Source: Polyangiaceae bacterium (lineage in GTDB: Bacteria; Myxococcota_A; Polyangia; Polyangiales; Polyangiaceae). From it: a stretch of 64,000 nt of DNA. Position 1 is the first letter of the stretch, and every line of letters starts with the position of its first letter. The stretch spans positions 1 to 64,000 of the forward strand of contig JANXOF010000080.1 in NCBI GenBank assembly GCA_025353725.1, written 5' to 3'. This document shows positions 1 through 64,000 of this stretch, piece after piece. A model generated the notes under the pieces. The model did not search any database and was not told the origin of the DNA. It saw only the letters and a list, made by a program, of their open reading frames with translations. The position numbers and the translations under genes are program-made.

Positions 1-1
1 G

Positions 2-409
2 CGCGGTCCCGTGGCAAACGCGTTTGGGTACGCCCTCCGCCAGCGCGCCGCGCTCTGTCGCTTTCTCGACGATGGAAGGCTTCGCCTGGAAAACAACGCC
101 AGTGAGCGCGCCCTGCGAGTCATTACTGTTGGGCGCAAAGCGTGGATGTTTTGCGGGTCGGGCGTTCACGCGCAAGCGGCGGCCAACCTGTTTTCCCTCA
201 TCGCGTCGTGCATGCTGCACGACCTCGACCCCGAGTCTTACCTCGAGGCGATGATTCGTGTCGTGCCGTATTGGCCGCGCGACCGGTATCTCGAGCTCGC
301 GCTGAAGTACTGGTTGCGAACGCGGGCTCGCCTCGACGCGCAGCAGCTCGCGCTGCCGCTCGGCCCCATCACGGTGCCGCCCGCGGAACAACAGCCTGCG
401 CCGAGCTAA
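2..409 (+). CDS. IS66-family transposase, C-terminal part (cut by window start)
   Basis: The reading frame is open to the left edge, so this is only the end of the protein, about 135 residues. It carries the typical IS66 tail. The motif NNASERALR contains the third acidic residue of the DDE catalytic triad, and RKAWMFCGS follows it. A short IS66 C-terminal domain comes next (from LHDLDPESYLEAMIRVV), and the protein ends in a proline-rich tail. IS66 transposases cut and join DNA to move their element. Whether the upstream catalytic core is intact cannot be seen. The 3' end overlaps the end of the minus-strand gene at 369-1136 by 41 bp, so the element may have landed in or beside that gene. Confidence 0.9.
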   Translation, partial: RGPVANAFGYALRQRAALCRFLDDGRLRLENNASERALRVITVGRKAWMFCGSGVHAQAAANLFSLIASCMLHDLDPESYLEAMIRVVPYWPRDRYLELALKYWLRTRARLDAQQLALPLGPITVPPAEQQPAPS

Positions 410-1136
410 GCCAACTTCCACGCTCGCGAGTCTCGGCCATTACGGGTTCCACGTCGAGAACGTGTCTCCGTGCAGGGGATACCCACTTCGGGCCCCTGAT
501 CTCCTCGCCCGACTCGGGCGCCGGCCCCCACTCGTATCCGTTGTCCGACGACGCGGCCCAAATCCACTCCGTCTCTGACGCGTCGATCGCGTCCGCGTAG
601 GAGCTGGCCCAGTTGGCGTCGGCGATTTTTGCGAAGTTCAAGAACGCGTTGCCCTTGAGGTTGACGCTGAGACGGATGATGGCCTCGAACAGGATGCGGT
701 GCCCCCGGCCGGCGTTGATGATGTAGTCTGCAACGTCGTCAGTCACGACGTAGCAACCCGTGTTCTCGATCTTCTTCGCGTCGATCATCGTCACCCCCCG
801 CGACCAGTCCGCCAGGGTGCGCCACCACTCTTGGGCTCCATCGCACTTGCGCAGCAATGGTCGTGTCATCTCCTGACGCGGCTTTTTCCGCGCGGTCGCC
901 TCGGCGATCTGCTCGCGAAGGCTCTTCTTCACGGGGGTGCCGAGTGTTTCCACCTCGGCCTTCTCGGCCGCGGGCGAGAGGTCCTTCGTCGATTCGGATG
1001 GCGTCGGCACGGCCTGGCCGAGCGCCGAGTTCGCGGTCTTCGCCGACGCGGGCGCGTCCGTCGTCGCGGTAGTGGTGGAATGACTTGTCGCCCGAATGTT
1101 GGCGGGGATGCCGCCCTTGTTGATCTCGTTTTTCAT
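369..1136 (-). CDS. Unrecognised protein, possibly truncated by IS66
   Basis: A 255-residue protein starting MKNEINKGGIPANIR. ATG at 1136 is chosen because an AAGG ribosome site lies about 10 bases upstream and the upstream frame looks non-coding. The first 80 residues are rich in Ala, Thr, Ser, Lys and Glu and probably disordered. The rest looks folded (around CYVVTDDVADYIINAGRGH and SVNLKGNAFLNFAKIADAN). I do not recognise a family. The last residues run into the IS66 transposase gene on the other strand, so the natural C-terminus may have been replaced by element sequence. It may belong to the same decayed mobile segment as its divergent neighbour. Confidence 0.6.
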   Translation of the reverse strand: MKNEINKGGIPANIRATSHSTTTATTDAPASAKTANSALGQAVPTPSESTKDLSPAAEKAEVETLGTPVKKSLREQIAEATARKKPRQEMTRPLLRKCDGAQEWWRTLADWSRGVTMIDAKKIENTGCYVVTDDVADYIINAGRGHRILFEAIIRLSVNLKGNAFLNFAKIADANWASSYADAIDASETEWIWAASSDNGYEWGPAPESGEEIRGPKWVSPARRHVLDVEPVMAETRERGSWLSSAQAVVPRAAP

Positions 1137-1227
1137 GGTAACAGCCTTCGTCAGACAAAGTCGGACCGAGCCCGCCGGAGATGGCGAGCGCCTCGATTGG
1201 CCACCGGCGTTGCCCCTTCGGGAGGCA

Positions 1228-2025
1228 GTGTCCGGCGTCGATCCCGTCAATCTGACAAGGCTGTATTTCGCACGTCGCCGCCGAATAAATGATGCACTAA
1301 ACTTACCCGGTGCTGCTGCGAAAAAGTCGAGCCGGAAGGGTGTCGGCGGACGGCCGAAGGCTCCTCCTGGGGGCACGCGGAAGGCACGACTTGCTGGGCA
1401 TATCGACGCTGCCGTGAGGGACAAGTCCGGCGACGCCGGCATACAGAATCTCGCGACCGTGGCGCTTCTGGAGGCGCGGAAGCTCCAGGACGAGGCGGAC
1501 GGCCTGCCCGGCGAGCTCACGGAGGACGGAGTGCGCGCCATTGCCGAGCAGTTCGGCGAGAGCGTAGCGGAGCAGTTCGTGGCATTCCTCCGGCTCACCG
1601 AAGGCGTGAGCGGAGAGCAGCTTGAACAGCACATGCGCGACGAGCTGCACGCGGACCGGGCGGACGCCCTGAAGATCGACGCCATCATCGCGCGCAGTGG
1701 GAAAACCCCGCGCGGACGTGGTCGGACGAGTCACTTCGTCGGCAAGGAATCATGGCAGGGCATGGAGACCGCGCTCCTCGACGGCCTCGACCTGCCAGCG
1801 TTCACGAGGGCGCTGGCCAAGCAGCGCAAAATCGATGGCAGGTCGAGGCCGCGCAAGAGGGCGAAGACGAAGTGCTGCCACCTGCCCCAACTTGGAGCAC
1901 CCGTACGATCTCCTTCTAAAAGATCTCTAGATCTGGGATCCCGGCATGCAGCCCAGACGAACTCGGCGCCCTTCTCGATGCTCTCCGAGCAGACGGACCA
2001 CGTGCGGTCCTCGTCGACACGGTGA
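1228..2025 (+). CDS. Unrecognised helical protein, possibly frameshifted near its end
   Basis: The frame encodes about 265 residues. GTG at 1228 is preferred because GGGAGG lies just upstream; in-frame ATGs at 1096 and 1135 are possible but overlap the divergent gene. The centre (QNLATVALLEARKLQDEADG through EQLEQHMRDELHAD) is charged and probably alpha-helical. I do not recognise a family. After about 1840 this frame becomes a run of Arg, Ser, Pro and Lys that looks non-coding, while another plus-strand frame reads more like protein (WQVEAAQEGEDEVLPPAPTW) until a stop at 1917. A frameshift and decay near the end is therefore likely. Confidence 0.5.
   Translation: MSGVDPVNLTRLYFARRRRINDALNLPGAAAKKSSRKGVGGRPKAPPGGTRKARLAGHIDAAVRDKSGDAGIQNLATVALLEARKLQDEADGLPGELTEDGVRAIAEQFGESVAEQFVAFLRLTEGVSGEQLEQHMRDELHADRADALKIDAIIARSGKTPRGRGRTSHFVGKESWQGMETALLDGLDLPAFTRALAKQRKIDGRSRPRKRAKTKCCHLPQLGAPVRSPSKRSLDLGSRHAAQTNSAPFSMLSEQTDHVRSSSTR
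1902..1949. other. Cluster of overlapping six-base palindromes
   Basis: Within 48 bp lie CGTACG (1902-1907), AGATCT (1921-1926), TCTAGA (1926-1931), AGATCT (1929-1934), GGATCC (1936-1941) and GCATGC (1944-1949). The block looks like a synthetic multiple-cloning site, although it sits in otherwise ordinary sequence. It falls in the doubtful C-terminal part of the gene at 1228-2025. It could be chance, or the junction of a decayed mobile element. Confidence 0.5.
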
Positions 2026-2204
2026 CGTGTCGTGTTCCTATGGCGACGGCGTAAGTCGCGTGGGCGCTTTGCAGCGCCTTCACCTATCGAAGAGGGCTGA
2101 ATCCGGTAGCCCTGCCGTTTTGATGCTACTTTGCTCCAGCTTGGGTTTCTCGGCCTAAGCTCCCTTTTCCTTTACATCGAGCGTCACCACTCCGGTCTCC
2201 AAGA

Positions 2205-2735
2205 ATGTCCGATCCGCCTGTCCGCCTGACGAAAGAGGAGGTTGCCGAAGCCTACGGGCGATACGGCCACCTTGTCCTTCGTCGATGCAGCCGGATCCTT
2301 CGGCGGGATGATGCCGCCGAGGACGCTCTCCAGGAGGTGTTCGTGAGATTGTGGCGATACGGCGACGCGTTTCGAGCTGCGGAGTCGAAGGTCGCGTGGC
2401 TGTACCGCGTCGCCGATCGATGTTGCTTCGACGTTCTCGCACGCGACCGCACACGTCGTGAGGTTCCGTTTGACGAGACGGGGGCCGAGCTGGTCTCCGA
2501 AGGGAGCGACCGGCGCGCGATCGAGGACCGCGAAATTGTGCTCATGTTCCTCAGCCGGTTCGACGATCGAGTGAAAGAGGTTGCGGTCCTGCATTACCTC
2601 GATGGTTTGACTCAGGAGGAAATTGCGGCGGCTACCGGCTGGTCGCGACAAACGGTCGTGAAGAAGCTCGCGTTTCTGGCCGATCGGGCGGAGAAGTTGC
2701 GTGCTGCGCTCCTGTCTACGAGTGGAGCCCCCTGA
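2205..2735 (+). CDS. ECF-type RNA polymerase sigma factor
   Basis: A 176-residue extracytoplasmic-function sigma-70 factor. Region 2 covers about residues 15-75 (RDDAAEDALQEVFVRLWRYG is the core-binding and -10 recognition helix). Region 4 is the C-terminal helix-turn-helix (DGLTQEEIAAATGWSRQTVV, about residues 135-160), which reads the -35 element. There is no region 1 or 3, as expected for the ECF class. The stop codon overlaps the next start by one base (TGATG), so sigma and anti-sigma factor are translationally coupled. By context it should direct transcription of this operon and answer a signal passed through the membrane protein encoded next. Confidence 0.95.
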   Translation: MSDPPVRLTKEEVAEAYGRYGHLVLRRCSRILRRDDAAEDALQEVFVRLWRYGDAFRAAESKVAWLYRVADRCCFDVLARDRTRREVPFDETGAELVSEGSDRRAIEDREIVLMFLSRFDDRVKEVAVLHYLDGLTQEEIAAATGWSRQTVVKKLAFLADRAEKLRAALLSTSGAP

Positions 2736-3460
2736 TGAGTCACCCGAGCAATTTCATCCTCGAACGTTTTAGCGTGAACGATCTCGCCGGACCGAGCGCG
2801 CTTGAGGTGGAGCAGCACATCCGCGCCTGCGATGGCTGCACACAATTCCTTGCTCAGCTCGAAGCCGCGCGCAAAGCACGGCTTGCCGCGGTACCCGCAG
2901 CGCAGTTTGTTGAACAAGTCTCCGCACGCCGCGCCCGTGTCGTACGGCTGGTCGATCACCGCATCGCGCGCCTCGGTGCGGCAGCCATGACGGTCTTGGC
3001 AGCGGCGGCAGCTATTCTTCTCTTCGTCCGACGCCCTGATCACGGCCCGCTCGGAGGGGTCACACTCAAGGGAAGCGGTGTAGCCGTCCACCGAAATCGT
3101 GGTGGCGATGTGCATGCCCTCGCATCCGACGAAACGATCCGCGGTGGCGATGCACTGCGGATCGTTATTACGCAATCCCGCCCTACCCGTGTTGCGGCAT
3201 GGGTTGTCGACGTGCAAGGCCGCATTGACCGCGTTGTCGAAGAAGGTTCAATCGCCCTTCCGAGTGGCGAGTCGGCCCTTCCGGGGAGCCTTGTCGTCGA
3301 CAGCCCGTGTATCGATCTGGAGCTCGTCGTCCTTTTCGGGGTGGAGTCGTTCCAGGACGCCGAGCGGCGTCTCAAGGAGGCCATCCCAGATGGCGCAATC
3401 CCCGAGGGCACTGGATGGGGTCTGCCTGGTGCACTCACACGACGGTTGCGATGCGAGTGA
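2735..3460 (+). CDS. Transmembrane anti-sigma factor with zinc-finger N-terminus
   Basis: A 241-residue partner of the preceding sigma factor. The N-terminal cytoplasmic part holds a zf-HC2-type motif (HIRACDGCTQFL, H-x3-C-x2-C, about residues 28-38), which binds ECF sigma factors in this family. One membrane helix follows at about residues 85-103 (AAMTVLAAAAAILLFV). The periplasmic part, about 135 residues, is beta-rich, with segments such as GSGVAVHRNRGGDVHALAS and GGDALRIVITQS, and resembles the DUF4384/FecR-type sensory domains of myxobacterial anti-sigma factors. The last 10 bp overlap the caspase gene, so the three proteins are probably made together. Confidence 0.85.
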   Translation: MSHPSNFILERFSVNDLAGPSALEVEQHIRACDGCTQFLAQLEAARKARLAAVPAAQFVEQVSARRARVVRLVDHRIARLGAAAMTVLAAAAAILLFVRRPDHGPLGGVTLKGSGVAVHRNRGGDVHALASDETIRGGDALRIVITQSRPTRVAAWVVDVQGRIDRVVEEGSIALPSGESALPGSLVVDSPCIDLELVVLFGVESFQDAERRLKEAIPDGAIPEGTGWGLPGALTRRLRCE

Positions 3461-5043
3461 CGTTCCGTGCGGTCATTTTCGGTGCCGTTTCGCTCCTTGG
3501 GCTGGCTGAAACCGCGCAGGCGACGCCCCCGCCGGCGATAGATGTTGTAGCTGTGCTTGTTGGTGCCAACGTCGGTGGCTCCGATGAAGAACCACTCCGC
3601 TTCGCGGCGTCGGATGCCGTGCGGGTACGCGACCTCCTGACCCAGCTTGGTGAGGTCCGCCCTGGCTACGTGAACCTTGTCGCGGGAGACGGTCCCGACG
3701 TAGTCCTCAGCGCACTCCGCAACGCCCGCCAACAGGCAGCGGCGCTCGCGGGAACGGGGCGCCGCGTCACGCTTGTCTTCTACTACTCGGGGCACGGCGA
3801 TGACGACGCCCTTCACTTCGCCAAAGGGGCGCTGGCACTTCGGGATCTGCGCACGGCGATCGCCGACGTTCCCGCAGACCTCCGCGTGACCATTCTTGAC
3901 TCTTGCCGAACCGGCGGCCGCGCGAAGGGCGTAGCGCGAGGTCCGGCTTTCGATCTCCAGGTCGCGCCAGACTCCCCGCATGGGACCGTAGAACTTCGTG
4001 CGTCGGCGGTCGGGGAGGCGGCCCAGGAATCCGACGAGCTCGGCGGCGCGGTGTTTACGCACTTTCTGGTCTCGGGATTGCGTGGTGGGGCAGACACCGA
4101 TGGCGACGGTCGCGTGACCTTGGCCGAGCTCTACGCGTACACGTACCGAAAAACCCTGCTCAGAACGTCTGCGTCTCCCGTCCTACAACACCCCTCCGTG
4201 CAGATGAACCTTGCCGGTAGCGGTGACGTGGTCCTCACTTCTCCGTCCTCAGCTTCCGCATTTCTTGAGGTGCCACGCGGAGCGGATCGATACCTGGTCT
4301 TCGCACGCCCGAGCGATTCGGCGATGGGAGAGGTGAGCGGAGAAGGGACTGCGCGCCTGGCCCTGCCTACGGGGAAATTTCTTGTGGTTCGCCGCTCGGG
4401 CAGTAACACGAGCGTCGCGTCGGTCGATCTCTCCTGGGGCGGGACGAAGCGTCTGGTCGATAGCGACTTTCGCCCAATGGCGCGCGAAGAACTCGCCAGG
4501 CGTGGGGGCCACATCGAACTGCACCCCCTGCGAGTGGACGCCCGCTTTGGTGGCGAATTCGCGCCCGGCAGTAGCGATGCCCTCGCCCTTCGCGCAGGAG
4601 GTGCGGTCACGTTGGTATCCGGGCACCTGGAGTACGAGTTGGACATGGCGTACGTCGGTGGTCCGTTCTCGTCCGGTGCATTCGACGGAGGCGTGCACTC
4701 GATTGCGGGCGGTCCCAACATCGGCCTCCGTACCTTCTTTGGTCGCCTCACTCTTCTCGCGTTCGTCGGAGGAGAGATTCGCTACTCGTGGGAACACCTC
4801 GCGCGTGTTGACGCGGCCCGTGCCAGCGCCGGCGGATTTGCGGCAACCGAGAATCGGTCCTTTGCGTCCGCCGGACCACGTGCAGGTCTCCGAGTGGCTT
4901 TGGCGCTAGGGGGCGACTGGAGCGCATCATGGACGGGCTCCTTCACTGCACTCTTGCGCAATGAAGCTGGCAAGGACGGAGAGGCTCAGATCGCGCTCTA
5001 CCCGCTCCTCGGAACCACTCTCGCCGTAGGACATGCATTTTAG
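3451..5043 (+). CDS. Secreted caspase-like (C14) protease with C-terminal beta-barrel-like region
   Basis: A 530-residue protein. ATG at 3451 gives a clear signal peptide ending AETAQA at about residue 24. Residues 30-275 form a peptidase C14 (caspase/metacaspase) domain with catalytic His115 in YYSGHGDDD and Cys152 in ILDSCRTGG. A perfect EF-hand-type loop follows the domain (DTDGDGRVTLAE), suggesting calcium binding. A linker of about 90 residues leads to some 160 residues of alternating hydrophobic and polar beta strands rich in Gly and aromatics, ending in a terminal Phe (VGHAF). This is the signature of a BAM-inserted outer-membrane barrel. Seen: signal peptide, catalytic pair, EF loop, terminal Phe. 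Inferred: anchoring in the outer membrane with the protease facing the periplasm or outside. It is the third gene of the ECF operon. Confidence 0.88.
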   Translation: MRVTFRAVIFGAVSLLGLAETAQATPPPAIDVVAVLVGANVGGSDEEPLRFAASDAVRVRDLLTQLGEVRPGYVNLVAGDGPDVVLSALRNARQQAAALAGTGRRVTLVFYYSGHGDDDALHFAKGALALRDLRTAIADVPADLRVTILDSCRTGGRAKGVARGPAFDLQVAPDSPHGTVELRASAVGEAAQESDELGGAVFTHFLVSGLRGGADTDGDGRVTLAELYAYTYRKTLLRTSASPVLQHPSVQMNLAGSGDVVLTSPSSASAFLEVPRGADRYLVFARPSDSAMGEVSGEGTARLALPTGKFLVVRRSGSNTSVASVDLSWGGTKRLVDSDFRPMAREELARRGGHIELHPLRVDARFGGEFAPGSSDALALRAGGAVTLVSGHLEYELDMAYVGGPFSSGAFDGGVHSIAGGPNIGLRTFFGRLTLLAFVGGEIRYSWEHLARVDAARASAGGFAATENRSFASAGPRAGLRVALALGGDWSASWTGSFTALLRNEAGKDGEAQIALYPLLGTTLAVGHAF

Positions 5044-5102
5044 GTTTACACTTTCGGCCGGCCTCCTTGTCTTCGAGGGTGAAACCAACAGAAAGCACCC
5101 CG

Positions 5103-6008
5103 ATGCGAAACTCCTTACCCCTTCTTTTTCCTTGTCTCGCCGCATTTTCGGGCTGCGGAAGCGCAGCGGGACCCAGTTACGAGCCCCCCTACCTGACTCT
5201 GGGAGGAACGATCACGTCGTCGTCGGTCTCGACGCCGGCAACCGTCCGTGTGGCACTGGTTTGGCGGCTCGGCCAATCGTTCCGCGAGGCACAGGAGCTC
5301 GACGTACGCGCCGAATTCCCCGTGAAATTCCGTCTCGACGTGCGGGCTCTCCCCCCCAAAGAGGTCATCGCCTCGATCGATCCATCCAAGACGGCCCCGG
5401 GACGCCCCACCGGCTACGCCTTCGGCACACTCGTTGTTTACGAGGACACCAACGGCAACGGCAAGCTGGATCTCGTTCCTGTTGACGCCACGGCATCGAC
5501 CGATCGGGTCCTGGGCGCGCCGGAAGGGCTCGAAGTCATTTACCTCGAAGGCGGCGGCATTCCTAAGAACCCAAACGCTCCGCCCACGGACGAAGACTTC
5601 GTCGAGCACACGGCGGGCTTCAACCTCGTTGTCGAGCCGACGCGCGTCGATCCCGAGCCGGGGTGCACGTCGTGCGCCCCCACCTTCGTGTCTGCGTGGA
5701 CGCGTCTTCCACTCGACGCGGATCTTTCGGTTGCACTCACGGCCGATCCGCAATTGTCACGCGCGCTCTGCGAACAGACGGGTGGAGAGGGAGCGACAGC
5801 GAGCAGCGCGTGCCAGCCATGCCTTGGTGATGCGTGCAGCCGCTGTTCGATCGCCACGGACGCGAGGGTCACCTGCAACGCCGACAAGACGGCGTTCGTT
5901 GCCTTCTCGTGCACCGCGAACTCGGTCTGTGCTGACCACGTGTGTAAATACATTTCCGGACGTCGTATAGCGACGGACCCGGTCCCCGCAGCCTGGCCCT
6001 GCCCCTAA
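5103..6008 (+). CDS. Lipoprotein with calcium-loop-like motif
   Basis: A 301-residue putative lipoprotein. ATG at 5103 is used because it begins a signal peptide whose lipobox is AFSGC, with lipidated Cys near residue 17. A transthyretin-like beta region follows, containing VVYEDTNGNGKLDLVPVD, a DxNxNGxxD loop seen in many secreted calcium-binding domains. The C-terminal part has several cysteine pairs (CTSC, CQPCLGDACSRC), likely disulfides. I do not recognise a named family. It starts 59 bp after the caspase gene and is followed by a terminator, so it is probably the last gene of the ECF operon and may work with the protease at the cell surface. Confidence 0.8.
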   Translation: MRNSLPLLFPCLAAFSGCGSAAGPSYEPPYLTLGGTITSSSVSTPATVRVALVWRLGQSFREAQELDVRAEFPVKFRLDVRALPPKEVIASIDPSKTAPGRPTGYAFGTLVVYEDTNGNGKLDLVPVDATASTDRVLGAPEGLEVIYLEGGGIPKNPNAPPTDEDFVEHTAGFNLVVEPTRVDPEPGCTSCAPTFVSAWTRLPLDADLSVALTADPQLSRALCEQTGGEGATASSACQPCLGDACSRCSIATDARVTCNADKTAFVAFSCTANSVCADHVCKYISGRRIATDPVPAAWPCP

Positions 6009-6014
6009 AACGTA

Positions 6015-6041
6015 GACCGCGCGATGCTCGCGCGGTCTTTT
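6015..6041 (+). terminator. Rho-independent terminator of the ECF/caspase operon
   Basis: A perfect 10-bp inverted repeat (GACCGCGCGA, loop TGC, TCGCGCGGTC) is followed directly by TTTT. It lies 7 bp after the lipoprotein stop codon and separates the ECF operon from the next lipoprotein gene. Confidence 0.9.
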
Positions 6042-6083
6042 GGAAGTCACTTGAGTTGGCACGTCCGTGCCATGGAGGTCGTC

Positions 6084-6689
6084 ATGCGTTCATTTTCAAT
6101 CATTTCGTTTGTCCTTCTTTCCGCAACATTCGCATTTGGCTGCTCGGCACCGTCGTCGTCGACGAACGCGCCCACCGGGACGGTCACGGGTGCCGTTAGC
6201 TCGGCGGAGCTGAAGACCTTGAGCGCGGTTGCTCGATACGGAACATATTTCGGGACCAGCGGTCAGCCAACCCGTGGCCTCCGGATCTTGCTTTCCGACA
6301 ACCCGAACAGCTGCGACATTACGCATTTCGCAAGTGCGACGATGCTGGATGTGCGAGTCCGAGGCGCCTCCGTTGGACCCGGCACGTACCCCATCGTAGA
6401 CGCAGTGGCGCAGACTCCGCAGGCCGGCCAGGCCGAGGCCGACTTCAATGCCGTCGACGCCGTCTGCAAGGATCTAGTTGCGCAGACCGGCACGAGCGGA
6501 AACGTGATTCTCAAGACGGTGGAAATCAATCTGACCACCCCGAGCGCCTCGCACGTCTCCGGCTCTGTCGATCTCACGTTCGCCGGTGGGCACATCACCG
6601 GCGACTTCGACGCGGTGCTCTGCGACGACGAATCGGGCGACGCGGGAGCCAGTAATGGCGGCTCTTCAACGACCACGTGTGCACCGTGA
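6084..6689 (+). CDS. Small lipoprotein, paralogue of the one at 37182-37766
   Basis: A 201-residue lipoprotein. ATG at 6084 starts a signal peptide with lipobox FAFGC (Cys near residue 19). GGAGG just upstream supports this start. The mature part is predicted beta-rich, with no recognised catalytic motif. The C-terminal pattern VSGSVDLTFAGGHITGDFDA followed by a Cys matches the ending of the lipoprotein at 37182-37766 (GTVTASYESGNVSGSFHAEF then Cys). Both also have a conserved early strand containing ...LLSDNP/ISNSGE before a Cys. This makes them members of one uncharacterised family, each next to an ECF sigma locus. It has its own transcript after the terminator at 6015-6041. Confidence 0.8.
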   Translation: MRSFSIISFVLLSATFAFGCSAPSSSTNAPTGTVTGAVSSAELKTLSAVARYGTYFGTSGQPTRGLRILLSDNPNSCDITHFASATMLDVRVRGASVGPGTYPIVDAVAQTPQAGQAEADFNAVDAVCKDLVAQTGTSGNVILKTVEINLTTPSASHVSGSVDLTFAGGHITGDFDAVLCDDESGDAGASNGGSSTTTCAP

Positions 6690-6792
6690 ACACTCAGCGA
6701 ACCTTGGCGCCATTCCGCGCAGTAGGAAAGTTCCGACGATGAACTCGCCGCTATTTTGGACCACCCGGGCACCCGGTGTCAGCGTTGCCGCA

Positions 6793-7074
6793 ATGCGAAC
6801 CTTTGCCCCCATTGCGTTGGCCATCTTTGGACTGATGACCTACGGATGCAGCTCGACAAGCAGCACGACGAAAACGCCGCCCACATGCGCGCAGCTTCAA
6901 ACGCAGATCAATGCGTGTACGAATATCTCCCAGGCCGGAAAGGATTTACTCGGTCCTTTCTGCGCGACTGCATCCGACGCATGTCGCTCATGTCTTGACG
7001 GCCAGCTTTGTGGAGTCACCGAGCAGTGTGACCCGCAATGCGGCAAGATTGGTGATGCGGGCGGGGGCGGCTGA
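6793..7074 (+). CDS. Very small cysteine-rich lipoprotein
   Basis: A 93-residue protein starting MRTFAPIALAIFG with lipobox MTYGC (Cys near residue 22). A further in-frame ATG lies at 6739, but 6793 gives the better signal peptide. The mature part is about 70 residues with nine cysteines (CAQLQTQINAC, CATASDACRSC, CGVTEQC), which suggests a disulfide-stabilised periplasmic or outer-membrane protein. No function is recognised. It lies 103 bp after the previous lipoprotein in the same direction and may share its transcript. Confidence 0.65.
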   Translation: MRTFAPIALAIFGLMTYGCSSTSSTTKTPPTCAQLQTQINACTNISQAGKDLLGPFCATASDACRSCLDGQLCGVTEQCDPQCGKIGDAGGGG

Positions 7075-7411
7075 GACGCGCGAGGCATAGTACCGGCACG
7101 GCGGCGGTGGCGGAGAAGCCAACGCGATCGGGCGACGAAGATCGGTTTTATCCGCTTGTCGGCCGCCGAATGGCGGTTTCGTGTCCTTCGCGTGGTCGGT
7201 GCATCGTCGGGTGCCAGTTTTTCCGTCGTTTGATTTGTATGTGACGAGTCCCGTACCGGCCGCGCACAAGTCCCGACGGGAGGATGTACTACGTGAGCTC
7301 AACATTCGGCTTCGACGCCATCACGTAGATCGCCGGCAGTCCAAAGCCACCAAACTCGGCGCCAATGTTTCGCCAGTCGGGCGCATCGTCAGCCGGTCCG
7401 ACGGGTTCCAG
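7075..7411. other. Intergenic region containing a copy of the tRNA-Arg anticodon arm
   Basis: No gene with convincing coding character is seen in these 337 bp. The notable content is the 14-bp sequence at 7302-7315 that recurs in the same orientation inside tRNA-Arg at 11467-11480. The region separates plus-strand lipoprotein genes from the minus-strand cryptic operon and is the likely left edge of the inserted block. Confidence 0.5.
7302..7315. repeat. 14-bp direct repeat (candidate attL/attR) matching tRNA-Arg
   Basis: The sequence ACATTCGGCTTCGA is identical to 11467-11480, which covers the anticodon, the 3' anticodon stem and the start of the variable loop of tRNA-Arg. The two copies have the same orientation and bracket the whole minus-strand block 7412-11205. 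Tyrosine integrases commonly use anticodon arms as crossover sites. No integrase gene is visible inside the block, so the attachment role is inference. Confidence 0.45.
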
Positions 7412-8170
7412 TCACGGAACGCTGCCTGTAAGTTCGTGAAGCCAGCGACCGAGAACGCTTTTCCGCGCCTCGTCGGGCGTCTCTCCAACAGCCTGCTGGA
7501 GGATGTCCACGGCAACATCCAAACCCGGGCCAAAGCTCGACGCTTCGAGTACCGGCTTCTCGCCGCGAAGATCGGCGAGGCTCCTCCATCCCGCGACCGA
7601 CGGCGAGGCACGGTGAAGTTGCCAGCGCGTGGCTGGAGGCAGGACGCTCGACGTGATCAGGTGAGGCCGATTCTCGACAAGCTCACGCATCCACTCGGGA
7701 ACATCACCGCGCGCACACAGCCATCCGCCGACCAGAAGGGCGACCGGATATTTCGACCCGGGTAGCCGCTCGATCACGGCGACAAGCACGGCCTTTCCAC
7801 ACTCGTCGCGGATCCGTGAAGCCCAGGCTGGCTCTTCGAGCGTGATCAGGACGAGCTGATATAGCGCGTCGTCATGCCCCTCCTGCAGTGCATGAACTAC
7901 GAGGTGCTCCAGGCTTCGCGCGACCTTCTCAACCTCGGCCGACCGAAGCCGCTGAAGCTCGCCAAGCACACGGCGGATCGCGAGGTGGACCCCAAGCGCT
8001 CGGGACAAAGCCCGGATAATATCGGCGAGATCCGCCTCGGTCGGGTGCGCCCGCAGCAAGAGGACCTGGATGACACGGGCGGCGTTTTCTCGATCGTCGC
8101 CCTCCGCATGTACGTCGCCGAGAACTCGGATCGCATGAGCCAAGTTCACCGCGGCGTACGTTTGTTTCAC
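7412..8170 (-). CDS. Unrecognised alpha-helical protein, paralogue of 9629-10270
   Basis: 252 residues from a GTG start, with no signal peptide. Predicted almost entirely alpha-helical with regular Leu/Ala spacing, like HEAT or ARM-type solenoids. A core segment (AARVIQVLLLRAHPTEADLA followed by DIIRALSRAL) aligns with AARVIAYLLTERLVTEAVAT followed by DILVAIRKSL in the protein encoded at 9629-10270, so the two are homologous. I do not recognise the family and see no catalytic motif. It is the last gene of the minus-strand cryptic operon, 45 bp after the preceding stop. Its terminal position and the repeated family suggest a scaffold or adaptor rather than an enzyme. Confidence 0.65.
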   Translation of the reverse strand: MKQTYAAVNLAHAIRVLGDVHAEGDDRENAARVIQVLLLRAHPTEADLADIIRALSRALGVHLAIRRVLGELQRLRSAEVEKVARSLEHLVVHALQEGHDDALYQLVLITLEEPAWASRIRDECGKAVLVAVIERLPGSKYPVALLVGGWLCARGDVPEWMRELVENRPHLITSSVLPPATRWQLHRASPSVAGWRSLADLRGEKPVLEASSFGPGLDVAVDILQQAVGETPDEARKSVLGRWLHELTGSVP

Positions 8171-8215
8171 GCTCGGGAGTACGTAGGACGTGGCCGCGCC
8201 TGCGGCCGTTATCAG

Positions 8216-8905
8216 TCACCGCGCGTGGAATTGGAAGACGACCTCCATCGAGGGGTTCCTCTCCGTCGAGTCGATGGCGACGATCGTTTTGGCAACCGCT
8301 TCGGCGCCCGCGCGGGTAAGCACCCGGCCGTACCAGGCGCGGGGATCCTCGTGGTCGGGACTCGGTTGCCCGCCGCCGTGGCGGACGAAAGCCTCCCGGA
8401 TTTCATGGCGTACGTATTCGCTCTCGGCGTCAACGCCATCCTCGAATCCGACCACGACGGACCAACCGTCGTATTCGCCAGGGAAGACCATGACTGGGTG
8501 CCGCCCGTACTCTTCGCACCACGCGCGCCACCCGTCGTACAGCGCAGAGTGGATCGACCACATCTCGTCCGTCGGGACGAAATCAATGGAAAGGAACCCG
8601 CGCTGCCGCGCACTTTCGAGAACCTGGCTGTCATCAAGAGTGGAGGCGTCCATCGCGATGGCGTAGTCATCAAAGATCGCGCACGGATCGACGCAAGAGA
8701 AGGCTGCCCACGGTATTGGTATCCCACGGGGATAAATTCCTCGCAGATCGACGTTCGTGGGAAACGAAACGCTGTGCGTGGTCTCGTTGAGGGTCCCCGA
8801 TGCCCAAATCTTGATGATTGGATTTGCGCGCGGAGACAATCCCTTGCGTAGGGGAGATCGGTTCTGCACCGCACGACCACGCCGAACAGCGCGCGGTCTC
8901 TTCAT
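8216..8905 (-). CDS. Unrecognised soluble protein of the cryptic operon
   Basis: 229 residues. ATG at 8905 overlaps the stop of the upstream gene by 4 bp (ATGA). The N-terminal 25 residues are very basic (MKRPRAVRRGRAVQ). The rest is a mixed alpha/beta domain rich in Trp, His and acidic residues (DEMWSIHSALYDGWRAWCEE, GEYDGWSVVVGFEDGVD). No signal peptide or membrane helix is seen. I do not recognise a family. The 4-bp overlap implies fixed stoichiometry with the small cysteine protein encoded just before it. Confidence 0.65.
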   Translation of the reverse strand: MKRPRAVRRGRAVQNRSPLRKGLSPRANPIIKIWASGTLNETTHSVSFPTNVDLRGIYPRGIPIPWAAFSCVDPCAIFDDYAIAMDASTLDDSQVLESARQRGFLSIDFVPTDEMWSIHSALYDGWRAWCEEYGRHPVMVFPGEYDGWSVVVGFEDGVDAESEYVRHEIREAFVRHGGGQPSPDHEDPRAWYGRVLTRAGAEAVAKTIVAIDSTERNPSMEVVFQFHAR

Positions 8906-9168
8906 TCCGCCCCTCCACTCACGATCGAAAGGGGAACGGATTCGCCGAACATCTCGTCGAACATTTGCCGGCCCCTGCTTCCGGGCGCCAGCTCTTCACG
9001 GACGCGTGCGCGGAACTCGGGACTTTCACGCGCACGGATTGCAAGTGCTGTCCAACGTCGTCCCCGTCGCGTCAGGCATTCCGTGCACGCCCCCGACCTC
9101 GCATCCAAGAGCCTCGGGCGGCACAGGCACGCTCTGCACTGGCCGATGCTCGTCGGCGCTTGGCTCAT
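8902..9168 (-). CDS. Small zinc-ribbon-like protein of the cryptic operon
   Basis: 88 residues, start MSQAPTSIGQCRACLC. The N-terminal half has two closely spaced cysteine pairs, CRAC and CTEC, separated by about 17 residues, the arrangement of a four-cysteine zinc ribbon. The C-terminal half is charged and helical. Both ends overlap neighbouring genes by 4 bp (ATGA at 9165-9168 and at 8902-8905), strong support for the frame and start. A nucleic-acid or protein-binding adaptor is possible, but no family is recognised. Confidence 0.6.
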   Translation of the reverse strand: MSQAPTSIGQCRACLCRPRLLDARSGACTECLTRRGRRWTALAIRARESPEFRARVREELAPGSRGRQMFDEMFGESVPLSIVSGGAE

Positions 9169-9632
9169 CGGGAACACTCCCCGCCGCCCGCAAGAAGTTC
9201 GGGCAGGACCACGCGCCCTCCGAGCGCCACGGTCGAAGATCCCATGACCAAAAATGTCGATGTGCCGCGTTCGCAGACGGAAACGTCGGGCGCACTGACC
9301 ACGATGAACTTGGCGCCGTCTGCGACCACGACCGTTCGCGTGAAGTCGAAGCGACGGATCGCCCGGCAGATCAACGACACTCGTAGACCAAGATACTTCG
9401 GCCACGTGGTCGCGAGAATCCTCGGCGGAATGCGGACCGGAGGCGGACACGACGAACCCGCTCGTGTTGCGGCACGTCCGTCCGTCCCGGCGTCCGACGG
9501 TACTTCGGAAACACTCGCGGAGAGGAGGGTGGGCGCGGGTGATTCGATGGCACTCGAAGACGAGGAAGGCCCCACGGAAGCGTTTCCTTCACACGCACCG
9601 AGGAGGATGGCCACTACCCGGGCGTGGATCAT
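9165..9632 (-). CDS. Lipoprotein of the cryptic operon
   Basis: 155 residues from ATG at 9632, preceded by a very good ribosome site (AAGGAG, 7 bases away) and overlapping the upstream stop by 4 bp. A short signal peptide ends in lipobox ILLGAC. A Ser/Ala-rich linker leads to a beta-rich domain of about 90 residues (RTVVVADGAKFIVVSAPD, STFLVMGSSTVALGGR) with two cysteines. I do not recognise a family. It is the only clearly exported product of the operon, so the system has one envelope component and several cytoplasmic ones. Confidence 0.65.
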   Translation of the reverse strand: MIHARVVAILLGACEGNASVGPSSSSSAIESPAPTLLSASVSEVPSDAGTDGRAATRAGSSCPPPVRIPPRILATTWPKYLGLRVSLICRAIRRFDFTRTVVVADGAKFIVVSAPDVSVCERGTSTFLVMGSSTVALGGRVVLPELLAGGGECSR

Positions 9633-10270
9633 CGTATATCTCCTTCGTTCGAGGGACAGGTCTTCGGGCGTTTGCCTTCGCTGCCTCGGCTCGCCTCGAT
9701 GATGCGACGAGCCCGGATGGTGTTGACCCATCGGGGATCAGAACCGAACCGGCTCGCATAATCGTCGGCGAGGAGGTAGAGACGACGTTGCAGGTCAGGC
9801 ATTTCGAGAGCCCGGATCAGCGAGAGTTGCCAGCTCTTAAGCATGCCCCCGCCGAAGTCGCGCAGGTTGACCAGAATCCTCATCGCTGACACGAACGACT
9901 CGACGTGCTGTTCAGCGTGCGCGCGTCCGACAATGCGCATGGTCCACTCCGTAATCTTCTCGTAGTCGCCAAGGGCGTGACGAAGCCCGAGAATGAGAGT
10001 CCTTACGACCTTGGACACGTCGAGCGACTTTCGGATGGCCACCAAAATGTCGGTGGCGACGGCTTCGGTGACGAGTCGTTCGGTCAACAAGTACGCAATG
10101 ACTCGGGCCGCTGCCTTGCGCTCGGTGTCTCCGATCCGTCGGTCGACCACATCCCGGACGGCGCGATCAAATAGAGGGACGAATGGAGCGTACTCGAATG
10201 GGCAATCGACCGGCGTGGATGGTGGAGGTAGGGCACGTCTCGCGGGCGTCAGAATCGAAGACGGTTTCAC
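9629..10270 (-). CDS. Unrecognised alpha-helical protein, paralogue of 7412-8170
   Basis: About 213 residues. GTG at 10270 is taken as start; a TTG nine bases further up is the alternative. Entirely helical and soluble, with the segment KAAARVIAYLLTERLVTEAV that matches the core of the protein at 7412-8170. The middle contains LILGLRHALGDYEKITEWTM and the C-terminus is basic. No enzyme motif is seen. Its stop overlaps the lipoprotein start by 4 bp, and the lipoprotein's AAGGAG site sits inside this gene's last codons. With its paralogue it brackets three unrelated genes. Confidence 0.6.
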   Translation of the reverse strand: MKPSSILTPARRALPPPSTPVDCPFEYAPFVPLFDRAVRDVVDRRIGDTERKAAARVIAYLLTERLVTEAVATDILVAIRKSLDVSKVVRTLILGLRHALGDYEKITEWTMRIVGRAHAEQHVESFVSAMRILVNLRDFGGGMLKSWQLSLIRALEMPDLQRRLYLLADDYASRFGSDPRWVNTIRARRIIEASRGSEGKRPKTCPSNEGDIR

Positions 10271-10315
10271 CCGGTGCAAGACGTCGAACCGGCCCCTGCC
10301 TCCGGACGTAGAAGT

Positions 10316-10684
10316 TCACCACTCACGGCTGTGCAGGGCTTCCACAAGAATTTCTGCGGCCACACTTTCGACCGGGATTTCCCAGTCCTCCGCAAGTTCG
10401 TCGAGGAGATCCCGATCGGGCTCGGGGAGGTGGATGCGGAGGAGGCCAGCGGGGATGTGTGAATGGAAGTGAATTATTGCGGAGGCACTGGCCTTGGCGA
10501 TTTTGTAGCGCTCGGCGAGCTCGACAAGTCGGGCACCGCCACGATGAAGGCGACGAAGTTCGTTCGCCTCCTCAAAAGTGAGCTTGCCCGGAAAGGGGTG
10601 CGTTTGAATCACGCTGGGGCCGGAGGAACAAAGGGCTATCCGCTCTCCGACCTCGAACGCGCGGGGTGTCGGCACTGTAGCCAC
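10316..10684 (-). CDS. Small helix-turn-helix protein downstream of the toxin
   Basis: 122 residues from a GTG directly abutting the toxin stop codon. The middle (LVELAERYKIAKASASAIIH) has the spacing of a resolvase/sigma-type helix-turn-helix. The C-terminal 40 residues (PDRDLLDELAEDWEIPVESV onward) look like a small helical dimerisation or CopG-type module. It is probably a DNA-binding regulator co-expressed with the toxin-antitoxin pair, and might control that pair or the adjoining cryptic operon, whose first gene begins 45 bp further on. Confidence 0.6.
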   Translation of the reverse strand: MATVPTPRAFEVGERIALCSSGPSVIQTHPFPGKLTFEEANELRRLHRGGARLVELAERYKIAKASASAIIHFHSHIPAGLLRIHLPEPDRDLLDELAEDWEIPVESVAAEILVEALHSREW

Positions 10685-10990
10685 CTACAGCCCCGGGCCG
10701 GTTCCCCGAGCCGCGTGCCATACGGCGAGCACCTCGACGGTCTCCTCCCGGACCCGGTAATAGACGTGGTACCGCGTTCGAGGCAGCAGCACGCGCCGGA
10801 CCCCAGCTGCGCGTTTGCTTTTGGCGGGCGTGCCGAGCGTGGGTATGAGCACGACGGCCGCGAGCATGCGCTCAAGCTCGGTCACGAAGAGGTCGGGGGA
10901 TGAGTGGCGATTTTTCCGCCACCACTCGTCGATGGTTTCGATTTCGCGTGTGGCGCGGTGCTGGAAGATGGCCGCGAACGGCCCGCTCAT
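10685..10990 (-). CDS. ParE/RelE-type toxin
   Basis: 101 residues with the ParE/RelE toxin fold. It has an N-terminal helical pair (REIETIDEWWRKNRHSSPDL) and then the beta sheet with the conserved Arg/Tyr-rich strand (VRRVLLPRTRYHVYYRVREE) and the final VEVLAVWHAARG strand. ParE members poison DNA gyrase and RelE members cleave mRNA on the ribosome; the sequence does not settle which applies. The ATG overlaps the antitoxin stop by 4 bp, the usual antitoxin-first order. Confidence 0.85.
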   Translation of the reverse strand: MSGPFAAIFQHRATREIETIDEWWRKNRHSSPDLFVTELERMLAAVVLIPTLGTPAKSKRAAGVRRVLLPRTRYHVYYRVREETVEVLAVWHAARGTGPGL

Positions 10991-11205
10991 CGCCCTCGGC
11001 GAAGCCTTTCGAGGACTGCAGCCGCCGGCTCGACCTCACCGCGATCGGCCGCGGCCATTCTCGCCTCCAGCTCGCTGAGCTGGGCCTCGTCCAGATCGAA
11101 CGGCTCCTGGGAATCAGCCGTGAGCACAACCACTTCGGCCCCCTCGGGGAGCGCAGTGTCGAGCTCGATGTGGCCCCCGCAGACGCGACCTCGGCCGCCA
11201 TTCAT
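10987..11205 (-). CDS. Antitoxin of the ParE/RelE pair
   Basis: 72 residues from ATG at 11205; a GTG start further upstream in the same frame is possible. The N-terminal strand region (RGRVCGGHIELDTALPEGAE, VVVLTADS) is AbrB-like, as in addiction-module antitoxins. The acidic helical tail (LDEAQLSELEARMAAADRGE) is the type that wraps the toxin and resembles the addiction-module component family. It overlaps the toxin start by 4 bp. It should neutralise the toxin and autorepress the operon. It lies just beyond the 3' end of tRNA-Arg, a common place for such modules in islands. Confidence 0.75.
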   Translation of the reverse strand: MNGGRGRVCGGHIELDTALPEGAEVVVLTADSQEPFDLDEAQLSELEARMAAADRGEVEPAAAVLERLRRGR

Positions 11206-11437
11206 CCGCACAAGATAGCACGCGGGGACGGGCACGCCGTGGTCGAGGAACGTGCCGCGGGCCCACGCGACGGTAGCCAGGACTGTATCCACCGCTGGCG
11301 GACGCCGGTGCACCGAAGGGCGGCGATGTCGTCTTCGAGGTCGCACCCTCACGAGTCTCCGATCGCCAGGACCACGGCTTCTCCGCGGTCCCGCGCACTC
11401 CGGCGGACGTCCGTGGACGCCGCCGGAGTCCTGGAGC

Positions 11438-11514
11438 TGGCACGCCCGGTAAGATTCGAACTTACGACATTCGGCTTCGAAGGCCGACACTCTATCCAGC
11501 TGAGCTACGGGCGC
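11438..11514 (-). tRNA. tRNA-Arg (anticodon UCG)
   Basis: Full cloverleaf on the minus strand. The acceptor stem is GCGCCCG/CGGGCGT (one G-U pair), the D arm GCTC...GAGT, the anticodon stem TCGGC/GCCGA with loop CTTCGAA (anticodon TCG), and the T arm GTAAG-TTCGAAT-CTTAC. CCA is encoded at the 3' end (11438-11440). It reads CGA-type arginine codons. The 3' end faces the toxin-antitoxin and cryptic block, and the anticodon arm is partly duplicated at 7302-7315. Confidence 0.97.
11467..11480. repeat. 14-bp direct repeat inside tRNA-Arg
   Basis: The tRNA-borne copy of the 14-bp repeat also found at 7302-7315. It runs from the variable loop through the 3' anticodon stem into the anticodon, a segment used as a crossover site by many tyrosine integrases. 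Confidence 0.45.
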
Positions 11515-11919
11515 TTGCATTGTAAGGTTACACTGTCCAGCGCTGCCGATCAATCGCCACGCGCGCTCTCGTCGCGCAGGGCGAGAAGGGCTCCGTCCCT
11601 TCGACCGTGCCTGATCGCCGGGCCGCGTGTAGGTGTGCTTGAGCTGGCGTTTTGTGCTCCGAAAATCGCCTCACGCTTGGCTTTCCACTTGCTCGCCGAC
11701 GTGTGCGGGGGCACTCACTGGGTGAGCATCGGAGCCGCCTTAGTGAAAAAAAAAAACTTCGCTGTCGCTCACGCCTCTCGTGTCTCCGTGCAAGTCTCTG
11801 ACTCCGTGGCCGACTGCGCGTCGGCCGTCGTTCCGACCTCGACTTCGACTTCGATCTCGATTTCGGGCGTACACCTTGTTCCGGCCGGTAAGGCCAGCTC
11901 GGGGCTTTCAAGAGCGGTG
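11515..11919. other. Non-coding region between tRNA-Arg and desaturase, with simple repeats
   Basis: No convincing gene in these 405 bp. It holds a run of 11 A at 11746-11756 and a degenerate hexamer tract of TCGACT/TCGATT type at about 11837-11865. The small inverted repeat CTCACTGGGTGAG near 11714 has no T-run, so it is not an obvious terminator. It probably contains promoters for the tRNA on one side and the desaturase on the other. Confidence 0.5.
11525..11553 (-). promoter_or_regulatory. Candidate promoter of tRNA-Arg
   Basis: On the minus strand TTGATC (-35-like) and TAACCT (weak -10-like) are separated by 17 bp. The -10 element ends 10 bases before the tRNA 5' end, the right place for a tRNA promoter. 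The -10 match is poor, so the call is tentative. Confidence 0.3.
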
Positions 11920-12774
11920 ATGCGTTCCTCGCGAGGGTGGTCGAGGTGGCTGCGATCAAAGGAGGCGATGTCTGTCCTCTCGACCGTGCTCACGGTCCTC
12001 ATGCACCTCGCTTGCCTGTTCGTCTTCGTGGTCCCCTTGTCGCGGGGCGTGCTGTTGCTCTGCTTTGCAGGTTACATCCTTCGGATGTGGGCGATCACGG
12101 CAGGCTTTCATCGGTACTTTGCCCATCGGTCGTACCGAACGAGTCGCGGCTTTCAGTTCCTTCTCGCGTTTCTAGGGACGACGGCGATGCAAAATGGCCC
12201 TCTTTGGTGGGCGAGTTGGCACCGTAGGCATCACCGCTACGCCGATACGGCGCGCGATACGCATTCGCCGCTTCAGGGTTTCTGGCACGCACACATGGGT
12301 TGGTTTCTCGACGGCAGCCACGACGAAGCAGACTTGTCGAACGTCAAGGACCTGACGCGGTTCCCAGAGCTGCGATTCCTCGACATGCACAAGTGGATGC
12401 CCATCGTCGCGTACGGCGTCGCTTGCTTCGCACTCGCCGGTGCATCCGGCCTCGTGTGGGGGTTCGTGGTGAGCACCATTGCGTGCCTGCATGCGACGGC
12501 GCTCATTAATTCGCTCGCCCATGTCTGGGGAACGCGCCGCTTCGACACACCCGACCAGTCACGAAACAACGCACTTCTGGCCGTGCTGACGCTGGGCGAA
12601 GGCTGGCATAACAACCACCACGACCAGATGAGCGTCGCGCGCCAGGGCGTGCGCTGGTTTGAGCTCGACGTAACTTACTACACGCTCAAGGTACTCTCGT
12701 GGGTCGGCCTGGTGTGGGACGTACGCGAGCGAAAGTCGGCCGTCGATGTCGATGTCGCCCGCGAAATTCGCTAG
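11920..12774 (+). CDS. Membrane fatty-acid (acyl-CoA delta-9 type) desaturase
   Basis: About 284 residues from ATG at 11920. An internal ATG at 11968 has AAAGGAGG only two bases upstream, which is too close, but cannot be excluded. The three histidine boxes that hold the di-iron centre are all present: HRYFAH, HRRHH and HNNHH. Hydrophobic pairs lie before the first box and between the second and third (IVAYGVACFALAGASGLVW). The family inserts a double bond into acyl chains, using oxygen and electrons from a ferredoxin or cytochrome b5-type donor. It faces a cyclopropane fatty-acid synthase across a shared terminator, and that enzyme uses such double bonds as substrate. Confidence 0.92.
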   Translation: MRSSRGWSRWLRSKEAMSVLSTVLTVLMHLACLFVFVVPLSRGVLLLCFAGYILRMWAITAGFHRYFAHRSYRTSRGFQFLLAFLGTTAMQNGPLWWASWHRRHHRYADTARDTHSPLQGFWHAHMGWFLDGSHDEADLSNVKDLTRFPELRFLDMHKWMPIVAYGVACFALAGASGLVWGFVVSTIACLHATALINSLAHVWGTRRFDTPDQSRNNALLAVLTLGEGWHNNHHDQMSVARQGVRWFELDVTYYTLKVLSWVGLVWDVRERKSAVDVDVAREIR

Positions 12775-12876
12775 GGGCGCCCCGTGACACCTCGCGGATA
12801 GCTCGGGGATACCTCCAAAGGACCCGTTGCTTGGCTTAGGAAAGCATCGACAGCGTAGCCCGGCGTACAAATAGCG

Positions 12877-12910
12877 AAAAGCGAGCCCACCGTTGATGGA
12901 CTCGCCTTTT
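12877..12910. terminator. Bidirectional terminator between desaturase and cfa
   Basis: AAAAGCGAG...CTCGCCTTTT is a hairpin of GCGAG/CTCGC with an additional CCA/TGG pairing inside, flanked by A-run and T-run. It can terminate both the plus-strand desaturase gene and the minus-strand cyclopropane synthase gene, which converge here. Confidence 0.7.
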
Positions 12911-12978
12911 ATCGTAGGCCTAGCTTCCGTAGCGGTCGGATTCGCGAGGAGAACCTCGGAATCGACCCGCCTACGTGT

Positions 12979-14124
12979 TCAGTGGCGGCGGGTCGAAGCC
13001 GTGCGGTTGAACCGATCGTGGTTCTTGTGCATGGTCACCTGATACGTGAATCCAGTGCCCTGGTCGCCCATGAGCGCCGACCAATGAAGGAAGAAGTACC
13101 AGAGGCGGTACCAACGTTCGCCGTACGTCTTGATGACCTCGTCCTTGTTCGAGACCCAGAGGTCACGCCACGCTCGCAGCGTGCGAATGTAGTGCGAGCT
13201 CATTCGCTCGACGTCGGAGACCTCGAAGCCCGCTTTCTCTGCGGCGTGGATCATGCTCGAGAGCGGTAGGCTCGCGTCCGCCCCCGGGAAAATGTAGCGC
13301 GCCATGAACAGCGCCCAAATCAAGTCTTCCGGCTTGAGCGAGAGCGCCGTGAGGGGGTTTTGCGGATTGTAGAGGTTCCGGATGCCGGTCCACTGGAGCA
13401 CGAACAGTCCATCGTCTTCGAGCAGCCCGTGAACCTTCTCGAAGTACCCCGAGAGATTCTTGACGCCTACGTGCTCGACCATTTCCAAGCTGACAATTTT
13501 GTCGAACTTGCCTTTGACGTTTCGGTAGTCGCAAACCTCGACGCGCGCATGATCGGCGACGCCGTACTTCTTGATGCGATCCGTGCCGAAGTCGACCTGC
13601 TCCTTAGCTAGTGTCACTCCGTAAGTTTTTGCGCCGTACTCGCGCGCCGCGCGCGCCACGAAGGTGCCCCAGCCGCAGCCGATGTCGAGGAGGGTCTCGC
13701 CCTTCTTGAGCTCGAGCTTGTCGCAGCAGCGGTCGATCTTTTTGTACTGCGCCTCTTCGAGGGACGTTTCCGGCGTCTCGTACCAGGCGGCCGTGTAAAC
13801 CATGGCCTCGCCGAGAAACCAGCCGAAGAAGTCGTTGCCTCGGTTGTAGTGCTCACCGACGATTCGGCTGTCCTGGTTTTTCGAGTGGATCAGCACTTCT
13901 GGGAAGAAGTTCGTGAGCGCCCACTTGAAGTGTCCTTCGGTCAGCCGAAACGAGACCGTGTCATGACGCGACTCGAAAAACGGTTCCCACTTGTCGGCGG
14001 GGATGTCGACGCGACCGGCGATGTACGCCTCGTACAGCTCGGACATCGGGACCTTCTTGCCGGACCATTGGTTTGCAAGGCTTCGGTCATCGAAGGTGAG
14101 AAACTCGTGAACGGTCTTCTTCAT
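12979..14124 (-). CDS. cfa: Cyclopropane-fatty-acyl-phospholipid synthase family methyltransferase
   Basis: 381 residues, the usual length. The N-terminal 100 residues are the lipid-binding CFAS part, followed by the conserved YNRGNDFFGWFLGEAMVY and YETPETSLEEAQ motifs. The SAM-binding loop LLDIGCGWGTF lies near residue 145. The catalytic-region motifs SLEMVEHVG and YFEKVHGLL are present. It transfers a methylene from S-adenosylmethionine to a cis double bond in membrane phospholipid. A related branch makes mycolic or methyl-branched acids, so the exact product is open. Placed opposite a desaturase, it fits a membrane-fluidity pair. The start has GGAG about 14 bases upstream. Confidence 0.93.
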   Translation of the reverse strand: MKKTVHEFLTFDDRSLANQWSGKKVPMSELYEAYIAGRVDIPADKWEPFFESRHDTVSFRLTEGHFKWALTNFFPEVLIHSKNQDSRIVGEHYNRGNDFFGWFLGEAMVYTAAWYETPETSLEEAQYKKIDRCCDKLELKKGETLLDIGCGWGTFVARAAREYGAKTYGVTLAKEQVDFGTDRIKKYGVADHARVEVCDYRNVKGKFDKIVSLEMVEHVGVKNLSGYFEKVHGLLEDDGLFVLQWTGIRNLYNPQNPLTALSLKPEDLIWALFMARYIFPGADASLPLSSMIHAAEKAGFEVSDVERMSSHYIRTLRAWRDLWVSNKDEVIKTYGERWYRLWYFFLHWSALMGDQGTGFTYQVTMHKNHDRFNRTASTRRH

Positions 14125-14332
14125 TCGAATACTAGTCTCCGTCGGGCCGACTTCTAGCCACGGTTGGTCCGACGCCGCAAGCGCGGTGCGCTCTCACGTC
14201 GCGTCACGCCATAGGCTTGCCCGTGCTCCTTGCACCACTTCCCAGGTGAGTCGCGTGGGGCGGAACGTCCGCACCGACCACAAAGATGCTCCAAGGGATG
14301 ACCCGGGCGCCATATTCCTGATAGGTCACGGC

Positions 14333-16120
14333 ATGCGAGTCGCCTTTCTACGGCCCAGCGTAGGACAGCCCGTTCTTCAGCTCGGCCTACGAGGCGCGGT
14401 AGCCTTGTCGTTGGGGTTGTTGCACTTCGGACTCAGTGAAGCGCGCGCGGAGGAGCAGCCCGTCGTGCTCCTCATCGACGTCGGCGGCGCCCCGATGGAG
14501 ACACGGAAGGTCACGCACGGCGTGTTCACTCGGGGATCGGCAACCACCGAGGGCGGTCACGAAAAAGATGAAGAGCCCGAGCAACAAGTCACTCTAACGA
14601 AGGACTTTTGGGTCGGTAAGGTGCCCGTGACGCGCGGCCAATTCGCCAAGTTCGCCTCGGAGACGCGTTACGTCACGGACGCCGAAAAGGCGCAGGCCGG
14701 GGGCATCGGCTGGGACGGTAGGCAGCTTTCGCCAAAAAAGGATTTCACGTGGAGAAACCCTGGTTTTACGCAGACCGATGAACACCCGGTCGTGCTCGTA
14801 AGTTATTTCGACGCGAGCGCATTCGCCGGTTGGGCGGCACGCAAGAGCGGTAAACGCGTGCGGTTGCCGACAGAGGCTGAGTGGGAATTCGCGGCGCGGG
14901 GCGGTTCCACGACGCGGTGGTACGGTGCAAAAACAGAGGCTGAGGCGCTTACGCTCGGGTGGTTCAAAGCAAACGCCGGAAATGGCACCCGACCCGTCGG
15001 CCAAAAGCGACCGAATTCGCTCGGTCTCCTGGATATGTCCGGCGACGTTTCGGAGTGGTGCCGGGATCTCTACGCGCCTTATGGCGACGGACCGGTCGTT
15101 GACCCGGAGACGGTCACGTTGCCCGCTGGCGAACCTCACTTGCGTGTGCTCCGCGGAGCGTCCTGGTGGCGCGACCCGAAACGCGGACGTAGCGCGGCGC
15201 GGTCGAAAAGTGCGTCCGGGGGTCGCAGTGCTGAGTACGGCTTCCGTATTGTTGTGAGCCTCGAAGACGCAAACGAGTCGGGCGCCGCGGGACAGGCCTA
15301 CTCAGGCTTGCCAGGTTCGGCTCCTAGCCCAGACGCGAGCGCTGGATCGGGCGCGCGCTTGGCCCTCGCAGCAGACCCGACTGACGGTCAGGAGGCAGGA
15401 CCACTTGCGGACGGCGAGGCCCTGCGGCTGGCCCCGATCGGCGTAGAATCCGAGGGGGCCTCCTCGGGACTGCTTCTCGTGGCGCCACTCGCGGCGGCAA
15501 GCGCGACGGTGGCGTGGATGCTCCTGCGGCGAAAGCGACCGCGCGCGTCGTCGTTTGCGGTTCGCGTCGCTGTTCCGCGTGTCCGTTCACCGGCGCTCGC
15601 GGTCGTCGCGTCCGCGGCAGAACCGCTCGAGCCCATCGAAATACTCTCAGCGCCCTTGCTCGAGCCCGCACGAGAGCGCGACGCGGAGATGTCACTGGCC
15701 CCCGGGCGAGCTGTCGTGGAGGTCGCGCCGGTCGTGGAGCTTGCGCCGATTGTGGTGATCGCGTCGGCCGTGGAGGTTGCACCGTCGGTGGAGGTCGTGG
15801 CGGTCGCGCCTGTCGTGGCGGTCATCGAGGCGGCTGTGATACCCGCGCAGCCTGAGAGAACGCGGGAAGAGGCGGCGCCTGAACCCGCCATGGGCAGCGC
15901 CGCCGAGGAACCGCCGCCCGTAAAATCAGAGTCAACGGTTGCGTCACCTCTGCCGACCGCGACCCGAATGGCGTCGCTCCCGCCCTCGGTCCCGATAGCG
16001 CCGTTGCCGCTCTCGACGCGCTTCTCGGAGTCCCCGGAGGCCAGCGCGGAGCCGACCGAGTCGGTCGCTTCGACGGACGAAAGCGACGCGAAAGGCGCCA
16101 GTGAGAAGCCCCCGCGTTAG
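14333..16120 (+). CDS. FGE-sulfatase-fold protein with membrane anchor and repeat-rich tail
   Basis: 595 residues. ATG at 14333 gives a signal peptide ending near ARAEEQ. Residues about 50-310 form a formylglycine-generating-enzyme/SUMF1-type domain: FWVGKVPVTRGQFAKFA, LPTEAEWEFAARGG, LGLLDMSGDVSEWC and the end motif YGFRIVV. After a linker there is one membrane helix (LLLVAPLAAASATVAWMLL) followed by basic residues. A tail of about 180 residues follows, rich in Val, Ala, Pro and Glu with a repeating VEVAPVVELAPI pattern. The enzyme Cys pair of true FGE is not obvious, so a structural or binding role is as likely as catalysis. The last 4 bp overlap the convergent glycosyltransferase gene. Confidence 0.85.
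   Translation: MRVAFLRPSVGQPVLQLGLRGAVALSLGLLHFGLSEARAEEQPVVLLIDVGGAPMETRKVTHGVFTRGSATTEGGHEKDEEPEQQVTLTKDFWVGKVPVTRGQFAKFASETRYVTDAEKAQAGGIGWDGRQLSPKKDFTWRNPGFTQTDEHPVVLVSYFDASAFAGWAARKSGKRVRLPTEAEWEFAARGGSTTRWYGAKTEAEALTLGWFKANAGNGTRPVGQKRPNSLGLLDMSGDVSEWCRDLYAPYGDGPVVDPETVTLPAGEPHLRVLRGASWWRDPKRGRSAARSKSASGGRSAEYGFRIVVSLEDANESGAAGQAYSGLPGSAPSPDASAGSGARLALAADPTDGQEAGPLADGEALRLAPIGVESEGASSGLLLVAPLAAASATVAWMLLRRKRPRASSFAVRVAVPRVRSPALAVVASAAEPLEPIEILSAPLLEPARERDAEMSLAPGRAVVEVAPVVELAPIVVIASAVEVAPSVEVVAVAPVVAVIEAAVIPAQPERTREEAAPEPAMGSAAEEPPPVKSESTVASPLPTATRMASLPPSVPIAPLPLSTRFSESPEASAEPTESVASTDESDAKGASEKPPR
15715..15850 (+). repeat. Degenerate Val-Glu-Ala-Pro coding repeat
   Basis: Within the FGE-fold gene the DNA repeats GTCGTGGAGGTCGCGCCG-like units about six times with variation, coding VEVAPVVELAPI-type peptides. 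It probably forms an extended stalk after the membrane helix. Confidence 0.6.
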
Positions 16121-16842
16121 CTTTTAAGCTTTGCGAGCAGTGCCTCGGCGCGGAGCTTCCACACGACGCCGACAGCCTCCATGAAGATTTTGCGGCTCAT
16201 CTTCGATGCGCCTGCCGTGCGGTCGACGAAGACGATCGGTACCTCGTCGACACGCATCTCTTTGAGAAGCGCGCGGTAGGTCATTTCGATCTGAAACGAG
16301 TATCCGTTCGATTGGATGGTGTCGATGTTGATGGCTTCGAGCGCGCGCCGCGTGAACGCCTTGTATCCGCTCGTAAGGTCCTTCACGTCGAGTCCGAGAA
16401 TGGTGCGCGAGTAAATCGAGCCACCCTTTGAAATAAAGTGTCGCCCGAGCCCCCAGCCGAGCACGCCGCCGCCCGGAATATTGCGTGAGCCAATCACTAC
16501 ATCGGCGCCATCGTCGAGCGCGCGCACGAAGTCCGGTAAATACTTGACGTCATGAGATAAATCAGCATCCATCTCGAAGAAGCGGTCATAGCCTTCGGCC
16601 AGGCCGCGCTGAAACGCCTGGATGTAGGCCGTCCCGAGGCCGAGCTTGCCAGCCCGGTGCATGACGGTAACCCGCGGATCTAAGGCCGCAAGGGCGTCGG
16701 CGATGTCCCCCGTGCCGTCCGGAGAATGATCGTCCACGATCCGGAGGTCGGCCTCGGGCATGGCCGAACGGACCGCCTCGACGAACCGCGGAAGGTTCTC
16801 TTTCTCGTTGTAAGTCGGTGTGACAATGAGGGTTCTGGTCAT
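16117..16842 (-). CDS. Family 2 glycosyltransferase, dolichol/polyprenol-phosphate-mannose synthase type
   Basis: 241 residues from ATG at 16842. The GT-A fold is clear: VTPTYNEKENLPRFVEAV at the N-terminus, the nucleotide-binding RIVDDHSPDGTGDIA, and FEMDADLSHDVKYLP with the metal-binding DAD. The acceptor-loop SGYKAFTRRALE completes it. Length and motifs match single-domain Dpm1 enzymes, which move a sugar from a nucleotide donor to a polyprenyl-phosphate carrier on the cytoplasmic membrane. There is no C-terminal membrane domain. It is divergent from the GAF kinase gene with 75 bp between starts, and its last bases overlap the FGE-fold gene by 4 bp. Confidence 0.92.
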   Translation of the reverse strand: MTRTLIVTPTYNEKENLPRFVEAVRSAMPEADLRIVDDHSPDGTGDIADALAALDPRVTVMHRAGKLGLGTAYIQAFQRGLAEGYDRFFEMDADLSHDVKYLPDFVRALDDGADVVIGSRNIPGGGVLGWGLGRHFISKGGSIYSRTILGLDVKDLTSGYKAFTRRALEAINIDTIQSNGYSFQIEMTYRALLKEMRVDEVPIVFVDRTAGASKMSRKIFMEAVGVVWKLRAEALLAKLKS

Positions 16843-16917
16843 CCGAACGGCTCCATACCACTTTCCCGGCCGGGGTTCCCCGCACGAGAAAGCGCGAAAG
16901 TGGTTTAGAATCACGGC

Positions 16918-18882
16918 GTGGCTTTCAAATCCACACGACCGACCCCCGCGCCCGCCAGCGCTGACACCGCGGCTGGCAGCGGCACGGCCGTGGGCAACGC
17001 CAGCGAATCGAGCGCGAATCGTTCGCCGGACCTCGCTTCGCTGTCCCGGCTCGGACCCCGCGCGTCGGAGGTTGGCACGCTCCACGCCGAGCACACCATC
17101 GCCCAGTTGACCGAAGAGCTTCGCCGGGAGCGGCGCATCGGCATTGCGCTCCGAGAAGTGGGCCTTGCCCTTGGCACGACCCTCGACCTCGACCAGCTCC
17201 TTGCCTTGATTCTCGAGAAAGTGATCGACGCCGTCGAGGCTGACCGCGCCACCCTCTACCTTCTCGACGATCGTAAAAGTGAGCTCGTTTCGCGGATTGT
17301 CCAGGGCGACGAGGTGCGTGCCATCCGCCTGAAGGTAGGGCAGGGCATCGCGGGCCACGTCGCTCACACGAGTAAGGCGCTGCTCGTCAACGAACCGTAC
17401 GAAGACGCGCGGTTCAACCCCGAATGGGACATGACCTCGGGGTACCGGACGCGATCCATCCTCGCCGTGCCGATGAAAAACCACCTCGGGCGCACGATTG
17501 GCGTCGTGCAGGTGCTGAACAAGAGAACGGGGAAGTTTACGGACCACGACGCCGTGACGCTCGCCGCACTCGCGACCCAAGCCGCCATAGCGGTCGATAA
17601 TTCAAGGCTTTTTCTCTCGGTCACGCAGAAAAATACGGAGCTTCTGGAGATCAAAGAGCAGCTCGAGCATCGCGTACGAGACCTCAAGCTGCTCTTTGAT
17701 CTCGAGTCAGCGATGGGCCGCGCGACGTCGCTCGACGCCTTGCTTACGGGCGTTCTCAGCGAAGCGTTACGCACCAGCGGCGCGATTGCAGGAGCCTTTG
17801 CGCTCCGCGACCACAGCACTGAGGTCGCTCACCTCTACGTCATGAAGCACGAGGAGAATGCGAAGCTTCTTCGAACGCCGGTGCGCGTCACGCAGGGTTT
17901 CACGGGCGCCGCGATGGCCTCGGGGGAGGTCATTTTTACGAACGATGCGCAGGCTCATCCGGCCGACGACCACGCGCTCGACGAGACCCTTGGCGAACCG
18001 TGCCGCACGTGTATCTGTGTGCCGCTCGAGGGTGAAGAAGGGGAGGCGATGGGCGCTATCGCGCTTTATAACAAGGGCACCGCACGCGACGGAGCCGATG
18101 GCTTTGACGATGACGACCGCGCGCTCTTGCTCCTCATTGCGGCGAACGCGTCGACGGCCATTCAATTGCAGCTCTCGCGCGAGGCACGCGAACGCGAAGA
18201 GCGCCTCACCACGATAGGAAGGCTTCTTTCTGGGGTGATTCACGATCTAAAAACGCCGCTCACCGTGATTAGTGGCTACGTGCAACTCATGCAGCATGCC
18301 GACAAGCGTAACGTTCGTGAGGAGTACGCCGAGCTCGCTCTCAAGCAGTTTGCCCACATTGGCGCGATGCAACGTGATGTCCTCGAGTTCGCGCGCGGCG
18401 AAAAAACGTTACTTATCCGAAAGGTCTACCTGGCGAGTTTCTTTGGCGACGTGCGCGAACAGCTTCAGATGCAGCTCGCGCGTCTGGGGGTAGAGCTCGT
18501 GATCGACCTCGCCGACAAGGGAGTCGCGCGGTTTGACGAGGGAAAGATCCTTCGCGTCATTCACAACCTCGCGCGCAACGCCGCCGAGGCGATGGGTGAA
18601 AAAGGCGGAAAGTTCACGATTAAAGTCACCCGCGAGAAGGACAAAACGGGCGAAGAAGCGCTCGTCCTGACGTTCTCCGATAGCGGGCCGGGTATTCCGA
18701 AAGACATTGAACACCGCTTGTTCCAGTCGTTTGTGACGAGCGGGAAAAAGGGCGGAACGGGGCTCGGACTCGCAATTACGAGGCGTATCGCCGAGGAGCA
18801 CGGAGGAAGCGTTAGCGTCCACTCGTCGAGCCGCGGCGCGACGTTCAAGATGCGCCTGCCTCAAACGCACCCTGAGGGGTAA
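16918..18882 (+). CDS. Soluble hybrid sensor histidine kinase with two GAF domains
   Basis: 654 residues from GTG at 16918. A disordered N-terminus leads to GAF1 (about residues 75-245, GQGIAGHVAHTSKALLVNEP), a coiled coil (KNTELLEIKEQLEHRVRDL), and GAF2 (about 255-420, with a CRTCIC pair). HisKA follows at the H box GVIHDLKTPLTVISGYVQLM, then HATPase with N box (NLARNAAEAM) and G boxes (FSDSGPGIP, GGTGLGLAI). All catalytic motifs are intact. There are no membrane helices, so it senses a cytoplasmic ligand or redox signal. No response regulator is adjacent. The next gene starts 3 bp after its stop, so the two are co-transcribed. Confidence 0.93.
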   Translation: MAFKSTRPTPAPASADTAAGSGTAVGNASESSANRSPDLASLSRLGPRASEVGTLHAEHTIAQLTEELRRERRIGIALREVGLALGTTLDLDQLLALILEKVIDAVEADRATLYLLDDRKSELVSRIVQGDEVRAIRLKVGQGIAGHVAHTSKALLVNEPYEDARFNPEWDMTSGYRTRSILAVPMKNHLGRTIGVVQVLNKRTGKFTDHDAVTLAALATQAAIAVDNSRLFLSVTQKNTELLEIKEQLEHRVRDLKLLFDLESAMGRATSLDALLTGVLSEALRTSGAIAGAFALRDHSTEVAHLYVMKHEENAKLLRTPVRVTQGFTGAAMASGEVIFTNDAQAHPADDHALDETLGEPCRTCICVPLEGEEGEAMGAIALYNKGTARDGADGFDDDDRALLLLIAANASTAIQLQLSREAREREERLTTIGRLLSGVIHDLKTPLTVISGYVQLMQHADKRNVREEYAELALKQFAHIGAMQRDVLEFARGEKTLLIRKVYLASFFGDVREQLQMQLARLGVELVIDLADKGVARFDEGKILRVIHNLARNAAEAMGEKGGKFTIKVTREKDKTGEEALVLTFSDSGPGIPKDIEHRLFQSFVTSGKKGGTGLGLAITRRIAEEHGGSVSVHSSSRGATFKMRLPQTHPEG

Positions 18883-18884
18883 AT

Positions 18885-20360
18885 GTGCAAACTGCAAATA
18901 TGTCGAGATACGGTTACCGCTCCCTTTGGCTAACGTCGGCCTGGCTTGTCGTGAGCACGAGCCACGCACAGGCGCCGCCATTGAAGCGACGGGTGCAGCT
19001 CGAGCCGGGCGTCGCGCAAGTCGAGGCTCGCCGTCCAAGTGAGCCCGACGCGCCTCCGTGGGTCGACGAGGGAGACGTGCCTGTCCCCGCCTGGGCTACG
19101 TCCGTTGCGCCGACGAAACCTGACGCAGCTTTTTATGCGGACCCGAGTCAAGCGGCGAGCCGTCGCGGAAGCGCTCAATGGGGCGCTCGCTTGCCTCTCT
19201 TCGCGACCAAGCGTGGTCCGGGGTGCCTTGGGCGTTGGCTGAACGTCGGGCCCTTCGCTTGGATTTGTTCGGACGTGGCAGCGTACTCCGAAGACGCTGT
19301 CTCTTCACCGCCGCTCGGCGCGCGTCCGTGGATGCTGCCCGGAGGCGATGGCATTCGTCCGTCGCGTCCTGGAGCGCGCGAGCTTCCGCCGATCGAGCCT
19401 ACGTCGCCGACGGACGACGGGCTTCCGTACCGCTACTTCTTTGCGGGCCCTCAAGGGGCGTTTGGGTACGCGAACCTCGACAACGCCGAGGGCGGAGGTG
19501 CCCCGGATCAGGAACTCGAACAGGGCTTCGCCGTGGCTATCGTCGAGGAGACGACCGCGAATGGTGAGGCTTGGGGAAAGACGAAAAAAGGCCGCTGGAT
19601 CGCGATGCGCGAACTCGTTTCAGCGCGCGCCTTCCTTTTTCACGGTGAACTGGTGACAGACGGAAAGCTCGATGTCGCTTGGGTTTTGTCGCCAAAAGCG
19701 AATGTGTACGCGGCTCCGAAACCAGAAAAGGTCGTCGCAACTCGCGTGCGTTTCGAAAAGGTACGCGTGGTCGAGGAGAGCGGCACGGGGGCGACCGCGA
19801 TGGTGCGCATTGTCGTTGCGCTCACGGAGGGCGTTGGGTCAGGCGTCGAGTCGGGGTGGATGCGCGCCCGTGACCTCTCGCGCGCCCAGCTTGCCGCACC
19901 GCCTGTTGAAGCGGAGGGCGCAGGCGCCCCTGCGCGATGGTTGGACATTGACCTGGCTCAGCAAACCCTCGTGGCTTATGAGGGCGCGAAACCGCTCTTC
20001 GCGACGCTCGTGTCGACCGGCAAAGGGCCGCCAAAGTCCGAATTCGGAACGCACCTTGGAGTGCACCGCATTTGGGTAAAGATCGTTACGACGAAAATGG
20101 ACAATCTCGATAAAGAAGATGCGGAGCGGCACTACGCGATTGAGGACGTGCCTTGGGTTCAATTCTTTGACAAAGCTATCGCCCTTCACGGTGTGTTTTG
20201 GCACCGAGATTTCGGCCATGTTCATAGCCACGGATGCGTAAACCTTGCACCCATCGATGCTCGCTGGCTTTACGCGTTTACCGCTCCCCACCTGCCCATC
20301 GGCTGGGCTGCCGTATACCCTACAAAGGTCGAACTCGGCACTGTGGTTCGCATTCGCTAG
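18885..20360 (+). CDS. Exported L,D-transpeptidase (YkuD family)
   Basis: 491 residues. GTG at 18885 is preferred because GAGGGG lies about 6 bases upstream; an ATG at 18900 is the alternative. A signal peptide ends at about STSHAQA. The first 320 residues hold SH3-like segments (ATRVRFEKVRVVEESGTGAT), and the C-terminal domain is YkuD. It begins ARWLDIDLAQQTLVAYEG and carries the catalytic block ALHGVFWH...HSHGCVNL with the nucleophilic Cys. Such enzymes form 3-3 peptidoglycan cross-links or attach proteins to the wall. It follows the GAF kinase in one transcript, which may tie cell-wall remodelling to the kinase's signal. Confidence 0.92.
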   Translation: MQTANMSRYGYRSLWLTSAWLVVSTSHAQAPPLKRRVQLEPGVAQVEARRPSEPDAPPWVDEGDVPVPAWATSVAPTKPDAAFYADPSQAASRRGSAQWGARLPLFATKRGPGCLGRWLNVGPFAWICSDVAAYSEDAVSSPPLGARPWMLPGGDGIRPSRPGARELPPIEPTSPTDDGLPYRYFFAGPQGAFGYANLDNAEGGGAPDQELEQGFAVAIVEETTANGEAWGKTKKGRWIAMRELVSARAFLFHGELVTDGKLDVAWVLSPKANVYAAPKPEKVVATRVRFEKVRVVEESGTGATAMVRIVVALTEGVGSGVESGWMRARDLSRAQLAAPPVEAEGAGAPARWLDIDLAQQTLVAYEGAKPLFATLVSTGKGPPKSEFGTHLGVHRIWVKIVTTKMDNLDKEDAERHYAIEDVPWVQFFDKAIALHGVFWHRDFGHVHSHGCVNLAPIDARWLYAFTAPHLPIGWAAVYPTKVELGTVVRIR

Positions 20361-20403
20361 GTGGGAGCTCGGCAGGCGTTCTAGCGTGTACGAAACGACG
20401 GCA

Positions 20404-21066
20404 TCAGCCGCCGTTGAACTTGAACGCGGCGCCAAGGGCGCTACGCGCAAGCTCGACGCCGCCGAGCTGGATCGAACGGACAAAGTGGGCATCGACGTCG
20501 ACGGCTTGATCGCCCACGATGACGGTGCCGCCAACGACATACTGGTCGCGCGGTACGACGTAGGATTTTTGCTCAAGAGGCAAAATCAAGCGTACCCACT
20601 GCGCATCGCGCGATGCTCGGTATGTGGTCCACGCCACGAGCGGTGTCGGTACCGTAGTGCCCGCAGGAGCCGTCACGGGGGCGAGTACCCAAGGCTCGTC
20701 GCCAGGCACGCTCCACTCGGTTCGCTTGCCCTCGCGCTCGACCACGACGGTGCGTGACGGCGGGTCGAACGTGACTTTGGTTTCGAGAGAGTTTGGTGCT
20801 TCACCGCGCGCACGGGTTTCGGCGTGCACAAGCCTCCCGGATGCGTCCAGGCGTACGTCTTCGGCGATAGACATCCACCCGTTCTGCAACGCGTTTCTCC
20901 CGGCGGGCGCCCGTGTGTCGGAATGCCACGACTCGCCTGAGGACTGCGTCTCTAAGCGAGCTTCGGAAGCGGGCTGAGACGTTGAGTCTCCGCTGGGTCG
21001 GCAACCCGTTGCGAGAAAAAGTACGATTCCGACGGTGAACACTGGCTTCAAGCCCAAGGGTTTCAT
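20404..21066 (-). CDS. Lipoprotein of unknown function
   Basis: 220 residues from ATG at 21066, with GAGGAG seven bases upstream. The signal peptide has lipobox FLATGC (Cys near residue 22). A Ser-rich linker precedes a beta-rich domain with repeated short strands (RLVHAETRARGEAPNSLETK, RTVVVEREGKRTEWSVPGDE) and a possible second module (SYVVPRDQYVVGGTVIVGDQ). I recognise no family. It converges with the L,D-transpeptidase gene, 43 bp apart, and is divergent from the ABC1 kinase gene. Confidence 0.75.
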   Translation of the reverse strand: MKPLGLKPVFTVGIVLFLATGCRPSGDSTSQPASEARLETQSSGESWHSDTRAPAGRNALQNGWMSIAEDVRLDASGRLVHAETRARGEAPNSLETKVTFDPPSRTVVVEREGKRTEWSVPGDEPWVLAPVTAPAGTTVPTPLVAWTTYRASRDAQWVRLILPLEQKSYVVPRDQYVVGGTVIVGDQAVDVDAHFVRSIQLGGVELARSALGAAFKFNGG

Positions 21067-21380
21067 GTTCGTCTCCTCTTCGTCTAGTGATACGCCGTCG
21101 AGACGCACTTGTGACTCGAAATGTTTCTCTCCTTGAAATTCAGTACGAAAATGCGCCGATCACCGCTGTTGTGTGCGGTTGGAGGCAGGCCGCGGGCTCT
21201 TGTCTTGGGAGGACCACCTCCCGTACGTGAAGTCTTCCCTATGTTTGGTGAGCGCATCAACGCCCAGCGTGGGTCGTATCCATGAGCTATGCATGCATGG
21301 AAGGGACACGCGACCGCGTTGACGGGGCCCGCCTATGCCCTCTCGGCTTAAACCTCCGGCAATAGTGGTAGGTTAGCACC
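21067..21380. other. Divergent intergenic region with perfect hairpin
   Basis: 314 bp between the starts of the lipoprotein gene (minus) and the ABC1 kinase gene (plus). It should hold both promoters. I see no gene. The one clear structure is the inverted repeat at 21207-21222. Confidence 0.5.
21207..21222. repeat. Perfect inverted repeat GGGAGG-acca-CCTCCC
   Basis: A 6-bp perfect palindrome with a 4-base loop in the divergent intergenic region. There is no T-run, so a terminator is unlikely. It could be an operator or, as it contains GGAGG, a hairpin in a leader transcript. Confidence 0.4.
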
Positions 21381-23105
21381 GTGATTTCCGTTGTTTCAGC
21401 CGTACGCGACCTTGGGCGACTCCGTGAGATCACGAGTGTGCTCGTACGGCACGGGTTCGGCGAAGTGGTCACGCGCGTCGGCTTCGGCCGGAGACCGCGT
21501 CGAGGAACGGCGAGCGACCCGCCTCCGCCGCTACGCGCCACCGATGATCCTCCCGAAATCTCGACGGAGGAGCTAGCGACGGGTGAGGAAGAGAGAGCAC
21601 GAATCTCGACCGCAGAGCGAGTTCGCCTCGTTCTGCAAGACCTTGGCCCTTCGTTCATTAAGCTGGGTCAGATCGCCTCCACGCGTCCGGACCTCTTGCC
21701 GCGTGACGTCATTTTCGAATTGAAAAAGCTCCAAGAGAGTGTTCCCCCGGTGCCTTTCGCCGAAGTGCGAAGGGTCGTGCAGGACAGCCTCGGCGAGACG
21801 CTCGAGAGTGCGTTCGTTTGGTTCGATGACAAGCCGCTCGCCGCGGCGTCCATAGGTCAAGTGCATCGCGCCACACTCGCGACAAGCGACGGCGAGCAAG
21901 CCGTGGTCGTCAAGGTGCAGCGTCCGAATGTTGGCGCTACCGTGCAGCGGGATCTCGAACTGCTCCACATCATGGCGGCGGCTCTTGAGCGCGCCATCCC
22001 GGAGACGCGGCTCTATTCCCCTGTTGGCCTTGTGCAGCAGTTCGAACGGTCGATCACGGCCGAACTGAACTTTACGATCGAAGGCGAAAACGCCGAGCGT
22101 TTTGCGAAAAACTTTGAGGGAACGAAGCTTGGAGAGCTCGTGAGATTCCCGAAGATTTATAAACAGGCCTCAAGCAAGCACGTACTCACCCTCGAGTTCT
22201 TCGACGGTCTTAACTTCGAGCGGGCCGTCTCCGCCGGCGCTTCGGGCAAACAGCTCGCGCAAAATGCCGTTGGCATCGTTATCAAAATGATTTTCGAGGA
22301 CGGCTTCTTTCACGCTGACCCGCACCCCGGAAACATTCTTATTCTGAAGAATCCGGAGTGGTCGTCACCTGTCATCGGTCTCATCGATCTTGGGATGGTG
22401 GGGCGCCTCAGCCCCGAACTACGCGACAGGACCGTCGACCTGATGCTCGCAGCCGTGCGCAAGGACGCTTACGCCGTGGCGGACGCGCTTTACGCATTAG
22501 GGCGCGCGACGAAAAAGGTCGATATGCGCGAGTACCGCGCGGAGATCGCTCTACTCGCGGAAAAGTACCTTGGGCGTCCGCTCAGAGAAATCGATCTCTC
22601 GTCGATGCTCCGTGATCTCGTACAAGCCGCGATGAAATACGGCGTCGAAATTCCAACAGATTTCATGCTTGTCGGCAAAGCGATCATGACGCTCGAGGGA
22701 ATAGGCAAACAGCTCGACCCCGAGCTCGATATTTTCGGTGAGGCGCAACCCTACTTCGTTGCGATCATGAAAAAGCGCTATTCCCCCCAGCGCCTCGGCA
22801 ACGAGCTCATTCGCGGGGTCGAGCAGCTCTCTCGCGCCACGTATGACGTGCCGCTTCAGGCGCGCGAGATCCTTGAAGACCTTAGACTCGGCCGCCTTGT
22901 CATCAAGACGGCTGACCCTGGGCTACCCTTGGCTGCGGACAGGCTGGGGCGTACCCTTTTTACGGGGCTTGTCGTGTCGGCCTCGACCCTCGCGGGCGCC
23001 ATCGTTTTGCCGCACCAAACGTTGGTTTCTGCGACGTTGTTTGGCGTTTCCGGTGTGCTCTTAGCCGTTCATTGGCTTAGCTCGCGAACGAGAGCGAGTT
23101 CCTAA
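21381..23105 (+). CDS. ABC1/UbiB-family atypical protein kinase
   Basis: 574 residues from GTG at 21381. All hallmarks of the ABC1 (AarF/UbiB/COQ8) fold are present. These are the KxGQ motif (FIKLGQIASTRPDLLP), the alanine-rich loop (AAASIGQVHRATL) with the following Lys strand (VVVKVQRPNV), and the catalytic and metal segments FHADPHPGNI and LIDLGMVGRL. Two membrane helices close the protein (FTGLVVSASTLAGAIVLP and LFGVSGVLLAVHWL). UbiB proteins act at the inner membrane as ATPases that aid isoprenoid-quinone biosynthesis or lipid handling. No quinone-biosynthesis genes are adjacent. Confidence 0.93.
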   Translation: MISVVSAVRDLGRLREITSVLVRHGFGEVVTRVGFGRRPRRGTASDPPPPLRATDDPPEISTEELATGEEERARISTAERVRLVLQDLGPSFIKLGQIASTRPDLLPRDVIFELKKLQESVPPVPFAEVRRVVQDSLGETLESAFVWFDDKPLAAASIGQVHRATLATSDGEQAVVVKVQRPNVGATVQRDLELLHIMAAALERAIPETRLYSPVGLVQQFERSITAELNFTIEGENAERFAKNFEGTKLGELVRFPKIYKQASSKHVLTLEFFDGLNFERAVSAGASGKQLAQNAVGIVIKMIFEDGFFHADPHPGNILILKNPEWSSPVIGLIDLGMVGRLSPELRDRTVDLMLAAVRKDAYAVADALYALGRATKKVDMREYRAEIALLAEKYLGRPLREIDLSSMLRDLVQAAMKYGVEIPTDFMLVGKAIMTLEGIGKQLDPELDIFGEAQPYFVAIMKKRYSPQRLGNELIRGVEQLSRATYDVPLQAREILEDLRLGRLVIKTADPGLPLAADRLGRTLFTGLVVSASTLAGAIVLPHQTLVSATLFGVSGVLLAVHWLSSRTRASS

Positions 23106-23143
23106 ACGTCACCGGCTGTTTGAGGTGAGCCGTTGTCGCGCGT

Positions 23144-24094
23144 CTAGAAAGTCAGATCGCGCCATGACGTAAAGCTCGCGTCTGTACTCCAAATCGCACT
23201 CGCGCAATCGGTCGTTCCTGGGGCCGCAAGCCGATGCATCGTAACGCCCTCTTTGGACACGCCAAATCGACGTTGAAGACTTTTGGTGAGCGCCACGACT
23301 GAGCTCTCTTGCGCGTGGCTCATTCCTCTCATCCCGACGCCGCTCTCGATCTCCTTTGCGGTTTCGGTTTCGATTTCCACGCCTATTGAGTTGTAGTTTG
23401 CGATTTTTGCGTGATAGGCAATATTATTTTCGGGCACTGTTCGCAGGATCGTCCCGTCACGGAGGACAACAAAGTGAGCGGCGCCTTCTCCGTGTTTTTT
23501 GACGACCTCGCAGTCCTTCTCTTGCCAGTCGGACTTAAACTGGTCCCAGTGCCCAAGCGTGTTGTGGAGAACGATTCTCTCGATTTCTGACGCCGTTCGG
23601 TTGGCGGCTTTGAACTGACAAGAGCTCGCGTAGTTCGCTGTATTGTCGACGATCTGAGGCACGCTCGACGACCAGCCTTCGAAGTGTTCGCGAAACGCAT
23701 AGACTTGTCCGCCCGCGCCGAATTTTGAGCCGCAGGGTGACGGCTGGCTTGTCAGAAGCTTGACTCGGACGTGCTTGCTCTCGTTGGCGGTTACGCTGAC
23801 CGAAACCTTCGTTCCCTTCGCAAGAAAGCATTTGTCTGGGCTTTCGAGGGTGGTGGAGTCTGCTGTTGTTGTCTTGATGTGCGTGTCGACCTTTGCCGTT
23901 ATGAGCTCGAAGCCGTTCGCGTCGCGGACGGCGGCCTCGCCTTGTTCGGAGTCGTCGCTCGGGACCTCGGATGCGCACCCAAAAGCCGCCACAAGCAACA
24001 CTCCGATCGGCAGCGTCAACTTAGGGAGGAGAGAGAGGAACGCCGCGGGAGAGACGGGGAGCATTTGCCTAACGAGGTGCGAGCTACGTGCCAT
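23144..24094 (-). CDS. N-acetylmuramoyl-L-alanine amidase lipoprotein (Amidase_2)
   Basis: About 316 residues. ATG at 24094 gives a basic N-region before the signal peptide; ATG at 24064 is an alternative. The lipobox is VAAFGC. Residues about 40-150 form an SH3-like module ending in a Cys-containing segment. The C-terminal Amidase_2 domain has the first zinc His in IERIVLHNT and the second in VTMHRLAAPGTTDC, with the Cys as third ligand. VPENNIAYHAKIANYNSIGV is the conserved core. It cleaves the amide bond between MurNAc and the peptide stem and should act from the outer or inner membrane leaflet facing the periplasm. Confidence 0.9.
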   Translation of the reverse strand: MARSSHLVRQMLPVSPAAFLSLLPKLTLPIGVLLVAAFGCASEVPSDDSEQGEAAVRDANGFELITAKVDTHIKTTTADSTTLESPDKCFLAKGTKVSVSVTANESKHVRVKLLTSQPSPCGSKFGAGGQVYAFREHFEGWSSSVPQIVDNTANYASSCQFKAANRTASEIERIVLHNTLGHWDQFKSDWQEKDCEVVKKHGEGAAHFVVLRDGTILRTVPENNIAYHAKIANYNSIGVEIETETAKEIESGVGMRGMSHAQESSVVALTKSLQRRFGVSKEGVTMHRLAAPGTTDCASAIWSTDASFTSWRDLTF

Positions 24095-24314
24095 GCCTAC
24101 GTGTAGGGCGAATGCACGCGAGTGAAGTCTGCTGTCCGGTGATTCACGGCCTTTGTGCACACTCTCAGGTGGCTTTTTCGTCGGCTATCTGGAGATCGTC
24201 GCGCCCTTTCACGTGTCGGCATGGATCACTCGACCACCATGTTGCCCGACTAGGGGGACGAGATATCGTTTGGGAAGAATGCGTTTTCACGAATGGACTC
24301 GGGAGAAGCCGCTC

Positions 24315-26231
24315 ATGAATCTCGCCCGCGGCAAAACGTTGTTCGCCGGAGTCGCGACTCTCCTTCTTGGAGTCGTCGCACTCCCTGCCTGCTCGACAAT
24401 CGCGCCTGCGGATGGGGCGGGGAAGTTATGCGGGGTTGGCGCCGAGGTCACCGCCTGCGAGGACGGGCAAGCATGCGAACTCGACAAGGACTGTCGGTCC
24501 GTTTATTGCGAAGGCACGACCTGCGCGCCACCGGGCGCGACGAGCCATAGCGACGGTCGAATCAATGGCGGTGAAACAGGGATCGATTGCGGCGGGAGCG
24601 TGAAGGCTACCGCGCTTTGTCAAAACGGCCAGGGATGCGCCGACAGCACTGACTGCGTAGGAACCTGCATTGGGGGTCTCTGCGGCCCGATAAGTCACAC
24701 GGATGGCAAGAAAAACCTCGACGAGAGCGACGTCGATTGCGGCGGAACGACGGCGGGCAAATGTCTCGACGGAAAGGCCTGCGCTTTGGATGTCGAATGC
24801 GTCACGGGGTACTGTCCGACCGAATCCAAGCGCTGCGTCACGCCGCGCTACGACGACGGCGTCAAGAACGGCTCTGAGTCGGACGTCGACTGCGGCGGCC
24901 TAGGCGTAGGCTTTAAAACGTGCGCGGAGGGACGCGCTTGCGTTCGTGACGGAGATTGCAACGGTGCTTGCAACTACGCGAGCAAATGCGTCGACGCGCC
25001 GAGTTGCAAACCGAACAACGGCGGCGATACGTGCGGACCGTTTGACGTCGCTCATCAGGAGTCGTGCTGCAAAACGCTCCCCGTCCCGATGTACTCCGAC
25101 CCAAAGGAGCCCGGGAAAACGGTTTATGTCGATAAGTACGAAATTACAGCCGGTCGAATGCGTGCTTTCGTCGACGCGATGTCTAGCGCGAATGGCGGCG
25201 TGCCGAAGATTAAGGACTATACGGCGGCGCATCGCCCTGCCCGATGGAACCCGAACTGGGAGCTGGCTCTCCCTAATGCGATGACAGGCACCGTCGCGAC
25301 ATTCTCAACGACGACGAAGGCGGCCGTCGGTCAATTGAGCACTCCGGGCCAGCAGGACTATCTTGAAAGTAAACCGACGATATCGTCGTGGAGTGTGGCG
25401 AACGGCACGTGGGAAATCGACATCGGGCTCGTGCGCGCGCTGAATGCGACGCACTTCTTTCCTGAATACGTCACCGGTAAAGGTTGGCCCGCGCCTGACT
25501 ACGCGGCGTCGCACGATCTCAACTGCTCGAATGGCGAAAAGTCGTACGGGTTTTCGACGTATTGGTTCGATACGCCTACCATCGCCGCAGCGACCGGCGA
25601 GCCCAACGTAAAAGGCAAATCGTTCTCTCAAGACGTCATGGACCAAAAAGCGCTGAATTGTACGCCTTTTGGCCTCTATGCCGCGTTTTGCGCGTGGGAC
25701 GGGGGGCAGCTCATGACGGGCGAAGTGTTCGATCACCTTGCGGGTGGTCCCGTGGTGCTCGTACCGTCGGCGACCGTACCGGCACCGTACAACTTCAATA
25801 CCACTCCGCAAGAACAGCCGCGGATGACGGGCGGACGTGCGCTCTGCGGGGGCCCCGCAGCCCCCGACACGCTCAACTCGACGCCAGACGGGACGCAGGC
25901 CTGCTTCAACGTCTGGTTTTACCCGCTCCCTCCGCCCGGACCTAACTCACCGAGCCCGACGGAGCCAGACCACAGCCACGACGGTTCCGCGCGCATTGCC
26001 CCACCGGGTAGGGTTCCGGCCGACGTCGTCAAGGTCGTCGATGCGGACGAAGGGTGGATGGACCTCAAAGGCAATCTTGTCGAGGCGGTGCTCCGATCGG
26101 GCGAGACCGAGCGATTCGACTATCGGGGTTTTGGGATCTCCTCGAGCAGTATTATTCACCACCGAAACCAGCAAACGACGCCGCGGATGAAAGGCGGCTC
26201 ATTCGGCGCGCGCTGTATGCGCTTCAAGTAA
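24315..26231 (+). CDS. Cysteine-repeat lipoprotein with FGE/SUMF1-like C-terminal domain
   Basis: 638 residues. ATG at 24315 follows GGAG and begins a signal peptide with lipobox ALPAC; ATG at 24279 is possible. Residues about 35-240 contain three copies of a repeat with core DG-x-x-N-x-x-E-x-x-x-DCGG (SHSDGRINGGETGIDCGG, SHTDGKKNLDESDVDCGG, RYDDGVKNGSESDVDCGG). These alternate with C-x5-C cysteine pairs, a pattern common in myxobacterial surface proteins. From about residue 270 an FGE-like domain starts (VYVDKYEITAGRMRAFVDAM) and ends MKGGSFGARCMRF. It probably acts or binds outside the cell. The usual FGE end motif is altered, so enzymatic function is uncertain. Confidence 0.85.
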   Translation: MNLARGKTLFAGVATLLLGVVALPACSTIAPADGAGKLCGVGAEVTACEDGQACELDKDCRSVYCEGTTCAPPGATSHSDGRINGGETGIDCGGSVKATALCQNGQGCADSTDCVGTCIGGLCGPISHTDGKKNLDESDVDCGGTTAGKCLDGKACALDVECVTGYCPTESKRCVTPRYDDGVKNGSESDVDCGGLGVGFKTCAEGRACVRDGDCNGACNYASKCVDAPSCKPNNGGDTCGPFDVAHQESCCKTLPVPMYSDPKEPGKTVYVDKYEITAGRMRAFVDAMSSANGGVPKIKDYTAAHRPARWNPNWELALPNAMTGTVATFSTTTKAAVGQLSTPGQQDYLESKPTISSWSVANGTWEIDIGLVRALNATHFFPEYVTGKGWPAPDYAASHDLNCSNGEKSYGFSTYWFDTPTIAAATGEPNVKGKSFSQDVMDQKALNCTPFGLYAAFCAWDGGQLMTGEVFDHLAGGPVVLVPSATVPAPYNFNTTPQEQPRMTGGRALCGGPAAPDTLNSTPDGTQACFNVWFYPLPPPGPNSPSPTEPDHSHDGSARIAPPGRVPADVVKVVDADEGWMDLKGNLVEAVLRSGETERFDYRGFGISSSSIIHHRNQQTTPRMKGGSFGARCMRFK

Positions 26232-26273
26232 AGTGAGCGACTGGCGTTTGCTTGCAGACGGCGCTTAGGACAA

Positions 26274-26314
26274 AAACGAAAAAGCTCACGAGCCCCTAAA
26301 AGGGGCGCGCGAGC
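26274..26314 (-). terminator. Terminator of the rph-rdgB-atpIBE operon
   Basis: On the minus strand GCTCGCGCGCCCC-TTTTA-GGGGCTCGTGAGC forms a long hairpin with few mismatches, followed by a T-rich tract (TTTTTCGTTTTTG). It lies 55 bp after the atpE stop and also faces the end of the convergent lipoprotein gene. Confidence 0.9.
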
Positions 26315-26368
26315 ACATCGATTGTCGCGTTTCACCGCGCAGGTTGCGCGGACGGACGCAAGTTGGGA

Positions 26369-26725
26369 CTACTTGCCGCCGGCGGCAAAACCCTGGAGGA
26401 AGAAGGCGATAACGAAGCTCAGGAGAACGAGCGACTCGATAAGCGCGAGGCCGAGGATCATCGGGGTCTGGATGCGTGCCGCGGCCCCGGGATTGCGCGA
26501 GATGCCCTCGAGCGCAGCGGAAGCCGCTTTGCCCTGACCGATCGTGCCGCCGAGAACGCCGAGGCCAATGGCGAAGCCTGCGCCCGCGCCCGCCCACATA
26601 CGCACGTCGTTGAGATTGGCGCCCGGCTTTCCGGCCTCTTGCGCGAACGCGGCGAGGGGAACGACAAACGCGGCAATAAAGGCCATGGCGCTGGACGCTC
26701 GCGGGCCGAACTTACGGGTGCTCAT
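26369..26725 (-). CDS. atpE: F-type ATP synthase subunit c
   Basis: 118 residues, longer than most c subunits because of an N-terminal extension that looks like a signal peptide ([15 protein letters not shown]), as in many deltaproteobacterial homologues. Two membrane hairpin helices flank the polar loop [13 protein letters not shown]. The ion-binding carboxylate is Glu in [13 protein letters not shown] Gln in the first helix ([10 protein letters not shown]) and the Ser after Glu are retained, both residues that also occur in sodium-binding rings, but the Tyr found five positions after Glu in those rings is Leu here. The c ring rotates as ions cross subunit a. Confidence 0.95.
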
Positions 26726-26833
26726 CGTGACTGACTCCTTCTAACTTTCTGGGAACGGGGGGCGCGCCCTTGAGAGGCGCGCTCATAAACGATTTCGAGT
26801 CGGAACAACAGAAGAACTTCGTGTGCGTGTTTA

Positions 26834-27640
26834 TCAGGCGTGAGCGTGGCCGCTACCGTGATCTTCGTGGCCCTCGGTGGCGAGTGCGATGTAGATCGAC
26901 GTTAGGAGGCAGAAGACGAGCACTTGCACGACGGCTACAAGTGTGCCTAGGACCATGATCGGGATCGGCAAAAACAGCGTAAAAATCCCGAGCAAAATCG
27001 ACAGGAGGAGATGGTCGACAGCGATGTTCAGCATCAGTCGGATGCTCAACGTGACGGGGCGGATGATGAAGGTCGAGAGGAACTCGATCGCGAAGATAAG
27101 TATATTGATAGGTAGCATGGGCCACCCCATCCACGGGCCGGCGAGGTGCGTGATGAATCCGAAACCCTGCTCCTTGAGCCCGTAGTAAGTAAAGGCTCCG
27201 AGCACGACTACGGCGCACCCGGCGGTAACGTTCCAGCTCGCCGTGGGCGGGAGAAATCCGGGAATCATTCCGAGGACGTTCGAGAAAAGAATGAAGCAAG
27301 CCGCGGTCCCGACGACGGGAAAAAAGCGCTTGGCCCGCGTCGGGCCCATCATATCTTTCATCATCGCGTAGAAATAGCCGATGAAAATCTCGAAAAACGT
27401 GCGCAGCGTCAGCGTGTCATCGGGAATAACCGACGACTGATAGTCGCCGATGTCCTTCTTTACCTTCAGCGCGAGAGCGATGAGTACCAACACGACCAGA
27501 AGGCTCGCGACAATCGGCTCTGCCGCGTGGATACCCACAGGCTGGTTGCCTATGAACGAGTGACCGAAGTTGCTCATGTTTTCGCCGAGGGCGGGGAACA
27601 GAGCGACCAGGTAACTAAGGAACGAAGTGTGCTCCGGCAT
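26834..27640 (-). CDS. atpB: F-type ATP synthase subunit a
   Basis: 268 residues with five or six membrane helices. The conserved stator arginine is in FIIRPVTLSIRLMLNIAVDH, the helix facing the c ring. Helices include ASLLVVLVLIALALKV and MVLGTLVAVVQVLVFCLLTS. The His-rich C-terminus (GHEDHGSGHAHA) and the N-terminal periplasmic loop are typical of delta-group enzymes. It lies 108 bp upstream of atpE. Subunit b and the F1 genes are not in the window. Confidence 0.95.
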   Translation of the reverse strand: MPEHTSFLSYLVALFPALGENMSNFGHSFIGNQPVGIHAAEPIVASLLVVLVLIALALKVKKDIGDYQSSVIPDDTLTLRTFFEIFIGYFYAMMKDMMGPTRAKRFFPVVGTAACFILFSNVLGMIPGFLPPTASWNVTAGCAVVVLGAFTYYGLKEQGFGFITHLAGPWMGWPMLPINILIFAIEFLSTFIIRPVTLSIRLMLNIAVDHLLLSILLGIFTLFLPIPIMVLGTLVAVVQVLVFCLLTSIYIALATEGHEDHGSGHAHA

Positions 27641-27753
27641 CGTTTCGCGACGCTCTATAACATGAACGGCTTCGAAAGGACGCGTCGATCTCAGTCCGCG
27701 ATTCCGAGCCCTCTGAAACCGAGGTTTCAGCCATGGTCATCCACCTGCCCGAG

Positions 27754-28056
27754 TCATGGTTCACGCTCGTCGGGCTTGTGGTCATGCTCCGGCGGATCGT
27801 CGTTCGAGGGGGGCGCCCATGGGTCTTCGCCGCGCGCGAGGCGCTCGTCGTTTTCGATGTCTCGCTGCATGGTCTTCGCGGCTTTGAAGAGTGCGCGAAA
27901 CCCAGCGTAGCAGCCGACAAGAAAGCCTAGCAGTGCGAGCCAATGGGTCCCGAACCGCTTGTCGAGATAGGCGCCGAGATAGTAGCCAACGGCCATCGAC
28001 GCGAGCAGCTCAAAGCCTACCGACCCATACCTGCCGAACGACTTCATACCTTTCAT
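27754..28056 (-). CDS. atpI: AtpI/AtpZ-type ATP synthase accessory protein
   Basis: 100 residues with two membrane helices, FELLASMAVGYYLGAYL and HWLALLGFLVGCYAGF, joined by a short basic loop (DKRFGTHW). This hairpin pattern is that of AtpI/AtpZ, which helps assemble the c ring. The tail is acidic and proline-rich. The start overlaps the rdgB stop by 4 bp and the gene precedes atpB, the expected order. Confidence 0.85.
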   Translation of the reverse strand: MKGMKSFGRYGSVGFELLASMAVGYYLGAYLDKRFGTHWLALLGFLVGCYAGFRALFKAAKTMQRDIENDERLARGEDPWAPPSNDDPPEHDHKPDEREP

Positions 28057-28745
28057 GGGCCATCCACTGCGCGCGCAACGACGTCCCGCTCCGCGAGGAT
28101 TTTCTCGAGCACGAGTCGCAACTTGTCGAAGGCTCGGGCGCGGTGCGAGACGCGGTTTTTCGCCTCGCTATCGAGCTCCGCCATGGTCTGGTCCGTACCG
28201 CCGACGATAAAAAGTGGGTCGTACCCAAAACCGCCGGAGCCACGTGGAACGTGCGTGATGGCTCCTTCGCACACGCCCTCAACGACGATAGGCGCGCCGT
28301 CATTCAAAAACGGGTCGACCAACGCGAGCACGCACCGAAATCTGGCGGGATACGATTTCTGAGAACGCGCTTCCGCGAGATCGCACTCAGAAACAGGGTC
28401 GAATGCGTTGAGTGCGTTGAGTGCGTTGAGCAGAGCGGCGTTGTTCTCTGCGTCGGTCGCGCCTTCCCCTGCGAAGCGTGCCGAATGCACGCCTGGGGCG
28501 CCGCGGAGAAGGTCGACCTCGAGCCCCGAGTCGTCGGCTAGCGTGAGCATCTGGGTGACGCCTGCCACCGTCTGGGCCTTCTTTTTCGCGTTCTCCTCGA
28601 ACGTCGTACCGTCTTCGACGACGAAGATGGCGGTTTTCGTGACGTCCTGGGTGGACAAAACCTCCACGCCAAGGTTCGCCAACAAAGCGCGCAGCTCCGC
28701 GAGCTTTCCGCGATTTTGAGTAGCGACGACGAGCGCGTGATTCAC
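28053..28745 (-). CDS. rdgB: XTP/dITP pyrophosphatase (RdgB/HAM1)
   Basis: 230 residues, slightly long for the family. It has the N-terminal signature VVATQNRGKLAELRALL, the metal-binding FEENAKKKAQTV and LADDSGLEVDLLRGAPGVHS, and the substrate loop GSGGFGYDPLFI with SHRARAF near the end. It hydrolyses deaminated purine nucleoside triphosphates so that they are not built into DNA. The insertion of about 15 residues around ALLNALNALNAFDP is made by a triplicated 9-bp repeat. The start overlaps the rph stop by 4 bp; rph-rdgB is a common pair. Confidence 0.95.
   Translation of the reverse strand: MNHALVVATQNRGKLAELRALLANLGVEVLSTQDVTKTAIFVVEDGTTFEENAKKKAQTVAGVTQMLTLADDSGLEVDLLRGAPGVHSARFAGEGATDAENNAALLNALNALNAFDPVSECDLAEARSQKSYPARFRCVLALVDPFLNDGAPIVVEGVCEGAITHVPRGSGGFGYDPLFIVGGTDQTMAELDSEAKNRVSHRARAFDKLRLVLEKILAERDVVARAVDGP
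28404..28430 (-). repeat. Three tandem 9-bp units inside rdgB
   Basis: TGCGTTGAG (plus strand) is repeated three times without change at 28404-28412, 28413-28421 and 28422-28430. It encodes a repeated Ala-Leu-Asn. The tract can gain or lose units without breaking the frame. Confidence 0.85.
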
Positions 28746-29512
28746 GGGCTCTTAATCACCAAGGAGGAGAGCTCGACGCCCGCGCTTGCGAGAACCTTCT
28801 CTTGGATCCGCGTGAGGTGCTCGATACCGACGATCCCGAGGTCGATCATGCGATCGATATCCTTACGCGGCACGGGCGCTCCCTCCGCCGTGCCTTGCAC
28901 TTCGATGACGGCGCCGCTGCGCGTAGCGACGAGGTTCAGGTCGACCTCCGCGCGCGAATCTTCGAGGTACACGAGATCGAGCGCGAGCTCGTGCGCGCCG
29001 TTGTCGAGGTACCCAACGCTAATCGCCGCGACGGGCTCGCGGAGGCACGGGCTTTTGAGCTTGCCGGACTTCGTGAGCTTGTCGAGCGCGAGACAAAGCG
29101 CGACAAACCCAGCCGTGATCGACGCGGTGCGCGTACCGCCGTCGGCTTCGAGGATGTCGCAGTCGATCGCTATCTGCCGTTCTCCGAGCCTCTTCATGTC
29201 GACCGCGGCGCGAAGGGCGCGCCCGATGAGGCGCTGAATTTCTTGCGTTCGCCCGCTGGGCGCTTTTCCTCGGCCGTCGCGATTTTCGCGCGCCTTCGGA
29301 TTCGATCGCGGGTGCATCTGGTACTCGGCCGTGACCCAGCCTTTGCCTTTGCCCTCCATCCACGGCGGGACCTTCTCGTCGACCGACGCTGTCGCGAGAA
29401 CGACCGTGGACCCGGCTCGGTAAAGCACGGAGCCTTCGGCCATGCGTTGAAAACCAACCGTCATTTCGACGGGGCGAAGCGCGTCAAGCGCGCGACCATC
29501 AGGACGTGCCAT
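28742..29512 (-). CDS. rph: Ribonuclease PH
   Basis: 256 residues. Family motifs are present: the N-terminal RPDGRALDALRPVEM, the phosphate-binding RTQEIQRLIGRALRAAVD, the active-site IDCDILEADGGTRTASITAG and the C-terminal LDLVYLEDSRAEVDLNLV. It trims tRNA 3' ends using phosphate, releasing nucleoside diphosphates. It is the first gene of the rph-rdgB-atpIBE operon; its ATG is divergent from the kinase gene at 29597, with 84 bp between for both promoters. Confidence 0.96.
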   Translation of the reverse strand: MARPDGRALDALRPVEMTVGFQRMAEGSVLYRAGSTVVLATASVDEKVPPWMEGKGKGWVTAEYQMHPRSNPKARENRDGRGKAPSGRTQEIQRLIGRALRAAVDMKRLGERQIAIDCDILEADGGTRTASITAGFVALCLALDKLTKSGKLKSPCLREPVAAISVGYLDNGAHELALDLVYLEDSRAEVDLNLVATRSGAVIEVQGTAEGAPVPRKDIDRMIDLGIVGIEHLTRIQEKVLASAGVELSSLVIKSP

Positions 29513-29596
29513 GGGCCCTGTCTACCAGGTTTCGCGCTGGGAGACCTTCGCGCGTGCCCGAGTGACACATGGACCCACCCGCGTGTACACTGCGCC

Positions 29597-30574
29597 GTGG
29601 CGCTTTCTCACGACACGGTTTCTCAGTTCGCTCCATCGCACTTTGAGAGTTACCGCGGGACTCGCTACCGAGCGGAGGAGCAGGCCATCGAGCTGCGTTG
29701 CCTTGCGCTCGAAGACCGACCCGTGGTCGTTGCGATCTACGCGCTTCTGCGCGAGCTCGAGGCGCTTGTTTCTTCCGATGCGGACGTCGACGACCCGGGG
29801 CCGCTGAGCGCGTTCGTCGCGCGGCACGACATCCACACGCTTCTTCATCAGATCCGTCGTTTGGGCGGTCAGTTTCAGCAGGATGAGCACATTGCCGAAG
29901 CGCTTCACGACATCCGCGGCGGCGCTCTCAGCGCTTTGTTCGTGCAGCTTTCGAGCGTTGGGCGAGTGCCGTATCGCAGTCAAATATCGCGCGCGCTGTT
30001 TCTCGCGACGCGCGACCACATGAAGATGATGCGAAGCGTGGTTAAAGACTTGGACGTCGTTGCGCGCGAAAGAGATCTCGCGTTTCGTCCGCATTCACTC
30101 TTTGAGCTGACACGTGCGCTTCGTGACTTTACGGCCCGCGTGGGGGACGAGCGAGTCGTTGTAAACGTTGAATGCGCTACTGAAGGCGTGATTGCCGAGA
30201 GCTGCGTCGAGTGCGCGGCGATCGATCGCGTGGCTTATAACCTTTTGAATAACGCCGTTCGTTACGCCGACAGCCCGTCGATTTCAGCTTGGCTGGTGAC
30301 GCTTGAAAACGACTTGCGCGTGGCTATCGCGAACTCGATTTCGAGCGAGCAGAGCGCGGTTGTGTGCGAACAACTGGCGTCCAACGCTTCGTCGCTCTTC
30401 GGTAACTTTTCAAGCACGGGCTCGGGCTACGGACTTCGTATCGTGAGCGAATTGGTCGGGCGCGCTTACGGCATAGCCAATGTCGAAACGTTGACGAAGA
30501 ACGGTTACGTCGGCGCGGTGGTCGTCGAAGACAAATTCCTCACGTGGTTCCACTGGCCCCTCGTCGGCGCTTAG
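29597..30574 (+). CDS. Divergent soluble histidine-kinase-like protein
   Basis: 325 residues from GTG at 29597; longer upstream frames run through rph and are not credible. There is no membrane helix. An H-box-like segment reads ALHDIRGGALSALFVQLSSV, similar to the HDIRN form of HisKA. The ATPase domain has an N box (VAYNLLNNAVRYAD) and a final G box (GSGYGLRIVSELV). The DxGxG loop normally between them is missing (the place reads AIANSISS), so ATP binding may be weakened. It could be a pseudokinase, or a kinase with an altered lid. The last 35 bp overlap the end of the convergent sensor kinase gene. Confidence 0.8.
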   Translation: MALSHDTVSQFAPSHFESYRGTRYRAEEQAIELRCLALEDRPVVVAIYALLRELEALVSSDADVDDPGPLSAFVARHDIHTLLHQIRRLGGQFQQDEHIAEALHDIRGGALSALFVQLSSVGRVPYRSQISRALFLATRDHMKMMRSVVKDLDVVARERDLAFRPHSLFELTRALRDFTARVGDERVVVNVECATEGVIAESCVECAAIDRVAYNLLNNAVRYADSPSISAWLVTLENDLRVAIANSISSEQSAVVCEQLASNASSLFGNFSSTGSGYGLRIVSELVGRAYGIANVETLTKNGYVGAVVVEDKFLTWFHWPLVGA

Positions 30575-32138
30575 TCGCGACGTTTGGCACGCTCGAGACG
30601 CCCGATAATCGTTGCGGTGCAATGGGCAAGAAAATGCGAAACGACGTGCCGCCGCCTGCACGTGCTTCGCACGTAATTGTCCCGCCGTGCGCCTCGACGA
30701 TTTGGCGCGTGATAGCAAGGCCGAGGCCCGTGCCCTCGCCCTTCGTCGAGAAGAAAGGGTCAAAGATACGCGTGCGAACGTCGTCTGGAATGCCCGCGCC
30801 GCGGTCGTCGACGCCGACCACGAGGCTCATGCCGTCGGCTTTCACCGAGACGTCGATACGGCCTCCAGAAGGCATCGATTCGCGTGCGTTCCGCATCATG
30901 TTGAGGAGTGCCTGGCGGATTTGACTCTCGTCGAAAAGTGCGGGAGGCAAATCCGGGGCGAGTTCGAGAGCGATTTCGATTCCTGCGCGGTCCATTTCGG
31001 GTTTCGCAAAGACGACGATGTCGTGAACCGTGCCCGCGAGCTCTTCGGCCTCCATGCGCGGTTGCGGGAGGCGCGCGACGCGAAGGTACTCCTCCGAGAG
31101 GTTCTCGAGACGTTGAACCTCGCGCGTGATCGACGTGAGCAGACTCTTCGCTTCGCCACTCACGTGGCTTGTCGCGAGTTCTTCGTCGAGGAGCTCGATA
31201 TTCAAGCCTATGGATGATAGCGGATTGCGTATCTCGTGGGTCACGTGGGCCGCCATTTTGCCTATCGCAGCCAGCCGCTCATTCGCAACGGCGCGGCTCT
31301 GCGCACGCCCGACAGCGCCCACCATTCGCTCGAAAGCGGACGCAAGCTGTCCGATTTCGTCCTCGCTCTCGTCGATAGGCTGGGGCGTCAAATCTCCGCG
31401 TGCCACGGCGCGAGCGCGCTCGGTAACGCGCTCCAAAGGGCGCAGCAGTCGGCGCGTGTGGATAGAGACCGCGACGCCGACCGCAAGCGTTAAGGTCGCG
31501 AGAAGCAACAGTTGCAGGATCGCACGACGCTCGCGTGCTCGTGCGGACGCCGAGAGCGTGGTCATCCCTCGCTCGACGTGTTCGGCAAGCGTTTTGAGTT
31601 GCTTTACCCCGTCGTGCTCCATCCCGCCGAGCCCCACCAACTCCCGATTCACAGCGTCGCGATCGCTTGTGTCAAAGGCTGCAAAGAGGCGATTGAGGAA
31701 CGCGCGATCGGCGCCGAACGACGCTTGCGCCGCATCGAGTTCCCCGGTCAATGCCAGCGCGTCTTGGCGCGTGTCGTCGCTGCCGAGCGCGCGCAGGTTC
31801 TGCATGGAAAGCCGCGTCTCGTCGACCATCGAACGCCTGACGCTCGAGAGCGTTTCCAGAAGAATGCGCATCGAAAGCGGGTTTTTTTCGTCCGGTATGC
31901 CGTCGACCAGAGAGGCAAGTGTAGACTGCACGGCGCGGAGTTGACCGAGCTTGAGCGCCACGGGGACGTAGCCGTTGGCGAGCTCCTCGCTATCTTCGGC
32001 CGTGCGCTTTTGAGCCAGCACCGACACGCCGGCGGTGGCTGCGAACGCGAGAAGAGTGACCGCGAACGACAACAGAATACGCGTGGCGACCGTACGACTC
32101 GGTGGGCCCGCAGGCGGAAAGGAAGCGCGCGCGCTCAT
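30540..32138 (-). CDS. Membrane sensor histidine kinase with HAMP domain
   Basis: 532 residues. Two membrane helices (VATRILLSFAVTLLAFAATA and AILQLLLLATLTLAVGVAVS) flank a periplasmic four-helix sensor of about 165 residues resembling MCP-type sensors. HAMP follows (RRLLRPLERVTERARAVARG). HisKA has the H box AHVTHEIRNPLSSIGLNIEL, and HATPase has N (NMMRNARESM), G1 (VDDRGAGIP) and G2 (GEGTGLGLAI). All catalytic motifs are intact. The class resembles NtrB/ZraS-type kinases that activate sigma-54 regulators, but no regulator is next to it. The iron-sulfur gene lies just upstream in the same direction, 16 bp away. Confidence 0.93.
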   Translation of the reverse strand: MSARASFPPAGPPSRTVATRILLSFAVTLLAFAATAGVSVLAQKRTAEDSEELANGYVPVALKLGQLRAVQSTLASLVDGIPDEKNPLSMRILLETLSSVRRSMVDETRLSMQNLRALGSDDTRQDALALTGELDAAQASFGADRAFLNRLFAAFDTSDRDAVNRELVGLGGMEHDGVKQLKTLAEHVERGMTTLSASARARERRAILQLLLLATLTLAVGVAVSIHTRRLLRPLERVTERARAVARGDLTPQPIDESEDEIGQLASAFERMVGAVGRAQSRAVANERLAAIGKMAAHVTHEIRNPLSSIGLNIELLDEELATSHVSGEAKSLLTSITREVQRLENLSEEYLRVARLPQPRMEAEELAGTVHDIVVFAKPEMDRAGIEIALELAPDLPPALFDESQIRQALLNMMRNARESMPSGGRIDVSVKADGMSLVVGVDDRGAGIPDDVRTRIFDPFFSTKGEGTGLGLAITRQIVEAHGGTITCEARAGGGTSFRIFLPIAPQRLSGVSSVPNVATKRRRGASGTT

Positions 32139-32154
32139 GACGTCAGCGCGCTCC

Positions 32155-33276
32155 TCAGACCCCGAGCGCGCGAGCGACGATCGTGACGAGGTCGACGACG
32201 CTCGCGCCCTGGTTGCGAAGTTTTATCGCGCTCGACGCGCACGCGGTCACGATCGTGCCGCCGCCACACGCCACGTGCTCGTCGACGCGTGTTGCCGCGA
32301 TGGCGCGCGAGACCTCCGGCATCGTCACGGGCAAGAGCCCGCCCGCGCCCGAGCAGCGTGCGTCGGTGCGCGTGCGCTGAAACTCGTCCGGCGCGCGCCC
32401 AAGCGCCCGTGAGAGCAAGTCGCGCGGTGGGTCGTAGACGCCGAGCCCGCGGCCAAGCTGACACGGGTCGTGGTAGCGCACGGGGCCATCGGCCAGGCCT
32501 TCAACGCGGTTTAGACTTCCCAATTCGCGCGCAGCGAGCTCAGTGAAGTGCTCGACAGGGGCTATCATACCCGTCCCGTGAGCTGCATGATGCACGCGAA
32601 GGGTGGAGGCGCACCCGGCGTCGAGCACCACGAGTCGCGCCTTATGCTTGATGGCTTGGGCGAGCATTTCGCCTTGCTGAATGAATCGCTTTTTCGCGCC
32701 TGCGTAGAGGAGCGGCGCGCCACAACACACCTTTACGACAGAGACGTTTCCCGACACGAGTTTGGCCGTCGCACGAACGGCGTCGCGAGCCTCATCGGGC
32801 GCATGTCGAGCGTAAGCGCACCCGATGAGCAGAGCCGTCGGGGCGCTCTCTTCGACCTCGGCAAGCGACGATAAATCGAGTGCGTTCGTCGCGAGGATCG
32901 CGCTTCGCTCGTCGAAGCGCTCAATGACGCGCAACGCGGCCGGCGGGGCAACTCCGCTCGCGGCAAGGGCTGAGCGCGCCTCGAACAGCGTCCCGGTCAC
33001 GTCGTTCTTGTGGTCGCATGATTCGCGGCAGCCAAAGCATCCCGTGCAGGCCCACGCGGGATTGGCGAACGACGGCGCGAGTTCGACGCTCTCGTTCGCG
33101 ACGAAGTACGCCATGCTCATTTTACCCCACGGCGTGAGCGTCTCACGGGGCTCCGCGTTCGATACCGGACACGCCGAACGGCATAACTTCGGGCAAAAGA
33201 CGCAGAGCTCGAGGCTGCTCTTCTTCGGCTGCAACGTGGGCAATCGCGTGAGTGGGCGCTCATCGGGGCGGGACAT
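32155..33276 (-). CDS. Iron-sulfur oxidoreductase (heterodisulfide-reductase/GlpC type)
   Basis: 373 residues from ATG at 33276. Near the N-terminus are two ferredoxin-like cysteine clusters, CVFCPKLCRSACP and CTGCFGCRESC, for two [4Fe-4S] centres. The rest holds two CCG-type modules, one around KVCCGAPLLYAG and one around HDPCQLGRGL with ARCSGAGGLLP. This architecture is shared by GlpC, LldE/GlcF and HdrD-like proteins that pass electrons from a substrate dehydrogenase to quinones. No FAD-binding partner is adjacent, so the donor is unknown. It is followed by the HAMP kinase gene in the same direction. Confidence 0.9.
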   Translation of the reverse strand: MSRPDERPLTRLPTLQPKKSSLELCVFCPKLCRSACPVSNAEPRETLTPWGKMSMAYFVANESVELAPSFANPAWACTGCFGCRESCDHKNDVTGTLFEARSALAASGVAPPAALRVIERFDERSAILATNALDLSSLAEVEESAPTALLIGCAYARHAPDEARDAVRATAKLVSGNVSVVKVCCGAPLLYAGAKKRFIQQGEMLAQAIKHKARLVVLDAGCASTLRVHHAAHGTGMIAPVEHFTELAARELGSLNRVEGLADGPVRYHDPCQLGRGLGVYDPPRDLLSRALGRAPDEFQRTRTDARCSGAGGLLPVTMPEVSRAIAATRVDEHVACGGGTIVTACASSAIKLRNQGASVVDLVTIVARALGV

Positions 33277-33321
33277 GAGGCGCGGATTATGCCTCACCTC
33301 CGGCGAGCGTGCTCGGTTCAC

Positions 33322-34388
33322 TCAAGAGGCTAGGCGAGGGGCGCATCTCCGGTTCTCGCCCCAGTCGCCTGCGGTTCGGCCGCACGCTAGGCCAAGCGCG
33401 GCGAGCGAAAGGCCAGCGAGAATGTCGATCAGGTAGTGCCAGCGCAAAAACATGGTTGCTATCATGATTTGCGAAGCCACAAGCCCGAGCCCTGGCCACG
33501 TAAAAACGGAAGATGGCGAGCCTTCGGTGTCGGACAGCAAAGAGCGTGAGGAACGTCGGCGCGGCCGTGTGGAGACTCGGAAAGATGTCTTTTTGGGCGG
33601 CGCCCTCACCAGATTCTACGGATTTGGCTACAAGTCGCCACCAGAGTGCTCCGTCGTGACCGAGTGAGTGATGAAGGCGATCGGCGAGATAAAAGTAGGG
33701 ACCATACGCGAGTACAAAGATGTAAATCACCTGACCCGCACAAAAAAGAAATAGAAAGCCGAAAGCAAATTCCTCCAGCAGTAGGCCTGGTCGGACAAAA
33801 AAGACAAAAGTCACGAGAAAAGCGAGAATCAAAAGTGTAGTAGTTAAAGTAGAAAAACGAAAACCACTCCCTTGTCGCCGGGCGCACAAAACGGTCCCAC
33901 GCCTCAGCAGGCTCGACACCGAAGATAAGGATGTCAAAGCGATAAAGCTTCGCGTCGACGACGCGCTAAGTGGCCGTCGGGAGGACATACTGCAACTCGA
34001 GGAACGAACCCAACACACCCACAATAAGGGATACGCGACGTAGGGTTTCGCGGGCGCGCGAGCGAGTTGGTTTCTTGTGTGCCGCGGCTTGCAAAAGCAC
34101 GTATGAGCCGAGCAGCGGTGCCGTGATGCCCAACGCAAGTGGTCTTCGGGCTCCCGTCCCGATCACGACCGCCGCGAGCAAGGTGACGAGGTAGGCGAAG
34201 ACCATCCAGTCTTCGGCCATTAGTCGATCAGCCGCACGGCTGAGCCAGTCTTCACGGTAAGGGTCGCCAACTCCACCCGCAGGATGCTCTTCGGTTTTGT
34301 GGCGCACTCTAAAAGATACGAAAAACAAAACAAAGGAAAGAGAAGCAAAGAAGCCGTCAACTCTGCTCGGAGGATGGTCCTGCGACAT
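33322..34388 (-). pseudogene. Broken PAP2 (Aur1/Ipt1-type) membrane phosphatase gene
   Basis: The gene can be followed through three frames from ATG at 34388 to the stop at 33322-33324. The first part (SRAADRLMAEDWMVFAYLVT...ELQYVLPTAT) ends in a TAG at 33966-33968. The same frame continues beyond it with VDAKLYRFDILIFGVEPAEA and REWFSFFYFNYY. Near 33831-33842 the frame shifts to LLILAFLVTFVFFVRPG and onward to the phosphatase motif KDIFPSLHTAAP. At the A5 run 33502-33506 it shifts again to FTWPGLGLVASQIM and the final His/Asp motif FLRWHYLIDILAG. Three lesions in one gene argue for a pseudogene, although the homopolymer shift could be a sequencing error. The intact protein would be a polytopic lipid phosphatase or phosphotransferase. 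Confidence 0.8.
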
Positions 34389-34616
34389 TAGCGCTCGGTG
34401 CGTCTGTTCCCGTCTCACCGCCGCTGTCTAGTATATTTGATATCAATTCGCGAGATGCTTGCAGCCATTTCATTCGTCGGTCGAAGGTATTTGCGTAGCA
34501 CTTCGCGGCCCGTCGGAAGACGCTCCTTTGCCGCAGATAGTCTATGCTCGCGTCTTATGGCGCGAAAGGTGGACGGTGTTAATCTACGTGCAACCGACAG
34601 CGTGTTCGGTACGCAA

Positions 34617-35729
34617 TCACTTTGGGAGCGCGTCAATCCATTCTGCCAGTTTCTGCGTCCCAAGGTCGTCGACGCGATGACTCACGAGCGGCGGCATCTG
34701 GTAGTTACCGCGTAAGTGAGAGACAAGCCATACCAAGCTCTTGTCGTGCGCTCCTGGTGTGATGCGATTCGCGCCCGGAAATGCGTGTGCCACGGCAGCC
34801 GTCGTCGACAAATGGTTGACAGTCGAAGTGTAGATGTCTGTCGTCGTGGCCGAGGTGGGGAATGTCACGCTCCCGGCGTCGCCAGCAGCTAGATTCTCAG
34901 GCCAAAATTCACCAGCCCGAAGTCGTAGGACAAGCTTGGTCTCGTCGCCGAGTCCACGTGACGAGTGACAAGGCATTCCGCAATTGGCGTGAAGGTACGC
35001 AAGTGCAGCTCCAGCTTTTCCCGTGACATCGTCGGGGATGTTTACGGATGTTGTCGGTGGCGGAATACTCAATGCTCCCCTTCGCGCGAGAGCTTCAAGC
35101 GTTGCTCCCTCCGCCGTGGGTAGCGCGAGCGCCACGGCCTCCACTCCGAGTAATTTGTCCGCGCCACCGTGGTGGCATTTGTCACAGTCCTTAGTTGTTG
35201 GAATTTCGTAGCCACTCGGAAGGATTACCCCTTTAGGAGCCGTGTTAAGCGTCGCGGCGGTTCCGGCGCTATCCCAAATGTAGGTTCCAACTTCCCAAAG
35301 TGACGCGCTTCGCTTCCAGAACATACGAGTCTCGACGAGCGCCCCATCGACCCGAAACTCCTTCCAAGCTTTGGTGCCTGCTGGAAACTTCCAAGCATCC
35401 ATCGTCGACGTATCAATGGTCGACGAACGCGGCAGGTAGAGGTACCGCTGCTTCTCCGCACCATCACTCCAGAAAGTCACGCCAGGCTTGTAGGCCATGG
35501 CCTCAGGAACGTGGTTGGCGGCATCACGGTTGGCGTAGAGCCCCGTGCAAAATACGTCCGTAGGCAGACCCGTGACGGGCTCCTCGCAGGAGCTTCCGGA
35601 GTCGACGCCTGCGCCCGCGTCGACGGAATCTGGAACGAAAGCCACATCTCGGTTCGCGCACGCGGAAACCCATGAAACACTACTTGGTAGAAAAACGAAC
35701 GCCAAAACATGCAAAAAAGTGTACTTCAT
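34617..35729 (-). CDS. Cytochrome c-like lipoprotein (large)
   Basis: 370 residues from ATG at 35729. The signal peptide ends at a lipidated Cys in WVSAC, and a spacer containing Asp/Ser/Gly follows. A central region resembles secreted beta domains (PGVTFWSDGAEKQRYLYLPR). Two haem-binding motifs follow: CDKCHHGG and, later, CGMPCHSS. The C-terminus has QMPPLVSHRVDD and ends IDALPK. This class is common in Myxococcota and Planctomycetota, where such proteins act as periplasmic electron carriers or oxidases. It is third in a run of three haem lipoproteins and probably co-transcribed with them (28 bp gap). Confidence 0.85.
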   Translation of the reverse strand: MKYTFLHVLAFVFLPSSVSWVSACANRDVAFVPDSVDAGAGVDSGSSCEEPVTGLPTDVFCTGLYANRDAANHVPEAMAYKPGVTFWSDGAEKQRYLYLPRSSTIDTSTMDAWKFPAGTKAWKEFRVDGALVETRMFWKRSASLWEVGTYIWDSAGTAATLNTAPKGVILPSGYEIPTTKDCDKCHHGGADKLLGVEAVALALPTAEGATLEALARRGALSIPPPTTSVNIPDDVTGKAGAALAYLHANCGMPCHSSRGLGDETKLVLRLRAGEFWPENLAAGDAGSVTFPTSATTTDIYTSTVNHLSTTAAVAHAFPGANRITPGAHDKSLVWLVSHLRGNYQMPPLVSHRVDDLGTQKLAEWIDALPK

Positions 35730-35757
35730 GCGGTCTCTTTTCGTTTGAACGGACCGG

Positions 35758-36192
35758 TCAGTCGTCTTTCGCACCAGCGGCTATCCAACTCCGCACCATT
35801 TCGCGCTGCGCGTCTGTCAAGACGTCGCCGCCGAGGGGCATTTGACCGCCACACCCTGGGTTCTCGAGAAACTTTCTAAAGAAGAGGCTGTTTTCAGCTT
35901 GGTTTGGGACAATTAATGGGTTTCCATTGCAACCCGTGCTTGCCGACAGTTTCCCTTTGAGAGCCGCGTACGCCGATGACCTCTCTGACCCCATAGAGAG
36001 ATTGCCATTGCTCTTGTTATTGGGTGGCAAACTGTGACAGAAATTGCACTGCGATTTCGTGTTGACTGGGAAGAGACCGGCATAGATTTCCGTGAACGTA
36101 GCCGGTGCCGGTGCTGATGAGCCGCTGCTCGCACACGCTCCGGTTGCGGTGATGAGCGCCAAGCGCAGGGCAGAGTGCGCTAAGGCACGCAC
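35758..36192 (-). CDS. Monohaem cytochrome c-like lipoprotein (small)
   Basis: 144 residues. Signal peptide with lipobox ATGAC (Cys near residue 20). One haem motif is present, CNFCH in KSQCNFCHSLPPNNKSNG. The axial Met is likely the one in GCGGQMPLGGDVL, followed by the helix DAQREMVRSWIAAG, as in planctomycete/myxobacterial Cyt c domains. A second cysteine pair may form a disulfide. The gene overlaps its upstream neighbour by 13 bp, so they form one operon. It probably works as an electron-transfer partner for the dihaem protein. Confidence 0.85.
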   Translation of the reverse strand: MRALAHSALRLALITATGACASSGSSAPAPATFTEIYAGLFPVNTKSQCNFCHSLPPNNKSNGNLSMGSERSSAYAALKGKLSASTGCNGNPLIVPNQAENSLFFRKFLENPGCGGQMPLGGDVLTDAQREMVRSWIAAGAKDD

Positions 36193-37178
36193 TTGAAGGG
36201 TCCGTTGGCGACAGGCGGAAGGGTGTGAAGATACGTCGCGATATCTTGCAAATCGCCAGTCTCCATCCTCCCGAAAAGCTCGGGACCACCCGGATGGCTG
36301 CTACAAAAGACTCGCCCGGTGCCCTTTTCCGTGTTCGTTCTCACCGCCGCGACGATGTCAGCAATGCTCCACGTGCCGAGTCCGGTCGAGTCAGGCGTGA
36401 GGTTGACCGAGGTGTGCTCGGGAGCGCCACGAATGAACGTGTATTTCTTGCCGCCCGCAAAGGCTTTCGCAAGGTTGGGTACGTCCGCCGCGAGCTGCTC
36501 CGTATGGCAATTAAGGCATGCAGCGCTCGCGAGATAGCGGCCCCGCTCGGCGGAAGCGTAGTCTGGGTCGGAGGGCGCAAGTGTCGTGTGCGGAATCTTT
36601 GCTCCTTCGACGGGTGGCGCCGGAGGATCTTGATCAAAGTACGGATAATCGGCTGCAACGACATTGTCGTTGGGAGGAATAGACCTGAGGTACTGAATCA
36701 CCGAATCTACGTCAGATCGCGTGAGAAGCGCGTACTCCGGGTACGGCATGATCGGATACAACGCGACTTTCTCATCGTCGATGCCCTGCGTGAGTGCAGT
36801 GCGAATTTGTTCATCGGTCCACTTGAACAGTCCTTCTGGGTTTTGGGACGTCAAGTTCTCCGCGTTGACAGTGACGACGGTACCGCTCGTGTCGGTGAAG
36901 TCATACGAGCGACTGCCTGCTAGGTACTTCGTCGTGTCGGGCTTTCCGTCGGTGCCGTTTGGCGTGTGGCACACGCCGCATACGAGAACGTGGTCGACGA
37001 GGTACTGCCCGCGACCCACGGTACCTGTCGTTGCCGTCGGGACGGGCGTTTTTGAGTCAGACGCCCCTGCGTCGCTAACGGCTTGCGCCGGACTTGAAGT
37101 GACACTGTTCGACGTCGCGCACGCTGCAGCCACGAGCGCGACGAGGAGTGAGAGAGTGACTGCGAGTGGATGGCGCAC
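36180..37178 (-). CDS. Dihaem cytochrome c lipoprotein
   Basis: 332 residues. Lipobox VAAAC (Cys near residue 20) and a Ser/Ala/Thr-rich linker precede two class I cytochrome c domains. The first has CGVCH (in HVLVCGVCHTPNGTDGKPD) and the second CLNCH (in ASAACLNCHTEQLAADV). Met ligands are plausible in YPIMPYPEY and RMETGDLQD. The arrangement resembles the cytochrome subunits of membrane-bound dehydrogenases. No flavin or PQQ dehydrogenase is adjacent. It opens the haem lipoprotein operon and follows the lipoprotein at 37182 by only 3 bp. Confidence 0.88.
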   Translation of the reverse strand: MRHPLAVTLSLLVALVAAACATSNSVTSSPAQAVSDAGASDSKTPVPTATTGTVGRGQYLVDHVLVCGVCHTPNGTDGKPDTTKYLAGSRSYDFTDTSGTVVTVNAENLTSQNPEGLFKWTDEQIRTALTQGIDDEKVALYPIMPYPEYALLTRSDVDSVIQYLRSIPPNDNVVAADYPYFDQDPPAPPVEGAKIPHTTLAPSDPDYASAERGRYLASAACLNCHTEQLAADVPNLAKAFAGGKKYTFIRGAPEHTSVNLTPDSTGLGTWSIADIVAAVRTNTEKGTGRVFCSSHPGGPELFGRMETGDLQDIATYLHTLPPVANGPFKCVP

Positions 37179-37181
37179 GAC

Positions 37182-37766
37182 TCAATAACCCTGTCCGTCG
37201 GCGCAGAATTCGGCATGGAAGCTTCCGCTCACGTTTCCGCTTTCGTAAGAGGCCGTCACGGTTCCTTCAACGATACCGTTGAGTTCCGCTTTGGTGAAGG
37301 TAATGGAGCCCGCTTTTGCATTGACTTCGTAGGCCGAAGACTTCCCTCCTTCGGCGTAGTTTACCTCTCCTGGAGGTATGTTGACCGTACCGAGAGTAGG
37401 CGCCCCTTTGACGATGAGTTCCACGACCTGGGCTCCCTTCGGTGTCGATCCAAGCCATCGCGAAGTTGTGATTGACTTGCAGTTAATAGGCGTAGAACTC
37501 ATGTAAATGAGCGTCTCGCCACTATTCGATATAACGAACGCGGAGGCTGTGGGCAGCGTTGCGCCAAGTGTTCCAAGCGTCCCCGTCAGCTTGTTTGCTG
37601 GGCTGGACCCGGAGTCTCTATCTGCATTGGCGCTTGCGGAGCCCCCTGCATCGGGACCTCCGGCGTCGAGTCCGGCGATGCCAACGCCGGTCGCTGTCCC
37701 AGCGCTACAAGCGTACGAAAGCGTGGCAAGTGCGAACAAGACAGAGTGGGATGAAAGAGTCGCCAT
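37182..37766 (-). CDS. Small lipoprotein, paralogue of the one at 6084-6689
   Basis: 194 residues. ATG at 37766 has a strong ribosome site (GGAGG, 6 bases away). Signal peptide with lipobox LSYAC. The Gly/Ala/Asp-rich linker precedes a beta domain with KGAQVVELIVKGAPTLGTVN and a C-terminal VSGSFHAEF then Cys, which matches the protein at 6084-6689. No catalytic motif is seen. It immediately precedes the haem lipoproteins and probably belongs to the same transcript, so it may be an envelope partner of the cytochromes. Confidence 0.8.
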   Translation of the reverse strand: MATLSSHSVLFALATLSYACSAGTATGVGIAGLDAGGPDAGGSASANADRDSGSSPANKLTGTLGTLGATLPTASAFVISNSGETLIYMSSTPINCKSITTSRWLGSTPKGAQVVELIVKGAPTLGTVNIPPGEVNYAEGGKSSAYEVNAKAGSITFTKAELNGIVEGTVTASYESGNVSGSFHAEFCADGQGY

Positions 37767-37890
37767 CAAAAGCCTCCAAACGCGTGCACGACGCCTTCAA
37801 GTGCCCCGCTAAGTCTGGACGTCCGCGTGGCTTAACATGAACGACTCCAAAGCTTATCGAACCCCAAAGAGAGCGAACGCTAAAGTCTCG

Positions 37891-38883
37891 CTAATACTGA
37901 AGTACTTGGCCGATCTCCTCACGCCTGAATCCGTCGGGGAAGCTTCGCAGATACTCCTTCGCCGCAGCTTTCGCTTCGGTATGCTTACCTTCGCGTAAAA
38001 GACGAATGGCGTGAAGGTAAGCGCGGTCCTCTCTCTCCGCGTTCGCTCGCTCGGTGCGGCTTGAGACCGAATCGCTTGTTCCTGGGTTCGTCGTCGACCG
38101 ACTCGCGAGGGTTGGCTCAGGATCGGCGCCCTTGCCCAATGGCATCGCCGATGACTTCAACGATTCCACGGGGACCGTCACTGAGTCGCTTGGGCGTTGC
38201 CAGCGGTGGCCCGCCGTAACAACGAGTGGATTCGCGCCTTTGAGTCGAATCACGACTTCGCCCTCGTCCACTCCGACAGCTTGCGTAGCGCCGTGCGCCA
38301 CGACGACATAAAAAACCGTGCCTACGTCTTCGATTTCGCCGTCGGGAACACGCACGATAACGCGCTTGCTGCTTTGGGTCCTTTGGACTCGGAGGCGCAG
38401 CGTGCCGTCGTCGAGATCGATACGCTCGACGTCGGTCTCGGTTTGCCGCGACCAATGAGTGTTCCCTTCAGCAAGAGCGTCGACCGTTGCAGCGGTCGTT
38501 TGCGGCCGGTGCGCGAGGGTGGGCGACGGCAGCAAGCGAAAGGCCGCAAAGGACCCCGCTAAAATCATAAAAAAAGCCGCTATTAGTGATATTTTACGCG
38601 TGCGTGCGTGTGACGGTCGGGAACGTCCGGTGAGCTCTGCGTCGGCCTGCGCGAGGATGCGCTGCCGGAGTCGTCGAACCGCTACGTCGCTATCGGGAGA
38701 GACTTCGACCTCACGGAGGAGGAGGCCGAGTCTATCGAAATCGCCCGAAAGCTTGCGGCACTCGGCGCACTCTCCGAGATGACGTACGGCGGCGCTCTCG
38801 TTCGCGGCCAAGAGGCGGCCGTCGCGCACGGCCTCGACTTCCCACGACCGGGCACATGAGGGTTCCTTCGCGTCGTCGCTCAT
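37891..38883 (-). CDS. FecR-type transmembrane anti-sigma factor
   Basis: 330 residues from ATG at 38883, which overlaps the sigma gene's stop by 4 bp (ATGA). The cytoplasmic N-terminus has the zinc motif HLGECAECRKL (H-x3-C-x2-C). One membrane helix lies at about residue 100-115 (ISLIAAFFMILAGSFAAF). The periplasmic part is a FecR domain (RVIVRVPDGEIEDVGTVFYV, VGVDEGEVVIRLKG). It ends with a helical tail (EDRAYLHAIRLLREGKHTEA) of the tetratricopeptide type found in several myxobacterial FecR proteins. It should hold the ECF sigma factor until a periplasmic or outer-membrane signal arrives. Confidence 0.88.
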   Translation of the reverse strand: MSDDAKEPSCARSWEVEAVRDGRLLAANESAAVRHLGECAECRKLSGDFDRLGLLLREVEVSPDSDVAVRRLRQRILAQADAELTGRSRPSHARTRKISLIAAFFMILAGSFAAFRLLPSPTLAHRPQTTAATVDALAEGNTHWSRQTETDVERIDLDDGTLRLRVQRTQSSKRVIVRVPDGEIEDVGTVFYVVVAHGATQAVGVDEGEVVIRLKGANPLVVTAGHRWQRPSDSVTVPVESLKSSAMPLGKGADPEPTLASRSTTNPGTSDSVSSRTERANAEREDRAYLHAIRLLREGKHTEAKAAAKEYLRSFPDGFRREEIGQVLQY

Positions 38884-39446
38884 GAACTCGTGCCCTCGTA
38901 AAATGCCCTGAGATCTTTTCGTGCATGGTGCAACCGTGTCCATATGGTCCCGATAGGCACCTTGAGCATCAAAGCGATTTCGTCACACGTGTAGCCTTCG
39001 ACCTCGGCGAGTACGATAACCATTCGTTTGGCGTCGGAGAGCCGACGAAGGCCTCTGTCGATATCGAGCCGGTGGGCGTCAGTGGCGGTGAAAGCGTGAG
39101 CTGAAGCCTCGCCAAGGCGGAGCACCGCGCGTGCGAATCGAGCGAGCGACCTGTGGCGCTCTTGGATAAGTCGCGCGGTGATTCCGTAAAGCCACGACCG
39201 CGCGGTCCCGGAGCGACCGTCGTAGGTCGAGGCTACCTTCGCGACTTTGAGGAACGTGGCCTGAATCACGTCTTCGGCTTCATGTTGACCCGCGGCTCGG
39301 GACGCAAAGCGCAAGAGCGCTCGCGCATGACGATCGTAAAGCTCACCGAGAGCGCTAAGGTCGCCGTTCGCCACGCGGCCCAAAGCCACAGTATCCACCG
39401 CTTGCGGGGTAAGCTTCGGCACCAGCCGCAGCGCTGGAACGGTCAC
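38880..39446 (-). CDS. ECF-type RNA polymerase sigma factor
   Basis: 188 residues. GTG at 39446 is chosen because it overlaps the upstream stop by 4 bp (GTGA) and has GGGGGAAG just before it; the TTG at 39458 is less likely. Region 2 is ALGELYDRHARALLRFASR with AEDVIQATFLKVAKVASTYD. Region 4 is LSDAKRMVIVLAEVEGYTCD followed by EIALMLKVPIGTIWTRLHHA. A typical two-domain ECF factor. It sits between a probable outer-membrane protein and its FecR anti-sigma factor and is translated in tandem with both. Confidence 0.94.
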   Translation of the reverse strand: MTVPALRLVPKLTPQAVDTVALGRVANGDLSALGELYDRHARALLRFASRAAGQHEAEDVIQATFLKVAKVASTYDGRSGTARSWLYGITARLIQERHRSLARFARAVLRLGEASAHAFTATDAHRLDIDRGLRRLSDAKRMVIVLAEVEGYTCDEIALMLKVPIGTIWTRLHHARKDLRAFYEGTSS

Positions 39447-40447
39447 AACTTCCCCCAAACGACGCCTGCGCCGAGACCAGCGCTCCAGGACGGCAACGGC
39501 GGCAGCGAGGGGTCGATACGTATGTCTCGCCGAGCGCGACCTGGCGACAGGTCTGCATCGAGCTCGACAAATAGCCGTAGCGAAGAGTGGCCAAACGCCG
39601 CGCGACTGTACGCGCCAATCCGCACATCGGCCTGCGTGTCGGCTTGTTCAGACCCCTTGACTAAAAAGCTTTGAGTCTCGGCAACGACGCGAGGTGACAA
39701 GCCAATGTCTACGCTGCCCAGCGGTATTGTGAGGCGCCGCGACACGGAGAGTCCTACGGCAATCGTTTCCATTTCAAACCCGCTCACCGGCGTTTTTTCG
39801 AGAACCTGCAAAATGTCCCATCGCGCGTGCATTCCAAAGAGCCACTCCCCAGCCCGAAGCTGCGCGAAGACCGCGGGCGCGACCGAGAGGTACGCCTTTG
39901 AGCCAGCAACCCGACCGCCCGCGGAGGCTCCGATCTCCACGCTAAACGGGGGCGCTGTCGGCTCGCTTGCGACAATGACGGCAGGCGATGGAACTGCTTT
40001 GGTCGGAGCGACATCGTTTGCATGCGCGAGACCGGCTGTTTCGGTCTTGGGCACCTCCACTGTCGGGGCCGGTAAGACAGTCAGGAGTGCCTCGAGCGTT
40101 GGTAAGAGACCGGCTGGCTCCTTGACGCGGCGGAGCGTGGAACGGCCGTCTCGCAGGGCTACCTCGACGATCAGCTCGTTGCCCGACGGAACGATACGCA
40201 CGCGCGCTGTTCCGTCGACGTCTTCCATCGTGCGAAGAGCTTCGCACGAGCGAACGATGGGCTCGAGCCACCTCACTTCGGGCTTTCCCTGGATTCGAAC
40301 GCGAGAGTCTTCACACACCGTTTCGGTCTCCTCCGCGCGAACCCTCGACGGGTTGGAAAGCGTAGCTACCATCGCGACGCCAGCCATGGCGTGACGCGGC
40401 TTCACCAACTTCCTACATGCTTGGCCGCCCGCCTCAAAATCCTTCAC
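39443..40447 (-). CDS. Exported protein with probable C-terminal outer-membrane beta-barrel
   Basis: About 334 residues. GTG at 40447 overlaps the response-regulator stop by 4 bp (GTGA) and yields a signal peptide (MAGVAMVATLSNPSRVRA); ATG at 40387 is an alternative. The N-terminal domain (about residues 45-135) has RVRIVPSGNELIVEVALRDG and a Cys pair. A proline/Val linker follows. The last 150 residues alternate aromatic and polar beta strands (PFSVEIGASAGGRVAGSKAY, GEWLFGMHARWDILQVLE, GSVDIGLSPRVVAETQSFLV) ending VVWGKL, as expected for an outer-membrane barrel. Its overlap with the sigma gene suggests it is either the signal input or a controlled product. Confidence 0.75.
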   Translation of the reverse strand: MKDFEAGGQACRKLVKPRHAMAGVAMVATLSNPSRVRAEETETVCEDSRVRIQGKPEVRWLEPIVRSCEALRTMEDVDGTARVRIVPSGNELIVEVALRDGRSTLRRVKEPAGLLPTLEALLTVLPAPTVEVPKTETAGLAHANDVAPTKAVPSPAVIVASEPTAPPFSVEIGASAGGRVAGSKAYLSVAPAVFAQLRAGEWLFGMHARWDILQVLEKTPVSGFEMETIAVGLSVSRRLTIPLGSVDIGLSPRVVAETQSFLVKGSEQADTQADVRIGAYSRAAFGHSSLRLFVELDADLSPGRARRDIRIDPSLPPLPSWSAGLGAGVVWGKL

Positions 40448-41178
40448 TCGATTCCGAGCCGATAGCCGACTCCCGCCTCGGTAAGGATATATCGCGGAGC
40501 GCTCGGCGTCGGTTCTACTTTGCGGCGAAGGTGGACCATGTAGACGCGAAGGTATCGATGCTGCTCGACATATTGCGGGCCCCAAACCTCGGCGAGAAGG
40601 TCGCGCCCCGCAACTACAGTCCCTGCGTGAACTACAAGCGTCGCGAGAATCTTGTATTCGATGGGCGTGAGCCTGACCGCCTTCCCTCGAAGGCTCACCC
40701 GACGTGCGTGGAGATCGACTACCAAATCACCGGTCCGGAACGGCCCCGCTTGTTTTACTCCGCGACGGTCCGAAACGCGCCGCAGCGAAAGGCGTAGTCG
40801 CGCGAGGAATTCTTGCATGCCGAAAGGCTTCGTCACGTAGTCGTCGGCACCTCCGTCGAGAGCGCACACCTTGTCGCGCTCATCGCCTCGCGCCGAGATG
40901 ACCACGACGGGAGCCCGGGACCATTCCCGGATGGTGACGAGCAACTCAAGGCCGTCCATATCAGGGAGTCCCAGGTCGAGTACGATAAGGTCTGGGTTGC
41001 GCGTCCGCGCCTCCAGCAACGCGGCCTTGCCACTCTGAGCGAGACTTACGCGATAGCCGTGCGCTCGAAGAGTCGCTTGGAGAACGGCCTGCAAGCTCTC
41101 GTCATCCTCAACCAGGAGCACCAACGGCCCGTCGCTGGACGAAGCTTGCGGGCTTTGGGGCGTGGCGAGCGCACACAT
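40444..41178 (-). CDS. KdpE-like response regulator (OmpR family)
   Basis: 244 residues. Receiver domain: acidic pocket LLVEDDESL, phospho-acceptor Asp in LIVLDLGLPDMDG, switch Ser in VISARG and Lys in YVTKPFG. The winged-helix output domain (LTPIEYKILATLVVHAGTVV, EQHRYLRVYMVHLRRKVEPT) is closest to KdpE, which turns on potassium-uptake genes. No kdpFABC genes are in the window. The stop overlaps the next gene by 4 bp, so this regulator leads a co-translated series and may act on that set instead of potassium transport. Confidence 0.92.
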   Translation of the reverse strand: MCALATPQSPQASSSDGPLVLLVEDDESLQAVLQATLRAHGYRVSLAQSGKAALLEARTRNPDLIVLDLGLPDMDGLELLVTIREWSRAPVVVISARGDERDKVCALDGGADDYVTKPFGMQEFLARLRLSLRRVSDRRGVKQAGPFRTGDLVVDLHARRVSLRGKAVRLTPIEYKILATLVVHAGTVVAGRDLLAEVWGPQYVEQHRYLRVYMVHLRRKVEPTPSAPRYILTEAGVGYRLGIE

Positions 41179-41219
41179 TGCTCATTTATGCCGCACGCCG
41201 GGAGAACCTTCATCGCACC

Positions 41220-42302
41220 TCAGACGATTTCCTGAACGATAGGCAATTCGAGGTAGAACGTCGATCCGCCGCCGGCTCGCGGCTCTGAGTCGACGTGCCC
41301 TCCTTGAGCCTGCATGGCCGCTCGGCAAATCGCTAGGCCCAACCCAAAGCCTCGTTTACTGCGCGCATTGGAAAGTCGGTGGAACTTCTCGAACAGGCCG
41401 ACCCGCTCCGCGCTCGGGATCCCGCTGCCCCGGTCAAGGACGTCGACTCGGACAACGCGCGCGCAAACACGCGCCTCGATCTCGACTGGGTTCGACGCAT
41501 CTGAGTATTTTAATGCATTTTCGATGAGATTGACGAGTACGATCTCTACGAGGTCATTGTCGAAGCGGCACATCGGGAGGTCGTCAGGGAGATTGAGCTG
41601 AATGCGGCCTGACGCTAAGTCTGAAGCAAAACGACCCGCAGCGGCTCCGATCGGCTCTTCAAGGTATTGATTGTGTAAATTAGGCTGGATATGTTTGGCG
41701 TCCAGACGAGTCATCTGGAGCAAGTTGTCTATCATCCTAGCAATTCGTGTCGACTCGTGAAGAATCGCGTTTAAAAGCTGTTTGCTCGTGTCCGTGTCGA
41801 GAGGTGTATCGGTGTCGAGTAGCGCGCCGGTCGCCGCGGTGACGGTCGCTAGCGGTGTGCGAAAATCATGGGATACGGAGCTGAGAAGGCTGCTCCGCTG
41901 ACGTTCGAAATCGACTTGCGCGCTCAGTCGTGCGGAGGTCACCGTTTCGACGCGGAGGCGTTCCGTAAGGCTGCCGACAATGAGTCCCGTCGCTACCATG
42001 AAGGCAAACATGACAAGGTAGCGCGGCTCGCGGGTCATGAACGCGAGCCTTGGTGGAACGAACAAGTAGTCGAAGAGCGCCACGCCCAGTAACGTTGTGA
42101 CGAGCGACGGGCCTCTCCCGAACCGCGTCGCGACGATGACGACTCCGAGGACGTAGACCATCGCGATATTCGCGAGTTCAAAGCTTGGAAGCATCAGCCA
42201 ACCAGCGAGCGTACACGCCGCCACGACGGCGCCACTCCAGGCGTATCGACGCGCGGCTGGCACCCAAGGCTCGTGTTGACGGCGGTCTCTTTTGAAGAAC
42301 AT
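41220..42302 (-). CDS. KdpD-like sensor kinase lacking the N-terminal KdpD/USP domains
   Basis: 360 residues. The protein starts just before four membrane helices (DUF4118; VVAACTLAGWLMLP, IAMVYVLGVVIVATRFG, VTTLLGVALFDYLFVPPR, YLVMFAFMVATGLIVGSL), the last part of which is the KdpD signature. HisKA has SSVSHDFRTPLATVTAATGA, and HATPase has N box (NLIENALKYSD) and G boxes (VLDRGSGIP, RGFGLGLAI). Full KdpD is about 900 residues with an N-terminal cytoplasmic sensing part, which is missing here. The 41-bp gap to the regulator gene fits a two-component pair. The signal is therefore likely not the classic cytoplasmic potassium one. Confidence 0.92.
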   Translation of the reverse strand: MFFKRDRRQHEPWVPAARRYAWSGAVVAACTLAGWLMLPSFELANIAMVYVLGVVIVATRFGRGPSLVTTLLGVALFDYLFVPPRLAFMTREPRYLVMFAFMVATGLIVGSLTERLRVETVTSARLSAQVDFERQRSSLLSSVSHDFRTPLATVTAATGALLDTDTPLDTDTSKQLLNAILHESTRIARMIDNLLQMTRLDAKHIQPNLHNQYLEEPIGAAAGRFASDLASGRIQLNLPDDLPMCRFDNDLVEIVLVNLIENALKYSDASNPVEIEARVCARVVRVDVLDRGSGIPSAERVGLFEKFHRLSNARSKRGFGLGLAICRAAMQAQGGHVDSEPRAGGGSTFYLELPIVQEIV

Positions 42303-42411
42303 CTGGAGCGCTGAGCGCGACTATAGCCGAGTGCGATACGCGTGGGACGAATGCCGAACGTTCCAACATTCATCCATTTTACGGCAGACTCAGTTAGCCC
42401 GCGCGCTTGGC

Positions 42412-43164
42412 TCAATCGGCTTCTTCGGAGTCGCCCTCGTTGCAACCACCCGCGCTTGCAGGCGCGTTGTGGTCAGCAATAGCCATCGGCTTCTTCGGGT
42501 CTGCGTCCGAGCTCGCGAGGTCGCCTTTGCCGGTGTCGTCCTTTTCGGGTGCGTCGGTGCACGATCCGCCGGTTTTGCTGTCTTTCCCGTTGTCACACTC
42601 GCTGTCCGCGCCACGGTCGCTTGTGTCGGCTCCGTTGTCACAGGAAGCCTCCGCGTCGTCGTCGACGCATGCGGCTCCAACGCCCGCGACGCGGCCATCG
42701 ACGCACCCGCCGTCGCTTCCCGCCGCCGCGCCGGTGGGAGACGCAGTTCTTGGAGTGGTCGATGCGCTCTTGAAGGCAAACCCGCTAGCGGGGACGGCGC
42801 TGAAATGACGTATTGTGCCGAGTGCTACCATTGCGGCGCCACTCGTGACTTGCATGGTCGTGTTGAGTTGCTTCGAGGTTCTTGGGAAAACCATGGGCTC
42901 GACGCCTGAGGCGAGGATGACGTTGAATCGATAGGTATGAGCCTTTTCGAGAGCAAGCTTGAAGTGTCCCTGCGTATCGATGGTCGAGGTGACCCCCAAG
43001 CCCTTTTCGTTGACTGCCTCGACCGCGCTTGGCTTAGATGGAAACGAAGTCACGCTTAGCGAGCCGCTTACCGACGATGTGGTTGTAGCGGCTACTGAAG
43101 AAGATTTGGCACACGCGCTGAGAGCAGCAAGTCCGCTAGCTAGGATGAGAGTTGCGTATTTCAT
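42412..43164 (-). CDS. Lipoprotein with regulatory-like beta domain and acidic tail
   Basis: 250 residues from ATG at 43164, with GGAG nearby. Lipobox ALSAC (Cys near residue 18). Residues about 30-110 resemble a carboxypeptidase-regulatory/transthyretin-like beta domain (VNEKGLGVTSTIDTQGHFKL). The last 110 residues are Asp/Gly/Ser-rich with scattered cysteines (CVDGRVAGVGAAC, ASCDNGADTSDRGADSECDN). They have no recognised motif and may bind calcium or be disordered. Such lipoproteins are frequent in Myxococcota. It lies 109 bp upstream of the KdpD-like gene, same direction. Confidence 0.8.
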   Translation of the reverse strand: MKYATLILASGLAALSACAKSSSVAATTTSSVSGSLSVTSFPSKPSAVEAVNEKGLGVTSTIDTQGHFKLALEKAHTYRFNVILASGVEPMVFPRTSKQLNTTMQVTSGAAMVALGTIRHFSAVPASGFAFKSASTTPRTASPTGAAAGSDGGCVDGRVAGVGAACVDDDAEASCDNGADTSDRGADSECDNGKDSKTGGSCTDAPEKDDTGKGDLASSDADPKKPMAIADHNAPASAGGCNEGDSEEAD

Positions 43165-43403
43165 TGAGTTCTCCGAGTTCCGGGGTCGTCGCCCCGCCTC
43201 GTAGTTCTTCGCGCGTTCACGAAAATTCCTTCATCTCTCTTGTCTGATTTTTATGGAGTTCAAGAAGCGCGTAGGAACCTCAACCACTGCGAGAGAGCTT
43301 TAGCAACATTGTTGCGCCGAACGCCGGCAGCGCGGCCTGTGGGACGCCAACGTAGGTTTGCCGTCGCCAGCTCACCCACGTTGGCGCATCGCAGATTAGG
43401 CGA

Positions 43404-43919
43404 TCACTGGTAGGTGGTACCACCGATGGTCGCGAAACCGCAGGGGGCGTGAGTGAAGTGAATCACCGCCCATTGATGATTCGTACCGTAGGCTTGCTCC
43501 TTCGGAACGTAGACACCCTGCACGTCAATCGTTTGTCCGACCGTGAGAGGCAGCTCACTCGGCAAACCTACCGTTCCACCTCTTGCGAGCACCATGGCGA
43601 GTTCGACCTCGGGCGTCGTCACCGCCTGCGGAGAACCTACAGAAGTCGTCGAGACGATTTTAGCGCGCACGTGCTCATGCCCGTTCTTTTGGAAGTCTGG
43701 CGCTTCAATGATGACCGTCGCGTGGATGAGCGTTTGCCCTGACGGAACACCGGGACAGCTTCCGCCGCCTGGCCGACGTCGCGACGTGGTCGAGAGCGTA
43801 TCGGGAAGATGAAGGTCGCCGTCGACAGGCTCCTCCGAGGTACTGCCGTCACTGCAACCCACAACGAGTGTCGCGAAGAAGGTAGCCATACCGATATAAG
43901 AAAACTTCTTGAAAATCAT
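43404..43919 (-). CDS. Lipoprotein of unknown function
   Basis: 171 residues. Signal peptide with lipobox LVVGC (Cys near residue 22). The beta-rich mature part (TLIHATVIIEAPDFQKNGHE, VRAKIVSTTS) contains a segment VGQTIDVQGVYVPKEQAYGT that resembles an OB-fold strand pair. Two cysteines could form a disulfide. No family is recognised. It stands alone between two intergenic regions without an obvious partner. Confidence 0.75.
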   Translation of the reverse strand: MIFKKFSYIGMATFFATLVVGCSDGSTSEEPVDGDLHLPDTLSTTSRRRPGGGSCPGVPSGQTLIHATVIIEAPDFQKNGHEHVRAKIVSTTSVGSPQAVTTPEVELAMVLARGGTVGLPSELPLTVGQTIDVQGVYVPKEQAYGTNHQWAVIHFTHAPCGFATIGGTTYQ

Positions 43920-44169
43920 TCGCTGCTCAATTCTTTACTTGTATTTACCGACGAGACTGGAGTCCGTTTGCAGATTCAATTTCAGAAAACGCGGCCGTGA
44001 CCCCGAAGTGACCCACCAACGGGTGACATCAGAGTTACGTTTGTGAAAACTTGTGGGCGACAGAACCGACAAGAAACGCAAAGAGCGCTGCCCCACGGCC
44101 TCCCGTGATAGCGCCTAAACTCGTTCCACCCACTTTCCGACGGCGGCCATCGTCGCAGGTACAGGGCGT

Positions 44170-44186
44170 CAAAGTGGTTAACTTTG
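44170..44186. promoter_or_regulatory. Candidate operator: CAAAGT-ggtta-ACTTTG palindrome
   Basis: A perfect 6-bp inverted repeat with a 5-base spacer, flanked outside by GCG and CGC. This is the shape of a dimeric repressor or activator site. It lies 167 bp before the HNH-like lipoprotein start. Confidence 0.45.
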
Positions 44187-44271
44187 CGCTAAATGCACTC
44201 GTTCAGGAATGCTCACGGCACACGATTTCTCGGCCGCAGGATGCGCGGCAGCGCTCCGTCTCAATCCGATG

Positions 44272-44290
44272 AATTTAGCCTCAATTTAGC
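44272..44290. promoter_or_regulatory. Direct repeat AATTTAGC with 11-bp period
   Basis: AATTTAGC occurs at 44272-44279 and 44283-44290, one helical turn apart. Half-sites with this period are typical of response-regulator binding. It lies 63-81 bp before the ATG at 44353. Confidence 0.4.
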
Positions 44291-44352
44291 GTGATCTCGA
44301 CTCGGATTTGCCGCATGGTCTATGGGTGAACAGCCCGCGTGGAGTCCGACCT

Positions 44353-44880
44353 ATGCACTCATTTCGTTCTTTTGAATACATGAGGCTCGGGGCATTATTT
44401 ATTGCGATCTCTGTCGTCGGTTGCGTCGCAGACGTGGGTGAAGAGGGTGTCGTTGTCAAAGACCAGCCGCTTACGATTGGCAACGTCGGCATTGGCGCGT
44501 CGACCGATCACGTGGTCCCGGATCGCGCACTAACGCCGGGTGAAGTGCTGTCCGTGGATGTTACAAAGATCTGCACACCCGGCTATTCTCGGGGAGTTCG
44601 CAATGTCTCCAGTGCAGAGAAGGCCCAAGTGGCGGCGAACTATAAGTTTACTGGACCTTCCTCCTCCGTTGAGTACGACCATCTTATCTCGCTCGAGTTG
44701 GGTGGTTCGAACGCAGTAGCCAATCTTTGGCCTGAACCGATTGCCGATGCGCGCGTCAAAGACCGTCTCGAAAACCGTCTTCGCACGCTGGTCTGCTCCG
44801 GCAAAATGAACCTCGCAAACGTCCAATTGCGGATCGCGGAAGATTGGGTTAGCCTTTGGCGCGAAATTGGACAGCCTTAG
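44353..44880 (+). CDS. Lipoprotein with HNH-nuclease-like motif
   Basis: 175 residues from ATG at 44353 with GGAG upstream. Lipobox SVVGC (Cys near residue 23). The mature part has CTPGYSRGVRNVSSAEKAQV and then the HNH-like core EYDHLISLELGGSNAVANLW, the D-H-L-x-x-L-x-x-GG-x-N pattern of HNH endonucleases, followed by PEPIADARVKDRLENRL and a second Cys. Many actinobacterial and myxobacterial secreted proteins share this core without shown nuclease activity. It could degrade extracellular DNA. Confidence 0.8.
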   Translation: MHSFRSFEYMRLGALFIAISVVGCVADVGEEGVVVKDQPLTIGNVGIGASTDHVVPDRALTPGEVLSVDVTKICTPGYSRGVRNVSSAEKAQVAANYKFTGPSSSVEYDHLISLELGGSNAVANLWPEPIADARVKDRLENRLRTLVCSGKMNLANVQLRIAEDWVSLWREIGQP

Positions 44881-45019
44881 TCAACCAAAGTTGGAAGAGT
44901 TTGCCTGGTGCGGCCTGGCCCACACAGCGAAGTTTCCAATACTCCTCCAGCTCTTGGGATGCAGATGATCAGCTTTCGAAGTTTGCCCGAGCCGCTCACA
45001 TCGAGAATGCTGTAGCGCT

Positions 45020-46618
45020 GTGGCGCTGAGGAACGCTACGGACACTGTCGACGATGGCGCTTGGAGCGGCAACGGCCTAAGTGACGACAGCCTGTCGTCA
45101 AGCCGGACCGGATCGCCCGGCTACTCGCTAACCTGCATATCGCTGCGCGCTCTTCAGTGCTTACCGTGGGCGCTCCTGTCCCTCGCGGCGGCCACGTGTT
45201 TGGCTATCTCTCTGCATGTCGTAACTGAGCGCACGGTGACTCCGGGGGAGGCCGAGATTCTTCACGAAGCTTCGCGCATCCGAGATGGTTTTAGCCTGTA
45301 TGTCGACGCCACCATAGGCGAGTACGACTACGGCGGGCCACCTTCCCGCGTCTGGGTACTCTACCCGCCATTTACGTCATGGCTGGTTTCGCTGCTTCCC
45401 GAGCGAAATCTTATCCCGATAGGCCGAATCGTCTCAGCGCTGACCTTTGTCGTCGCGCTCGCCGTTCCCGTGATTGCGGCTCCGCATCCGAGCCGTCAGA
45501 ATGCAGGACTGGCTGCACTCGTCGTGGGGTCGGTTTTTGCTCCGTGGCTTTACACGAGCGTCATTCGCCCGGACTCGCTCGCCATCTTATTCATTGCGGT
45601 CTTCCTCGAGCGTACCAGTCGCCTCGGCAATCCCGATGCTCTTGTCGGCATTCTGGCAGGTATCTCGATTCTCTTAAAGCCGAACATGAGCGGCGCGCCG
45701 ATCGGTGTGCTCGTCGGTGGCGTTCTTTGGTCGCGCGGTCCAGGTGCCGTCCGTGCGCGAGGGGCAGTTGCCGCGGCAACCGTCACTTTGCTCATCGGTT
45801 TGGGCACTCTTTTCGCTTGGAGCGGAGGGACGTTTGCCGAACACCTGCTCCGATCGTTTGGTCACCGATGTACCCTCTCGAATTTGGTTTCCAGCGTCGT
45901 GCCTCGACTGACGTCGGTTCTCGCGCCTTTCCTGTTGGCCACCGTGCTTCTCATTCGCAATTCTAAGACGACTCCCGCACGCATCCTTTCCACAGCTTTC
46001 GTCGCGAGCTTGGCGACGACCGGCGTCGCCCTGTCGCGGTTCGGTAGTGCCTCGAATTATTGGCTTGAGCCGCTTGTTGTCGTGCTTGTTGTCGTTTCAA
46101 AAGAGACGCGTTGGCCGATACGCGAAAAGGGTCCGATGGTCCGCGGTGCGGTCGCCCTCTTGTTGTCTCTTCAATCAGGTATTCTTGTTTACCTAACGGT
46201 CGAGGGCGCCTTTGACCTAAGAAGAAACGCGGCGGCCGATCAAAGCCTCCGCGCACGCGCGCGTGAACGTTGTGGGGGAATCGTTCGCTCGGACCAGCCA
46301 GGCATTGAATACGAGATGAATGGCCGAATTCTCGCCACGAATTTCACTCTAAATCACGCGATGGTTACTGGTCACTTTCCCACAAAAGTATACGTTGATG
46401 AGCTTCTGGATCCGCTGACGGACTGTGTCGTGACGACAGCTTCTGGGGCCGACCCTTTCGCCTCGTTTATCGAACCATCACGTCCTTTCCTTGCTACCCA
46501 ATTTGAGCTCGACAGCTCAACGCGAAGTGGGCGGCTCTACGTTCGCAAACGCGCTAAGGAGAACGGACGTCTCACGGGTCCACCTGGTTTTCAGACCGAC
46601 GCCCTCACGTCGCCATAA
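45020..46618 (+). CDS. Polytopic membrane protein, probably GT-C-type glycosyltransferase
   Basis: 532 residues from GTG at 45020. About nine to ten membrane helices: LPWALLSLAAATCLAISLHV, IGRIVSALTFVVALAVPVIA, AVAAATVTLLIGLGTLFAWS, LTSVLAPFLLATVLLI and others. A first periplasmic loop after TM1 contains VTPGEAEILHEASRIRDGFS and the segment EYDYGGPPSRVWVLYPPFTS. Acidic residues after TM1 and a YPP motif are common in GT-C transferases that use lipid-linked sugars. The soluble C-terminal domain of about 120 residues has no clear motif. Exact activity is unknown. Confidence 0.75.
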   Translation: MALRNATDTVDDGAWSGNGLSDDSLSSSRTGSPGYSLTCISLRALQCLPWALLSLAAATCLAISLHVVTERTVTPGEAEILHEASRIRDGFSLYVDATIGEYDYGGPPSRVWVLYPPFTSWLVSLLPERNLIPIGRIVSALTFVVALAVPVIAAPHPSRQNAGLAALVVGSVFAPWLYTSVIRPDSLAILFIAVFLERTSRLGNPDALVGILAGISILLKPNMSGAPIGVLVGGVLWSRGPGAVRARGAVAAATVTLLIGLGTLFAWSGGTFAEHLLRSFGHRCTLSNLVSSVVPRLTSVLAPFLLATVLLIRNSKTTPARILSTAFVASLATTGVALSRFGSASNYWLEPLVVVLVVVSKETRWPIREKGPMVRGAVALLLSLQSGILVYLTVEGAFDLRRNAAADQSLRARARERCGGIVRSDQPGIEYEMNGRILATNFTLNHAMVTGHFPTKVYVDELLDPLTDCVVTTASGADPFASFIEPSRPFLATQFELDSSTRSGRLYVRKRAKENGRLTGPPGFQTDALTSP

Positions 46619-46672
46619 GTGTCTCCGCGGCTTACCCTTTGGAATGGCTTTCCATGCGTCGGTTTCGGGGTA

Positions 46673-47281
46673 ATGTCCGTTGCCATGCCCGAAGAGAATC
46701 TGGAGACGCGTGAACTTAAGGAACAGCTTGATGAACTGAGGGAGCGTGCAGAGGAGGGCGACCCGCGCGCGGCGTGGACCCTTCAACTCTCGCTGTCGAC
46801 GGCGATCATCGCGGTATTCGCGGCCATTTCGTCTTTGCAATCCGGCGGTGCCGAAAGTGCTGCGCTGCTCGCGAAGAACGAGTCGATTCTCGCGCAAGCC
46901 AAGGCGAGCGACCAATGGGGTTACTTTCAGGCCAAGACTATCAAAGCCGCTCTTTATGAAGTGCAGCTCGAAACCACGACGAACTCGGAGACGTTGACGA
47001 AGTTCCGCGCGAAAAAGGATACGTACGACCGAGAGCGAAGCGAAGTCGAGAAGGAGGCGCGCGCGTTTGAATCAGAGGTCGAGCGGAGCGGTAAGCAAAG
47101 CGAAGAGGCGTTCCACCGGCATCATAGGTTCGCGCTTGCCGTGACCGCCTTTCAGGTCTCGATAGCGCTTGCCGCCATCGCGGCCCTCACGCGCCGAAAA
47201 CCGCTTTGGTGGACGAGCCTCGCCATAGGTGGAGCTGGCTTCCTGTTTTTTGCGAAAGGCTTCGGTTTTTTCGGAGGCTGA
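46673..47281 (+). CDS. DUF4337-like membrane protein
   Basis: 202 residues from ATG at 46673; ATG at 46685 is an alternative. The N-terminus is charged (ETRELKEQLDELRERAEEGD). One helix follows (STAIIAVFAAISSL), then a coiled coil (FRAKKDTYDRERSEVEKEAR), and two further helices near the end (FALAVTAFQVSIALAAIAAL, TSLAIGGAGFLFFA). The order N-helix, coiled coil, two helices is that of DUF4337. Function is unknown. It lies 54 bp after the GT-C-type gene and just before the efflux operon, in the same direction. Confidence 0.75.
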   Translation: MSVAMPEENLETRELKEQLDELRERAEEGDPRAAWTLQLSLSTAIIAVFAAISSLQSGGAESAALLAKNESILAQAKASDQWGYFQAKTIKAALYEVQLETTTNSETLTKFRAKKDTYDRERSEVEKEARAFESEVERSGKQSEEAFHRHHRFALAVTAFQVSIALAAIAALTRRKPLWWTSLAIGGAGFLFFAKGFGFFGG

Positions 47282-47310
47282 AGATGACCGCGCGTTAGGC
47301 ATACTCGCGT

Positions 47311-48534
47311 ATGGTGCGCGCCGTGCCGAAGTGGGGTCTTAGCTTCGTGGCGCTCCTGTTCGCCTCTGCCCGTGTCTCGCCGGTGGCGGCTCAGGGCCTA
47401 CGCGTGACGTATTCGGACGTCATCGCGGCCGCGAGGACTGCGGCGCCAGATTTGCGCGTCGCGCGGTCGCGCGAGCTCGTCGCGCAGAGCGAGATTCGCA
47501 TTGCGGGTGCATTTCTCAACCCTGTTCTCTCGTTGGGTACGTCGACGCAAGCCGCCCAGGCCTCTGCGACCGGCTCTCTCCCTCTGCTCGTCTTTGGTCA
47601 GCGCGGCGCCTCCGAGGAGGCTAGTAAAGCAGAGCTGTCCACGGTCAAAGTCGATAGTGAGACCACGTGGGCAGAAGTGAAGTTGCGCGCCGAGGTAGCC
47701 TTCATCGCGCTGTGGCGTTCGGAGGAGATTGCCAATGAGCGAGAGCGCGCGGCCGCGCTTTCGAAGCGCCTCGAGGATCTCGTTCGAGCGCGCGTCGACA
47801 TCGGTGCGGCTCCGAGTCTTGAGCTTCTGCGGGTGCGAGCCGAGCGGCTGCGAGCCGACGCCGACGCGGCTGAAGCGCATCAGGCCGTACTCGCCGCGGG
47901 GAGCGGACTCGGGCGGTGGATAGGACGCCAAGACGACGTCGCGATCCGAACCTACGGCGGACTCGTAGTCCCTGCGCAGGCCCCTGCGCTCGCTTCGCTG
48001 AAGGCCCGTGCGGCGACTCACCCGCTCGTTCGTCGCGAAGAGGCGGACGCGCGCGCGGCCGAGGCGCGCGTGCGAAGGGAGAAGGCGCTCGTGCGCCCTG
48101 CGCTCACCCTCGACGTTGGCTTCGATGCGCTCGACCCCTCGCTTTCCAGCACGAATTTTCGCGGCCAGTTAGGTTTCGACGTGCCCTTGCTCAACCAGCG
48201 CGGAGGCCAAATCGAACGTGAGCGCGCGTCTGCAGGACTCGCGCACTCGCGCCGTGACGTGGCTGCGGCGCAACTATCCGCAGAACTCTCGGTGGCGTAC
48301 CGATTGTTCGAGGCCATGTCCGCGCGTTGCCGAGGACTTGCAGAGGGCGTGATTCCCGCCGCAGAAGCCGTCGCGAACGCGACCGAGGAATCGTACGTGC
48401 TCGGGCGCGCCCAGCTCCTTGCCGTTCTCGATGCGGCTCGATTAAAGATAGAGGCCAACGTTTCGCTTCGCGAAGCCGAGGCGTCGCGTGCGACAGCATG
48501 GGCTGAAATCGAACGAATCACGGGTGTGCGATGA
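47311..48534 (+). CDS. TolC-family outer-membrane efflux channel
   Basis: 407 residues with signal peptide (SFVALLFASARVSPVAAQG). It contains two long coiled-coil halves (ELVAQSEIRIAGAFLNPVLS; TTWAEVKLRAEVAFIALWRS; QLSAELSVAYRLFEAMSARC), with EESYVLGRAQLLAVLDAARL and the final WAEIERITG typical of the family's alpha-barrel. TolC trimers span the outer membrane and form the exit duct of tripartite pumps. The stop overlaps the adaptor start by 4 bp. Confidence 0.92.
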   Translation: MVRAVPKWGLSFVALLFASARVSPVAAQGLRVTYSDVIAAARTAAPDLRVARSRELVAQSEIRIAGAFLNPVLSLGTSTQAAQASATGSLPLLVFGQRGASEEASKAELSTVKVDSETTWAEVKLRAEVAFIALWRSEEIANERERAAALSKRLEDLVRARVDIGAAPSLELLRVRAERLRADADAAEAHQAVLAAGSGLGRWIGRQDDVAIRTYGGLVVPAQAPALASLKARAATHPLVRREEADARAAEARVRREKALVRPALTLDVGFDALDPSLSSTNFRGQLGFDVPLLNQRGGQIERERASAGLAHSRRDVAAAQLSAELSVAYRLFEAMSARCRGLAEGVIPAAEAVANATEESYVLGRAQLLAVLDAARLKIEANVSLREAEASRATAWAEIERITGVR

Positions 48535-49613
48535 ACTTCGCGCTTGACGTTGTTTTGGCGGTTGCCATGCCTTTTGGGTTTTCGGCATGTACGCCAAGGA
48601 TTGAAGACAAACCTAGCGACGTCCCCGTCGAGGTTCATTGTGCGATGCCGACCTACGACAGTGTCGACGACACCGTGACACTGCGCGGTCGGACGGCTCC
48701 GCCCCCGGGCGGCGACCTTTCTGTAGCTTCTCAGGTCGCGGGGAGAGTCGTGCAGGTCGTCGCCCACGAAGGCGACAGCATTGCCCGCGGTGACGTGCTT
48801 GCGAGTATTGAGGATTCGTCGTCGCGCGATGCCGTTCGACAGGCAGAGGCGCTTCTCGTTCAAGCGCGAGCCGCCGAGGTCAACGCCGGGCTCACCTTCA
48901 GCCGCACGCAAGCGCTCGTCAATCGAGGAATTGCTTCGAAACAAGAATTAGATGACGTCTCCGCCCGCTCCGAGGCCGCAAAAGCCGGGACGGCCAGTGC
49001 TGCGGCTTTCGTCGACCTCGCGCAGCGAACGCTCGGGCGTGTTACCGTTCGATCGAGCTTCGGCGGGACGGTCACTCGGATCTTTCGCGGTGCCGGAGCG
49101 CTCGTCGACGGCACGCCGAGTACCCCTATTTTGCAGTTGGCCTCGGCGTCGGGCGTGGAGTTTCTCGCCGATGCGACGGACCGTGAGCTCTTCGCGATCC
49201 GCGAAGGTCAGGACGTTCAAATCACCCTCATGACGACGACACTGCCGATCCGCGGAACGGTGCGCGCGATGTCGACCGCGTTGGATTCGGTGAGCGGCCT
49301 TGGGTTCGTTCGGATCGCGCTGGCGAAAGCGCCCGCCAAGGCGCCGATGGGGTCGTTTGGTCGTGCCGTGGTTTCCCTCGCGCACCGCGAACGAGTCGTC
49401 ACCATTCCAGTCTCCGCGCTTCGTGGCGCGCGAAACGATGGCTCCGAGGTCGCCTTATGTAAAGAAGGGAAAGCCGAGCTTCGTGGTGTGCATATAGGGT
49501 TTCGCGATGCCACGCGAATCGAGGTGACGGACGGACTTCGACCCGACGAACGCGTGGCCATCGACCGCGTTTTGGCGCTCGAAACCGGCACGCTCCTTCG
49601 TGAAGTCCAATGA
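48531..49613 (+). CDS. RND efflux periplasmic adaptor (HlyD family), lipoprotein
   Basis: 360 residues. Signal peptide with lipobox GFSAC (Cys near residue 20), so it is anchored in the inner membrane. The lipoyl/barrel-sandwich half is GDLSVASQVAGRVVQVVAHE. The alpha-hairpin (RQAEALLVQARAAEVNAGLT, QELDDVSARSEAAKAGTASA) contacts the TolC channel, and a membrane-proximal region closes it (LRPDERVAIDR). Both ends overlap neighbours by 4 bp, so channel, adaptor and pump are made in fixed ratio. Confidence 0.92.
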   Translation: MNFALDVVLAVAMPFGFSACTPRIEDKPSDVPVEVHCAMPTYDSVDDTVTLRGRTAPPPGGDLSVASQVAGRVVQVVAHEGDSIARGDVLASIEDSSSRDAVRQAEALLVQARAAEVNAGLTFSRTQALVNRGIASKQELDDVSARSEAAKAGTASAAAFVDLAQRTLGRVTVRSSFGGTVTRIFRGAGALVDGTPSTPILQLASASGVEFLADATDRELFAIREGQDVQITLMTTTLPIRGTVRAMSTALDSVSGLGFVRIALAKAPAKAPMGSFGRAVVSLAHRERVVTIPVSALRGARNDGSEVALCKEGKAELRGVHIGFRDATRIEVTDGLRPDERVAIDRVLALETGTLLREVQ

Positions 49614-52600
49614 AGCTGCTCGTGTTCTTTCGCCGCCACGCGCGCCTGGTGGGTCTTCTCACCATGCTCCTCTTGGGCCTCGGAGGACTCGCAGCCCAAC
49701 GGATGCCGAGTGGCATCTATCCGGAGGTTGAATTCCCGCGCATTGTCGTCGTTGCCCGAACGGGCGGCGCACCTCCCGATGTCTTTCTTACGCGGGTAAC
49801 CCGGCCGCTCGAGCAGGCTCTCACTCAGGTTTTGGGTCTTGAGCGCATTCGTTCAAAGACAATTCGTGGGGCGACGGATATCTCACTTCAGTTTGCGCCG
49901 ACGACGGACATGTGGCGTGCCCTCCAGATGGTCGAGTCGCGTGTGGGCGAAGTCCGCGCTTCGCTTCCGACCGATACCGAGATTGTTGTCGAGCGGGTAA
50001 CGACGGGGTCCTTTCCCATCCTTACGTTTAACGTGTCGGGGGCCGAAGGACCACGCGAACTTCGTGAATTTGCCGAGTTTTCGATGAAACCGGCCCTCGC
50101 GAGCGTCCCAGGGGTCGGCCGAATTGAAGTACTCGGCGGACAGATTCGTGAGATTGAGGTTATCCTCGACCCCGAGAGGTTAGCGGCCCTCCGACTCACG
50201 CCTGCCGACGTGGCGTTGCGGCTTCAGACGGGCTTAGGGTTAACGGCTGTGGGCCGCGTCGAGCGAGACTTACAGCTTGTTACTGTTTTGACGGATGCGC
50301 AGCCGCAAACACTATCAGACATTCGCGATATACCGATCTCGACGAGCGCCACTGGCGCCGTTGTCGTTCTCGGCTCAATAGCCGATGTCATCGAAGGCGC
50401 GGAAGACAGCACGTCACGCATCGGGGGCCCCCGTGGCGAAACGGTAAGCGTGAGCCTGGCGCGCATGCCTGGTGCGAGCACTCCAGACGTTGTCGCGCGA
50501 GCGATTGACGCGACCAAGGCGCTCCGCGGCAGTATGCCCGCTGGAATTTCGATTGAGCCGGTCTATGACCAGGCGAGCCTTGTTCGCGAAGCCATGATGA
50601 GTGTTCGCGATGCTATTCTCTTAGGGATTGTGCTCTGCGCACTCGTTGTTTCTCTGTTTCTACGAGACCTACGCGCGGGCATTCTTGCGGCCGTTGCAGT
50701 GCCTGTCACGTTGGTGTCGACGTTTGCTGTCATGCACCTGGCGCATCAGACACTCAATCTTATGTCCCTGGGCGGAATGGCCGTCGCTGTCGGGCTTGCG
50801 GTCGACGACGCTATCGTCGTGGTTGAAGCGATTTTGGTTCGGCGCGACGCAGGCGAGTCTCCCTCCAGCGCGGCTCTCTCGGGCACCGCGGACTTGGCCC
50901 GCGCCGTGATTGGCACGACCTTGACGACCGTGGTGGTGTTCGTGCCACTCGCACTTCTCGATGGCATCGTCGGCGACTTCTTTCGCGCGCTCGCGTTTAC
51001 CGTCGTGACGGCGGTGGCGCTTTCGTTGGTGGTGGCTTTGGTTCTTGTGCCTTTAGGCGCAGATCGCGTGCTTTCAACGCGAAAACGATCGCACGCGGCC
51101 GCCAGATCAAGTGCATACGGCTATGTCCTCAGGCGATTCGTCGTCGGTCGCCCTCGGGCCGCCGCGTTCGTCTTCGCGGGTACAGTAGTTGGCGCTCTGC
51201 TTTTCGCACGAAATGTCGAGCGCGGGTTTCTACCGACGATGGACGAGGGCGCGTTTGTTCTCGATTACTTTTTACCTGCCGGAACGTCACTCGAAACGAC
51301 CGAACAGTTTGCCAAACGCATTGAGGTTGCGCTTCGTCAGGTCCAGGAAATAGAGACGTTTACCCGGAGAACTGGAGCGGAGCTCGGGCCCGCAGCCGCT
51401 ACGTTGTTCAGTCGCGGTGACGTCATGGTCCGCCTTGTGCCAAAAGCGCAGCGTGCGCGTTCATCGGACGACGTCATGAATGCGCTCCGCAAGAAACTTC
51501 AAAGGGAGCTCCCCGAGGTGCGTGTCGAATTCGTCCAAGTTCTTCAGGATGTCCTGAACGACCTCGCAGGAAACTCGCGCCCGATCGAGGTGAAGCTGAC
51601 GGGACCCGACTATGCCGAGCTAGGCAAGACCGCCGAAGCGCTTGCGGCCGACCTTCGGGGCGTGCCCGGGTTGGTCGACCTCTACGACGGTCTGGAGCGA
51701 GAGACGCCCGAGCTGCGGTTTATTCCGTTTCGTGAAGCGACGGCGCGCTTGGGAATGACACCTGAAGATATCGCTTCTCAACTTCAAACCGCGCTCCGAG
51801 GAACGCGCGTGGGAACGATACCGCGATTCGACAGACTCCTTGGGATACGCGCTCGCTTTGCGGACTCCGTGCGGTTTGACGCGACTCGCGTAGCCGAACT
51901 CCCCGTCGTCGTTCAGGGGCGCGTCGTCTCGCTTGGTGCCGTCGCAAAGCCTGTATTTGGAACATCCGCCACGCTTCGAGTGCACGAAATGCTTCAGCCA
52001 ACGGTGATTGTGACGGCGGACCACGACAATCGCGACCTGGGCAGTGTCGCCGACGACGTTGACGCGGCTCTCGCTCGGCTGAAGTTACCTCAAGGGATGC
52101 GCGTGGCCGTCGGCGGGCAGCTCCAAGGGCAACGGCGCACGCTCAGGGAGCTCGCTATCGTAGCCGCGCTCGCGGGGATGCTCGTTCTCATCGTTCTTGC
52201 GACGCAGTTTCGCAGGCTGAGCCTCGCCGTACTCGTTCTCCTCACACTTCCTATGGCTGTCATCGGTGCACTTCTGGCTCTGCGACTCACGACGACGCCA
52301 CTCAATGCCTCATCGCTGATGGGATGTGTCCTGCTAGTCGGTTTGGTCGTAAAAAATGGTGTGCTTCTCCTCGAAGAAGCCGAGCGTCTCAAAGAAACTG
52401 GCCTGTCCTCGATCGAAGCGGTCGTGCGGGCGGGCGAACGTCGCGTGCGGCCTGTTCTCATGACGACCGTTGCGACTCTCGTTGGCTTACTCCCGCTCGC
52501 CTTGGGAATCGGCGCGGGTGCCGAACTGCAGCGTCCACTCGCGATTAGCGTGATCGGCGGACTCGTCACGTCGACGCTTGGGACGCTGATTCTCCTGCCT

Positions 52601-52633
52601 TCGTTCGCCGAAGTCTGCTTGCGACGTAAGTAG
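49610..52633 (+). CDS. RND-family efflux pump inner-membrane transporter
   Basis: 1007 residues, the normal length. Twelve membrane helices in the usual 1 + 5 + 1 + 5 order, with two large periplasmic loops. The proton-relay aspartates are in TM4 (VGLAVDDAIVVVEAI) and the relay Lys in TM10 (GLVVKNGVLLLEEAERL). The DD pattern is of the multidrug (HAE-1) type and not the heavy-metal type. The periplasmic porter segments (TEIVVERVTTGSFPILTFNV, GVGRIEVLGG, DAQPQTLSDIRDIPIST) are intact. Substrate cannot be predicted, and no local regulator is adjacent. Confidence 0.95.
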   Translation: MKLLVFFRRHARLVGLLTMLLLGLGGLAAQRMPSGIYPEVEFPRIVVVARTGGAPPDVFLTRVTRPLEQALTQVLGLERIRSKTIRGATDISLQFAPTTDMWRALQMVESRVGEVRASLPTDTEIVVERVTTGSFPILTFNVSGAEGPRELREFAEFSMKPALASVPGVGRIEVLGGQIREIEVILDPERLAALRLTPADVALRLQTGLGLTAVGRVERDLQLVTVLTDAQPQTLSDIRDIPISTSATGAVVVLGSIADVIEGAEDSTSRIGGPRGETVSVSLARMPGASTPDVVARAIDATKALRGSMPAGISIEPVYDQASLVREAMMSVRDAILLGIVLCALVVSLFLRDLRAGILAAVAVPVTLVSTFAVMHLAHQTLNLMSLGGMAVAVGLAVDDAIVVVEAILVRRDAGESPSSAALSGTADLARAVIGTTLTTVVVFVPLALLDGIVGDFFRALAFTVVTAVALSLVVALVLVPLGADRVLSTRKRSHAAARSSAYGYVLRRFVVGRPRAAAFVFAGTVVGALLFARNVERGFLPTMDEGAFVLDYFLPAGTSLETTEQFAKRIEVALRQVQEIETFTRRTGAELGPAAATLFSRGDVMVRLVPKAQRARSSDDVMNALRKKLQRELPEVRVEFVQVLQDVLNDLAGNSRPIEVKLTGPDYAELGKTAEALAADLRGVPGLVDLYDGLERETPELRFIPFREATARLGMTPEDIASQLQTALRGTRVGTIPRFDRLLGIRARFADSVRFDATRVAELPVVVQGRVVSLGAVAKPVFGTSATLRVHEMLQPTVIVTADHDNRDLGSVADDVDAALARLKLPQGMRVAVGGQLQGQRRTLRELAIVAALAGMLVLIVLATQFRRLSLAVLVLLTLPMAVIGALLALRLTTTPLNASSLMGCVLLVGLVVKNGVLLLEEAERLKETGLSSIEAVVRAGERRVRPVLMTTVATLVGLLPLALGIGAGAELQRPLAISVIGGLVTSTLGTLILLPSFAEVCLRRK

Positions 52634-52658
52634 CCTGAGAAGGCGATGAAGTACGCGA

Positions 52659-53525
52659 TTAGCGATAAGTGAAGCGCAGGTCGTGATCGCAGATTCGGTA
52701 GACGTCGCCCTCGGCGATCTGCTTCCGTGCGATTCGCTGACCGTTGAACTCGACGCCGTTGGTCGAGCCCATGTCGACCATGAAGTAGACGCCGTTTTGG
52801 TACTCAATCATCGCGTGCTGGCGTGACACGTTCGGGTCTTTGAGGGTCAGATCGCTCGATTGCTTTCCGCGGCCGATGACGAATCGGTCTTTGGTAACGC
52901 CGACCTTGTCGCCCTGATACACGATGCTCAGCGTCGCACTCTGCGCGGAAAGGCCGCCATTGTAACCGCTGCCACTCGTGCTGCTGCCGAGCGGTGCGGG
53001 AGACATCGCCTGTCCGGGCTGACGACCCGGAATCGGCGGAGGTGCTCCGCGCAATGCGCCTGGAGGCTGAGACCGGCCACCCGCTCCGCCGGGCCCCATC
53101 GCGGCGGTCGAACGCAAAGGTGGTTGCATCACGCCACCGCCGCCACCCGCACCTGCGCGTCCCTGCGGAGGGGCGGGGAGACCTCCCCGTGCTGGAGGCG
53201 GAAGGAGGCCTCCCGTCGAACGCGCGTTCGGCGCACCACCACCGCGCATCGAGTTCGGCGGTGCGGGCATGGCGGCAGGCGGAGCGCTCGGGTAGCCCCC
53301 GCCGCGTTCCGGCGGTGGCGCCTCGCTACGACCACCCGCGCCACCCGCGTTTGGATACGGCGTCCGCCCGCCGTAGCTCCGTTGACGGGCGTACTGCTTC
53401 ATCGACTCGTTGACTAGGTAGTCAACCGAGCATTCGAGCTCGCGCGCCATTTGCTCGAAGGTATCCCAAAGCATGTCGCGGCACTGAAACGTGCGCGGAC
53501 TCTTTTTGTTGGGATCCGAACTCAT
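52659..53525 (-). CDS. FHA-domain protein with N-terminal ribbon-helix-helix-like segment
   Basis: 288 residues. The first 45 residues (FQCRDMLWDTFEQMARELEC followed by SVDYLVNESMKQYARQR) look like a small helical DNA- or protein-binding motif of the ribbon-helix-helix type. About 140 residues of Gly/Pro-rich linker follow. The C-terminal FHA domain has the phosphothreonine-binding residues (RFVIGRGKQSSDLTL, DPNVSRQHAMIEY, DMGSTNGVEFNGQRI). FHA domains read phosphothreonine from Ser/Thr kinases, which are abundant in myxobacteria. It is 13 bp upstream of the HEAT-like lipoprotein gene's stop and probably belongs to the same transcript. Confidence 0.88.
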   Translation of the reverse strand: MSSDPNKKSPRTFQCRDMLWDTFEQMARELECSVDYLVNESMKQYARQRSYGGRTPYPNAGGAGGRSEAPPPERGGGYPSAPPAAMPAPPNSMRGGGAPNARSTGGLLPPPARGGLPAPPQGRAGAGGGGGVMQPPLRSTAAMGPGGAGGRSQPPGALRGAPPPIPGRQPGQAMSPAPLGSSTSGSGYNGGLSAQSATLSIVYQGDKVGVTKDRFVIGRGKQSSDLTLKDPNVSRQHAMIEYQNGVYFMVDMGSTNGVEFNGQRIARKQIAEGDVYRICDHDLRFTYR

Positions 53526-53537
53526 GCTTTTCGTCGC

Positions 53538-55178
53538 CTACTTCTTGTCGTCTTTGTCCATCGACGGGACGAGACAGTATTTCACGAATTCGCCGACCGT
53601 CTTCAGTTCTTTCGGCTCGGTCTCTTTCGGATTACCTGGCTTCGAAGCGTCACACGACCAAGAGCAATCGTCTTCTTTTTCGCACTTCGGAAGAAGCTCT
53701 TTGTCATTCTCGAAGGGCTGCACAAGGCCGCGATCGGCCTTCTTTCCCTCCCAGAAATACCCGAGCGCGGTGAGCCGCGCGCCGAAGTCCTTGCTCGCGA
53801 GATAAGGCGTAAAAAGCTCTCGAGGCTTTGGGTCGCCTTCGAGTTGACGAATCTTGGCCGCGTAAGAGAGCGGCTCGGTCATGCCCATCTTCGTGGCGGG
53901 CGTTTTCGGTAAGCGCGCGAGGAAGTCGGGCACCTGCTTCGTGGTCGCGAACGTCTTCAAAACCGTTTCGCCAGCGACCCACCGGGTCTTCCACTTTTTC
54001 GGTTCAAAGAGCGCGTAGAGCTTCGGTACGATCTGCTCTTTCGGGAACTCGCCCATCCGCTGGAACGCGACGTCGCGCACGGCATCGGCGTTGTCTTCGT
54101 TCTTCGCGATGGCAAACGTGCGTTCGAGATCGTTCGGGCTGTTTTTGTCGACGCGGCCCTCAAGGGCGGCAAGAGCGAGCTTTCGCCGCTCCGCGGGGTG
54201 CTTTCCGTCCGCCGCATAGGCGAACAAGAAGTCGATCGCCGGGCGACCGCCTACGCGCTTCATCGACGGGAAAACGGCCTCGGTGAGGTTGCGCTCTTGG
54301 ATCTTGTCGACCTGCCCCGCGACCTGCGTGTCGTCCGCCTTGATGTTGTTTCGGGCGTTCGATTCTTTGACGACCTTCGTCTGCGCGTCGAGCCACTCTT
54401 TGGAGCCGTACTTGTGGCCGAGCGCGACGAGCGCCTCGGAGGCTTTCAGCTTCGTCGGCTCGTCGCCCACGTCGTTGATGAGGTTGGCTACGCGGTCGAT
54501 GCGCGAGGCGTTCTCGTTGATGATAGCGGGTAACGCTTTGACGCTCTCTGGGCCTAAAAAGCGCATCATCTGCTCAAGGCCGAATTGCTGCGCGCCGTTC
54601 TCGACGCGGTCCTCGAACCCTGTCGCGGCCCACTTGCTGAGTGCCGCTTTCAGGTCCGCGCGGGTCTTGTCGTTCAACACCAGCGGCGGCTCGTGAACGA
54701 GCATCGCAAACGTGGCGTCTTTAAACGGTATCGTCGGGTCGGGGGGCAGGCGACCTTCGGGGGTACGCGAAGGAGGGACGCCCTCGAGCTCCTTCACCAA
54801 CACAGGCGCAAGGAGGTCGATAAGCTGCCGGCGTGCCTCTTCGGGGAGCTGGTTTAGGGCACCTTCGCGTGTCGCGCCGTCCTCATCCTTGTACTTATCG
54901 ACAAGAAAACTTATGCCCTGCCGGACGCCACCACGCGGGGCCATCCGGATCAGCGAGAGAACCGCCTCCGTTCGCAGCTGCCAGCTGTACTTGTCGTGCG
55001 TGACGATGGCGACGAGCTTGTGAGGCCCGCGCTGCGTGGTCTCCCAACGCTTGACGTCCTCATCGGCGACGCGGCAGCCGACGACGTGAAAAGCGAGTGC
55101 CGCACACGTTAGTGCGGCGCCAAGCGAATCGCGAATGCGTGAATTAGGTAGGCCCGTGAAGGTTGTGATGGTTGACAT
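53538..55178 (-). CDS. HEAT-repeat-like lipoprotein
   Basis: 546 residues from ATG at 55178. A signal-peptide region ends in lipobox HVVGC (Cys near residue 35, rather late). The mature protein is almost entirely helical, with recurring units (EAVLSLIRMAPRGGVRQGIS, LKASEALVALGHKYGSKEWL, RKLALAALEGRVDKNSPNDL, RDVAFQRMGEFPKEQIVPKL) spaced as HEAT repeats. Two cysteines near the C-terminus (CEKEDDCSWSC) may form a disulfide. It is probably a periplasmic or outer-membrane-leaflet scaffold. It shares a transcript with the FHA gene and is divergent from ftsK. Confidence 0.82.
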   Translation of the reverse strand: MSTITTFTGLPNSRIRDSLGAALTCAALAFHVVGCRVADEDVKRWETTQRGPHKLVAIVTHDKYSWQLRTEAVLSLIRMAPRGGVRQGISFLVDKYKDEDGATREGALNQLPEEARRQLIDLLAPVLVKELEGVPPSRTPEGRLPPDPTIPFKDATFAMLVHEPPLVLNDKTRADLKAALSKWAATGFEDRVENGAQQFGLEQMMRFLGPESVKALPAIINENASRIDRVANLINDVGDEPTKLKASEALVALGHKYGSKEWLDAQTKVVKESNARNNIKADDTQVAGQVDKIQERNLTEAVFPSMKRVGGRPAIDFLFAYAADGKHPAERRKLALAALEGRVDKNSPNDLERTFAIAKNEDNADAVRDVAFQRMGEFPKEQIVPKLYALFEPKKWKTRWVAGETVLKTFATTKQVPDFLARLPKTPATKMGMTEPLSYAAKIRQLEGDPKPRELFTPYLASKDFGARLTALGYFWEGKKADRGLVQPFENDKELLPKCEKEDDCSWSCDASKPGNPKETEPKELKTVGEFVKYCLVPSMDKDDKK

Positions 55179-55447
55179 AGTACCTAGGTTTGCCCGCGAT
55201 TTCGGGGAACCGCGCCTCTTCGTTCCGCCCATCGTCACCCCTCGGGGTTGGGCCAGAGATCGACCCGCGCCTACGCATCCTTGAGCCCTCAACTGTACGC
55301 CGGGACTTCGACGAACCCCAAGAATTATTCAGAAGCAGAGCCTCCCCGCGTCGCGCCGCCGCCGGTCGCCAGAGCCGACCGATAGATCGACACGGAGTTG
55401 ACTTGCGCACCCCTCGTGCCGTAGCGTCCGTGTAGGTCAACGTAAGT

Positions 55448-58400
55448 ATGGCGTTTCTCAGCCTCTTTGCCAGTCGGTCGCAAACCGCGCCCGACGACGC
55501 CGTCGCCGCTGCCGCGATGCTGCCGTCGCGCGGCACGCTGAATCGAACCACGTTGAACGCGCGGTCCGAGCCCGTGTTCGTTCCGCGTCCGCGACCGGCT
55601 TCCGCTCCTATGCCTGCCAACACGCGCTTTTTGAGCGTCCTGGGGGCCCAACCTCCTCAATTTGCGCGAGGTCGTGAAGTCGCGGCGCTCCTGCTGTGGA
55701 CCTTCGCCATGTTCCTCTCCTTGGCCCTGACGTCGTATGCCGGTGATCCCGCCTCGGCGGCGGTCGTCGCCAACGTGCCCGGCGTCGACGTGCCCCCGGC
55801 CATCACGTCTCTGACGGCCGGCGAAAACTGGGTGGGTCCGGTCGGGGCCGTGGTCGCGCGTGCGTTCGTGACGCTCGTGGGCGTCGCGGCTTGGGTGGTG
55901 CCGCTCGAGGCGCTCCTTCTCGGCATTCCGTACGTGCGCGGTCGGAAGACGACGGCGACGCCGGCTCGCCTCGCGGGCGACATTCTCATGGTGGTGATTG
56001 GAGCGGCGCTCGTCCAAGTCGCGTGGCCCGGAAAGGTGCTCTTTGGGCATCACCCGATGGGCGGGATGATAGGCGAGCTTTTCGGCGAGTTAGCGCGTTC
56101 GCTGTTCTCGACGGTGGGCTCGTTCCTCGTCGGAGTGGCGCTGATTGGGCTTATTCTCATTGGTCGCGCGACGTTTTCATTTATCGCGCTCGTGCGTTGG
56201 GTGGGTCGGCTCGGTGCGCTGTCGGTCGAGCGAACGGCGAACGGCGTCCGCGCGGTCGCCAACGCCTGGGCGAGAGCCCGTGAGCTCGAACGCGAAACAA
56301 GCGCGCAGCGTGCGCGCGACGAGCAGCCTCTCATCGCGGGGCCGGCGACGGGCGACGCTACGATTTTGATGCCTGGATTCGATTCCGAGGACACGTCGGA
56401 CACCGATTTGAACCTCGATGTCGATAACGAAGAACCGCGATCGAGCGAACGCCCACGCGTGCGGATCGTGACGGAGCCCTTCGCGGAAGAGAGTCCGCTT
56501 GTGGTGCTCGACGACGTGAAGCGAAAACCTCGTCGTCGCAAAAGCGATGAGGCCTCCGCTTTGGTGCCTCCGATGCCCGCAAAAGCCGAACCTGCCGTGC
56601 GTGCGAAGGCCCACGCGAAAGCCAGAGTCAAAACAGACGCCGAAGAGGAAGCCGAGTCTGTCGCAAAGGCCGTCGCAGACACGGGTGGTCCCGAGCCGTT
56701 CGAGCCGGGTGACTTAGGTGACGCGCTCGACCCCGGCGAACCGTCCGTGCTCGCCGTCACTCCGCTCGAAGGGATTGACGTTGAGCCAGCGAAACCGCAA
56801 CGAGCCATCGCGGCCAAACGACCCGCAGCAGCGGTGGGAATTACGATTGTCGACACCTCGGCGGCGCTCGTAAAAGACACCGCACCGCCTGCGGAGCTAA
56901 AAAAGGTCGAAAAAGCGGAAAAGTTCGAAAAGCTTGAAAAGAGCACGAAAAAGGCAGGACGAGCCTTCGAACTGCCGAGTCTCGACATGCTTACGCCAGG
57001 CGTCGTGGAAGTTGGTCCGATGTTCGACGAAGAGAAGCTTCGAAGGAACGCGGAGCTTCTTATCAAAACGCTTGCAGACTACAAAATTACGGGGAAGGTC
57101 GAAGAGATCCTCCCAGGTCCGGTCGTGACGACGTACGAGGTCTCGCCCGTGGCGGGTACAAAGGTCAGCAAAGTCGCAGCCCTTGCCGATGACCTTGCGC
57201 TCGCACTCGCAAAGAAGGTGCGCATTGTCGCGCCGATTCCAGGAAAGAACCGTATCGGGTTTGAGCTTCCGAACGAGAAGCGACTCCCGGTGATTTTCCG
57301 CGACCTCGTCGAAGATCGCCGGTTTCAAACGCTCGACGTCCCGCTACCCGTCGTCCTTGGTCGCGATATCGTGGGCAATCCTGTCTACGCCGATCTGGCC
57401 AGTATGCCGCATGCCATCGTTGCAGGCGCGACCGGCGCGGGCAAGAGCGTTGGGCTCAACGTGATGCTCACGTCGCTCCTTTACCGGCGTACGCCAGAGG
57501 AGCTCCGCATGCTCATGATCGACCCGAAAGTCGTCGAGCTCGCGCCCTACGACCGCATTCCGCATATGCTTCTTCCGGTCGTCACGGACATGAAGCAGGC
57601 CGCAACGGCCCTCAAATGGGCAGTTGACGAAATGGAGCGCCGCTACCAGCTCTTTGCGGACGCGGGCACCAAAAATATCGGGACGTACAACGCGTGGGTC
57701 AAGCGGGTGCTGTCGGGCGAAACCAAAAATCCGCTTGGTCGAGCCGTGACCGGGCGAGACCACAACAACCTTCCGGAGACGCTCTCGGTTGGGTTCGATG
57801 ATCCCGACGGCGAGCAGCTCTTGCCCGAAGTACTCCCGATGATCGTCATCGTCGTCGACGAGTTCGCCGACTTGATGATGCAGCAAGGAAAAGAGGTCGA
57901 GGTCGCCGTCGCCCGGCTCGCGCAGAAAGCGCGCGCGGCTGGGATGCACGTGATTCTCGCGACGCAGCGACCGAGCGTCGACGTCATCACGGGCATGATC
58001 AAAGCGAACTTCCCGACGCGTATCGCGTACCGCGTCGCGCAAAAAGTAGACTCGCGTACGATCCTCGACGAGCAGGGCGCGGAGCACCTTCTCGGCCGCG
58101 GAGATATGCTGATTAAGCTTAATGGCACGAACGAAACAAAGCGCGTGCAGTGTCCCTGGGTAAGTGAAGAGGAGGTTCAGCTGGTCACGGACTTCTTGCG
58201 GTCGCAGGGGGAGCCCGTTTACGACGAGAATATTCTCAAACCGCGCGACGACGACGCGGCCGAAGACGAAGACGATGGCGAGACGGACGCGCTGTACGAC
58301 GACGCCGTGCGTATCGTCGCCGAGACGCGGCGCTGCTCCACGTCGTGGCTTCAGCGAAAGCTACAGCTCGGTTACAACCGCGCGGCTCGAATCGTCGAAA

Positions 58401-58474
58401 CCATGGAAAAACGCGGACTTGTGGGACCCTCGAACGGCGCGAAAGATCGCGAAGTGCTGATCGACACGTTCTAG
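55448..58474 (+). CDS. ftsK: DNA translocase FtsK/SpoIIIE
   Basis: 1008 residues. Four N-terminal membrane helices (VAALLLWTFAMFLSLALTS, FVTLVGVAAWVVPLEALLL, AGDILMVVIGAALVQVAW, LVGVALIGLILIGRATFSF) anchor it at the septum. A linker of about 300 residues is rich in charged and Ala/Pro residues. The motor begins near residue 510. Walker A is AGATGAGKSVGLN at about 658, Walker B is MIVIVVDEFADL at about 797, and the arginine-finger region RLAQKARAAGMHVILATQRP follows. The C-terminal gamma domain (TSWLQRKLQLGYNRAARIVE) is the winged helix that reads KOPS sequences. FtsK pumps chromosome ends through the division septum and activates XerCD recombination at dif. Confidence 0.96.
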   Translation: MAFLSLFASRSQTAPDDAVAAAAMLPSRGTLNRTTLNARSEPVFVPRPRPASAPMPANTRFLSVLGAQPPQFARGREVAALLLWTFAMFLSLALTSYAGDPASAAVVANVPGVDVPPAITSLTAGENWVGPVGAVVARAFVTLVGVAAWVVPLEALLLGIPYVRGRKTTATPARLAGDILMVVIGAALVQVAWPGKVLFGHHPMGGMIGELFGELARSLFSTVGSFLVGVALIGLILIGRATFSFIALVRWVGRLGALSVERTANGVRAVANAWARARELERETSAQRARDEQPLIAGPATGDATILMPGFDSEDTSDTDLNLDVDNEEPRSSERPRVRIVTEPFAEESPLVVLDDVKRKPRRRKSDEASALVPPMPAKAEPAVRAKAHAKARVKTDAEEEAESVAKAVADTGGPEPFEPGDLGDALDPGEPSVLAVTPLEGIDVEPAKPQRAIAAKRPAAAVGITIVDTSAALVKDTAPPAELKKVEKAEKFEKLEKSTKKAGRAFELPSLDMLTPGVVEVGPMFDEEKLRRNAELLIKTLADYKITGKVEEILPGPVVTTYEVSPVAGTKVSKVAALADDLALALAKKVRIVAPIPGKNRIGFELPNEKRLPVIFRDLVEDRRFQTLDVPLPVVLGRDIVGNPVYADLASMPHAIVAGATGAGKSVGLNVMLTSLLYRRTPEELRMLMIDPKVVELAPYDRIPHMLLPVVTDMKQAATALKWAVDEMERRYQLFADAGTKNIGTYNAWVKRVLSGETKNPLGRAVTGRDHNNLPETLSVGFDDPDGEQLLPEVLPMIVIVVDEFADLMMQQGKEVEVAVARLAQKARAAGMHVILATQRPSVDVITGMIKANFPTRIAYRVAQKVDSRTILDEQGAEHLLGRGDMLIKLNGTNETKRVQCPWVSEEEVQLVTDFLRSQGEPVYDENILKPRDDDAAEDEDDGETDALYDDAVRIVAETRRCSTSWLQRKLQLGYNRAARIVETMEKRGLVGPSNGAKDREVLIDTF

Positions 58475-58502
58475 CGGATGCGCCTACGTGACGTGAGCGA
58501 AG

Positions 58503-59273
58503 CTAGAGAAGAAACGAGGACAGGAAAACCACTTGTTCACCCGCCGGGCGGTCAAAGAACGACTCGGGCACGCGAAGAACAATCCCGCCGCGAACCTTGC
58601 GGAAGCAGTCTGACGTTCCCGAAAAAGCAGTGCTCGAAGCGTCGACTCGGCGGTACGTTTGCGTGCAGAGGTGCCGCACGAGCTTGATTTGGTTTCTGTC
58701 CATATCGAGACTGAAGGCCCACGTCCCCCAACGCCCGCTGGCGTGGACATGGCCTGACGGATTTTGGTGGTAATCAAACTTTGTCTGACCGCCCTGAAAG
58801 CCGGAGGCCGACCAGGTGCTTTGCGTGTTCACCCCGGCAACGACGCCTGGGGAATGCTCGGAAAGGAAGAGAAAGCCGCTGGGCGAATTGCCGCGGTAAC
58901 CATCCTCGAAGTGGGCTACGTCGTGATTTATCCCCAAAAGTTCCGTACCGTCGAAGTGCGCGTCGCGCACGGTCCTCGCCCCAACGCTGAGGGTTAGTCG
59001 CTCGCTGGCGTCGGAGGCCGAAGACTCCGCCGCTGTACGGGTTGGCTTCTCGTTGTTCTCGTTGTTCTCGTTGTTCTCTATGTTCTCTATGTTCTCGTTG
59101 CTCGCGCTATTCGAGGTGTTGCCCGCGTGCTCACGATTGGGCTCCACTGCCGGCACGGGTGGCGCACAGCCTAAAAGGCAGCTAACGGCACTCAGGAGCA
59201 AGGCTGAAATTCGCGACCCTCTCCAAGACGTGCACGCCACGGTTGGTTTGCTAAATGCCGCAGTGCTCTGCAT
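58503..59273 (-). CDS. Lipoprotein with Asn/Glu tandem repeat
   Basis: 256 residues. Signal peptide with lipobox CLLGC (Cys near residue 36) and a long N-region; a later start may be used. Directly after the lipidation site comes a repeat-coded spacer (NENIENIENNENNENNE) and then a compact beta domain with several Trp and His residues (SGHVHASGRWGTWAF) and two cysteines near the end (LCTQTYRR, SDCFRKV). No family is recognised. The repeat is contingency-like and may vary between strains. Confidence 0.75.
   Translation of the reverse strand: MQSTAAFSKPTVACTSWRGSRISALLLSAVSCLLGCAPPVPAVEPNREHAGNTSNSASNENIENIENNENNENNEKPTRTAAESSASDASERLTLSVGARTVRDAHFDGTELLGINHDVAHFEDGYRGNSPSGFLFLSEHSPGVVAGVNTQSTWSASGFQGGQTKFDYHQNPSGHVHASGRWGTWAFSLDMDRNQIKLVRHLCTQTYRRVDASSTAFSGTSDCFRKVRGGIVLRVPESFFDRPAGEQVVFLSSFLL
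59049..59102 (-). repeat. Six tandem 9-bp units in the lipoprotein gene
   Basis: Units CTCGTTGTT (x3), CTCTATGTT (x2) and CTCGTTGCT lie end to end (plus strand; coding minus). They encode Asn-Glu/Ile-Glu/Asn tripeptides in the spacer after the lipid anchor. Loss or gain of units keeps the frame. Confidence 0.85.
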
Positions 59274-59471
59274 GTAAAATAACTTAGCAAAATTACAGAT
59301 AACGTCGCATTAACTCGTGGTCATGAATTTACGCATCGCTTTTTTGTAAAAGCTTGACCTAGCGGATGCGCGGCACGCGACGGCTCGAGTGATCGAAAAA
59401 CGCTACTTTCGAATTCCGTTCGCCTGTCGTGACCGGAACTTCTGGCGCGCGTCGTGCGTACTCTAAGGACT

Positions 59472-59612
59472 ATGGAAGGATTCATCACGACCAAAGACGT
59501 TCTGCTTCACCCCGTCCTTATCATTCGGGAATTTGGGTCACGCGTGTACCTTCGCTGCCTCATCCGAATGTCTTGCCACTGCAGAAAGGTTACGTTCCTC
59601 GAGTGTATCTGA
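59472..59612 (+). CDS. Small 46-codon gene (tentative)
   Basis: ATG at 59472 follows AAGG by four bases and reads MEGFITTKDVLLHPVLIIRE, then a hydrophobic-aromatic segment (FGSRVYLRCLIR) and a Cys/His-rich end (SCHCRKVTFLECI). It is the only reasonable coding stretch in the region between 59274 and 59648. A possible -35-like TTGACC lies at 59354-59359, but no clear -10 was found. Length and cysteines fit a small regulator or membrane-associated peptide, but I recognise no family. Confidence 0.45.
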   Translation: MEGFITTKDVLLHPVLIIREFGSRVYLRCLIRMSCHCRKVTFLECI

Positions 59613-59648
59613 GCGCTCGGTCGCGTGGGCGGGCGACGCGCGCGTCAC

Positions 59649-60149
59649 CTATCGGGCGCCGCCCGCAAACCGCGGCTCGAATTCCGCGCGACCGAGCTCG
59701 AGCAGCTCGCCCACGGCCGCGATGGCTTCCGCGTATGTGGCGCGCGCCAGCGTCTTTCCCTCGGGCGTTTCAGGTTCGTCGAGGGCGAGAATGCTCGCCC
59801 ATACCGAGACGCCAGCCCCTGCGCCGAGGGAGGTGCGGAGCGTCGCGAGAAGCATGTGCATGCGGCTGACCGACGCGAGCGCCACCTCCAGGCTTCGCGC
59901 TCCTGACGTCACGTTTTTGCGAAGCTCGCATTCGTAACGGGCACACGCGCTTGGGCGCTCCGCGTACACGGAGCAAAGGCACCCGCGGAGCGCCGTGCAC
60001 GGCTGCGGCATGCACGTTTCGGAGTCGGATTGCAAGAGTCGCAAGCCGACACGCTTTAGCTTCACAGCCTCGTCTGGCGCGATAACAACGCTGCCAAAAA
60101 AGGTTCCGTCGCAGCAGAGGCCGCATTGCATGCATAGCGCATCCGACAC
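59649..60149 (-). CDS. YkgJ-family cysteine-cluster protein
   Basis: 166 residues. The N-terminal domain has the YkgJ/Fe-S-or-zinc pattern: CMQCGLCCDG, then PCTALRGCLCSVYAERPSAC and CARYECELR. The last 80 residues are helical. Members are predicted metal-binding proteins of unknown reaction. The gene is divergent from the ABC exporter operon, with the promoters in the 73 bp between. Confidence 0.85.
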   Translation of the reverse strand: MSDALCMQCGLCCDGTFFGSVVIAPDEAVKLKRVGLRLLQSDSETCMPQPCTALRGCLCSVYAERPSACARYECELRKNVTSGARSLEVALASVSRMHMLLATLRTSLGAGAGVSVWASILALDEPETPEGKTLARATYAEAIAAVGELLELGRAEFEPRFAGGAR

Positions 60150-60222
60150 GCCGTCGTTTCTAGTTCATTCCGCGCGCGTCCGCTTCACTTCCTGTCGCCG
60201 CACGAGCAGGGAGGCGAGTAGG

Positions 60223-61983
60223 GTGCTCCGATCCATGCGGGAACTCGGCAGGCTCCTTCGCTTAATCAAGCCGTACCGGCGAAGCGCATGGTTTGCGTTG
60301 CTTGGGCTGACGATCAACGTCGTGCTCGAGCTTACGATTCCGCGTCTTATTCAGCGCATCGTGGACCAGGGAATCCCCCAGCACGACCGCTCGCTCGTGG
60401 TTCAGACTACGCTTGTCATGCTCGCCATTTCCGTGGTGAGTACGGTCGTCGCGATAACCAATAACGTAACCTCCGTACGCGTAGGAGAAGGTGTCGCTCG
60501 CGACTTGCGTGAGATGCTCTTTCGTCGCATTCAAGGCTTCTCGTTCGGTAACTTGGACCGCCACCACGTCGCTCCGCTTCTGGTTCGCCTAACGAGCGAT
60601 GTCAGCGCGGCCAAAAACCTGGTGCAGATCTCGCTTCGTATCGGCACGCGCGCCCCGTTGATGATGCTCGGAAGCTTAGCGCTCATGGTAAGGACGAGCC
60701 CTGGCCTGGCGCTGAAGGTGCTCCCGCTCCTTGCCGTAACGGCGTTCCTGATTGCCTTTTTCGTTCTGCGCACGGAGCCGCTTTATCGGGCCGTCCAGGA
60801 GAAGCTCGACGCGCTCACCATGGTCCTCCAAGAGAACGTCGCTTTCGTACGCCTGGTAAAGTCTCTTGTACGAGCGGAGTTCGAGGGCGCGCGTTTCGAG
60901 GCTGTCAACGAGGCGATGACCGAGCGTTCGATCAAGGTGATGCAAATCATGTCTCTGATGTCGCCCTTGCTTGCGATGTGCATCAATACCGGAGTCGTTG
61001 TCGTTCTCTGTGTCGGGGGCTTGCAGTCCATTCGCGGCGAACTTTCGTTGGGCCAAATTATTGCATTTACCAATTACTTGGTCATGACGATGGCGCCGCT
61101 CGTGATGATGACGATGCTCTCCAGCGTGTGGGCGGCCGGGATCGCTTCGTCGCGCCGTACCGCCGAAATTCTCGAGACAGTCCCCGACGTGAGAGATCTC
61201 GCGGAGGCGCAGCCGCTTGTGTCACGTGGAGCTCCTCGAATAAGTTTTGAGAATGTGTCGTTTACCTATCACGGCGAGGGCCAGGAGGCCGCGCTTCGAG
61301 GCGTGACGTTTACGGCTGAACCGGGTGAGGTGGTTGCGATTGTCGGCTCGACGGGAGCTGGCAAATCTACTCTCGTGAGTCTCGTACCGCGCTTTTATGA
61401 TGTTTCCGCCGGCCGCGTCCTTATCGACGGCCGCGACGTTCGAGGGTGGACCTTGGATTCACTCGCTCCCGTGATTGGGGTCGTGCCGCAAGAGACACTC
61501 CTTTTCTCGGGCACTGTGCGAGATAACATTCGCTATGGGCGCCCTGACGCCTCCGACGAGGACGTCGTTCGAGCGGCTACGGCGGCGGAAGTTCATGCGT
61601 TCGTGAGTCGTCTCCCCGCCGCGTATGACACTTTTGTAACGCCTCGCGGGACGAACTTTTCGGGCGGACAGAAACAGCGCATCGCACTTGCTCGGGCGCT
61701 CTTGCTCGAGCCGAAGATTCTCATTCTTGATGACGCCATGAGTGCAGTTGACACGGAGACGGAGTCGAAAATTCGTCGTTCGCTTACGGCGACGCAAGCC
61801 GGTCGAACGACGCTACTCGTCGCGCAACGTATCGACCGCATCGCCTCGGCGGATCGGATTGTCGTACTCGAACGCGGCTGCCTCATGGCGCAAGGAACCC
61901 ATCGCGAGCTATTGGCGTCATGCCAGGTTTACCGTGAGATTTGCGACTCGCAAGATGCCCTCGCCAGCGGAGTCGGCGGTTGA
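60223..61983 (+). CDS. Half ABC exporter with degenerate ATP site
   Basis: 586 residues. GTG at 60223 has AGGGAGG eight bases upstream; ATG at 60235 is the alternative. Six membrane helices (SAWFALLGLTINVVLELTI, VVQTTLVMLAISVVSTVVAI, ALKVLPLLAVTAFLIAFFVL, and others) precede the nucleotide-binding domain. Walker A is GSTGAGKST and the signature NFSGGQKQR. Walker B reads LILDDAMSAVD, where the catalytic Glu is Asp, and the switch His is Gln (LLVAQRID). These changes mark the degenerate half of a heterodimeric exporter. Its stop overlaps the TTG start of its partner by 4 bp. Confidence 0.93.
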   Translation: MLRSMRELGRLLRLIKPYRRSAWFALLGLTINVVLELTIPRLIQRIVDQGIPQHDRSLVVQTTLVMLAISVVSTVVAITNNVTSVRVGEGVARDLREMLFRRIQGFSFGNLDRHHVAPLLVRLTSDVSAAKNLVQISLRIGTRAPLMMLGSLALMVRTSPGLALKVLPLLAVTAFLIAFFVLRTEPLYRAVQEKLDALTMVLQENVAFVRLVKSLVRAEFEGARFEAVNEAMTERSIKVMQIMSLMSPLLAMCINTGVVVVLCVGGLQSIRGELSLGQIIAFTNYLVMTMAPLVMMTMLSSVWAAGIASSRRTAEILETVPDVRDLAEAQPLVSRGAPRISFENVSFTYHGEGQEAALRGVTFTAEPGEVVAIVGSTGAGKSTLVSLVPRFYDVSAGRVLIDGRDVRGWTLDSLAPVIGVVPQETLLFSGTVRDNIRYGRPDASDEDVVRAATAAEVHAFVSRLPAAYDTFVTPRGTNFSGGQKQRIALARALLLEPKILILDDAMSAVDTETESKIRRSLTATQAGRTTLLVAQRIDRIASADRIVVLERGCLMAQGTHRELLASCQVYREICDSQDALASGVGG

Positions 61984-63788
61984 GTCCCCACGCAGGCGCT
62001 CGCCCACCCGGCAGCCTCGCCCGCGCGACCAACCCGCGCGGAACGATCTTGCGCCTCGCCACGTATTTCCGTGCGTTTCGTGTCGGCTTAGCGGCGGTCG
62101 CGGCGTGCATTTTGGCCTACACCGTGGCTGGCCTCGCCGGGCCGTACCTGATGGGAATCGCCCTTGATAGATTCATCGAAGGCCGTGACGCCGTGGGTCT
62201 TGCCCGGCTCGCGACGGTGATGCTTGTCGCCTTCGGTGTGGGCAATGCCCTTCAAGTCGTCGCGAGTTGGCTTATGGCAGGCCTATCCCAGCGCGCCTTG
62301 AAGCGCTTGCGTGGCGATCTCTTTCGGCACCTTCAGACGTTGCCCATTGCGTTCTTCGAGCGCCACGCCTCGGGCGAGCTTTTAAGTCGCCTGACGAACG
62401 ACATGGACGCCATCAACCAAGCGGTAGGCCAGAATGTGACGGCCCTGCTCGCAAGTACACTTGCCATGAGTGGCATTCTCATCGCGATGTTCGCGCTGAA
62501 TCACTGGCTCGCGCTGGCTTCGCTCCTCGTCGTCCCGCTCATGCTCTGGTTCGCGCGGTTTGTCGCTGTTTACACGCGGCGAGGCTTCAAAGAGCTCCAG
62601 CAACAAGTAGGTGTTCTCCATGCGCTACTCGAGGAATCCATCGGTGGCCAGCGCGTCATTCGTGCGTTCCGTCGCGAGGAGTCGGTGCTCGGTTCGTTTC
62701 AAGAACGGAACGAAAGCGTCTATCGAGTCGGCGTAAGTGCCAATACCTACGCCCTTCTCTTGATGCCCCTGACGAGCGTCCTGGGGACTCTGTTTGTGAT
62801 CGTTCTCGCCGGTTTGGGTGGGTGGCTCGCGCTCGAAGGGCTCGTAAGTGTTGGCGTGATAGCGACGTTTATCAGCTATGGGCAGAACTTTGTCCAACCG
62901 CTCCGCCAGATCTCAAACTTGTACAATACACTTCAAGCGGCTGTCGCGGGCGCCGAACGAATTTTCGAGGTTCTCGACACGCCGGGCGAGGTAGATACTG
63001 CGACAGCTCCAGTCAGTCGTTTGGCCGCAAAATCACCTTCGGGCGGGCTCCGCGGAGACGTCAGCTTTGAGCATGTGACATTCGGCTACCTTCCGGGCCG
63101 AGCGACGCTCGATGACGTCTCGTTCGAGGTGAGGCAGGGGCAGCGAGTGGCGCTCGTCGGACCCACCGGTGCCGGCAAGACGACCGTGATCCAAGTGCTC
63201 ACTCGATTTTACGAAATCGAGAGCGGCACGATTCGTATCGACGGTACCGACATTCGCGAATTGACAAAGGCAGACCTGCGAAGTCAGATCGGAGTCGTGC
63301 TCCAAGACACGTTTCTTTTCGGCGCAACTGTGATGGACAATCTTCGCTACGGGATGCTCGACGCGAGTGACGACGAAGTCTTTCGTGCCGCGGAGGTGGC
63401 TGACGCCGATCACTTTATTCGACAGCTGCCCCAAGGCTATCGGACAATGCTTTCGGAGCGGGGAGGGAATCTGAGTCGTGGGCAAAGGCAATTGCTCGCG
63501 ATCGCGCGAACACTTCTCGCCAATCCTCCTCTTTTGGTGTTGGACGAAGCGACGAGCAACGTTGATACGCGCACGGAAGCGCGCATTCAGACGGCACTGT
63601 CGCGACTGATGAAGGGGCGAACGAGCTTCGTTGTCGCGCACCGTATGAGTACGATTCGCGACGCCGATCTGGTGCTCGTGATGGACCACGGGCAGATCGT
63701 CGAGCGGGGAACGCACGTCGAGCTTTTGGCGGCTCGTGGCCTCTACGCCCGACTCGCGGGCAGTTCGGTAGAGGCTCACGACGGTTGA
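61980..63788 (+). CDS. Half ABC exporter with canonical ATP site
   Basis: 602 residues from TTG at 61980, which overlaps the partner's stop (TTGA) and has GCGGAG upstream; ATG at 61941 is an alternative. Six membrane helices precede an intact ATPase: Walker A GPTGAGKTT, signature NLSRGQRQ, Walker B LLVLDEATSNVD with catalytic Glu, and switch His in VVAHRMST. Together with the degenerate half it should form an asymmetric drug or lipid exporter of the LmrCD/TM287-288 kind. Substrate is unknown. Confidence 0.93.
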   Translation: MSPHAGARPPGSLARATNPRGTILRLATYFRAFRVGLAAVAACILAYTVAGLAGPYLMGIALDRFIEGRDAVGLARLATVMLVAFGVGNALQVVASWLMAGLSQRALKRLRGDLFRHLQTLPIAFFERHASGELLSRLTNDMDAINQAVGQNVTALLASTLAMSGILIAMFALNHWLALASLLVVPLMLWFARFVAVYTRRGFKELQQQVGVLHALLEESIGGQRVIRAFRREESVLGSFQERNESVYRVGVSANTYALLLMPLTSVLGTLFVIVLAGLGGWLALEGLVSVGVIATFISYGQNFVQPLRQISNLYNTLQAAVAGAERIFEVLDTPGEVDTATAPVSRLAAKSPSGGLRGDVSFEHVTFGYLPGRATLDDVSFEVRQGQRVALVGPTGAGKTTVIQVLTRFYEIESGTIRIDGTDIRELTKADLRSQIGVVLQDTFLFGATVMDNLRYGMLDASDDEVFRAAEVADADHFIRQLPQGYRTMLSERGGNLSRGQRQLLAIARTLLANPPLLVLDEATSNVDTRTEARIQTALSRLMKGRTSFVVAHRMSTIRDADLVLVMDHGQIVERGTHVELLAARGLYARLAGSSVEAHDG

Positions 63789-63917
63789 GAACTTTCGTTG
63801 GGTCCGCGTGTAGGTCCTGAGCTTACGCGGGTCGCATTGGCTATTTTGATGGGAAAAGGAGCCATCGAACGATGTCTGCTTTGGCGTGGTGCCGAGTGTT
63901 GATACCGTCGCAGGAAA

Positions 63918-64000
63918 ATGCCCCGCTCCACCTCCGTTTTCGCCCGACCTGTGCAGTTTGCCTTCGCTTGTGCTCTCGCACTCTCGTTAGCGGGTGCGAT
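63918..64000 (+). CDS. Start of an exported protein (cut by window end)
   Basis: ATG at 63918 with AGGAA just upstream opens a frame reading MPRSTSVFARPVQFAFACAL followed by ALSLAGA, a good signal peptide. It runs off the window. A second candidate, ATG at 63870 with AAGGAG upstream, is also open to the end but lacks a signal-like N-terminus. Product unknown. Confidence 0.45.
   Translation, partial: MPRSTSVFARPVQFAFACALALSLAGA

Follow-up and report, generated by a model that had tools for sequence, protein, structure and literature searches.

A secreted caspase-family protease and a membrane anti-sigma factor encoded in a widespread myxobacterial cassette share an R-x-K-G motif

Results

Organization of the locus and its relatives

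Within the window, the whole 64,000-nucleotide stretch of DNA analysed, genes for an ECF sigma factor (P0001), a membrane anti-sigma factor (P0002) and a secreted caspase-family protease (P0004) are followed by a lipoprotein gene (P0003), all on the forward strand (Table 1). The first three were described in a preliminary description as overlapping end to end, and the open reading frames and translations confirm this, with overlaps of 1 and 10 nt. The locus is one copy of a widespread myxobacterial cassette, found in roughly one in three of the phylum's sampled genomes. The same gene order was sought in relatives, for which 87 caspase frames were collected and two (L055 and L131) were left out for want of a usable start. 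Sigma factor, anti-sigma factor and caspase genes occur in this order in 74 of the 85 loci examined, and in seven the sigma/anti-sigma pair lies downstream of the caspase gene. The anti-sigma gene is immediately 5' of the caspase gene in 74 of the 85, with a 4-nt overlap in 50 of those 74. The pair adjoins 81 of the 83 cassette-type caspases, the remaining two being at contig edges, and at 41 of 83 loci the cassette has a gene for a P0003-like lipoprotein next to it.

Table 1. Features of the locus, with positions in the window
Feature	Position	Strand	Basis or remark
Promoter-like TTTACA-N18-GTC	2171..2197	+	7 nt 5' of sigma start codon
ECF sigma factor P0001, 176 aa	2205..2735	+	Pfam and NCBIfam profiles
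Membrane anti-sigma factor P0002, 241 aa	2735..3460	+	Motif and TM helix read in sequence
K112-G113 of anti-sigma factor, presumed cut site	3068..3073	+	14 residues past TM helix
Secreted caspase-family protease P0004, 530 aa, ATG at 3451	3451..5043	+	ORF, Pfam, model
Signal peptide, residues 1-24 (approximate)	3451..3522	+	Model helix 6-21
Caspase domain, residues 27-265	3529..4245	+	AF2 model, structure comparison
Catalytic His115	3793..3795	+	130/131 distinct homologues
Catalytic Cys152	3904..3906	+	130/131 distinct homologues
K159-G160, intersubunit linker, presumed self-cleavage site	3925..3930	+	Motif; linker pLDDT <50
EF-hand-like loop D215-E226	4093..4128	+	Between helices 201-213 and 224-239
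C-terminal beta domain, residues 379-528, probable outer-membrane barrel	4585..5034	+	Nine strands, low confidence
Second promoter-like TTTACA-N18-GTC	5045..5071	+	31 nt 5' of lipoprotein ATG
Lipoprotein P0003, 301 aa, lipobox Cys18	5103..6008	+	Fourth cassette member

Metacaspase genes predicted to be in operons with sigma-70 genes were noted in Myxococcus, Anaeromyxobacter, Haliangium and Sorangium (PMC3501461, 2012), and these are very probably the same cassette. The accessible part of that paper suggests autolysis as a possible role, and makes no mention of an anti-sigma factor, a barrel, a lipoprotein or a cut site. By title and abstract we found no other description of the cassette, in a search that covered few subscription journals. 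A PHROGs search at the locus gave no match.

The sigma factor, its candidate promoters and the anti-sigma factor

P0001 scores above the Pfam cut-offs for both Sigma70_r2 and Sigma70_r4, the sigma-70 regions 2 and 4 that define ECF membership, and reaches 73.8 bits against NCBIfam TIGR02937 (cut-off 42.9). The pattern TTTACA-N16..19-GTC occurs on the forward strand at just two places in the window, 2171 and 5045. It is present within 1.5 kb upstream of the sigma gene in 9 of 70 related loci, and genome-wide there are 18 matches against nine for the reversed pattern, counts that are partly post hoc since the motif was taken from a de novo pair count. Known ECF promoter patterns showed no clear upstream enrichment over a block-shuffled control, with gene starts being approximate.

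The anti-sigma factor has a putative zinc-binding motif, H28-x3-C32-x2-C35, in a domain followed by a single transmembrane helix (residues 82-98). Its zf-HC2 score of 15.3 bits is below the Pfam cut-off of 22.2, and the profile matches 21 of 70 relatives at E<=0.01 but not P0002. DUF4384 (PF14326) matches 16 of the 70 at that level, P0002 itself not being among them, and the periplasmic domain appears to be DUF4384-like. The columns of K112 and G113 are nearly invariant in the family alignment despite a mean identity of 18%.

An exported caspase with a conserved active site

The preliminary description also proposed that the protease is secreted and has catalytic residues His115 and Cys152. 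Both residues are present and each is kept in 130 of 131 distinct cassette caspases; the closest relatives too have DxC, which rules out a suspected loss of their catalytic Cys. P0004 has a hydrophobic N-terminus, and 84 of 85 homologues were scored as having signal-peptide-like N-termini; the scoring, by hydropathy, was crude and also served to pick the start codon. Peptidase_C14 (PF00656) matches P0004 with 30.1 bits (cut-off 21.4), the AF2 model has block pLDDT values of 78-97 over residues 31-150 and 181-260, and the caspase domain superimposes on procaspase-7 with a VIA Z of 20.4 (200 aligned residues, rmsd 2.5); with its caspase fold and His/Cys dyad P0004 belongs in family C14. A PDB sequence search with P0004 gave no match, and its score against the NCBIfam model for EACC1-associated caspases (NF047832) is 64.8 bits, below the cut-off of 140. 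Metacaspases and paracaspases prefer Arg or Lys, according to the part of PMC4357240 consulted. Among the nearest solved folds are caspases and MALT1, together with metacaspases, so that this comparison does not establish membership of the Lys/Arg-cutting subfamily (C14B). Two acidic positions are kept in the cassette caspases, D55 (D or E) in 131/131 and D150 in 130/131, and by position these may correspond to Asp95 and Asp211 of TbMCA2.

An EF-hand loop claimed earlier, DTDGDGRVTLAE, is indeed present at residues 215-226, and among the 131 distinct homologues D215 is kept in 129, D219 in 123 and E226 in 129. The Pfam EF-hand models give E values of 0.12-0.22 on this loop, below cut-off, and its strong conservation is consistent with a calcium site. 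One could picture a calcium-gated protease that acts on the neighbouring lipoprotein (5103-6008) or another surface protein, as the conserved loop and the frequent presence of the lipoprotein gene beside the cassette would allow. We consider this very improbable: a nearly invariant loop would suit a structural calcium site at least equally well, and the P0003 sequence has no KG or RG. The latter speaks against the lipoprotein as the target that had been suggested, and P0003, in which C18 and G35 are invariant across 22 aligned rows, looks instead like a regulated output or partner.

A probable outer-membrane anchor

P0004 ends in Phe530, as had been pointed out, and its C-terminal part is modelled with nine strands of 8-22 residues at block pLDDT values of 31-66. 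The C-terminus of a homologue, L047, is modelled with eight strands at pLDDT 89, and this barrel matches OmpA by Foldseek (9.4e-8) and NspA with a VIA Z of 17.2. The earlier proposal of an outer-membrane barrel thus holds for L047, where it is of the eight-stranded OmpA type, with the C-terminus of P0004 itself modelled at low confidence. C-terminal profiles of the window's clade match those of three other clades with probabilities of 95.8, 66.9 and 53.3, the match to the L047 clade being a weak one (66.9 over 68 columns), and the profiles of those three clades match each other with probabilities of 0.2 to 2.6. From these models, the caspase is probably anchored in the outer membrane through its C-terminal barrel.

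The caspase and the anti-sigma factor share an R-x-K-G motif

The sequence [TVI]-R-x-K-G is common to the intersubunit linker of the caspase (K159-G160) and the juxtamembrane segment of the anti-sigma factor (K112-G113), and the sharing of R-x-K-G between these two segments is new here. Among 123 distinct pairs the presumed P1 residue is Lys or Arg in all but two of the anti-sigma factors (121) and all but one of the caspases (122), and R-x-[KR]-small is found in 85 and 99, respectively. In loci fetched after the motif was proposed, P1 is basic in 54 of 56 anti-sigma factors and 55 of 56 caspases (eight of these 56 distinct pairs repeat the first set). The K159 column has Lys in 128 and Arg in one of the 131 distinct homologues, and in the AF2 model K159 is within a disordered linker (residues 156-173, pLDDT <50). 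The presence of the same cut-site-like motif in a protease and an inhibitor suggests that the protease frees sigma by cutting the inhibitor, and the motif likewise lends support to the earlier suggestion that the anti-sigma factor is a target.

In a distant sub-family the residue at Cys+9 of the caspase is Arg in 16/16 and the basic juxtamembrane residue of the anti-sigma factor is also Arg in 16/16, a Lys-to-Arg switch that amounts in essence to a single split of the tree, such that its Fisher p of 1.5e-14 is not a real probability. One member, L187, also reads RSKG. Co-variation at P3 has p 2e-4 over all pairs and is not seen when the later pairs are taken separately (p 0.33).

Controls from the phylum comprised 29 new caspase loci, 25 of them with a readable motif (L286, L287, L290 and L311 were unreadable). 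KG follows the catalytic Cys in 9/9 caspases adjoining an anti-sigma match and in 1/16 of the others; R-G is near the catalytic Cys in two further of these 16 (L292 and L304). The single KG caspase with no anti-sigma match, L303, is a cassette-type caspase by score (4e-120).

Somewhat unlikely, in our judgement, is that the caspase is an output of the system. In that case sigma would induce an outer-membrane protease for other envelope or foreign proteins, another protease would free sigma, and the anti-sigma K-G would be the structural start of the DUF4384 domain. Effector genes are often part of self-regulated ECF operons, and of 15 distantly related caspase frames outside the phylum, 3 also have K-G at Cys+9. 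This reading is likewise favoured by six orphan anti-sigma genes that keep KG or RG with no adjoining caspase (L169, L251, L252, L257, L277 and L281), two of which (L257 and L277) have no sigma match either. Cassette-type caspases are encoded elsewhere in 8/8 genomes searched, including those of the six; among other orphans, L240 shares its contig with an upstream caspase, and L170 and L175 are near contig ends.

Against the caspase being only an output, DUF4384 proteins with no adjoining sigma gene rarely carry the motif. In 16 of these, kept from 30 loci and scanned over the 60 residues preceding the domain, R-x-[KR]-small was found in one (L190) and KG in one (L191). Loci were dropped for a wrong frame (L193, L199, L202, L204, L206, L215), as cassette members (L198, L210, L212-L214, L216) or for an adjoining sigma match (L209, L218), and three that were kept have a weak caspase match nearby (L200, L207, L211). 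The motif is also absent from the caspase-less sigma/anti-sigma/DUF4384 pair L209/L244, and the changes that it tolerates, K to R and G to A, S or T, suit a protease site.

Since both proteins have the same motif, R-x-K-G could also serve the anti-sigma factor as a pseudo-substrate or docking site, by which it either holds the caspase inactive or is itself shielded by the caspase. A protective contact has a parallel in cell-surface signalling, in the shielding of FoxR by the FoxA signalling domain (accessible text of PMC11637429). We regard this reading as improbable, as a basic P1 and a small P1' suit a cut bond at least equally well and nothing in the data requires inhibition.

Discussion

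A model for caspase-dependent release of sigma

To our knowledge, the substrates of secreted bacterial caspases are largely unknown, and the sequence data here suggest a single neighbouring protein as substrate, with K112-G113 as the bond cut in it and K159-G160 as the bond for self-cleavage. We propose, at roughly even confidence, that the locus encodes a self-contained envelope-signalling cassette in which the caspase cuts the anti-sigma factor and so frees sigma. The exported caspase would sit with its C-terminal barrel in the outer membrane and its protease domain in the periplasm, and the anti-sigma factor would span the inner membrane, with the ECF sigma factor bound at its cytoplasmic face and its DUF4384-like domain exposed in the periplasm. 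In response to an envelope signal the caspase may mature through a cut in its own linker between the subunits, after K159, and, judging from the common motif, then cleave the anti-sigma factor behind K112, immediately outside the membrane. The remainder could be finished by a site-2 protease and cytoplasmic proteases; the genome has Peptidase_M50 matches (best 5.6e-52), which are candidates for this step. The TTTACA-N18-GTC sites would presumably then let freed sigma activate both the operon that encodes it and the lipoprotein gene.

The presumed cut site lies close to the inner membrane, where an outer-membrane enzyme would have to get to it, a point against cleavage of the anti-sigma factor. 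A more specific version, which we think improbable, makes the caspase a sentinel that monitors the assembly of the outer membrane: the folded outer-membrane barrel would keep the protease domain away from the inner membrane, and on failed insertion or a changed envelope gap the untethered caspase would cut the anti-sigma factor after R-x-K and free sigma. A bacterial caspase would then be devoted to signalling, with its substrate encoded by an adjacent gene. If cleavage of the anti-sigma factor by the caspase is correct, myxobacterial caspases would be transcription-signalling proteases, instead of or besides death enzymes, and a new signal route from the outer membrane to a sigma factor would stand beside DegS and FecA.

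Relation to known systems

The proposed scheme would resemble DegS-RseA or FecA-FecR-FecI, the role of the protease or the transducer falling to an outer-membrane caspase. With DegS-RseA-RseP-sigmaE it would share an envelope signal, a site-1 cut of a membrane anti-sigma factor and a site-2 step. DegS is an inner-membrane serine protease, whereas the cassette has a cysteine protease that is probably tethered to the outer membrane and is encoded in the sigma operon. FecI-FecR-FecA is a cell-surface signalling system with a TonB-dependent receptor and its signalling domain. This system, and FoxI-FoxR-FoxA as presented in the available portion of PMC11637429, similarly combine a sigma factor, a membrane anti-sigma factor and an outer-membrane protein whose N-terminal part signals in the periplasm, but the cassette has a probable eight-stranded barrel with a caspase, and a DUF4384-like periplasmic domain in the anti-sigma factor. 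A FecA-like identity is unsupported: in Pfam searches (E<=0.01) of P0004 and 23 homologues, C14 was matched in 24/24 and otherwise only C13 (4) and C25 (3).

In the type III-E CRISPR system Csx29-Csx30-CASP-sigma, an ECF-like sigma factor has an inhibitor that is cut by a CHAT protease, a member of the caspase family, and alanine scanning of Csx30 found no residue essential for the cut; this system differs in being an RNA-guided complex, with no secretion or membrane anchor described in the sections of PMC10028731 seen. A CRISPR identity for the cassette is unsupported, a PADLOC scan of P0001, P0002 and P0004 giving no Csx and weak CasR and caspase matches. In the ECF54 group, which has CHAT, subtilase or carboxypeptidase genes in context, caspase-fold proteolytic control of an ECF sigma factor has been proposed too (PMC8999054, in the part available).

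Gene order and distribution of the cassette

The preliminary description placed genes for an ECF sigma factor, an anti-sigma factor and a C14 protease in end-to-end overlap; all three are real and do overlap, and the protease matches the Pfam C14 profile at 30.1 bits against a cut-off of 21.4. There is a second cassette in this genome, on contig C1. The window makes up bases 1 to 64,000 of contig C54 (78,629 bases), in a draft genome of 6.6 Mb, and starts with the C-terminal portion of an IS66-family transposase (11-409; DDE_Tnp_IS66, 6.1e-15).

Genes of the cassette and the basis for each assignment
Gene	Position	Strand	Basis
ECF sigma factor	2205-2735	+	sigma factor profiles
Anti-sigma factor	2735-3460	+	ORF
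Protease	3451-5043	+	C14 domain profile

Homologues of the protease are present in 52 of the 108 genomes of the family, from which 60 matches were fetched with flanks, down to an E value of 2.8e-35 (G012:C536 and all weaker matches were left out at that stage). A species collection gave 40 loci; the weakest are distant caspases, and among titled contigs the top two matches come from Labilithrix MAGs. A usable caspase frame is present in 85 loci, a few of which count the same contig from two collections (L033/L124, L034/L117). In 74 of the 85 the anti-sigma gene, as part of a sigma/anti-sigma pair, is directly upstream of the caspase on the same strand, and in 50 of these 74 the two genes overlap by 4 nt. 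The pair is downstream in seven loci, and neither arrangement is seen in four, the distant caspases L056 and L057 and the contig-end loci L074 and L077. The variant order, with caspase first and then sigma and anti-sigma factors, occurs in L076, L078, L082, L083, L084, L086 and L132, mostly with about 0.9 kb from the caspase stop to the sigma frame. One public MAG contig titled Klebsiella pneumoniae (L043) bears a cassette of the window type and is probably a mislabelled or mixed bin.

At E 1e-8 the anti-sigma profile has matches in 62 of 108 family genomes (41 with best E <1e-15, counted by hand), and at E 1e-10 in 151 of 377 phylum-sampled genomes (125 likewise), although these counts are rough because the weaker matches often cover just the N-terminal domain and a fraction of each genome's candidates was scored. 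A 70-row alignment of anti-sigma factors (18% mean identity) has no invariant position; A91, A92, K112, G113, D139 and D189 are kept in at least 90% of rows. Sixteen of the 70 match DUF4384 in their periplasmic half.

Structure of the protease

In an AlphaFold2 model of the full-length protease, built from a 24-row alignment, residues 27-265 form a confidently predicted caspase domain that is closest to procaspase-7 by VIA (Z 20.4, 200 aligned, rmsd 2.5), with MALT1, caspase-3 and metacaspases as the top Foldseek matches. The EF-hand-like loop sits between two helices. Segment 156-173, directly after the Cys152 strand, has pLDDT <50, as expected for an intersubunit linker.

The C-terminal part had been described as a probable outer-membrane barrel, and structure prediction gives this partial support. 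In the window protease itself, nine strands, each 8-22 residues long, are modelled across residues 379-528 with low confidence (block pLDDT 31-66). Firmer ground was provided by the C-terminal 180 residues of a homologue (L047), folded with nine relatives, which give an eight-stranded model (pLDDT 89.3, pTM 0.80) with Foldseek matches to OmpA (9.4e-8), OmpX, NspA and OmpW, and a VIA Z of 17.2 to NspA over 151 residues. By profile comparison the C-terminus of the window's clade is related to that of the clade containing L079 (probability 95.8); the link to L047's clade is less certain (66.9). Phe is the last residue in 51 of 85 caspase homologues. An outer-membrane barrel is probable for the window protease, though not proved.

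A motif shared by caspase and anti-sigma factor

K159-G160, in the caspase linker after Cys152, is invariant across the 24 alignment rows, and K112-G113 of the anti-sigma factor is 14 residues past the TM helix. Both positions were aligned by profile in the first set of loci and those fetched later, and 123 distinct cognate pairs were counted after removal of repeats and of pairs in which one partner was absent or gapped. In the anti-sigma factors P1, the residue before the presumed cut bond, is Lys in 114, Arg in seven and another residue in two (L260, which appears misaligned, with ERAKG just upstream, and L048, with its copy L226, which has PRTSGG), followed by Gly in 118 and by Ala, Ser or Thr in five. 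The caspases have Lys in 121, Arg in one and Glu in one, followed by Gly in all 123; P3 is Arg in 86 anti-sigma factors and 100 caspases. Counted separately, the 56 later pairs, eight of which belong to the first set as well, have Lys or Arg as P1 in 54 anti-sigma factors and 55 caspases.

In a distant sub-family of 16 loci, Arg is at caspase Cys+9 and in the first juxtamembrane basic-small pair of the anti-sigma factor in every case, preceded by Ala or Ser in 14 caspases and 12 anti-sigma factors (L187 has an alternative reading, RSKG). Statistics blind to descent are unreliable here, because this Lys/Arg switch goes back to one deep split and, among the later pairs alone, P3 shows no association between partners (Fisher 0.33, against 2e-4 overall).

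A conserved Lys-Gly in a disordered linker beside the catalytic Cys looks like a self-cleavage site, and its counterpart in the anti-sigma factor, where that protein leaves the membrane, looks like a site-1 site. Metacaspases and paracaspases are reported to cleave after Arg or Lys, and TbMCA2 Cys92, Asp95, Ser156 and Asp211 are tied to substrate binding or activity (PMC4357240). D55 and D150 of the window caspase would be the positional equivalents of Asp95 and Asp211; they are acidic in 131 and 130, respectively, of 131 distinct homologues. The caspase would self-cleave at K159-G160 and cut the anti-sigma factor at K112-G113 as the site-1 step; site-2 protease homologues are encoded in the genome.

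As a control, PF00656 caspases from 57 phylum genomes gave 29 new loci, and the motif could be read in 25 of them. KG lies at Cys+5 to Cys+10 in nine of nine with an anti-sigma match within 1.5 kb versus one of 16 without; two of these 16 have RG there. The linker motif also occurs outside the cassette, since three of 15 distant caspase frames, mostly from other phyla, have K-G at Cys+9. DUF4384 proteins away from sigma genes have R-x-[KR]-small in one of 16 and KG in one of 16 (60 residues preceding the domain), and in the one sigma/anti-sigma/DUF4384 pair without a caspase (L209/L244) the motif is absent. Against the cut-site reading, orphan anti-sigma genes (L169, L251, L252, L257, L277, L281) retain the motif, although all eight genomes searched, those of these orphans among them, encode cassette-type caspases at other loci. 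For one cassette-type caspase with KG (L303, G108:C121:55034-55555), the flanking 1.5 kb contain neither a sigma nor an anti-sigma match; it is either an orphan or a variant order. Just past the window end (G000:C54:64497-64736; L190), about 58 kb from the cassette, is a strong DUF4384 match (3.6e-16), with R-x-[KR]-small once and no KG in the 60 residues preceding the domain.

We read the cassette as protease-controlled ECF signalling, itself already known, with the caspase at the outer membrane. Precedents are Csx29, which cleaves Csx30 and thereby relieves an ECF-like sigma factor (PMC10028731), and FoxA, an outer-membrane protein that contacts FoxR across the periplasm (PMC11637429). Metacaspase operons with sigma-70 genes were reported in Myxococcus and relatives in 2012 (PMC3501461); searches of an open-licence library turned up no description of a cut motif, nor of the barrel, the lipoprotein or the anti-sigma factor of the cassette.

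The lipoprotein and promoter-like sites

Of 83 cassette loci, 41 have a relative of the window lipoprotein (5103-6008) in the same orientation, upstream of sigma in 38 and directly downstream of the caspase in three, the window included. An EF-hand-like loop in it (DTNGNGKL, 5445-5468) recurs in about half of the cassette relatives, which makes two members of the cassette potential calcium binders. Two more relatives lie in tandem on contig C95 (G000:C95:22148-24336), the first broken by a single in-frame stop and with TTTACA-N18-GTC ahead of it; sigma, anti-sigma and caspase matches better than E 0.1 are absent from the 10 kb examined there.

TTTACA-N16-19-GTC occurs twice on the window + strand, both N18, at 2171 (before sigma) and 5045 (before the lipoprotein); the - strand has a single copy, at 33726. 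Nine of 70 other loci (L113, L116, L121-L123, L125, L127, L128, L130) carry the site in the 1.5 kb upstream of sigma, at most 150 nt from the chosen lipoprotein start in seven of these (not L121 or L127); the exact form is absent upstream of sigma in the other 61, with near variants in a few. Genome-wide, TTTACA-N18-GTC has 18 matches versus nine for a reversed control; one of the 18 is the site on C95, 36 nt before a lipoprotein of this family. This pattern supports, without proving, regulation by the sigma factor of its own operon and of the lipoproteins.
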